A stretch of DNA of 30,783 nucleotides from positions 1 to 30,783 of IMG/VR virus record IMGVR_UViG_3300029266_000219; one strand, written 5' to 3'. The notes beneath the pieces are model-generated. The model ran no database searches and was not told where the DNA came from. It saw only the letters and a program-made list of their open reading frames with translations. Origin of the DNA: a virus. Positions 1 to 30,783 of this stretch are shown here, piece after piece. The first letter of the stretch is position 1, and each line of letters begins with the position of its first letter. The position numbers and the translations under genes were made by a program.

Positions 1-1794
1 GATTTAACAGTTTTAGGTATTGGAGCCGTTAAAACTAGCTTTAATCTTTCAGAAGGAATAACAATAGATTATGTTGATCCAGCTAATATAATTTATTCAG
101 CTACTGATGATCCTAATTTTGAAGACATATATTATGTTGGTGAAATTAAAAGTTTATCATTATCAGAAATAAAAAGATTATATCCTGCTCTAACTAATAG
201 CGAGCTAGAAGTAATACAAAAATATCCAGGTAGACAGAATTATGCTAGAAGCGATTGGCAAGTTCAAAGTGATCCAGAATTACATCAAGTTTTGTTTTTT
301 GAATATAAAACCTATCAAGATCAAGTTTTTAAAATTAAAAAAACTGAACAAGGTTTAGAAAAAACATTAGAAAAAGAAGATACGTTTAATCCACCACCTA
401 GTGATAACTTTGAAAGAGCATCTAGATCTATTGAGGTTTTATATACTGGAGCTAAAATACTAGGCATGGGTGATACTATGCTAGAGTGGAAATTAGCTGA
501 AAACATGACAAGACCTTTAGCCGACACGACTAAGGTAAATATGAATTATGTTATTTCAGCACCTAGAATGTATCAAGGCCGTATAGAGTCTTTAGTTAGT
601 AGAACTATAAGTTTTGCTGATATGATACAGATAACGCACTTAAAGCTACAGCAAGTTTTACAGAGATTAGTTCCTGATGGAGTTTATTTAGATGTAGATG
701 GTTTAGCTGAAGTAGATTTAGGTAATGGAACTAATTACAATCCAGCAGAAGCACTGAATATGTACTTCCAGACTGGTACTATAGTAGGTAGATCACTTAC
801 TCAAGATGGTGAAATGAATAGAGGTAAAGTGCCTATTCAAGAACTTCAAAGTTCTTCTGGTATTTCTAAAATACAAGCTATGATACAAACGTATCAGTAT
901 TATTTACAGATGATACGTGATGTAACTGGTCTTAACGAAGCTAGAGATGGAAGCACTCCAGATAAAAATGCTTTAGTAGGTTTACAGAAATTAGCCGCTG
1001 CTAATTCAAACACGGCAACTAGACATATACTGCAGTCTTTAATGTATTTAAGTATTAGAACTTGTGAAAACATAAGTCTTAGAGCTGGCGATATGCTGCA
1101 ATTTCCTTTGACTAAACAAGCTTTAATGAGTAGTATAAATAGTTTTAATACAGCTACTCTAACTGAGATAGATGATCTTCATATGCACGATTTTGGAATA
1201 TTCTTAGAATTAGAACCAGAAGAAGAAGAAAAAGCTAATTTAGAAAAAAGCATTCAAATAGCTTTACAAACTAAAAGTATAAGCTTAGCTGATGCGATAG
1301 ACATTAGACAGATACAAAATATTAAACTTGCGAATGAGCTTTTAAAGTCTAGACAAAAGAAAAAAGCAGAACAAGAGCAAGCTGTTCAAATGCAGAACAT
1401 TCAAGCACAGGCTCAAGCTAATGCTGAATCAGCAGAGAGAGCAGCAGTTGCAGAAGTGCAAAAGCAACAGGCTTTAGCGGAAACTGACATTCAAATAGAA
1501 CAAGCTAAATCTCAGTTTGAAATACAAAGAATGGAACAAGAGGCTCAAATAAAAAAGCAGTTAATGGCTGAAGAGTTTAATTATCAAGTTCAGTTAGCGC
1601 AAATAAACATGAAAGCCCAACAAAGTAAAGAGGCTTTAATAGAGGATCGCAAAGACACTAGAATAAAAATGCAAGGTACTCAACAAAGTGAATTGATAGA
1701 TCAAAGACAAAATGACTTACTACCTAAGAATTTTGAATCAGCAGGTAATGACAATTTAGATGGATTTGGTTTAGAGCAGTTCGGCCCTAGCTAG
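1..1794 (+). CDS. Portal protein (head-tail connector), 5' end outside window
   Basis: The reading frame is open from base 1, so the start lies upstream; the first internal start-like codon (TTG at 292) is only a mid-gene codon. The 597 visible codons end at TAG 1792-1794. Portal proteins form the dodecameric ring through which DNA is packaged and ejected. The call rests on position directly ahead of scaffold and capsid genes, on a mixed alpha/beta body of portal character, and on a long C-terminal tail (about codons 449-567) rich in Gln, Ala, Glu and Lys that should be a coiled coil. Such tails are common in portals of T7-like and P22-like phages. I see no sharply diagnostic motif, so the assignment is by overall character and gene order. 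The terminase genes expected upstream are not in the window. Confidence 0.78.
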   Translation, partial: DLTVLGIGAVKTSFNLSEGITIDYVDPANIIYSATDDPNFEDIYYVGEIKSLSLSEIKRLYPALTNSELEVIQKYPGRQNYARSDWQVQSDPELHQVLFFEYKTYQDQVFKIKKTEQGLEKTLEKEDTFNPPPSDNFERASRSIEVLYTGAKILGMGDTMLEWKLAENMTRPLADTTKVNMNYVISAPRMYQGRIESLVSRTISFADMIQITHLKLQQVLQRLVPDGVYLDVDGLAEVDLGNGTNYNPAEALNMYFQTGTIVGRSLTQDGEMNRGKVPIQELQSSSGISKIQAMIQTYQYYLQMIRDVTGLNEARDGSTPDKNALVGLQKLAAANSNTATRHILQSLMYLSIRTCENISLRAGDMLQFPLTKQALMSSINSFNTATLTEIDDLHMHDFGIFLELEPEEEEKANLEKSIQIALQTKSISLADAIDIRQIQNIKLANELLKSRQKKKAEQEQAVQMQNIQAQAQANAESAERAAVAEVQKQQALAETDIQIEQAKSQFEIQRMEQEAQIKKQLMAEEFNYQVQLAQINMKAQQSKEALIEDRKDTRIKMQGTQQSELIDQRQNDLLPKNFESAGNDNLDGFGLEQFGPS

Positions 1795-1814
1795 GGAATT
1801 ATTAATTTTATATT

Positions 1815-1822
1815 ATTTTATC
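1815..1822 (+). promoter_or_regulatory. AT-rich leader ATTTTATC before scaffold gene
   Basis: The 12 bases ATTTTATCATGG spanning this start codon recur exactly at the start of the gene at 4648, again behind a T/A-rich stretch. There is no purine-rich Shine-Dalgarno. It may be a translation-initiation leader suited to a Bacteroidetes ribosome or part of a promoter. Two copies only, so the support is weak. Confidence 0.3.
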
Positions 1823-3067
1823 ATGGAAGGAAAAGTAACAGAAGCTCCAAAAGTAGATGAGAGCAAAGAAGTAAAACAAGAAGGAGATTTTAAGATTAAA
1901 AAACTTACACCGTCTTACAAAGATTTAGGTTCGCCAAAGCAAAGTATCGCTAAGGTTGATTTTAATAAAAAACCAGAAGAAAATGCCATTCAAGTCGGAG
2001 AAACAAAAGAACTGGTTGAAGATAAACAAACCGGAGATATACCTAAAGTGGAAGAACAAGTACGGGAGTCCAACGAGGTTATTAAAGTTCAAATCCCATC
2101 TGAAGAAATAAAAGAAGATGAATCTCCTTTGCAATTAATAGAAGATGAAAAAGATAATAGTGACGAACCAAGAATGGTTGGAGGCACTGAAAATACCGTT
2201 ACCACACAGGAACAAAAAGAAGTATTACCGCAAACACAAGCACAAGAAATTCCAGAAAATCTAGAAAAGCTCGTATCTTTTATGAAAGAAACAGGTGGAA
2301 CTATAGACGACTATGCAAGATTAAATGCTGATTATAGTGATGTAGATGGAACTACATTACTTAGAGAATATTATAAAAAAGCTAAACCACATTTAGACAG
2401 CGAAGAGATTTCATTTGTAATTGAAGACTCTTTTGATTTTGATGAAGATTTAGACGAAGCGCGAGACATCCGTAAAAAGAAACTCGCCTATAAAGAAGAA
2501 GTTGCAAAAGCCAAAAGCTATTTGAATACGCTTAAAGACGAATACTATGCAGATATCAAGTTGAGACCTGGAGTTAGTCAAGAGCAACAACAAGCAGTTG
2601 ATTTTTTCAACCGATACAACGAAGAGCAAAAGCAAACTAAAGTAGCTCAAGAAAGTTTTGTAAACCAAACTAATGACCTTCTCAACGAAAATTTCAAAGG
2701 TTTTGATTTTAAAGTCGGAGAGAACAAGTTCAGGTATGGAATAAAAGACCCTTCAAGAGTAGCTGATGACCAAAAAGACATTTCTAAATTCATTAAGACG
2801 TTCTTAAATGATAAAGGAGAAATTGTAGATGCAAAAGGTTATCACAAAGCTTTATATGCGGCTAGAAACGCTGACACTATAGCACAGCACTTTTATGAAC
2901 AAGGTAAAACTGACGCAATCAAAGGCCAAATTGCTAAATCTAAAAACATAACTACAGAACCTCGCGCCACGCAAAGTGGTGATGTGTTTGTTGGAGGATT
3001 TAAAGTGAAAGCTATTTCAGGCGTTGACTCTTCAAAATTAAAAATACAAAAACGAAAACTTAATTAA
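1823..3067 (+). CDS. Scaffold-like capsid assembly protein
   Basis: This is a 414-residue, highly charged protein between portal and major capsid genes, the usual place for a scaffolding protein that guides procapsid assembly and is then lost. Residues 1-140 are low-complexity and rich in Glu, Lys, Gln and Pro, so probably disordered. Residues about 145-240 form a helical domain with an acidic patch (D-F-D-E-D-L-D-E near 210) and basic heptads. The C-terminus ends in a basic K-I-Q-K-R-K-L-N segment; basic C-termini contact the capsid protein in classical scaffolds. The start ATG follows the AT-only leader ATTTTATC with no Shine-Dalgarno. The capsid gene starts 10 nt after the stop. Function is inferred from position and composition. 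Confidence 0.62.
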   Translation: MEGKVTEAPKVDESKEVKQEGDFKIKKLTPSYKDLGSPKQSIAKVDFNKKPEENAIQVGETKELVEDKQTGDIPKVEEQVRESNEVIKVQIPSEEIKEDESPLQLIEDEKDNSDEPRMVGGTENTVTTQEQKEVLPQTQAQEIPENLEKLVSFMKETGGTIDDYARLNADYSDVDGTTLLREYYKKAKPHLDSEEISFVIEDSFDFDEDLDEARDIRKKKLAYKEEVAKAKSYLNTLKDEYYADIKLRPGVSQEQQQAVDFFNRYNEEQKQTKVAQESFVNQTNDLLNENFKGFDFKVGENKFRYGIKDPSRVADDQKDISKFIKTFLNDKGEIVDAKGYHKALYAARNADTIAQHFYEQGKTDAIKGQIAKSKNITTEPRATQSGDVFVGGFKVKAISGVDSSKLKIQKRKLN

Positions 3068-3076
3068 AAAAAGATT

Positions 3077-4567
3077 ATGGGTAATTTACAACCACAATTT
3101 GGCTCGTTAGTGCCGTCGCAAGCTCAGCAGCTGCTACAAACTAATTATTTACAATTTAACAATGCTGCAGGAGCAAACTTTTCTAGCTTCGCTCAGCAAT
3201 ACCTACCTGAAGTTTACGAACAAGAGGTAGAGCGTTACGGTAACAGAACTCTTTCAGGATTTCTACGTATGGTTGGAGCAGAGCTTCCAATGACTTCAGA
3301 TCAAGTAATTTGGTCAGAACAAAATAGATTACATATTGCTTATTCTAATGTGGTAACAGCGGCTAATGCAGCTGGAGGCCAAATTCAAATCGTTCAAACT
3401 GCTGCTGGAGTTGTTCCTGCTATTATAAATGTAATATCTCCTGGTCAAACAGTAGTTATTATGGATGCAGTTGGAAACGAAGCAAAATGTGTTGTTACAG
3501 CTAGTAATACAACACCTGGAGCCGCAGGTGGTCTTGTTGTTGTTGCGCCTTATCAATTTGCTACTCTAGCTGCCGCTGGAATTGCAGTGGGATCTGTTGT
3601 AAAAATGTTTGTTTATGGTTCAGAATTCTTAAAAGGATCTAGTACTGTAGGTGCTGCCGCTGGAGCAAACGCATTAAACAATGCTATTCAACCTCAAGTT
3701 AGTATTACTCCTTCGTTCACTCAATTTTCTAACAATCCTATTATTATCAGAAACGAATACGTTGTAAACGGATCGGATATGGCTCAAATCGGTTGGGTAG
3801 AAGTTGCTGCTGAAGACGGAACATCTGGATATTTATGGTACTTAAAAGCTGAATCTGAAACTCGCTTGCGTTTTGAAGATTATCTTGAAATGTCTATAAT
3901 TGAAGGTGAACTTGCCGCTGCTGCTAGTGGTGCGCTTGCTGTCGGAATGAATGGTACTCAAGGTTTATTTGCTGCTATTCAACAAAGAGGTAACGTAGAG
4001 GTTGGATTCTCAGGAGCTGGTGGTTTAGATGATTTCGATGAAATCCTTAAAAACTTAGATACTCAAGGAGCTATTGAAGAAAACATGTTATTCTTACAAC
4101 GTCAAACGTCTTTAGACTTTGATAATATGTTAGGAGCAATTTCTTCTGGATTCCAAGGTGGTACAGCTTATGGATTATTTGAAAACTCTGAAGAAATGGC
4201 ATTAAATCTTGGATTTAGTGGTTTCCGCAGAGGATCTTATGACTTCTATAAAACTGACTGGAAATACTTAAACGACGCTACAACTCGTGGTGCTCAAGTA
4301 GGTACTAGCTCAATCGAAGGTGTTCTTGTTCCTGCTGGAACTTCAACAGTTTACGATCAAATTCTAGGAACAAATATCCGTAGACCATTTTTACACGTGC
4401 GATACAGAGCTTCAGAAACTGAAGATCGTCGTATGAAGTCTTGGTTGACTGGATCAGCTGGAGGCGCATTTACATCTCAATTAGATGCAATGCAAGTTAA
4501 CTTCTTGTCTGAAAGATGTTTAGTAGTACAAGCTGCTAATAACTTTGTTTTATTTCAAGGACTATAA
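3077..4567 (+). CDS. Major capsid protein
   Basis: A 496-residue protein directly after the scaffold candidate. Composition is rich in Gly, Ala, Ser and Asn, as expected for a shell protein. The N-terminal 90 residues contain a conserved-looking stretch (G-F-L-R-M-V-G-A-E-L-P-M-T-S) followed by a beta-rich Gly/Ala insertion at about residues 95-185. The rest reads as a mixed alpha/beta core of the HK97-fold type, with an acidic helix near 270 (R-F-E-D-Y-L-E-M). Codon choice is less AT-biased than in flanking genes (more C-ending Phe, Asn and Lys-adjacent codons), which fits very high expression. A strong hairpin follows 9 nt after the stop. HK97 fold is family knowledge, not demonstrated here. 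Confidence 0.75.
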   Translation: MGNLQPQFGSLVPSQAQQLLQTNYLQFNNAAGANFSSFAQQYLPEVYEQEVERYGNRTLSGFLRMVGAELPMTSDQVIWSEQNRLHIAYSNVVTAANAAGGQIQIVQTAAGVVPAIINVISPGQTVVIMDAVGNEAKCVVTASNTTPGAAGGLVVVAPYQFATLAAAGIAVGSVVKMFVYGSEFLKGSSTVGAAAGANALNNAIQPQVSITPSFTQFSNNPIIIRNEYVVNGSDMAQIGWVEVAAEDGTSGYLWYLKAESETRLRFEDYLEMSIIEGELAAAASGALAVGMNGTQGLFAAIQQRGNVEVGFSGAGGLDDFDEILKNLDTQGAIEENMLFLQRQTSLDFDNMLGAISSGFQGGTAYGLFENSEEMALNLGFSGFRRGSYDFYKTDWKYLNDATTRGAQVGTSSIEGVLVPAGTSTVYDQILGTNIRRPFLHVRYRASETEDRRMKSWLTGSAGGAFTSQLDAMQVNFLSERCLVVQAANNFVLFQGL

Positions 4568-4575
4568 TAACTAGT

Positions 4576-4615
4576 GTAGACTTACCCTCGTTAAATCAAC
4601 GGGGGTAACTTCTAC
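4576..4615 (+). terminator. Hairpin after capsid gene, putative (partial) terminator
   Basis: The arms 4583-4590 (TACCCTCG) and 4600-4607 (CGGGGGTA) pair over 8 bp with one G-U, around a 9-nt loop. A further T-A pair and an outer stem GTAGA/TCTAC (4576-4580 with 4611-4615) extend it past a small internal loop. A T-rich stretch follows from 4616. It probably reduces read-through from, or protects the 3' end of, the capsid mRNA. Confidence 0.6.
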
Positions 4616-4639
4616 TCTTATTCTTTAATTTTTAATTAT

Positions 4640-4647
4640 ATTTTATC
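4640..4647 (+). promoter_or_regulatory. AT-rich leader ATTTTATC, second copy
   Basis: The second copy of the leader seen at 1815-1822, again ending directly at the ATG and lacking a Shine-Dalgarno. It lies just after the capsid hairpin, where a new promoter or a strong translation leader would be useful. Confidence 0.3.
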
Positions 4648-5412
4648 ATGGCTAAAAAAGCTACAAACTCTTCCTCGTGGGAGATCAAAGACAGAAATTA
4701 CTATTTAACAGGACATAATAATAGTCCTTTAACTTACAAAATACCATCAAGGCATACGACTAGACACACGTTGTTATGGTTTGATTCGGAAAAAAACGAG
4801 CAGAGAGAATTGCGTTATGCAACAAATCAAAACTCACCATTTAAAGACGAGCAAGCTGGTGAAGCTACATTAGGCCATATCATATTTAGAGATGGAACTA
4901 TGGAAGTTAAAAAAGAAAACCAAGCTTTACAAAAAATACTATCACTATATCATCCTTTGAAAGATGTCAAGTTTAGAGAACATGATCCTATTGAGGTTGC
5001 TGAAGATGAATTAGGTGATTTAGAATTATCAATCGATGCATTAAATGCAGCTAGAAGTATGGACATAGATCAAGCGGAAGCTATATTGAGAGTTGAAGTA
5101 GGATCTAGAGTTACTAGCATGAGTTCTAAAGAGATAAAAAGAGATATCTTATTATTTGCTCAGCGAAACCCTTCAATGTTCTTAGAACTAGCTAATGATG
5201 ATAATGTTCAATTAAGAAACTTTGCTATCAGAGCTACAGAGGCTAACATACTTAAGCTTGCAGATGATCAAAGAACATTTAATTGGGCCTCTAATGGAAG
5301 AAAATTAATGACAGTGCCTTTTGATGAGAATCCATACTCAGCTATGGCAGCATTCTTTAAAACAGATGAAGGGTTAGAAATCTTTAAATCTATAGAGAAA
5401 AAGTTCGCATAA
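4648..5412 (+). CDS. Conserved-type phage protein of unknown function in head module
   Basis: A 254-residue soluble protein with no signal peptide or membrane segment. The first 100 residues are basic and beta-rich (residues about 8-75 have many Tyr, Arg, His and Thr). The remainder is helical and acidic (D-E-L-G-D-L-E-L near 120), then a region with helix-turn character (about 150-230). I recognise no catalytic motif. It lies between two hairpins, one after the capsid gene and one just before the next gene, so it may be expressed at its own level. Position suggests a capsid-associated, completion or regulatory protein, but that is inference. Confidence 0.6.
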   Translation: MAKKATNSSSWEIKDRNYYLTGHNNSPLTYKIPSRHTTRHTLLWFDSEKNEQRELRYATNQNSPFKDEQAGEATLGHIIFRDGTMEVKKENQALQKILSLYHPLKDVKFREHDPIEVAEDELGDLELSIDALNAARSMDIDQAEAILRVEVGSRVTSMSSKEIKRDILLFAQRNPSMFLELANDDNVQLRNFAIRATEANILKLADDQRTFNWASNGRKLMTVPFDENPYSAMAAFFKTDEGLEIFKSIEKKFA

Positions 5413-5422
5413 CATGTAATAT

Positions 5423-5453
5423 TAATAAGGGAGGTGTAATGCCTCCTTTATTA
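5423..5453 (+). terminator. Perfectly placed intergenic hairpin, putative terminator
   Basis: A 12-bp stem, TAATAAGGGAGG (5423-5434) with CCTCCTTTATTA (5442-5453) including one G-U pair, closes a 7-nt loop. It fills most of the 56-nt gap between two genes. The following bases are A/T mixed rather than a T run, although the 3' arm itself contains TTTATTAT. It could be a weak terminator or an mRNA processing or stability element. Confidence 0.5.
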
Positions 5454-5468
5454 TAATAAAAATAAACA

Positions 5469-6233
5469 ATGGCTATAAACGTAAACACAGTATATCAAAC
5501 TGTATTAATGATACTTAATAAAGAACAGCGGGGTTATATGACTCCTACTGAATTTAATAAAGTAGCAACACAAGTGCAGTTAGAAATATTTGAAAAATAT
5601 TTTGATGATCTAAATCAGCAATTACGTGTTCCACAAGCGGATACAGATTACGCAGATAGACAAGAAAGTATTGATGAAAAAATGGCTGTTTTTAAAACGT
5701 TTGGAAGCGCTGAATACGACAGTTCTAATGTTAATAGCGGTCCTTATTTTACACTACCAACATCAGACGTATACAGCAATGGCGCTACTGTTAATTTTTA
5801 TAAAATAGGTAACGTGCTTTATAATGATGAAAAAATAGTGCAAAGATTAGATAGACATGAATTTTATTATGTAAATCAATCTAAATTAACTAAACCAACT
5901 ATAGTTAATCCAGTTTATTTATACGAAAATCAAAAGCTATTTATAAAGCCATTAACAATAATAGATAAAATAAAAGTTGATTATATAAGAAAACCAACTG
6001 ATCCACGGTGGGGAATAACAGTAGGTAATCTAGGTCAATATCAATACAATGATTCAGTATACGATAAGAATCAAAATCCAACTGGATCTACTGATTTTGA
6101 ATTAACTGAATCAGAACAAATAGAAGTTGTATTAAAAATATTATTATATTCTGGTATTATAATAAGAGATCCTGAAGTAATACAAACAGCAGCTGCGTTA
6201 GTGCAGGCTGATGAAGCAAATCAAAAAAGCTAA
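5469..6233 (+). CDS. Putative neck/head-completion structural protein
   Basis: A 254-residue protein that I do not recognise with certainty. The N-terminal 55 residues are helical (N-T-V-Y-Q-T-V-L then T-P-T-E-F-N-K-V-A), followed by a mainly beta region rich in Tyr, Asn and Asp with a basic strand near residues 165-178 (I-K-V-D-Y-I-R-K-P). The C-terminus is a helix (L-T-E-S-E-Q-I-E-V-V-L-K-I-L-L). A helical N-terminus, beta body and C-terminal helix are usual for head-to-tail adaptor proteins. The next gene starts 6 nt after its stop, so the two are probably co-translated. The leader is AAAATAAACA with no Shine-Dalgarno. Confidence 0.55.
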   Translation: MAINVNTVYQTVLMILNKEQRGYMTPTEFNKVATQVQLEIFEKYFDDLNQQLRVPQADTDYADRQESIDEKMAVFKTFGSAEYDSSNVNSGPYFTLPTSDVYSNGATVNFYKIGNVLYNDEKIVQRLDRHEFYYVNQSKLTKPTIVNPVYLYENQKLFIKPLTIIDKIKVDYIRKPTDPRWGITVGNLGQYQYNDSVYDKNQNPTGSTDFELTESEQIEVVLKILLYSGIIIRDPEVIQTAAALVQADEANQKS

Positions 6234-6239
6234 TATAAT

Positions 6240-7457
6240 ATGGCAACACCTAACAACGGTATAATAACCGAAACAAATGCTCAGTATTATGCTGGTTCTC
6301 AAACCTTTGAACCTAGTACTAGCTTGACACTACCAGCTACATTTAATACAGATTTAATTTTTGGAAGTTTTAATCCAATCACTGCTGAATACAATAACAA
6401 TAATTTTAGATTATACGTAAGTGCGAGTGGAGTTCCTAACACTTTTGTTGAATATATAACCACTTACACTGTATCTAATAACGTTATAACTCTACCATTA
6501 GCAAGAACACAATGGTTCGTTATTCAATTACTTAATAAATTTGGAGGAGAATATGGAGATAGAGATGCTTATGGTGATGTAGTTGAAAATAACTATGGTG
6601 GATACGCGTATACTTCGTTAGAAGATGTTATAACTAATTTTATGATAGGTTATGTTGGTGCTGGTAAATTAATTCCAAGTGCTAAAACAACTGATGTAAT
6701 GTTTTTTGCTAAAAGAGGATTACAAGAATTTAGTTATGATACTTTAAAAAGCATAAACTCTCAAGAGTTAACTGTACCAGCTAATCTAAGTGTGGTCATA
6801 CCACAAGATTACGTTAATTATGTTAACGTGTCTTGGATAGATCAATCAGGTGTTAAGCATATCATATATCCTACAACTTTAACTACTAATCCTTATAATA
6901 TTCCAGGTCAAGACAACCAAGGCATACCAATACAAGACAATCAAGGTGACAATATAGATACAACCTCTATAACAGAAGAAAGATGGGCGGCTAATAATCT
7001 TGAACAAGTTAACGCTGCACAGAGTAATTTAGCAGGTTTATTAGCTTCTGAAGGCTTAGGTTTTGCCGGCATGTATGGAGATAATTACGTTGGTCAGCGA
7101 TTTGGCTTACAACCAGAGACAGCTCAAATAAACGGATGGTTTACTATAAATGAAAGAGAAGGTAAGATGTCTTTTTCTAGCGATTTAGCCAATAAAATAA
7201 TAGTATTAGAATATATATCTGACGGCCTTAGCTATGATGCAGATATGAAGATACCTAAAATGGCAGAAGAAGCTTTATACGCTCATATTTCACACGCTAT
7301 TATAGCTAGTAGAATAAATCAGCCCGAGTATGTCGTTCAAAGATTAAGACGAGAAAGAAGTGCTAAGCTTAGAAACGCTAAAATACGTTTATCAAATATA
7401 AAATTAAATGAGTTTGTTCAGATTGCTCGAGGCAAATCTAAATGGATTAAATACTAA
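6240..7457 (+). CDS. Putative head-to-tail adaptor / connector protein
   Basis: A 405-residue protein between capsid and tail-hub genes. The first 110 residues are beta-rich, with low-complexity Asn/Tyr content. The middle (about 125-200) has the pattern of helical adaptor proteins: a helix with F-F-A-K-R-G-L-Q-E-F followed by V-P-A-N-L-S and P-Q-D-Y-V-N-Y-V. A near-tandem Gln-Asp-Asn-Gln-Gly duplication lies near residues 224-237. The C-terminal 50 residues are strongly basic and helical (R-L-R-R-E-R-S-A-K-L-R-N-A-K), as in connector proteins that contact portal or DNA. The tail-hub gene starts 4 nt after the stop. The role is inferred from pattern and order. Confidence 0.58.
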   Translation: MATPNNGIITETNAQYYAGSQTFEPSTSLTLPATFNTDLIFGSFNPITAEYNNNNFRLYVSASGVPNTFVEYITTYTVSNNVITLPLARTQWFVIQLLNKFGGEYGDRDAYGDVVENNYGGYAYTSLEDVITNFMIGYVGAGKLIPSAKTTDVMFFAKRGLQEFSYDTLKSINSQELTVPANLSVVIPQDYVNYVNVSWIDQSGVKHIIYPTTLTTNPYNIPGQDNQGIPIQDNQGDNIDTTSITEERWAANNLEQVNAAQSNLAGLLASEGLGFAGMYGDNYVGQRFGLQPETAQINGWFTINEREGKMSFSSDLANKIIVLEYISDGLSYDADMKIPKMAEEALYAHISHAIIASRINQPEYVVQRLRRERSAKLRNAKIRLSNIKLNEFVQIARGKSKWIKY

Positions 7458-7461
7458 ATAA

Positions 7462-10400
7462 ATGGCAGAAGTTAAAAATGCTTTCATTAAGTCTAAAATG
7501 AATAGAGATCTAGACGCAAGGTTGTTGCCACCTGGAGAATATAGAGAAGGACTTAATATACAAGTTAGTAAATCCGAAGGACAAGATGTAGGTGCTTTAG
7601 AAAATGTTATAGGTAATAAACTAGCTCCTACTCTTCAAGGAGGTGGAGGTGGTGTTGATTTTAATTTAATATCTAATGTTCCAGCTGATGTAACTCAATT
7701 AAAATCTATTGGTATACATGGAGATGTAAATAGCGGATCTATATTTGTTTTTTTAACAAACTGGAAAGATAAAGTTGTAGATAGCGTTCCTGTAAACTAT
7801 AGTTCTTCTGCTTTAAATTATATATATCAATATAATACTATTTCATTAACAACAACTTTATTAGCTAGCGGAGCTTTTTTAAATTTTGAATTAGATAGTC
7901 CAATTCACGGTATAAATATAATAGATAATCTTTTGTTTTTTACAGACAACAGAAATCAACCTAGAAAAATAAATATAAGCAGTTTAAGTAATGCGGATGG
8001 AACTAGTAGATATACTACAGAAGAAAATGTTTCTGTAGCTAAATACAATCCATTTCAAACAATAGAAATGTACTATACTTTAGCTAGTATAAACTACACT
8101 TCTATGCAAGATGTTACATCTGCTTTCCTTCCAAACGATGTTGCTAATCCTTTTTTAAACGCACCGCTAGGTCAAACTATTCCTAATAGTGGTAAATGGC
8201 CTGGAGATCCTGATTTTTTAGAAGATAAATTTGTAACTTTTAGCTATAGATTTAAATTTTCAGATGGAGAGTATTCTATCATGGCACCATTTACTCAACC
8301 AGCCTTTATACCTAAACAAGATGGTTATTTTTTAACAGGAGATGAAGATGATGCATATAGAAGTACTATAGTTCAATTCATGGAGAACAAAGTAAACAAT
8401 GTAGGTCTTTATATTCCTCTTCCTTACAGTGCAAGTACTTTAGAACAGAATTTGCATGTTATAGAAATAGATATATTATATAAAGAATCTGATGGTTTAG
8501 CTGTTAAGGTATTAGAATCAGTACCTTCTTCTGTATTTTCTATAGATTCAAGCGATCTTCCTAATACTACAAGTAAATACTTATATCAATACCAGTCTAG
8601 AAAACCTTACAAAACTTTACCTGAGGCTGAAATAATAAGAGTGTATGACAAAGTTCCTGTAAAAGCTCAAGGTCAAGAAATAATAAGTAATAGAATTGTA
8701 TATAGTAATTTTCAAGACAAACACACTCCTCCTCAGAGTTTAGATTATGACATAGCAGTAACAGTTAAAAACGTTTTTAGTATAAATGCAACTAATCCTA
8801 GTTTATCTTACACTAGTTCTGTAGAGTATCCTATGCATACTATCAAAAAAAACAGAAACTATCAAGTTGGTATAGTTTTAGCTGATAAATTTGGAAGACA
8901 GTCTAGCGTTCTATTATCACCCGTTAAAACAAAGCAAGAAACAGATCTTAATGGTGTGACTTATGGAGGTTCTACTTTTTATCATCCTTACAATGCAGAC
9001 ATTGGTGCTCTTAATGATATTAACCAATGGCCTGGAGATTCTTTAAAGCTTTTAATTAATAGTCCAATACCTTTATCACCTAATACTAATACTAGTTATC
9101 CTGGTGTTTATGATGGTAATCCAGGAACTGAAGCTCTTCCTAATCCTAACTATAATCCGCTAGGATGGTACTCTTATAAGGTTGTTGTTAAACAAAACGA
9201 ACAAGACTACTACAATGTATACACTCCTGGTATATTAAATTTTTATCCAAATATTGTTCCACCGGCCGCAACTCCAGATCCTGTAAACAAAGTAGCGTTT
9301 ATAGTTTTAATAAATGACAATATAAATAAAGTTCCAAGAGACTTAGTTGAAGTTGGGCCAAATCAAAAGCAATACAGAAGTAGTGTTGAGCTTTTCGGTA
9401 GAGTAACACCTAAAGATGTAGAAAGTCCAAATGCAATTACAGGTAATACAGGTTATTACCCAGTAGTGAATGAAGTACCAAAAAGCAATATAGTTTCAAC
9501 TATAGCTCTTCAAGATGATATGTTTGATCTTAATACAGGTATAAAATTAGGTTCTGTTTATCAAACTGAATCTAATCCTTCTATTGCTAGAATCACTCAA
9601 GTTCCAAAAGCCGGAGTAGCAGTACCAACGCCTCCTCCGATAATACCCCCTAATCCACCTGTTATTGGGTCTAAGTTTCCTTTACCTAAAGACATTACAA
9701 CAGTTCAAAACATTTTATTAGGAGTCTTTGAAACGGCACCAGTGGAGTCTTTGATAGACATATTCTGGGAAACGTCTACTACAGGTTTAGTTTCTGAATA
9801 CAACGCAGCTATAGAAGCTGGATTACAGCCTTCTGCATTTGCTAATTTTAGACCTTCTGATAATGGATGGACTCATGACGAGGCTACTATTAATAGCACG
9901 CAAGTCATACCAGATCCTTTAGCCGCGTTAGGTGGTATTGGTTTTTATCCAACAAAAACAATAAATTTAACAGCTGAACCCGTTGCCGGTAATGTAACTA
10001 GATTAGTTAGTGTTTATAACGCCGCTGATCCATTAACCCCTATAACTGACAATTGGAAACCACTTACTCGTGGTGCTGATTTTTCTTTAGCTGATGGCTC
10101 TGTTGTAGAGACATGGTTATTAACTGTTTCAGATATACCAGCAAATCCAGGCCCAGCTAATCCATTGTATTATTACGAAGATGACGCAAGAAATACGTTT
10201 ATATTTAATTTTGAAGTTACGTTTGACGGTGTTATTAATGATATTACTGAAACTTTAGTTCTTGGTAATAAACCACCAGTTATAACTGAAGCGATATTGC
10301 CAAATTCAACTGTTATTCCTCAAAATGAATTAGCTACTACGCCTATAATTCTTCTTCCTTCGAGAATAAAAGAAAATGCAATAATAACTTATTATGGTAT

Positions 10401-12021
10401 AAACGGGTATCAAGGTGTTACCGTTAATGCTAATGCAGCTATTGCACTTCAGCAGAAAGATCAATTAAAATGGAGTATAGTTGACGGTTCTCAGATACCT
10501 TCACCACTTGCTACGGGAATTCCTAATTTAACTATTAACGAAAGTTCTGGAGCTCTTTTCGAAACAACTGGCACAGCCGAAGGTAACTATTCTGCCACTG
10601 TACGATTGACTGATTCTGGAAATGCTTTTATAGATTTAAATGTTTCTGTAATATTTGGTAAGGCACAAATAAATACTGGTTTTGGAAAATCAGCATTAAC
10701 AGAAATATCCAAAGGCATGGAGTCCGCTGGAGTTTATTGGTCTAATGATTATTCTCAAACTAGTGTTATAAAAAACACAAACCCTAAATTAAATAACACC
10801 ACTACGGGTAGAGCTGTTTATAATCCTGACGCTTCAGGAAACAATGGACTGAACTTGTCTGCTACGCTTACTTCTTCAAGAGACACTAAAAATAAAGTAG
10901 ATCCAAATAATCCAGCTGGCCAAGACTGGAGATGGTACAACACTAATTATAGACCAGATTATTTTGACAGTGGAATAACACCTACTGGTTTAACCAAAGG
11001 AACTGCTTTTATAAGATTAGAATACAAATTTATTCAGTCTGATATTCCAGCTACCCTTCCAAACACAGAAGGTGGTGATTTTGCACGACTACCCAGCAAC
11101 GACGAGCAAGTAGGAGCTATGTGGCCTAGTTATTTACAGTATAGAGCTACTAGTAGTGATGCTTGGGTGTACGCTATAGATATAGAAGGTCAAACAATAA
11201 AAATAGGTGGGCAACAGGCTAATTCTATATCAACAGGAGATAATTTTAAGCTTACTGGATTTACATCAAACGCAACGCAAAGTTCTCAAGCTCCAGTTTT
11301 ATCAGGCCTTGACCGAGTTGATACAAAACAAGTTACTACTACTTTTCCTCAAATACGAAATACCGTAACTTTAACAAGTGTTTCTAATGAAATATACGCT
11401 ATAGGAGAAGATCAAGGTGGATATGGTACTTCAACAAAATATGGAGAATATAGAATAGTAATTAGATATCCTAGCGGTCACATAGGTTCACAAGCCGTGC
11501 CCTCTAGACTTAATCTACCTACACCGGGTGGAAATACTATGGGAAACCCTTATTTTACTGGAAATGGTAATAGAATTAACAATCTTATAGGAGTTAAATT
11601 AAGTTTTGGTGATTTTTATTATCCACAAGGAGTGGCTGCATCAAATTCATATTCTTATTTTATTTCAAGTAGTTCAAGTATTGATGCGCTTACAGCTTCG
11701 GATAAAACGCCAACAGTTACAGTGCACGCTAGGGAATGGTCTTTAAAGTATGTTTCTCAGCTTTATAGCGATTCAAACTTAACGACACCTATCACAACTG
11801 CTAATCTTCCTGATGGTTATTACAGCTATAGCGCAACTTCACCAGGTAATTATAATTCATCTAATGGCACGGGTAATTCATATGTTTTAGGCACTGAAGT
11901 AAATATGGGTAATATACCTAACAATCCTGTACCTAAAAGAAGATGGACTGGTAACTTTGTTAATGGTAAAAAAGTAGCAGGATCAGCGCTACCTAACACT
12001 GTTGTTGGTTTAGGACAATAG
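7462..12021 (+). CDS. Giant tail-hub protein, N-terminal part, with Pro-rich linker and Ig-like domain
   Basis: A 1519-residue structural protein. Its first 60 residues (M-N-R-D-L-D-A-R-L-L-P-P-G-E-Y-R, then S-E-G-x-D-V-G-A-L-E-N) match my memory of a widespread marine-phage tail protein, possibly related to the P22 gp10-type packaged-DNA stabilisation hub. Residues 1 to about 715 are beta-rich repeats. A proline-rich linker lies at about 719-742 (P-T-P-P-P-I-I-P-P-N-P-P). At about 1000-1067 there is a cadherin/putative-Ig type signature: L-K-W-S-I-V-D-G, then a strand, G-T-A-E-G-N-Y and V-R-L-T-D-S. The C-terminus ends R-R-W-T-G-N-F-V-N-G and then stops at TAG 12019-12021. The next gene continues in the same frame after 36 nt and probably supplies the missing end of the same hub. 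The Ig-like region probably adds receptor or surface binding. Confidence 0.68.
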   Translation: MAEVKNAFIKSKMNRDLDARLLPPGEYREGLNIQVSKSEGQDVGALENVIGNKLAPTLQGGGGGVDFNLISNVPADVTQLKSIGIHGDVNSGSIFVFLTNWKDKVVDSVPVNYSSSALNYIYQYNTISLTTTLLASGAFLNFELDSPIHGINIIDNLLFFTDNRNQPRKINISSLSNADGTSRYTTEENVSVAKYNPFQTIEMYYTLASINYTSMQDVTSAFLPNDVANPFLNAPLGQTIPNSGKWPGDPDFLEDKFVTFSYRFKFSDGEYSIMAPFTQPAFIPKQDGYFLTGDEDDAYRSTIVQFMENKVNNVGLYIPLPYSASTLEQNLHVIEIDILYKESDGLAVKVLESVPSSVFSIDSSDLPNTTSKYLYQYQSRKPYKTLPEAEIIRVYDKVPVKAQGQEIISNRIVYSNFQDKHTPPQSLDYDIAVTVKNVFSINATNPSLSYTSSVEYPMHTIKKNRNYQVGIVLADKFGRQSSVLLSPVKTKQETDLNGVTYGGSTFYHPYNADIGALNDINQWPGDSLKLLINSPIPLSPNTNTSYPGVYDGNPGTEALPNPNYNPLGWYSYKVVVKQNEQDYYNVYTPGILNFYPNIVPPAATPDPVNKVAFIVLINDNINKVPRDLVEVGPNQKQYRSSVELFGRVTPKDVESPNAITGNTGYYPVVNEVPKSNIVSTIALQDDMFDLNTGIKLGSVYQTESNPSIARITQVPKAGVAVPTPPPIIPPNPPVIGSKFPLPKDITTVQNILLGVFETAPVESLIDIFWETSTTGLVSEYNAAIEAGLQPSAFANFRPSDNGWTHDEATINSTQVIPDPLAALGGIGFYPTKTINLTAEPVAGNVTRLVSVYNAADPLTPITDNWKPLTRGADFSLADGSVVETWLLTVSDIPANPGPANPLYYYEDDARNTFIFNFEVTFDGVINDITETLVLGNKPPVITEAILPNSTVIPQNELATTPIILLPSRIKENAIITYYGINGYQGVTVNANAAIALQQKDQLKWSIVDGSQIPSPLATGIPNLTINESSGALFETTGTAEGNYSATVRLTDSGNAFIDLNVSVIFGKAQINTGFGKSALTEISKGMESAGVYWSNDYSQTSVIKNTNPKLNNTTTGRAVYNPDASGNNGLNLSATLTSSRDTKNKVDPNNPAGQDWRWYNTNYRPDYFDSGITPTGLTKGTAFIRLEYKFIQSDIPATLPNTEGGDFARLPSNDEQVGAMWPSYLQYRATSSDAWVYAIDIEGQTIKIGGQQANSISTGDNFKLTGFTSNATQSSQAPVLSGLDRVDTKQVTTTFPQIRNTVTLTSVSNEIYAIGEDQGGYGTSTKYGEYRIVIRYPSGHIGSQAVPSRLNLPTPGGNTMGNPYFTGNGNRINNLIGVKLSFGDFYYPQGVAASNSYSYFISSSSSIDALTASDKTPTVTVHAREWSLKYVSQLYSDSNLTTPITTANLPDGYYSYSATSPGNYNSSNGTGNSYVLGTEVNMGNIPNNPVPKRRWTGNFVNGKKVAGSALPNTVVGLGQ

Positions 12022-12057
12022 TATGGAATTTAAGAGTTTAATAAGTGATAATATAAT

Positions 12058-13527
12058 ATGGGAGCAATAGAAATAAAATATTTTAATAGTTTTATATTAA
12101 GAAAAACATTAGACGCAGCTGGTGATGCACCTATGTGGAATGGCTCTAGGGGAGATAATACTTTCGAAAATTCAGGTGTTATTCCAGAAGCGCAATGGGC
12201 ACCAAAAAACGCATCTAATTGGGCTGTAGAAGAGTCTAGAATAAGAGGTGGATACAACAACGTATCAACTGGCTATGGAACTAAAGCTTATTTAGTTGAA
12301 GATGAGCCAAATGCACAGCGCAGAGGAAATGCTATGATATATTCAGGTATTTTTAATTCAAGAACAGGTATAAACGACACTAATGTTTTTTCTGTAGGAG
12401 AAGACATAACTAAAAGCGTAAATCCAGCTAATGGATCTATACAAAAATTATTTGCTGAAAACAATAATTTAACTATATTTCAAGAATCTAAAGTAAGTAG
12501 AGCCCTAATAGATAAAGATGCTATATATTCTGCTGAGGGAGGTCAAATATCTACAACTGGTTTAGTTGTTATCGGTCCTGTATCCGCTTACGCAGGTAGT
12601 TTTGGTATAAGTAAAAATCCAGAAAGCTTTGCTATGTATGGTACTAGAAAATACTTTACAGACAAAGACCGAAATGCCGTTTTAAGACTTTCTAGCGATG
12701 GTTTAACAGAAATATCTAATTACGGTATGACTGATTACTTTAGAGATCAATTAAGTATCTTAAACAACACTACAGGTGTTGGTAAAGTTGTAGGATCATG
12801 GGACATGCACACAAAGCAGTATGTTATATCTTTGCAGCCAAAAAACGAACCTTTTAATACACTATCTTTTGATGATAGCGTTAATGGTTTTCCTAGCTTT
12901 TTTAGTTATAATCCAGATCACGGTATAAGCATGAAAAGCAATTATTACACTATGAAAGACGGATCTTTGTATTTACATTACAAAGAGAATGCTGTTAGAG
13001 GTAATTTTTATGGAACTCAATACGACTCTAGCATAACTTTTATATTTAATCCAAAAGTTAGTGCTTCTAAAGTTTTTAAAACTATAAACTACGAAGGTAG
13101 TAACGGATGGCAAGTAGACAGTATAACTTCTGATGTTACGGGTATATATAGCGTTGGGACTACAGGAGATCAAGCTGAGCTCGGTAGTCAAGATACTTCG
13201 GCTTTAATATACAGCTATAATCAAGGTGCGTACGACGATTATGGTAATGAATCTGGTCCTGGAGTAACATTGATTCCTCCAATAAATCACGCTGGATTTG
13301 ATCGAAAAGAAAATAAATATATGGCCAACTTAGTGAACTATAGTATAGCAGCTATTGGTGAAGTAGAACTTGGCGTAGAACAAGAAGGTTATAGATGGGG
13401 TTCAACTATGACTGGCATAAAAGGTTATTTTGCTACTGTTAAAATGTCTACAGATAGAGTTACAGACTATGGAGGTGCTAAAGAATTATTCGCTGCATCT
13501 TCAAATTACGTAGAATCATCATATTAA
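12058..13527 (+). CDS. Tail-hub protein, detached C-terminal part
   Basis: A 489-residue beta-rich protein with no membrane segment. From about residue 55 (E-S-R-I-R-G-G-Y-N-N and G-Y-G-T-K-A) through Y-S-G-I-F-N-S, G-S-I-Q-K-L, Y-A-G-S-F-G-I-S-K-N-P-E-S-F and R-L-S-S-D-G-L it reads as repeated blades, like a beta-propeller. In my memory of related marine phages this sequence is the C-terminal portion of the preceding long tail protein. It lies in the same reading frame as the upstream gene, behind four in-frame stops in 36 nt. ATG 12058 follows AATATAAT with no Shine-Dalgarno. The two products probably assemble in one tail structure. Confidence 0.66.
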   Translation: MGAIEIKYFNSFILRKTLDAAGDAPMWNGSRGDNTFENSGVIPEAQWAPKNASNWAVEESRIRGGYNNVSTGYGTKAYLVEDEPNAQRRGNAMIYSGIFNSRTGINDTNVFSVGEDITKSVNPANGSIQKLFAENNNLTIFQESKVSRALIDKDAIYSAEGGQISTTGLVVIGPVSAYAGSFGISKNPESFAMYGTRKYFTDKDRNAVLRLSSDGLTEISNYGMTDYFRDQLSILNNTTGVGKVVGSWDMHTKQYVISLQPKNEPFNTLSFDDSVNGFPSFFSYNPDHGISMKSNYYTMKDGSLYLHYKENAVRGNFYGTQYDSSITFIFNPKVSASKVFKTINYEGSNGWQVDSITSDVTGIYSVGTTGDQAELGSQDTSALIYSYNQGAYDDYGNESGPGVTLIPPINHAGFDRKENKYMANLVNYSIAAIGEVELGVEQEGYRWGSTMTGIKGYFATVKMSTDRVTDYGGAKELFAASSNYVESSY

Positions 13528-13537
13528 ATTAAATTAA

Positions 13538-13939
13538 ATGCAATTAAACGTTAGACAAATAACTACTGGCGACTGGGATATGCTAGTTAGTTGGTGGGTT
13601 GGCCATAAATGGCCTTTAGTAGATAAAGATGGTTTGCCTGAAAACGGAACAGGAGGATTTATTGTTGAAGAAAATGGTAAACCAGTTATTGCTGGATTTT
13701 TATTTCAAACTAACTCAAAAGGCTGTTGGTTGGAATTTATAATATCAGATCCTGAATACAGAAAAGATAAAGAAGTAATGATAGAGAAACTAGTTGATAC
13801 CGCTCAAAAAGTTGCTTTAAAATTAGGTTATAAATACATGCTATTTATAGGTAAAAGTAATGGCATTAGAAAAACAATGAAAAAATTAGGATGGACAGAA
13901 GATCCAACACCTTCTTTTGAGTTAATGAAAAAAATATAA
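13538..13939 (+). CDS. GNAT-like acetyltransferase fold protein in tail module
   Basis: A 133-residue protein with the order of a small GNAT domain: a first strand and helix (residues 1-20), a loop with paired Trp, a beta hairpin around 40-60 (G-G-F-I-V-E-E-N-G-K-P-V-I-A-G-F-L), the next strand ending in I-S-D-P-E-Y-R, a long helix (about 80-97), and a C-terminal strand-helix-strand with K-L-G-W. GNAT enzymes transfer an acyl group from acyl-CoA to an amine. The usual R/Q-x-x-G-x-G/A pyrophosphate loop is not intact (Y-R-K-D-K-E), so catalytic competence is doubtful. It sits 10 nt after the tail-hub gene and 1 nt before the next virion gene, suggesting modification of, or a structural role in, the particle. 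Confidence 0.6.
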   Translation: MQLNVRQITTGDWDMLVSWWVGHKWPLVDKDGLPENGTGGFIVEENGKPVIAGFLFQTNSKGCWLEFIISDPEYRKDKEVMIEKLVDTAQKVALKLGYKYMLFIGKSNGIRKTMKKLGWTEDPTPSFELMKKI

Positions 13940-13940
13940 T

Positions 13941-14678
13941 ATGGCAGTAATTTCAGCAGGAATAGTAGTAGCAGGTGCTATAGGAGCAGCAGCGACCATT
14001 GGGGGAACCGTTTACAGTGCTTCGCAGTCAAAAAAGCAAGAAAGAAGAGCTATGTCTAAAGCAGATAGACTAACGGCAGAACTTGAAGATTTAGAAAACT
14101 CTAGACAAGAAATTATTAATCCCTACGAAGGGGTTTCTGATTTATCTGGAATGGTTTCAGATCTTAGTTCTATAGCTAGTAATCCTTATAATAGCTTAAG
14201 CGTATCTACTGCTGGTGCAGAAATGCAAGCAGAGCAAACTGATATAGCTTTAGCTAATACGCTCGACACTCTTAGATCTACCGGAGCAAGTGCTGGTGGT
14301 GCAACTGCTCTAGCTAGGATGGCGTTAGAAAGTAAAAAAGGTATATCAGCTAGCATTGAATCTCAAGAAGCTAATAACCAAAAACTACGGGCTGATGGAG
14401 AGCAGAACTTACAACAAACAAAACTTGCAGAAGCTAAAAGAGTACAAAGCACGTTAATGGGTGAAGCAGGCAGAATGCAAGAAGTTGATGTTGCTGGTCA
14501 AAAATTTGTTTACGGAGAAAAAGAAAAAAGAGAAACCGCTCAGTTAAACAGAAAACAAGCTCAGATAACAGGTCAAGAGCAAGCTGCAATGCAAGCTAGA
14601 TCAGATAAAAACGCTGCTATAGGAGCTGGTATTCAGGGAGTTGGTAATATAGCTGGTTCACTTATAGGCGCGCCTTAA
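13941..14678 (+). CDS. Internal virion protein candidate with N-terminal membrane segment
   Basis: A 245-residue protein with a hydrophobic Ala/Gly/Ile-rich N-terminal helix (residues about 3-27), a long helical middle rich in Ala, Gln, Glu and Lys (about 35-215), and a Gly-rich hydrophobic tail (G-A-G-I-Q-G-V-G-N-I-A-G-S-L-I-G). This is the layout of small ejection proteins of short-tailed phages (T7 gp14-like, P22 gp7-like), which leave the particle and cross or line the cell envelope. It is the first of three consecutive genes in that position. No sequence motif proves it. It starts 1 nt after the GNAT-like gene ends. Confidence 0.58.
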   Translation: MAVISAGIVVAGAIGAAATIGGTVYSASQSKKQERRAMSKADRLTAELEDLENSRQEIINPYEGVSDLSGMVSDLSSIASNPYNSLSVSTAGAEMQAEQTDIALANTLDTLRSTGASAGGATALARMALESKKGISASIESQEANNQKLRADGEQNLQQTKLAEAKRVQSTLMGEAGRMQEVDVAGQKFVYGEKEKRETAQLNRKQAQITGQEQAAMQARSDKNAAIGAGIQGVGNIAGSLIGAP

Positions 14679-14694
14679 ATAAAAAACAATATAC

Positions 14695-16317
14695 ATGAGT
14701 TACGAAAATCCAATTACTGTAATAGACAGAGAGTCTGGTCAAATATGGGCTAACGCTATATCTGGAGTAAGCAAAAGTATAGCTGACGGTATTGAAAAGG
14801 CAAATAAAAACATGTCTTTAAAGCAAAAAACAGCTCAAGCTGAATTAACAGCGCAGTCTGAATATATAATAAAAAATCAAGCTGCATTTAACGCGCAAGC
14901 GGCTAAGAATGGAATAAACAATCCTAGTTTGTTTGCCGCAGGTAAAAGAGTTATTGACTCTATGGCAGAGGCTAATATGCAGGTTAAAAATGCCAAGACA
15001 AAAGAAGCACAACAAATTGCTTTAGAAAAATATTCTACGATACAAAAATCTTATCAAAATCTAGTTGCTGGTATAAACGCTGGAGGTGAAGCTGATAAAA
15101 CTTACAAGCAAGACAGAATAGGTACTGGAATTAAAGGCTGGAAGGCTCCTGGAAAACAAGGTGGAATGTCTGTTGTTGGGTCAGATACTCAGTCTTTTAT
15201 AAAAAGAATGAACGTTAGAGTTGGTTTAGGTCAAGGCGCAATCGAAGAATATATTGATAATGGAGATGGTACTTGGAACTTGCAGTATACTGGAGGTTCT
15301 TATGGAGATGAAATAGTTTCTGTGCCTATGAGTCAGTCTTTAACTTATGACGCTGGATTAGTTCCTGATATTGATACTGAAATTTACTCAGTGTTTGATA
15401 AACCTAGTGGAGAAAACGAAGACGGTACACAGTTTTCTATTTTAGGTTCTAATGGAAGATATAACAAAGAATACTTAAACACTAAAGGATCTTATGTTGA
15501 AAAATCAACTCCAGGAAAAGATGGTTCTTACGTAGAAACAACTATAACACCTGTAGATACAGCTAAAGTTGTTCAAGCTGCTGTTGGAGGTTTAAAATCT
15601 AAAGCCGCATCTTATTTAAAAGACTACAATACAGCTAATAAGATATGGATGGAAGTTTTAGGAAACGAAGAGCCTTTAGGTAGATCTGGTGTTGGCGTTG
15701 GAGATGAATCTACTAAAGAATTTACGTCTGCTTTTATAGAATATGGTAGAAAAAAATTACCAAATTTCAACATAACAGATCAAAAAGAAGTTGAAGGCTA
15801 TCAAAACGCACAAGGATTAAACATGATGATTGATTCTAGTAGAAAAAGCGGACCTAGAGTTGTTAAGCTTTCTAATAGTGGATCTGAAAAAACTTCAGAC
15901 ACAGTCAAAAGATCTAGATCAAACGCAACTGAGCAAAGTAATGTAATACTTAATTCAATAAACGAGCTTGGAGCTAGTAGGAATTTTAAAACGGGTAACA
16001 CTGTTATCGAAGGAAGTAAACTAAATATAGGTAAAGCTGAAACAAAAGATCGTGAAGCGTTTGAAGGTATATTAGATAAACTAGGATATTACGTTACTAA
16101 AGTAGGAGGACTTGATGAAATAGTTATTCAAAGACAAAATGGGACAAAAACCATGCAGCTTAAAGACGGAGCAGACTTAAAGACTTTTATAATGAAAATA
16201 ACTGAGGCAGAAGGCGTATCTAAAGCCGAAGCTAAAGAATTATTTAAAAATATTGAAAAGCAAATAAGTAGCAAAGGTGAATCACAAAGTAAGTACAATA
16301 AATTCTTAATTAAATAA
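14695..16317 (+). CDS. Internal virion / ejection protein candidate, second of three
   Basis: A 540-residue soluble, lysine-rich protein without signal peptide. Residues 1-130 are helical with Ala/Gln/Lys repeats. Residues about 150-290 are beta-rich and Gly/Asp-rich (D-N-G-D-G-T-W-N-L-Q-Y). The C-terminal part is helical again (about 300-540). I do not recognise a family. Its place, size and composition match the second ejection protein (T7 gp15 or P22 gp20 position), which would work with the flanking 245-aa and 2275-aa products in genome delivery. Start ATG 14695 has the leader AAAAAACAATATAC, with no Shine-Dalgarno. Confidence 0.52.
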   Translation: MSYENPITVIDRESGQIWANAISGVSKSIADGIEKANKNMSLKQKTAQAELTAQSEYIIKNQAAFNAQAAKNGINNPSLFAAGKRVIDSMAEANMQVKNAKTKEAQQIALEKYSTIQKSYQNLVAGINAGGEADKTYKQDRIGTGIKGWKAPGKQGGMSVVGSDTQSFIKRMNVRVGLGQGAIEEYIDNGDGTWNLQYTGGSYGDEIVSVPMSQSLTYDAGLVPDIDTEIYSVFDKPSGENEDGTQFSILGSNGRYNKEYLNTKGSYVEKSTPGKDGSYVETTITPVDTAKVVQAAVGGLKSKAASYLKDYNTANKIWMEVLGNEEPLGRSGVGVGDESTKEFTSAFIEYGRKKLPNFNITDQKEVEGYQNAQGLNMMIDSSRKSGPRVVKLSNSGSEKTSDTVKRSRSNATEQSNVILNSINELGASRNFKTGNTVIEGSKLNIGKAETKDREAFEGILDKLGYYVTKVGGLDEIVIQRQNGTKTMQLKDGADLKTFIMKITEAEGVSKAEAKELFKNIEKQISSKGESQSKYNKFLIK

Positions 16318-16325
16318 TAGTTGCG

Positions 16326-19300
16326 ATGCCAAAATATATAGTACAGAACCAAACTTACGATATACCCGAAGAGGAAATAGATGGTTTTCTTTCTGAATTT
16401 CCAGAAGCAAAACTTCTAGAAGAGGGAAAGACAACTCCCACAGATCAGGACACGTCTGTGGATGCAAACGAAGTGTCCGAAACTACGGAATCACCATCGG
16501 AAGTTGGTTCTTTGGATGTACCAACAGAAGCTGAGTCTGACGCTAGTAAAACCGATTTTATTCCTTACAATGATCCAGATTCTAAATTTACTGCTGAAAA
16601 GCAAGTAGAACTAGAACTTAAGCAACAAAACATTGCAGCTAAAGAGATCATGCAAGCAATGTATCCAGATATGTTTCCTACCGAAGAACAGGAAACTCAA
16701 ATGAAAGAGGATGAAGGAGAATTTACTGGTATAAACGAATTCGAAGAAAATCTTAGAGTTTCTGCCGGTGAATTAAAGGCAAGAGAAATAAGAGAAAAAG
16801 AAAGACAATATTACGCTGAAAATCCTGAGAAATTAACAGCTGCTCAAAGTGTTCAAAACACTCTTACTAATGGTTTCCTTCAATTATCTACAGTAGATGA
16901 TAGAGCCGCTTGGTTGTATGGTTACATAGGTAAAGAAGGTTACATTCCTTCGCCTCTTTTTGATGAAGAAGATTACGATAAAATGCTAGCTAATTCCACT
17001 AAAGAAATAGCTAGAATAGATTCTCTTTCAAACAGTACAATAGGTTTTACAAAGTTAGGAGAAAGAGAAGGAGCAGACGCAGTTATAGGAGGAGCAGCAG
17101 CTACTTTTAATGCAGTTTCAGGTTTTGTAGCATCAGCTATAACTGGTATCGCTACTCTTGGAGTAGGTCTTTTTACCGACATGGTGGGAGGAGCTATAAA
17201 AAGCTTTAACGATACTAAAGCGAAAGAAGCAGGTATAACAACAGGAGAGTTAATAGAAAAAGGTGAAGCTGAATTTTTAGCTCCAGCCACGATAGGAGTA
17301 CTTCAGTATTCTTTAGAAAAATATGGTATTAAAAAAGTTGCTGCGGGTATAAACTCGTTAGGTAATGGAGCTGTTAAAACTTTAGTTAGCATGATAAATG
17401 CTGGTGGAAAAGAAGGAATGACAGAATGGGTTCAATTTGGGTTAGATAATCTAAATATTGGCCTAGCTGAAGGTAAATCTTCTTTAGAGGCTGGTGAAGA
17501 CGCTGGTAAGTCTTTACTTACAATTGAAGCCGCTGAAGTATTTTTAAACGGTTTTGCTGGTGGTGGAGCTTCTGTAGGTGGAGGTAAAGCGCTTAAAGCT
17601 AGTTTTGGAATAAGAAGTGCAGCTGAAAAACAAGATATTAATTATTATTTACAATCTATTAGTAATTTAGAAAATAGCAAATTTCAGAAAAATTTAAGTG
17701 AAGATGAAATTAGCATTATAAATGCTACACAGTTAGAATTTAAACAAAAATTAAAAGAAACTATAACTAAAAATAAAGGGGTTATGGCTTTTTTGAGTGA
17801 AACAGACAAGGAAAATGTTAGTAACGACATGGACATACTGGCTGAAAATCAAAAGAAAATCAATGAAATAAACTCTTCTAATAAATACACAGACGAAACT
17901 AAAAAAATAATGGTTATGTCTTTAGAAGCTGCTAGAGATCAAGCTAGTCAAAACATAAGTGACGTAAAAAACGAAGCGCAAAGAGAATTTGAAAAAGCTA
18001 TAAAAGCTAGAAAAGAATTAGATGAATCAGCTAAAAAAAGAGGAGACGATACCTTAACCACTAAAGAATTAGCGGAACAACTAAAGTACGAACTTAAAGA
18101 CGACTTAACTCCTGATCAATTAAAAGAAATAGCCACAGATAATTTTGATGTAAAAAAAGATTATGGTTTTTTAAAAGATGGAGTAATATACTTGAATACT
18201 GCGGTGTTAGATAATAGTAACGAAGTTAAAACAGCTTCACATGAATTATTACATGCAATCTTAAACAAAGCTGTATTAGATAAGTCAATGACAAAAGAAA
18301 GTATAGAGACTTGGCTAGGTACTACTTTCACTTCAAGTCAAGTTGAAGATCTTAAATCTAAAATGGATGAAAAAGGTTATGATTCTAAATATTTAGAGGG
18401 TAGACCTGATGAGTATTTAACTCAAATATATGAATTAAATTTAATAGAAAAAGAAGGTAATTGGGAAAAAATAGGTGTATTTGTTCAAGAGATAATTTCA
18501 AAAGTAACAAATGGCAAAGTAAATCTTAAATTTGTAGAAAAAAATGAATTAAAATCATTTTTAAGAGATTATCAAAAAAGTATTAAAACAGGTAAACTTT
18601 CTCAAAGTGTTATAGATATGGCTGGCGCAGATGTTGTTGCTGGTGAAGCTGACTCTAGATCCGAAGAAGCATCAACTAAAGTTCAAGAGTTATACGATGC
18701 GCAAGGTGAAGCTGCTGCTTTTGATATTATAGAGCAGTTTAAACCTATAACAAGCAAGATAGTAGAAAAAAGATCTCAAGCTCCAGGGTTTGACAGACAG
18801 CTACTTACTGACGAAGTAGAAACAGGTAAACGTGGTATATTAGATTTAATTAAAGAATATAAACCTGAGTCTGGTGTTCCATTAGCTGCTTATATAAATA
18901 AGTTTTTACCAGCTAGAGCTATAGAAGCGTCTAAAAGAATACTAGGTGAAGAATTTACAGATGATATAACTGAAGCTAAAGGTGTTGCTGCTGAAGAAAT
19001 TGCAGTTGATTTTGATAAGAAAAAAGAAAAGTCAATAAAGCCTAAAGAAAGCTTAAGAAATTCTATACCAATAAGCGACGCTGTTGTTCAAAAGATAAGA
19101 GATGCTGTTGTTAAGACTTTTGGAACTAAATTAGGTTCTGTTGAAAATAAACAAGATTTTAAAGAAGAATTAAGAAAAGCTTTTAGAACTGAATTAAAAA
19201 CAACTATAGCTAAAGAAGTTTTAGGAACTAGAGATTCTTATGAAACGTTTTTAAGAGATAATTTTGAAGCTATATATGAAGCTATACCTCAAGAGGTTAT

Positions 19301-22300
19301 AAATAAAAGATTTAAATCATTTAAAGAACCAGTATTAGACAAAGATGGCAAGCAAGTAAGAGAGAAAACAGCTCAAGGTAACGCTGTGTTTAAAAAGAAA
19401 AAAATATCTAAAGCGGAGTTTATTAAAAACTTTTTAGGTATAGATGTTGGCGCGTCTACAAAAGGTACTAGAAAAGATGCGTTAGCTGAAACGCTAGCTG
19501 AAGAGTTTGCTTTTGACGCTACTCCTGAGACTATACAAACTAAAGAAGTTTCAGATAAACGAGACTTTATAGATAAAGAACAGTCAACCGCAAAAGTTGC
19601 AGATGCTATAGGTAGACCAGTTGATCTAGCATTTAGTAAAGCAGTTGCTAAAGTTATAGAAAGAAAAGATCCTGATCGACAAACGGCAATTAAAGAGGCG
19701 TTAGAGGGTTCTGACAAAAGATTAGCTGATTTTTCTATAAACGGTAAAATTAATTTTAATTCTTTTGTTGAATATGTATTTTCTAATGATAATTTATTAA
19801 CCAATAGTGAAAAAAATACAATAGCCAATGCTTATAATGATGAATATAAAAAATTAGATGAAGACGTAAAGAAAGTAATAAAACCTACGTTTAAAATTGA
19901 TGGAAAAAAATACACGTTAAAAGATTTTTTAACTAATAAGGTTTTATCAAAAGTAGATGCTTTAGATAGTTACGCTAAAATGGTTTTAGCTTTAACTGGT
20001 TTCGAAGGCAAGCCAGACTTAAGTAGTGATATTTTTGTTAAAGATTTACAAAATAAATTAGGTTCTGTATTAAAAAACATAGGTTGGTCTAAACAGCAAA
20101 CACAGAGATTTATAGGAAGAGGCTTGAAAGCTCCAGCCAAGATAGGAAATGGCGATCTAACGTCTGTTAACGGAAGGTTAGTGTATAAGAAAATTCCTAA
20201 GAAAAACAATAAAGCAGGTAAACTTGTACCTCCAACTAATAGATTTGGAATATTTGAGAATTCTGCAAAAGTTGATACTTGGATAAATTCTTTAGGTTTA
20301 AAAGATGATCCTAATTTTGTAGATATATACACAACAGACTTATCTAAACCACCTAAAAGCGGTGAAATGTATTCTGCTGAAAAAAGAGCTAAAATAGTAG
20401 AAGCTGGCCAACAGGACAATAAAGCTTTTAGACAAGTAATAAAAGGATTAAGAGTTTCTTATCAAAACGGAGAAATGACTCACACTCAAATTGTTGCAAT
20501 GTTAATGGCTATGAACAACAATCCATCAGGATTAACTAGAACATCAGCTATATTAGATTTTATTCCTTTTATAAATATACCAGGCGTAAGAGTTTTAGAG
20601 CATATGACACCAGCTTTAGTTGTTAATTTATCTGCATTAGACTATATAATGCAGAAAAAAGAATCTAATAGCTTTGACGATGTAATGGACAATTATAGAA
20701 CCGCTTATCTTCCTAAAGCTTTTGATGATATAGTTAATAAATATTATAAAGACTTCATGCCCTTCTATTGGGATACAAATAAAGCTTCTATAATAAGATA
20801 TCAAAATGCTGAATTTGAATTTGACTTGCCTTTATACCAGTTATCTACTGGATATATTGTAGACAAAAACTATAATAATGACAAAAAGTTTCAAATTAAA
20901 TTTAACAAAGATTCTTTAAAAGCTTTAGATTATAGTCCCTCTACTGAATCAGGAGTAAATGAAATTGCTTATTCTAAAGGTAAAGCTTCAAAAAGCAACA
21001 ATAATAAACTGCCAAAAGATCAAAGACTTGAAAAAGACTTTACAAATAACATGATCTTAGACAGGATGAAAGATTTTGACAGAGAAAATGTTGATTCCGA
21101 GTTAAATTCAATTAAATCTTTAGACTTAAGTAGAGACTTCAATGACATTATTGAAAACAAGACCGGTATATCGTCTAATAAAACTTATGCAAGAGTTAAA
21201 GCTGAAGTTGCTGGCGCTAGTAAAGGTAAATTTAACTTCTTTATCCCGCCATCTGCTGAAGATTTTGTAGGTTTATTGTATTCTACATTAGGCAAAGGAT
21301 CTACAGGTGATGCTCAAATGGCATGGTACAAAGCTCATTTGCTTAATCCATTCGCAAGAGCAATGGAAAATATGGCGAATGACAGAGTTGCCATGATGCA
21401 GGATTTTAAAGAACTAAAAAAAGCTTTAAAAATAATACCTAAAGATCTGCGTAAAAAAATTCCAGGAGAACCTTTCACCAAAGAGCAAGCTGTTAGAGTT
21501 TACATATGGAACCAGCAGGGTATGGAAGTGCCTGGATTGTCAAATCAAGATCAAAAAGATTTAATAGATTTTGTTTCTAAAGATAAAGATTTAGTTATAT
21601 TTGCGCAAGAACTAATAGCTATAAATAAAGGAGATGATTATGCTAAGCCTGACGCTGGATGGGTAGCAGGAACTATTGATACTGATTTTTTAAAAGCGCT
21701 AAACACAACAAAAAGAAGTAAATATTTAGAAGTTTGGGAGCGTAATGTAGATGAAATATTTTCAGAACCTAATTTAAACAAGTTAGAAGCTGCTTATGGT
21801 AAACCTTATCGTGTAGCTATGGAGAATATCTTAGCTAGAATGAAGACAGGTAGAAATAGAAGTTTTGGTGCAGACACTATAACAGGTAGGTTTACTGATT
21901 GGTTGACAAATTCTGTTGGTGCTATTATGTTTTTTAACACAAGATCAGCTGTATTGCAAACTATATCAGCTGTCAATTTTATTAATTTTAGTGATAATAA
22001 TGTTTTAAAAGCTGGTCAAGCTTTTGCTAATCAACCTCAATATTGGAAAGATTTTATTAAATTATTTAATTCACCGTTTTTGCTAGATAGACGCAGTGGT
22101 GTAAAATTAAACGTAAACGAAGCTGATATTGCTGAAATGGCTGAAGGTCCTGGCAATAGTGCTAGAAATGTAATAGCTGGTTTATTAAAGATAGGTTTTT
22201 TACCTACTCAATTAGCAGATAGTTTTGCAATTGCATCAGGTGGAGCATCTTTTTATAGAAACAGAATTAAAGCTTTACAAAAAGAAGGTTTAACTGAAGC

Positions 22301-23153
22301 TGAAGCCGAAGTAGAAGCTTTTAGAGATTTTAGAGAAATCGCAGAAGAGTCTCAACAATCAAGTAGACCTGATAAAATTAGTCAACAACAAGCTGGTCCA
22401 TTAGGACGTATAGTATTAGCTTTTGCTAACACGCCAGCACAATATGCGCGATTAATTAAGAAAGCTGCTAGCGATCTTAAGAATGGTCGAGGAGATGCTA
22501 AAACAAACATATCTAAGATCATATACTATGGAGTAGCACAAAACCTTTTATTTTCTGCTTTACAACAAGCTTTATTCGCTATAGGATTTGGTGATGATGA
22601 TGAAGAAGAAGAGAAACGTGACGAAAAATACTTCAACATAATAAATAGTATGTCAGATAGTATATTGCGCGGTATAGGAATTGGTGGTGCTATTGTTTCT
22701 GTGGTTAAAAATACAGCTATAAAATTAGCTAAAGAAGCAGATAAGAAATCTCCTAAATATCAAGACGCAGTAGTTAAAGGGGTGTTACAAATATCTCCAC
22801 CTATATCATCTAAAATAGGTAAATTACAATCTGCTGGTAGATCTTATTCTTGGAATAAAGAAGAGATGATGACTAAAGGTTGGGCTATAGATAATCCAGC
22901 TTATTTAGCGAGTGGAAATGTAGTATCTGCAATAACAAACTTACCTTTAGATAGAGCTGTTAAGAAGATAACTAATATAGTAGATGCTGGAAATGAAAAC
23001 ACAGAATATTATAAAAGAATAGCTTTAGTTTTAGGATGGTCAGCTTGGGAGCTTGATATTGAAAAAGAAAAATTTAAAAAAAGTAAATCTAAATCAAAAT
23101 TTGAAAGTAAGTTTAAAAGTAAGTTTGAATCTAAATTTAAAAACAAAAACTAA
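16326..23153 (+). CDS. 2275-aa giant internal virion / polyvalent protein with HExxH zincin site
   Basis: This uninterrupted gene takes up more than a fifth of the window. The first 25 residues (P-K-Y-I-V-Q-N-Q-T-Y-D-I-P-E-E-E) are a small motif I associate with N-termini of large phage virion proteins. An acidic disordered stretch follows to about 75. A hydrophobic Ala/Gly region lies at about 254-292 and a coiled-coil-rich region at about 432-575. A zinc-protease signature H639-E640-L-L-H643 sits in T-A-S-H-E-L-L-H-A-I-L, with E696 (P-D-E-Y) a candidate third ligand. Long Lys/Glu-rich helical regions follow. Near the end there is a hydrophobic segment (about 2065-2088), an acidic run (D-D-D-E-E-E-E) and a basic Lys-Ser-Lys-Phe repeat tail. 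It is the last of three internal-virion candidates, so it is probably ejected into the host. The layout recalls polyvalent proteins with a protease domain. Confidence 0.65.
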   Translation: MPKYIVQNQTYDIPEEEIDGFLSEFPEAKLLEEGKTTPTDQDTSVDANEVSETTESPSEVGSLDVPTEAESDASKTDFIPYNDPDSKFTAEKQVELELKQQNIAAKEIMQAMYPDMFPTEEQETQMKEDEGEFTGINEFEENLRVSAGELKAREIREKERQYYAENPEKLTAAQSVQNTLTNGFLQLSTVDDRAAWLYGYIGKEGYIPSPLFDEEDYDKMLANSTKEIARIDSLSNSTIGFTKLGEREGADAVIGGAAATFNAVSGFVASAITGIATLGVGLFTDMVGGAIKSFNDTKAKEAGITTGELIEKGEAEFLAPATIGVLQYSLEKYGIKKVAAGINSLGNGAVKTLVSMINAGGKEGMTEWVQFGLDNLNIGLAEGKSSLEAGEDAGKSLLTIEAAEVFLNGFAGGGASVGGGKALKASFGIRSAAEKQDINYYLQSISNLENSKFQKNLSEDEISIINATQLEFKQKLKETITKNKGVMAFLSETDKENVSNDMDILAENQKKINEINSSNKYTDETKKIMVMSLEAARDQASQNISDVKNEAQREFEKAIKARKELDESAKKRGDDTLTTKELAEQLKYELKDDLTPDQLKEIATDNFDVKKDYGFLKDGVIYLNTAVLDNSNEVKTASHELLHAILNKAVLDKSMTKESIETWLGTTFTSSQVEDLKSKMDEKGYDSKYLEGRPDEYLTQIYELNLIEKEGNWEKIGVFVQEIISKVTNGKVNLKFVEKNELKSFLRDYQKSIKTGKLSQSVIDMAGADVVAGEADSRSEEASTKVQELYDAQGEAAAFDIIEQFKPITSKIVEKRSQAPGFDRQLLTDEVETGKRGILDLIKEYKPESGVPLAAYINKFLPARAIEASKRILGEEFTDDITEAKGVAAEEIAVDFDKKKEKSIKPKESLRNSIPISDAVVQKIRDAVVKTFGTKLGSVENKQDFKEELRKAFRTELKTTIAKEVLGTRDSYETFLRDNFEAIYEAIPQEVINKRFKSFKEPVLDKDGKQVREKTAQGNAVFKKKKISKAEFIKNFLGIDVGASTKGTRKDALAETLAEEFAFDATPETIQTKEVSDKRDFIDKEQSTAKVADAIGRPVDLAFSKAVAKVIERKDPDRQTAIKEALEGSDKRLADFSINGKINFNSFVEYVFSNDNLLTNSEKNTIANAYNDEYKKLDEDVKKVIKPTFKIDGKKYTLKDFLTNKVLSKVDALDSYAKMVLALTGFEGKPDLSSDIFVKDLQNKLGSVLKNIGWSKQQTQRFIGRGLKAPAKIGNGDLTSVNGRLVYKKIPKKNNKAGKLVPPTNRFGIFENSAKVDTWINSLGLKDDPNFVDIYTTDLSKPPKSGEMYSAEKRAKIVEAGQQDNKAFRQVIKGLRVSYQNGEMTHTQIVAMLMAMNNNPSGLTRTSAILDFIPFINIPGVRVLEHMTPALVVNLSALDYIMQKKESNSFDDVMDNYRTAYLPKAFDDIVNKYYKDFMPFYWDTNKASIIRYQNAEFEFDLPLYQLSTGYIVDKNYNNDKKFQIKFNKDSLKALDYSPSTESGVNEIAYSKGKASKSNNNKLPKDQRLEKDFTNNMILDRMKDFDRENVDSELNSIKSLDLSRDFNDIIENKTGISSNKTYARVKAEVAGASKGKFNFFIPPSAEDFVGLLYSTLGKGSTGDAQMAWYKAHLLNPFARAMENMANDRVAMMQDFKELKKALKIIPKDLRKKIPGEPFTKEQAVRVYIWNQQGMEVPGLSNQDQKDLIDFVSKDKDLVIFAQELIAINKGDDYAKPDAGWVAGTIDTDFLKALNTTKRSKYLEVWERNVDEIFSEPNLNKLEAAYGKPYRVAMENILARMKTGRNRSFGADTITGRFTDWLTNSVGAIMFFNTRSAVLQTISAVNFINFSDNNVLKAGQAFANQPQYWKDFIKLFNSPFLLDRRSGVKLNVNEADIAEMAEGPGNSARNVIAGLLKIGFLPTQLADSFAIASGGASFYRNRIKALQKEGLTEAEAEVEAFRDFREIAEESQQSSRPDKISQQQAGPLGRIVLAFANTPAQYARLIKKAASDLKNGRGDAKTNISKIIYYGVAQNLLFSALQQALFAIGFGDDDEEEEKRDEKYFNIINSMSDSILRGIGIGGAIVSVVKNTAIKLAKEADKKSPKYQDAVVKGVLQISPPISSKIGKLQSAGRSYSWNKEEMMTKGWAIDNPAYLASGNVVSAITNLPLDRAVKKITNIVDAGNENTEYYKRIALVLGWSAWELDIEKEKFKKSKSKSKFESKFKSKFESKFKNKN
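23071..23150 (+). repeat. Low-complexity repeat coding basic (K/E)SKF tail
   Basis: The last 26 codons of the giant gene repeat a short A/T unit coding variants of Lys/Glu-Ser-Lys-Phe about five times. Synonymous Ser and Lys codons vary between units (AGT/TCT), so the amino acids rather than the bases appear to be kept. The result is a strongly basic, aromatic-spaced tail. Confidence 0.7.
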
Positions 23154-23528
23154 ATGAGTTTAAAAGCAAAAAACGATTTAAGACATTACGCCGGTGCGGC
23201 AGGTATATTTATTTTAATCATATTATTGTTATTATTTTTAAGTTTTAATCAAATTCCTCCAGTTAATAAAGACATATTCGTGACCGTCACAGGAATGGTG
23301 GTAGGTAGTTTATCCGTTGTAATATACACTATAATAGGCCGTAATCCAGACGAAGTTGACGCTTTAACTAAGAAAGTAGATTCACTACAAACATCTAACG
23401 ATCATCTAGTAAAACAAAAAGACGAACTAGAAAAGATGGTTATAACTTTACAAGAAAATATGATTGATAAAATCAGTGTACTTGGTGCTAGTTTTATAGA
23501 TAACTTAATTGAAAAAAGAAATAAATGA
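23154..23528 (+). CDS. Holin-like two-membrane-span protein with coiled-coil tail
   Basis: A 124-residue protein with a charged N-terminus, a first transmembrane helix at about residues 14-32 (I-F-I-L-I-I-L-L-L-L-F-L), a second at about 42-62 (V-T-G-M-V-V-G-S-L-S-V-V-I-Y-T-I-I), and a charged heptad coiled coil (about 67-124). It starts immediately after the stop of the giant gene and overlaps the peptidase start by ATGA. Small two-span proteins beside an endolysin are usually holins, which permeabilise the inner membrane so that the endolysin can reach the wall. The long coiled coil is larger than in many holins; an antiholin or anchoring role is possible. Confidence 0.62.
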   Translation: MSLKAKNDLRHYAGAAGIFILIILLLLFLSFNQIPPVNKDIFVTVTGMVVGSLSVVIYTIIGRNPDEVDALTKKVDSLQTSNDHLVKQKDELEKMVITLQENMIDKISVLGASFIDNLIEKRNK

Positions 23529-23881
23529 AATTAAAATACTTTAACGATAAGCACGATTTTAAAGGTAACATGGATAAGATGGATTCTAAGCTGCTTGGAA
23601 TGCTAGATGCATTACGTGCTGAGTATGGTTTTCCTATTCAACTAACGTCATCCTATAGGTCTCCTGATCACCCTATCGAGGCTGCTAAAAGAGAACCTGG
23701 AGAACACGCTCATGGATGTGCTGTGGATATTGTTTGTATTGGAGGTGAAGCTACCTTAAGATTGGTAAAAGCCGCTTTAAAGATAGGCTTCTTAAGAATA
23801 GGCGTAAGTAGAAAGAAGAATTTCGTACATTTAGGTATCGGATACCCCGGAGCGCCTAAAATGACAATGTGGACATATTAA
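23525..23881 (+). CDS. M15-family peptidoglycan peptidase (endolysin)
   Basis: A 118-residue single-domain protein. It has the VanY/M15 zinc-peptidase pattern: S-S-Y-R-S-P near residue 40, the ligand motif H-x-x-G-x-A-x-D within H-A-H-G-C-A-V-D (about 59-66), and a C-terminal F-V-H-L-G-I that supplies the third ligand. M15 enzymes cut peptide bonds in peptidoglycan stems (D,D-carboxypeptidase or L-Ala-D-Glu endopeptidase activity). It has no signal peptide, so export would depend on the adjacent holin. The ATGA overlap with the holin-like gene suggests coupled translation. It is the only wall-degrading enzyme visible here, so it is the probable endolysin. Confidence 0.85.
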   Translation: MKLKYFNDKHDFKGNMDKMDSKLLGMLDALRAEYGFPIQLTSSYRSPDHPIEAAKREPGEHAHGCAVDIVCIGGEATLRLVKAALKIGFLRIGVSRKKNFVHLGIGYPGAPKMTMWTY

Positions 23882-23895
23882 TAAATAAATAAATT

Positions 23896-24033
23896 ATGAT
23901 AAAACTAAGCCCGTTAAGATTAGAGCCAAGTTGCTGGAAAGGTTATGAAGCACAAGGAAAAAAGAAATCTCCAAGCGGAAAGAAAACTGCTGGAGGTAAA
24001 GTTAAGATGGTTAATAACTGTGTAAAAAAATAA
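23896..24033 (+). CDS. Small basic protein with C-terminal N-C-V motif (45 aa)
   Basis: ATG 23896 opens a 45-codon frame ending at TAA 24031-24033, with leader ATAAATAAATT like the neighbouring genes. The product contains C-W-K-G-Y-E-A near residues 13-19, a Lys/Gly/Ser-rich middle, and K-M-V-N-N-C-V-K-K at the end. From memory, many marine phages carry a C-W-K-G-Y-x-A ... M-V-P-N-C-V cassette, either as a small gene or as a tail on a structural protein; here Pro is replaced by Asn. Two conserved Cys suggest a disulfide or metal role. Function is unknown. Confidence 0.6.
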   Translation: MIKLSPLRLEPSCWKGYEAQGKKKSPSGKKTAGGKVKMVNNCVKK

Positions 24034-24034
24034 T

Positions 24035-24136
24035 ATGAAATATTTAAAAAAAAAATGGAACTCATTAATGTATTTTTTAATGTTTAAAAACTATAATGAA
24101 AAATGCGATTGCAATGGCAAATGTGTTTGTAAGTAA
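24035..24136 (+). CDS. 33-aa basic, Cys-rich mini-protein
   Basis: ATG 24035 lies 1 nt after the preceding stop, and the frame runs to TAA 24134-24136. The N-terminal half is basic then hydrophobic (S-L-M-Y-F-L-M-F), and the end carries C-D-C-N-G-K-C-V-C-K, a C-x-C-x3-C-x-C cluster that could bind a metal ion or form disulfides. A run of ten A bases (24046-24055) lies inside the frame. Coding status is supported by tight spacing and by the Cys pattern, but it is short. Confidence 0.45.
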   Translation: MKYLKKKWNSLMYFLMFKNYNEKCDCNGKCVCK

Positions 24137-24146
24137 CAGCACCACT

Positions 24147-24186
24147 AGGAACAAATAAAAACTGGGCACCATACCCAACCGTTCCT
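24147..24186. repeat. Nested inverted repeat before terminator
   Basis: The outer arms AGGAAC (24147-24152) and GTTCCT (24181-24186) enclose inner arms TGGG (24163-24166) and CCCA (24174-24177) with a 7-nt loop. GTAAC flanks the structure on both sides (24133-24137 and 24186-24190). The bases are GC-richer than their surroundings. It may be an RNA 3' structure, a protein-binding site or a recombination or processing signal. Confidence 0.4.
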
Positions 24187-24195
24187 GTAACCAAG

Positions 24196-24226
24196 AAAGG
24201 GGATCACTCGCGTGGTCCCCTTTTTT
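24196..24226. terminator. Bidirectional intrinsic terminator between converging operons
   Basis: GGGGATCAC (24199-24207) pairs with GTGGTCCCC (24212-24220), 9 bp with one G-U, around a TCGC loop. The stem is flanked by AGAAA on the left and TTTTTT on the right, so a U-tract exists for + strand transcripts and a U-rich TTTCTT for - strand ones. It sits 12 nt from the nrdA stop and ends both the virion/lysis and nucleotide operons. Confidence 0.88.
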
Positions 24227-24238
24227 AGATTTTAATTA

Positions 24239-25960
24239 CTAACCATCACAAGATACACAAGAAGGATCCATAGCACTTGCAGCAATATCACCACGCAAGA
24301 CGCTTTCAGTTCTGACATAATACAATGTTTTAATGCCTTTCTTCCAAGCATCAAAGTGAACTTGATTAATCCATTTAGGAGTTGCTTCTGAAGGAAAAGC
24401 TAAGTTTAAACTAACTGATTGATCTACATATTGTTGCCTTAGTCCGGCTTGATTTACTAATTCTAATTGATTAATTTCTTTAAACGTTTTAAAAACTTCT
24501 TTAGCTGGTATTTCATGGTCTCCCACAAGTATATCATCCAACCTTTTAATTCCCTGTACAGATCCGCCATCTTCTAGTATTTTTGCCCAAGTTTCCTCGG
24601 TGTTTAAGTTATATTGTTCTAATAAAATTTCAAGTGTAGGGTTTTTTCTTATGAACGTTCCTTTCGCTGATTGCTCTGTAAATACATTAGCAGCCCAAGG
24701 TTCAATACCAGGAGAAACATTCCCAGATAATTTCGAGTTTGAAACTGTTGGAGCAATAGCACGAAGGTGAGTGTTACGTGTGCCAGTACCAACACACCAA
24801 AGTGGCTCACCAAAAACCTCAGCGAGATCCATTGAAGCTCTTTCACTCTCAATTTTGATTTGACTAAAAATCTTTCTAGTCTCAAACTGAGATAATAAAC
24901 CTTCAAATGGTAATCCCCTTTCCTGAAGGTAAGTATGCCAGCCAAGAGCTCCGAGTCCAAGAGCTCTACCCTTTTCTGCAGATCTAACCGAGTTTTCAAA
25001 CCCAATTTTTCCTTTGGCTTTTTGGATAAATTCTTCAAGTACACCATCAAGAAACCAGATAGCATCATAAATAATATTAGTATTTTTCCATTCGTCATAT
25101 TTAGCTAAATTTAAACTAGATAAGCAACAAACAAAACTATGACTTTCGTCTGTATGTAAAACTATTTCACTACAGATGTTTGTCATATGAACCTTAAGTC
25201 CGTTCTGTTTATATGCCTTTGGGTTATTTTTGTTTGTATTACCTTTAAAGAGTATATAAGGTTCTCCAGTTGCTTTACGTTTTTGTAGTAGTTTTCCCCA
25301 CTTGCGTCTAGCTTCTTGATCTCCTTGCTCAAGTCTTCGCATAAACTTGTCACCGACCACTGCGCACTGGTGCAGATTGAGTGATTGTCTATTGACGTCT
25401 CCTTTAGGCTCTCTAATCTCCAGCCACTCTTCAAAGTCGGCGTGATCAATATTGATGTTAACTGATGCAGCTCCTCGTCTGACAGATCCTTGATTAGTGG
25501 CGAGTATAGTTGAATCGTAGATTTTGCAAAAAGGCACCACTCCGTCAGATGTTCCATTACCAGTAATTTTAGCTCCAGCGGGTCGAATTTGATTAATACC
25601 AATACCAACTCCACCGCCATGCTTAGCGAGTAGCATCATCTCTAAGTTCTTTTCACCAATATCTTTTATACTATCAGCAACATCAATCCCAAAACAACTA
25701 ATAGGAAGCCCACGATCGGTCCCAGTATTACTGAGAACGGGACTGGCGAGACAAAGCCATCCCTTCCAGATGTACTTGAAGAATGTTTCTGCAAGTTCTG
25801 GTCGGTCCAATCGTCTAGCCACCGTTGTGCATACTCTGTTGTAGGCATCTCTTGGGGTTTCTCCGTTAAGTAAATATCCCCCGGATATAGTCTTCTTGTA
25901 AACTTCTGTTTCTCCCCATTCTGGGTAATCTTCTCCTTTGATCCATTCATTTTTCCACAT
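24239..25960 (-). CDS. nrdA: Ribonucleotide reductase class I, large (alpha) subunit
   Basis: A 573-residue enzyme that reduces ribonucleoside diphosphates to deoxyribonucleotides with the NrdB radical. Visible catalytic residues are C89 (redox pair, S-C-F-G), N261, C263 and E265 in N-I-C-S-E (radical thiyl site), C278 (second redox Cys, C-C-L-S-S-L-N), Y547 and Y548 (T-L-Y-Y-V, radical transfer), and a C-terminal C568-x-x-C571 relay. All are in the expected order. The N-terminal ATP-cone domain of host class Ia enzymes is absent and the protein starts almost at the catalytic barrel, so feedback shut-off by dATP at that site is unlikely. It is the last gene of the operon and starts at TAAATG with the preceding gene. 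nrdB lies 1.6 kb upstream in the operon, not adjacent. Confidence 0.96.
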   Translation of the reverse strand: MWKNEWIKGEDYPEWGETEVYKKTISGGYLLNGETPRDAYNRVCTTVARRLDRPELAETFFKYIWKGWLCLASPVLSNTGTDRGLPISCFGIDVADSIKDIGEKNLEMMLLAKHGGGVGIGINQIRPAGAKITGNGTSDGVVPFCKIYDSTILATNQGSVRRGAASVNINIDHADFEEWLEIREPKGDVNRQSLNLHQCAVVGDKFMRRLEQGDQEARRKWGKLLQKRKATGEPYILFKGNTNKNNPKAYKQNGLKVHMTNICSEIVLHTDESHSFVCCLSSLNLAKYDEWKNTNIIYDAIWFLDGVLEEFIQKAKGKIGFENSVRSAEKGRALGLGALGWHTYLQERGLPFEGLLSQFETRKIFSQIKIESERASMDLAEVFGEPLWCVGTGTRNTHLRAIAPTVSNSKLSGNVSPGIEPWAANVFTEQSAKGTFIRKNPTLEILLEQYNLNTEETWAKILEDGGSVQGIKRLDDILVGDHEIPAKEVFKTFKEINQLELVNQAGLRQQYVDQSVSLNLAFPSEATPKWINQVHFDAWKKGIKTLYYVRTESVLRGDIAASAMDPSCVSCDG

Positions 25961-26317
25961 TTAGTCTGTTATTTTTTCGTAAATTAAAGTTTGAGTAGCA
26001 CTACCTGTTAAAGACGCTTTCATTAATGTATCATTAATCATAGTATATTTAACTAATAAATTCCAGTTGTTTTCAGACTGTGAAACAGTATTTATCTCAT
26101 TATTAGTTATAGAGCTAATTGATTCTTTAACTAAAGTGTTATTACTAAAGCTAAAAGAGTTTAAAGTTAGTAAATTATTATCACTATTATGTATTATTAA
26201 TTTACTATAAGACGAACCAATTGATCCAACTGACATCCAAAACCCTTCAAAATTACTTATCTGTGCGCTAACATTAACACCTAGTGTTAACATTAAAACT
26301 ATCATTATTTTTTTCAT
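25961..26317 (-). CDS. Secreted beta-rich small protein, lipocalin-like (tentative)
   Basis: A 118-residue protein with a clear signal peptide: basic M-K-K, hydrophobic I-M-I-V-L-M-L-T-L-G-V, and a V-S-A cleavage site before Gln-19, typical of Bacteroidetes. The mature part opens with F-E-G-F-W, a G-x-W-type motif, and then alternates short strands rich in Asn, Ser, Thr and Leu, ending with Q-T-L-I-Y-E-K. This fits a small beta barrel such as a lipocalin-like domain, but the similarity is weak. There is no lipobox Cys, so it would be soluble in the periplasm or outside. It is placed between coiled-coil and nrdA genes with TAAATG junctions on both sides. A role in envelope modification or exclusion of other phages is possible but unproven. 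Confidence 0.65.
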   Translation of the reverse strand: MKKIMIVLMLTLGVNVSAQISNFEGFWMSVGSIGSSYSKLIIHNSDNNLLTLNSFSFSNNTLVKESISSITNNEINTVSQSENNWNLLVKYTMINDTLMKASLTGSATQTLIYEKITD

Positions 26318-26566
26318 TTAATTTAATTCTAATTTTTTATCTTCTTTATTTATTGCGTCCTCAGCTTGCTTAGCTAGCTTATTAGCCTTAATCATTTCTT
26401 CTTTTAGCTCATCAATAGCATCTTGGTAATTAGGTAATTTTTTAACAACTTCTAATGTACCAACTGACATGTCTTTTATTGTAGTGAATTCATTAATAAC
26501 ATTTTGCATAACTCTAGTTAGTGCATCTACTTTGTTTTTCATCTCAACTAGTGTGTTTTCCTTCAT
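26318..26566 (-). CDS. Small coiled-coil protein, unknown function
   Basis: An 82-residue, almost wholly helical protein with heptad-like spacing of Val, Leu, Met and Ile (residues about 9-40 and 50-80), separated by a K-K-L-P-N-Y break. It should oligomerise. ATG 26566 overlaps the zinc-finger gene by 23 nt. The alternative ATG at 26542 (residue 9) lies 1 nt after that gene's TGA and is equally plausible, giving 74 residues. The next gene starts directly at TAAATG. No family is recognised. Confidence 0.55.
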   Translation of the reverse strand: MKENTLVEMKNKVDALTRVMQNVINEFTTIKDMSVGTLEVVKKLPNYQDAIDELKEEMIKANKLAKQAEDAINKEDKKLELN

Positions 26567-26693
26567 TGTTTTTTATTTTAATTTGTTCCATAGCGTAATC
26601 TAAATGTAATTCTTCCCAGTGCATCCTATAATCAAAACCACTTGAAAACGTTTTATCGCAAGCGCTGCATTTAATAGTATGTTTTCTTACCAT
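26544..26693 (-). CDS. 49-aa single C2H2 zinc-finger protein
   Basis: The chosen start is ATG 26693, which overlaps the membrane-protein gene by 7 nt; the longest frame (to 26750) would overlap it by 64 nt. The product has C9-x2-C12-x12-H25-x4-H30 with Phe at 17 and 20, i.e. a classical C2H2 spacing, followed by an acidic/basic helical tail. C2H2 domains bind DNA, RNA or protein. With one finger only, protein binding or weak nucleic-acid contact is likeliest. Such single fingers are uncommon but known in phages. It is inside the cassette between nrdB and nrdA. Confidence 0.65.
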   Translation of the reverse strand: MVRKHTIKCSACDKTFSSGFDYRMHWEELHLDYAMEQIKIKNNEGKHTS

Positions 26694-26947
26694 AGTAGAT
26701 ACACTAAATAACCTATTACTACGTTTATATTTATAGCTACTAAATTCCATTGCTTAGCAATCCAAACCTGTGGCGTACATAGTAAACCACCTATTATGTA
26801 GCTAACAGCGCCAATGTTGCCATACGATAATATGTATGGCCCCATCATTATAAACGCTGTACCCATATAACCTAAACGACCTGATAATCTTTCGTTAACG
26901 GTTAATCTTCTATCTTTTACTAACTTTTTTAAAAAATTATTATTCAT
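26687..26947 (-). CDS. Small integral membrane protein, unknown function
   Basis: An 86-residue protein with a basic N-terminus (residues 1-24) and three hydrophobic segments at about 27-42 (Y-M-G-T-A-F-I-M-M-G-P-Y-I-L), 45-60 (I-G-A-V-S-Y-I-I-G-G-L-L) and 69-86 (L-V-A-I-N-I-N-V-V-I-G-Y-L-V-Y-L-L). The positive-inside rule suggests a cytoplasmic N-terminus. The P-Q-V-W-I-A-K-Q motif between segments 2 and 3 and the size recall a half-transporter or PQ-loop-like protein, but this is weak. The ATG overlaps the oxygenase stop by 8 nt. It may act in the inner membrane in exclusion or nutrient uptake; no function is shown. Confidence 0.62.
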   Translation of the reverse strand: MNNNFLKKLVKDRRLTVNERLSGRLGYMGTAFIMMGPYILSYGNIGAVSYIIGGLLCTPQVWIAKQWNLVAININVVIGYLVYLLW

Positions 26948-27521
26948 TTTTATATCTATAAAACATTACACATACTATTCTGTCTTCTTTAGTTACGTTT
27001 GGATACTTACTATGAAAATAATTTGAATCATAAGATAAAAATCTATTAGGTTTGTGACCTATTATAGACTTTAAAGTCCATTTAGATAAATCATCACAAA
27101 CTTCTAAAGCTTTATTATGTATTTCTAAAGAACCTTCGTTGTTATCTCCGTATTCTTTATGATCCCAAAAAGCAGTTCCATTTAATTTGCTTTTAACGTC
27201 TTCAGGTACTTCGCTCATATACAAAACCCCTGCTCTTTCTGGGTTACTTTTTTGATCTTGATGCACTTTTAAGTCAGAATGTATTCTCCATTCATTGTCT
27301 TCATCGTGCTTGGATCTTCTAAAGCCACACATTATCATTTCAATAGATTTACCTTCTATTCTTTCAATTTCTTTTTCAAAATAAGATGTTAATTCTTCAG
27401 TTGATTTTACAACATAAAGAACACATCCTCCTTCCATATCTATTTTTTCAAAGTTTATTAACTTGCTGTTTAACTCATCGAAAAGAGTTTTATTTAAAAA
27501 ATTATCTTTAAAATATATCAT
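26940..27521 (-). CDS. Fe(II)/2-oxoglutarate-dependent oxygenase
   Basis: A 193-residue protein with the metal-binding triad of this superfamily: H81-x-D83 in R-I-H-S-D, then H170 in Y-F-H-S-K-Y-P, with R181 (E-D-R-I-V-C-V-M-F) positioned to bind the 2-oxoglutarate carboxylate. The C-terminal strand order fits the double-stranded beta-helix core. Members hydroxylate proteins, nucleic acids or small molecules using Fe(II), O2 and 2-oxoglutarate. The substrate cannot be told here. It starts 12 nt after the nrdB stop and overlaps the next gene by 8 nt, so it is expressed with RNR. That link suggests nucleotide or DNA-base hydroxylation, but a protein target is equally possible. Confidence 0.78.
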   Translation of the reverse strand: MIYFKDNFLNKTLFDELNSKLINFEKIDMEGGCVLYVVKSTEELTSYFEKEIERIEGKSIEMIMCGFRRSKHDEDNEWRIHSDLKVHQDQKSNPERAGVLYMSEVPEDVKSKLNGTAFWDHKEYGDNNEGSLEIHNKALEVCDDLSKWTLKSIIGHKPNRFLSYDSNYFHSKYPNVTKEDRIVCVMFYRYKNE

Positions 27522-27533
27522 ATTATTTATTTA

Positions 27534-28502
27534 TTACCAAATATCTTCAAAATCTTCGCCTTCACCTGCTTTCGAGTAATCAGTAGGACGAACAGCAAAA
27601 AAATCAGTGTGAGTGTGCCCACCTGTAAGATGGTAGAACCAGTTGAGATTGTCGGATCCTGACTCGTCATACGCAAAGTACTGCCCGAGGTCGAAGTAAC
27701 CGAGTTCTGATAGTTTTTCATTTAATCTTTTTCTAATAAATTGTTTTAAATCATAGGCCTTTATACCTTCTATGTCACCCATTTCAAACATTTTGTCAAT
27801 ATAGGTTTCTTCAGCTACTAGCATTGTAGACGCTGCAGTTACTACATCTTCTCTACATTCATCTAAAAGACTTGAATCTTCTTCGCACATGTGTCTAAAT
27901 AGCTTGCAACCCATTTTACTATGTAGTGATTCATCTCTTACAGACCATTTCATCTGTTGGCCAATGCCTTTGAGCAGATTACGCAACTGAAAACTATATA
28001 ACACAGCAAAAGCGGAATAGAGAGATACGCCTTCTGCAAATGCAGAAAAAATAGCGATAGACTTGCCAATCCCACGAGCGTCAGAACCAGTGTAACTAAC
28101 AAGGTTATCAAAGCGCTGCGACGTGGCGGGTTCGTGTAAGAATGCTTCATAATCTTCTAATCCTAGAGTTTCATTTAAATAGCTATAAGCTACTGCGTGT
28201 ATAGTTTCTTGTGAGCCAAACATCATTGCCATCTGTTGTATTTCATGTTTAGGAAACCAACCAACAACTTTTTGTGTCCAGTAATCAGATACAGCACACT
28301 CTGTTTGAGCAAAACCTAGTAGAATATTCCCTACTAAGTTCTTCTCTTCTTTTGTTAGCTTTTCATTCCAGTCTTTTAAATCGCCAGACATTGGAATCTC
28401 TGTGTGAAGCCAAAATGCTTGAGCTTGCTTTAGCCAACCTTCAGTATAGTACTCTGGGTACTCAAAGGGTCTGCAAGCTATTCTTTCATCAAATAATCCC
28501 AT
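27534..28502 (-). CDS. nrdB: Ribonucleotide reductase class I, small (beta) subunit
   Basis: A 322-residue radical-generating subunit. Metal ligands are E68, E99, H102, E157, E191 and H194, with spacings (31, 3, 34, 3 residues) equal to those of the E. coli protein, so alignment is secure. The radical Tyr is kept (Y106, E-T-I-H-A-V-A-Y). The first ligand is Glu rather than the usual Asp. The C-terminus has a Tyr (Y309) for radical transfer and an acidic/aromatic end (D-F-E-D-I-W) for binding NrdA. The start overlaps the preceding small gene as TAATG. It functions with NrdA encoded downstream in the same operon. Confidence 0.96.
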   Translation of the reverse strand: MGLFDERIACRPFEYPEYYTEGWLKQAQAFWLHTEIPMSGDLKDWNEKLTKEEKNLVGNILLGFAQTECAVSDYWTQKVVGWFPKHEIQQMAMMFGSQETIHAVAYSYLNETLGLEDYEAFLHEPATSQRFDNLVSYTGSDARGIGKSIAIFSAFAEGVSLYSAFAVLYSFQLRNLLKGIGQQMKWSVRDESLHSKMGCKLFRHMCEEDSSLLDECREDVVTAASTMLVAEETYIDKMFEMGDIEGIKAYDLKQFIRKRLNEKLSELGYFDLGQYFAYDESGSDNLNWFYHLTGGHTHTDFFAVRPTDYSKAGEGEDFEDIW

Positions 28503-28642
28503 TACTTATCAATTTTTAAAGATATATCTACACAAATAGGTAGATATAATACGTGTTCATAAAACTCTTTTTCTTCGTAGGTTCTAATGCCTATTAATAA
28601 TCCAGGGTAAAACCCCATTGTTATTTCCCAATTTCTACTCAT
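28502..28642 (-). CDS. 46-aa conserved-type small phage protein beside nrdB
   Basis: ATG 28642 opens a 46-codon frame whose TAA shares one base with the nrdB ATG. The product contains W-E-I-T-M-G-F-Y-P-G-L-L-I-G-I-R-T-Y (residues 5-22) and H-V-L-Y-L-P-I-C-V-D-I (30-40). From memory, a protein of this pattern (G-F-Y-P-G-x-L-x-G-x-R-x-Y, then Y-x-P) recurs in many phages. It reads as a small beta-sheet protein. Function is unknown. Confidence 0.72.
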   Translation of the reverse strand: MSRNWEITMGFYPGLLIGIRTYEEKEFYEHVLYLPICVDISLKIDK

Positions 28643-28808
28643 AACACATTATTTTTAATTCATTTTGTTTCTCTACAAGATCCCTGTAAAATACATAACC
28701 TTTATTCTCTATACTCCATTTAATCCATCTATCAATTTGACGCTGTGCATACATTTGCCTAGCTACTTCTTTTGACTTTCTAGGATTAATCTTATTGTCT
28801 CGTCGCAT
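28635..28808 (-). CDS. 57-aa small basic helical protein
   Basis: ATG 28808 opens a 57-codon frame ending at TAG 28635-28637, overlapping the next gene's start by 8 nt and the preceding endonuclease by 46 nt. The product is basic at the N-terminus (R-R-D-N-K-I-N-P-R-K) and helical after that (A-R-Q-M-Y-A-Q-R-Q-I-D-R-W-I-K-W). The nested position and absence of stops fit the overlapping style of this operon, but the long overlap with the endonuclease lowers certainty. No family recognised. Confidence 0.5.
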   Translation of the reverse strand: MRRDNKINPRKSKEVARQMYAQRQIDRWIKWSIENKGYVFYRDLVEKQNELKIMCYE

Positions 28809-29209
28809 TCTTTTTGATTTTGTGGTTTAAATAAGATAACGTTATTAAGGTTGTTTACAACATGATACTTAAACATTTTCCATCTAAGTGGGAAGCTTTC
28901 GTTTGCTCTACCTTTAGTTTCTATTATAAAACCTTTACCTATAAAGTCTGGAGTATATTTTATATTAAGTATTTTTTTACTACCTCTATTTTGGTAATGA
29001 CCTTTACCATTGCCGCAGCGTTCGTAGCTTTCATTAGGAAAATCAAACGCAGGAAATAATTCATACGTTTGACCTTCATATTCAGCTTGTATTTTAGCTT
29101 TCTTTAAAGCCATATACATATAACGCTCTAAGCCTGATGCAAAGTTTATACCATCATAAAGAACCTTGTTAGATCTTACAGGACCTTTCTTTTTATATTT
29201 CTTTTTCAT
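28763..29209 (-). CDS. PD-(D/E)XK endonuclease, endonuclease I / resolvase type
   Basis: A 148-residue protein from ATG 29209, chosen because GGAG lies 6 nt upstream; the longer frame (to 29242) would overlap the previous gene by 50 nt. Residues: E28 in S-G-L-E-R, the core P-D88-F then E97-x-K99 in F-I-I-E-T-K-G, i.e. D-x8-E-x-K of the PD-(D/E)XK fold. A basic N-terminus (K-K-K-Y-K-K-K) and a C-terminal helix (R-W-K-M-F-K-Y) would hold DNA. This fits phage endonuclease I (T7 gp3 type), which cuts branched DNA and degrades or resolves replication products. An atypical Gly/Cys/Lys-rich insert lies at 64-80. Alternatively it could be a TnsA- or VSR-like nicking enzyme. Confidence 0.78.
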   Translation of the reverse strand: MKKKYKKKGPVRSNKVLYDGINFASGLERYMYMALKKAKIQAEYEGQTYELFPAFDFPNESYERCGNGKGHYQNRGSKKILNIKYTPDFIGKGFIIETKGRANESFPLRWKMFKYHVVNNLNNVILFKPQNQKECDETIRLILESQKK

Positions 29210-29525
29210 AATGTTCTCCGGTGTTACCGTTTTGACCAACAATTCTCATACGTTCATCATTCTCTTCAAAGGTTACGTCAAGATCTTTCAACATAGCTTC
29301 TTCTATTTCGTCTCTAAGACAAGATCTAGCAGCTTCTAAGTAAAGTAATGAATCAGTCATTTCTTCTTGTACATCAATAAGAAATCTAGCTAAGTCTTTT
29401 TTACCAGAATTAACTTCACTCATCATTGTATCTCCGTATTTCTCTTGGCCTATTAAAGATCTTTCATCAATCTTTTTGATTGCTCTAATAACTACTTCAT
29501 CAGTTGTTCTAACTACGTATCCCAT
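29193..29525 (-). CDS. MazG-like nucleotide pyrophosphohydrolase-family protein
   Basis: A 110-residue protein with the layout of small phage all-alpha NTP pyrophosphohydrolase-like proteins: K-Y-G near residues 29-31 after an E, a helix, then E54-E55-M-T-D58 at the end of a second helix (L-A-R-F-L-I-D-V-Q-E-E-M-T-D). The remaining 40 residues are charged. The metal-binding E-x-x-D motif is present, but the first E-x-x-E half is less clear than in the neighbouring 260-aa protein. Its ATG shares one base with the neighbour's stop (TAATG). It could remove non-canonical dNTPs. Confidence 0.58.
   Translation of the reverse strand: MGYVVRTTDEVVIRAIKKIDERSLIGQEKYGDTMMSEVNSGKKDLARFLIDVQEEMTDSLLYLEAARSCLRDEIEEAMLKDLDVTFEENDERMRIVGQNGNTGEHYEKEI
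29216..29219 (-). promoter_or_regulatory. Shine-Dalgarno GGAG that fixes the endonuclease start
   Basis: On the minus strand GGAG precedes AACATT and ATG 29209. It supports this start over the upstream ATG 29242. It is one of very few purine-rich sites seen before a gene in this window. Confidence 0.5.
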
Positions 29526-30307
29526 TATAATGTTTCTTTTACAAATGTTCCATTAATCATCTCACCTTTTCTATCGCTTATAACTTCATAAGCTTTGTCT
29601 ACGCAGTCTTCAATTTTATAGCCTTTTAAATGAGCTAAATTAGTTAACACTACAACAATATCACCGATAGCGTCTATCACTTCTGGTTCATCATTTTTAA
29701 GCAAAGCCTGAGCAAGCTCACCCGCTTCTTCCATAAGCTTTATATACTGCGTATTAGCATTACCTTTTTCGTATAAACCTCTCTCTGTAGCCCACTCTCT
29801 AATAAGATCAAATCTTTGATTTTTAAGCTCAGGAGCTTTAAATAAAGTAACTACAGGACTTAATATAGCTTCATAAAAAGCCTTGTTGTATATATAAGAC
29901 CTTTTGTCATTATACATAGACACTTTTGCATTAGCCATTATCCAGTCAATAGACTCTTGTGTTAACTCAAATAAACCATTTTCTGTTTTCCAAGTATCTC
30001 CCATGCAGTCCATAAGATTACCTTTTAATTTGTTTAACGGAAATGGAAACGTTGAGGTTTGTTCAGTAGCGTTTATCTTCATTTTTTTAGATTTAGTTTT
30101 TAATTGACTGTAAGATTGTCTGTCAACCTTGTAGCCGTAAGACTTTTGAAGTTCTATCTCCTTGTCTGATATATAATCCATATCAGTACTAGAATCAAGA
30201 ACTTCGTATTCGTCTGCTTTATATCCTTGGATAAGCGTTACTCTTGTATTAAGATTACTTGTAACGCCTATTTTTTTACCTGGAATATGGTATAAATAAT
30301 ACATCAT
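29525..30307 (-). CDS. GIY-YIG-like domain fused to MazG nucleotide pyrophosphohydrolase
   Basis: A 260-residue protein with three parts. Residues 1-65 resemble a compact GIY-YIG nuclease fold: Y4-L-Y at the first strand, I13-G14 at the second, R22, and E50 after the helix. Residues 77-150 form a middle domain of unknown type (N-K-L-K-G-N-L-M-D). Residues 165-245 are a MazG domain with E193-E194-x-x-E197 and D212-x-x-x-D216 for Mg2+ and nucleotide binding. MazG enzymes hydrolyse (d)NTPs or ppGpp to monophosphates plus PPi. The start uses the first of two adjacent ATGs, 1 nt after the TS stop. The first domain lacks the canonical G-I-Y triplet, so nuclease activity is uncertain. Confidence 0.72.
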   Translation of the reverse strand: MMYYLYHIPGKKIGVTSNLNTRVTLIQGYKADEYEVLDSSTDMDYISDKEIELQKSYGYKVDRQSYSQLKTKSKKMKINATEQTSTFPFPLNKLKGNLMDCMGDTWKTENGLFELTQESIDWIMANAKVSMYNDKRSYIYNKAFYEAILSPVVTLFKAPELKNQRFDLIREWATERGLYEKGNANTQYIKLMEEAGELAQALLKNDEPEVIDAIGDIVVVLTNLAHLKGYKIEDCVDKAYEVISDRKGEMINGTFVKETL

Positions 30308-30308
30308 T

Positions 30309-30783
30309 TTAATTTATTTTATCGTTATACAAATGTAGGTTATGTGCAAAGTGATAATAACTTCCTACTTTAATAGAAAGTCTCTCTGACACTTCTTTTT
30401 GTAGCGATGCAAAACAGTATTGATCGTTACAGAAACCGTACCACAGGTCATTAGAACGCATTAGAACTGACATCTCTAGCTTGTTGTTGACTATAGTAAA
30501 TTGAACTGCATAAGTACAAGGTGTGTCTTTAGCGTAGGTATCAATTTCTTTACCATCGTATATAGATATTGCAGCTTGCCTTGTGTCTTTATTGTGTTTT
30601 AACATAGCAACAACTTTATCTAATTGATGACCTCTTTCCCACTGCCAACCATAGTTAGATCTTACTTCTCTTTTAGAATCTGCCATTGTTTCCCATATAG
30701 GAGGTATACTTCCGTGTATCTCACCTAAAGCATCTATGCTTGGGTTGTTTGTGCAATACCATTTCCACTCAGCTTCTGCGTAC
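30309..30783 (-). CDS. thyA: Thymidylate-synthase-like enzyme, compact, 5' end outside window
   Basis: The frame is open to the window edge, so the start is beyond base 30783; 157 residues are visible. TS features: the catalytic Cys in D-T-P-C89-T, the phosphate Arg and substrate residues in M-R109-S-N-D112, G116, and H150-L-Y152 near the end (D205/H207/Y209 region in E. coli, here N148/H150/Y152). The protein ends only 5 residues after Y152, so the usual long C-terminal segment is missing. TS methylates dUMP to dTMP with methylene-tetrahydrofolate. A residue at the dUMP-specificity position may be Asp (see findings), so a dCMP-modifying activity is possible. It begins the visible operon. Confidence 0.8.
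   Translation of the reverse strand, partial: YAEAEWKWYCTNNPSIDALGEIHGSIPPIWETMADSKREVRSNYGWQWERGHQLDKVVAMLKHNKDTRQAAISIYDGKEIDTYAKDTPCTYAVQFTIVNNKLEMSVLMRSNDLWYGFCNDQYCFASLQKEVSERLSIKVGSYYHFAHNLHLYNDKIN

Follow-up and report, generated by a model that had tools for sequence, protein, structure and literature searches.

The four small genes that lie between the ribonucleotide reductase genes nrdB and nrdA of this virus do not form one four-part machine; they are what a variable cargo slot presently contains. The window, that is the whole stretch of DNA analysed here, is the 30,783-base IMG/VR virus record IMGVR_UViG_3300029266_000219. The nearest relatives of its structural protein (3077-4567) are found in Caudoviricetes sp. 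MW202828 (47% identity), Maribacter phage Panino (46%) and the Flavobacterium elemo phages (41%), from which we take the window to be a flavobacterial-type marine phage. We estimate a probability of about 0.5 that this slot, which belongs to the nucleotide-metabolism operon shared by many marine, flavobacterial-type phages, has as its core occupant a half-transporter-like membrane protein, family F0, that would serve nucleoside-type precursors. The half-carrier reading of F0 is based on predicted fold, conservation and gene neighbours, and the neighbours weigh more than the fold searches.

According to the mechanism that we propose, cargo is gained and lost as whole genes and is joined by stop/start overlaps, which may preserve co-translation with nrdA. 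F0, the family of the first gene (g1) and the commonest occupant, would be a three-helix inner-membrane protein corresponding to half of a PnuC/PQ-loop carrier. It would import nucleoside-type precursors into the infected cell and so supply both the reductase and the pool of nucleotides or NAD. Family F1 (g3) may act as a small helical partner of reductase operons, and g4 and its likely relatives, family F2, often encoded just 5' of F0, would be secreted beta-barrels and perhaps periplasmic ligand binders. The zinc finger g2 and a neighbouring oxygenase appear to be sporadic extras.

Layout of the operon and gene joints

The operon runs on the minus strand from a thymidylate-synthase-like gene, a tentative label given by inspection, through a MazG-like gene and several small genes to nrdB, the oxygenase, g1, g2, g3, g4 and nrdA. 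The class I reductase subunits are identified by PF00268 for the small subunit (nrdB, 27534..28502, minus strand, E 2.6e-55) and PF02867 for the large subunit (nrdA, 24239..25960, minus strand, E 1.4e-90). The cargo slot extends from the nrdB stop to the nrdA start (25961..27533, minus strand).

The earlier note had placed four genes between nrdB/oxygenase and nrdA and had described them as locked together by overlaps of 7-23 nt and TAAATG joints. All four open reading frames are found there on the minus strand, and the joints are as claimed: the overlaps measure 8 nt for oxygenase/g1, 7 nt for g1/g2 and 23 nt for g2/g3, and direct TAAATG joints connect g3 with g4 and g4 with nrdA. Since homologues of g2 start at an internal methionine, the 7-nt g1/g2 overlap, and hence the start chosen earlier, is right. 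No special status follows from these joints. Two further joints in the window's operon type overlap as well, with medians of 43 and 83 nt, so the tight packing of g1 to g4 is ordinary compaction and does not single these genes out.

Comparison of the window with L002, its closest relative, shows 7 synonymous and 2 non-synonymous codon changes in g1, 3 and 1 in g2, 12 and 2 in g3, and 14 and 20 in g4. These counts mark g1 and g3 as coding genes under constraint and, on four changes, g2 as well, while g4 is much less constrained than g1, g2 and g3 together (Fisher p 0.0018). On this pattern, chance open reading frames were rejected as an explanation of the four genes. Neither Pfam, NCBIfam nor PADLOC has a curated family that any of them matches above cut-off, and PHROG gives no match at E 0.01. 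Their products are predicted to lie in the cytoplasm, the inner membrane and the periplasm, as had been proposed. The earlier interpretation is partly supported: the genes are real and separate nrdB from nrdA, but they do not behave as a fixed four-gene device. Further along the operon, a TTG-start open reading frame (28763-29242) matches the Holliday-junction-resolvase-like phrog_190 (E 9.7e-14); it overlaps both neighbours and is kept across the operon in relatives.

Occupancy of the nrdB-nrdA slot

A scan with NrdA yielded 80 loci, and addition of the other scans made 102 distinct nrdB-nrdA intervals readable. nrdB and nrdA are separated by 200 nt or more in 74 of 78 nrdA-selected loci; the corresponding counts for six other joints in the operon are 2/40, 0/63, 1/65, 0/72, 0/69 and 8/69. 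F0 is present in 85 of the 102 distinct slots, F1 in 65, secreted genes in 16, the zinc finger in 7 and the oxygenase in 7, counts that are not independent events because the slot-bearing viruses are related. Five slots are nearly empty (4-49 nt), and in 17 further cases F1 lies just 5' of nrdB, outside the slot.

If the four genes formed one device, they would be expected to travel together. All four families are present in only 4 of the 102 slots, representing two lineages and two orders. The set recurs in L002 and, differently ordered, in the diverged L005/L006, so that co-occurrence elsewhere is narrowly found, but a common four-gene order is not. Of 74 distinct nrdA-selected loci, 47 have both F0 and F1, 12 have F0 only, 11 have F1 only and 4 have neither; the presence of one is independent of the other (Fisher p 0.73). 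We therefore reject the single locked four-gene device of the earlier note on the rarity of the full set, its two orders and the independence of F0 and F1, with F1 following the reductase. When members were tested for occurring together, F0 and F1 did not exceed chance, and the exception is the pairing of F2 with F0 (20 of 32 F2 loci).

On a quick NrdA tree (LG+G4, SH-aLRT support only), the minimum number of changes is 10 for F0, 14 for F1 in the slot, 6 for the oxygenase, and 5 each for the zinc finger, the secreted gene and the F0/F1 order. Thirteen contigs whose slot lacks F0, several of them short fragments, carry no F0 elsewhere. Single-protein scans with g4, g2 and g3 returned the L002 contig only (plus L129 for g2); they performed poorly because the patterns are short, and HMMs over the fetched loci were used instead. 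By tblastn against the phage collection, g1, g3, two other F0 and one F2 found no match, and thus no isolate in that collection has a detectable copy at the thresholds used. Three unrelated open reading frames separate the reductase genes of Cellulophaga phi14:2, and none lies between those of Flavobacterium phage immuto.

Gain and loss of a whole gene is seen for the 2OG-oxygenase-like protein of 193 aa (26940..27521, minus strand), a mobile neighbour cargo that matches phrog_1644 (E 1.2e-10) and, below cut-off, DUF6445 (E 0.011), with no PDB sequence match. In L002 the NrdA protein is identical to that of the window and the same four genes are present; the oxygenase is absent, and the nrdB stop runs directly into the g1 start. 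Where they can be aligned, L005 and L006 share 99.5% identity; what sets them apart is a 561-base segment immediately 5' of F0 that carries the oxygenase and has a shared TTTATAA at both of its edges. Near-identical viruses therefore show clean presence and absence of the oxygenase, although these are metagenomic contigs in which an assembly error is conceivable. The oxygenase copy of L006 (4502-5062), which near-identical L005 lacks, is frameshifted near its start. The slot illustrates how genes can be added to and lost from a phage operon while an essential enzyme pair stays intact.

The membrane protein family F0

g1 (26687..26947, minus strand) encodes an 86-aa protein whose homologues make up F0, a widespread undescribed membrane family and the chief occupant of the slot. 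The three membrane spans proposed earlier agree with the AlphaFold (AF2) model, which has long helices at residues 17-42, 45-63 and 67-85 and a pLDDT of 90.6. Among 78 homologues, R24, Y27, G29, Q60, K65, Q66, W67, N68, V70 and N75 are invariant. F0 resembles PnuC, PQ-loop and SemiSWEET proteins in being a three-helix unit of about 70-86 aa with a conserved Q..KQWN...N pattern that resembles a PQ motif. It differs from them in lacking a Pfam, NCBIfam or PDB sequence match and a significant PDB fold match. The 78 members gave no Pfam match at E≤0.1, including PnuC, PQ-loop and MtN3, and no NCBIfam match at E≤1; profile searches of the PDB gave no match. Foldseek against the PDB returned nothing under E 0.001; the weak matches, also among the VIA-align rows, are generic helical bundles, and no SemiSWEET or PnuC row appeared in the PDB fold searches. 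BFVD matches with modest E-values are small phage membrane proteins, of which two are CBU-0592-like and some carry the database name PnuC (probability 1.00, Foldseek E 0.3 and worse).

In other phages, the neighbours of F0 are often nucleotide-metabolism genes. Of 45 F0 loci found with g1, 23 carry a ribonucleotide reductase gene on the locus, and nrdA/nrdB are absent from the other 22. In six of these 22 an AAA_28 kinase lies directly 5' and QueF directly 3' of F0, and two more are truncated by contig ends. PnuC and NadR are a known NAD-salvage pair, and the likeness of F0 to PnuC extends to the PnuC-annotated BFVD matches and to the NadR-like kinase next to F0 in other phages. In L110, the AAA_28 kinase is similar to NadR in its kinase half (E 5e-5, under the curated cut-off). 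In L146, F0 is located directly 3' of a divergent nrdA. Other settings of F0, sugar genes in L123 and lysis/tail-like genes in L102, show that its context is not exclusively one of nucleotides. An N-terminal four-cysteine zinc ribbon is fused to 23 of 114 distinct F0, which is odd for a carrier and counts against that reading. In L105, L107, L110, L116, L117 and L119, the NadR-like AAA_28 kinase is followed by an F0 that carries the zinc ribbon and then by QueF. A 7-deazaguanine role for F0 and F2 was tested via QueC and rejected: QueC occurs on 3 of 28 contigs and is missing from all 20 RNR-slot contigs, and the idea does not explain the window.

Marine phages have to obtain nucleotides for numerous copies of their genome, and for most of them the source is believed to be recycled host DNA or a reductase. 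If F0 is a carrier, phages would also boost uptake from outside during infection, and many marine contigs bear F0.

The helical protein family F1

g3 (26318..26566, minus strand) encodes an 82-aa helical, coiled-coil-like protein for which no transmembrane segment is predicted; the alignment of its family F1 has 59 rows. F1 tracks reductase genes, not F0. Scanning with a subset of close F1 sequences found 80 loci, and 76 of these have a ribonucleotide reductase gene. It is of class I in 58, and the other 18 have only the class II gene nrdJ. The queries were drawn from reductase loci, and F1 copies elsewhere could be missed. The reductase gene, nrdJ included, is at most 100 nt away from F1 in 64 of the 80 loci, compared to only 19 of 80 with F0 within 60 nt. 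With stricter matching, nrdJ is found in 17 of 22 F1 loci without class I genes; as an identity check, the L202 copy matches the solved triphosphate reductase 1l1l (E 5.5e-43). F1 occurs both 5' and 3' of nrdJ. In L196, L202, L216, L226, L230, L236, L238 and others, nrdJ replaces nrdB-nrdA in the same operon and F1 remains beside the reductase. F1 may be a new partner protein of both reductase classes, I and II. Many F1 with no F0 after them end in a KKLEL- or KFETDVE-like C-terminal tail (in the window at 26321-26335), which could be a binding peptide; the KKLEL-like pattern occurs in 35 of 1378 open reading frames, mostly F1.

These associations bear on a different explanation, that F0 and F1 are both partners of the reductase, F0 as a membrane tether of a reductase/nucleotide complex and F1 as a protein that regulates or stabilises the enzyme. 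The persistence of F1 beside the reductase through the class I/class II swap, in several relative positions, would be expected from such a partner, as would the high occupancy by F0, its place directly after nrdA in L146 and its N-terminal zinc ribbon. The explanation does not account for the 22 of 45 F0-selected loci without nrdA/nrdB, for the F0-F1 pair in three contigs (G014, G017 and G022) in which no NrdA was detected, or for the five nearly empty slots, and we hold it to be doubtful.

The zinc finger g2 and the secreted proteins g4 and F2

g2 (26544..26693, minus strand, in an open reading frame that extends to 26750) encodes a single C2H2-like zinc finger. Translation from the first ATG gives 68 aa and from the internal methionine 49 aa; the homologues in L005, L006 and L099 begin at the internal methionine. 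The finger follows the pattern CxxC...H...H and reaches E 0.006 with Pfam C2H2, below cut-off.

g4 (25961..26317, minus strand) encodes a secreted protein of 118 aa. Its AlphaFold model, built mainly on F2 sequences, has an N-terminal hydrophobic helix followed by eight predicted strands (25-117) at a pLDDT of 74. Among PDB barrels it matches a designed barrel with Z 11.7, the Cap15 barrel with 11.2 and avidins with about 10-11, and with moderate confidence we describe g4 as a predicted eight-stranded up-and-down barrel. The model thereby resembles the calycin-type barrels (lipocalin, fatty-acid-binding protein, avidin), but the pLDDT is that given above and the protein shares with them no family match and no common ligand or motif. 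Fifteen g4/F2 members gave only stray matches to Pfam. Close relatives of g4 are found only in L002 and L005/L006. The other secreted family, F2, is probably related: the g4-type protein of L002 matches the F2 profile with an HMM E of 2.4e-4, and the g4-F2 hhalign alignment is limited to the signal region and GxW. In the 20 F2-selected loci that pair with F0, three of them without a reductase gene on the locus, F2 is directly 5' of F0; it is never directly 3'. Some of the 12 remaining loci have F2 behind a tail-fibre-like gene, others behind QueC. In other marine phages (L172-L175, L178), F2 directly follows QueC, which in L172 has an NCBIfam E of 3e-38, below its cut-off.

The earlier note had guessed at superinfection exclusion or host takeover. 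As an envelope moron set, membrane-bound g1 and fast-evolving, secreted g4 would stop the entry of competing phages, in keeping with patchy presence and with the weak constraint on g4. Exclusion genes often sit near tail-fibre/holin-type genes, and in L102, L153 and L155 the F2 relatives are flanked by tail-fibre-like and holin-like genes (named by eye). However, F0 and F1 are well conserved within a nucleotide operon, and the neighbours of F0 elsewhere, which include kinases and QueF, and those of its paralogue, a nuclease and a kinase, speak against exclusion or host takeover. None of the four genes matched PADLOC at E 0.1, a point of limited weight as exclusion proteins are outside its scope. 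For the set as a whole we consider exclusion unlikely; it is least unlikely for the fast-evolving secreted gene.

Comparison with other reductase intervals

In T-even phages, the homing endonuclease gene mobE lies in the nrdA/nrdB interval (PMC2988022). The two arrangements are alike in having an extra gene between class I reductase genes that varies among relatives. They differ in that here a recurrent set of other small genes is found and the gap is expanded in nearly all loci (74/78). A homing-endonuclease element was rejected, as Pfam at E 1 found no HNH or GIY-YIG domain in the four genes or the oxygenase. Pure passenger DNA without common purpose at a recombination-permissive joint, which would suit the mobE precedent, the occasional interspersion of phage nrdA/nrdB with unknown genes (PMC3653736) and the independence of F0 and F1, is very improbable given that no homing-endonuclease match occurs among the four genes, that the same families refill the slot (F0 or F1 in 70 of 74 nrdA-selected slots) and that g1 and g3 are under purifying selection.

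The short F0 paralogue

The cargo slot with a half-transporter-like F0 remains our preferred reading. In an extended and tentative form, which we consider rather unlikely in full, F0 would be an undescribed phage half-carrier family that imports nucleosides with a secreted barrel as binder, and a paralogue would provide a second route by which the infected cell eats nucleic acid from outside. In larger marine phages, this route would comprise a TonB receptor, a periplasmic S1/P1 nuclease, the half-carrier, an AAA_28 kinase and a phosphoribosyltransferase. We found no report on phage SemiSWEET, PnuC, CBU_0592 or TonB with auxiliary metabolic genes, in a search that covered little of the subscription literature and so does not prove their absence; PMC11361711 mentions phage ExbB, not a receptor.

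The paralogue has 72-75 aa and is homologous to F0 across all three helices (hhalign 96%). It resembles the CBU_0592 family membrane protein (NF047864) at E 0.0072, a likeness shared by the two CBU-0592-like BFVD matches of F0; its score of 16.2 is below the cut-off of 25, and no F0 member matches that family. In all ten paralogue loci, the periplasmic S1/P1 nuclease is found 5' and the AAA_28 kinase 3', directly so in eight, with one intervening gene in L186 and a 130-nt gap in L188. A phosphoribosyltransferase is present in 4/10 loci, and 7 of 10 paralogue contigs searched have a TonB-receptor plug domain (PF07715) in an open reading frame of 824-857 aa. The run of TonB receptor, nuclease, paralogue and kinase in these marine phage contigs looks like a nucleic-acid scavenging operon. 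The contigs concerned are L134 (5543-10249) and L182-L191, with the TonB-dependent receptor and the phosphoribosyltransferase present in the proportions just given.
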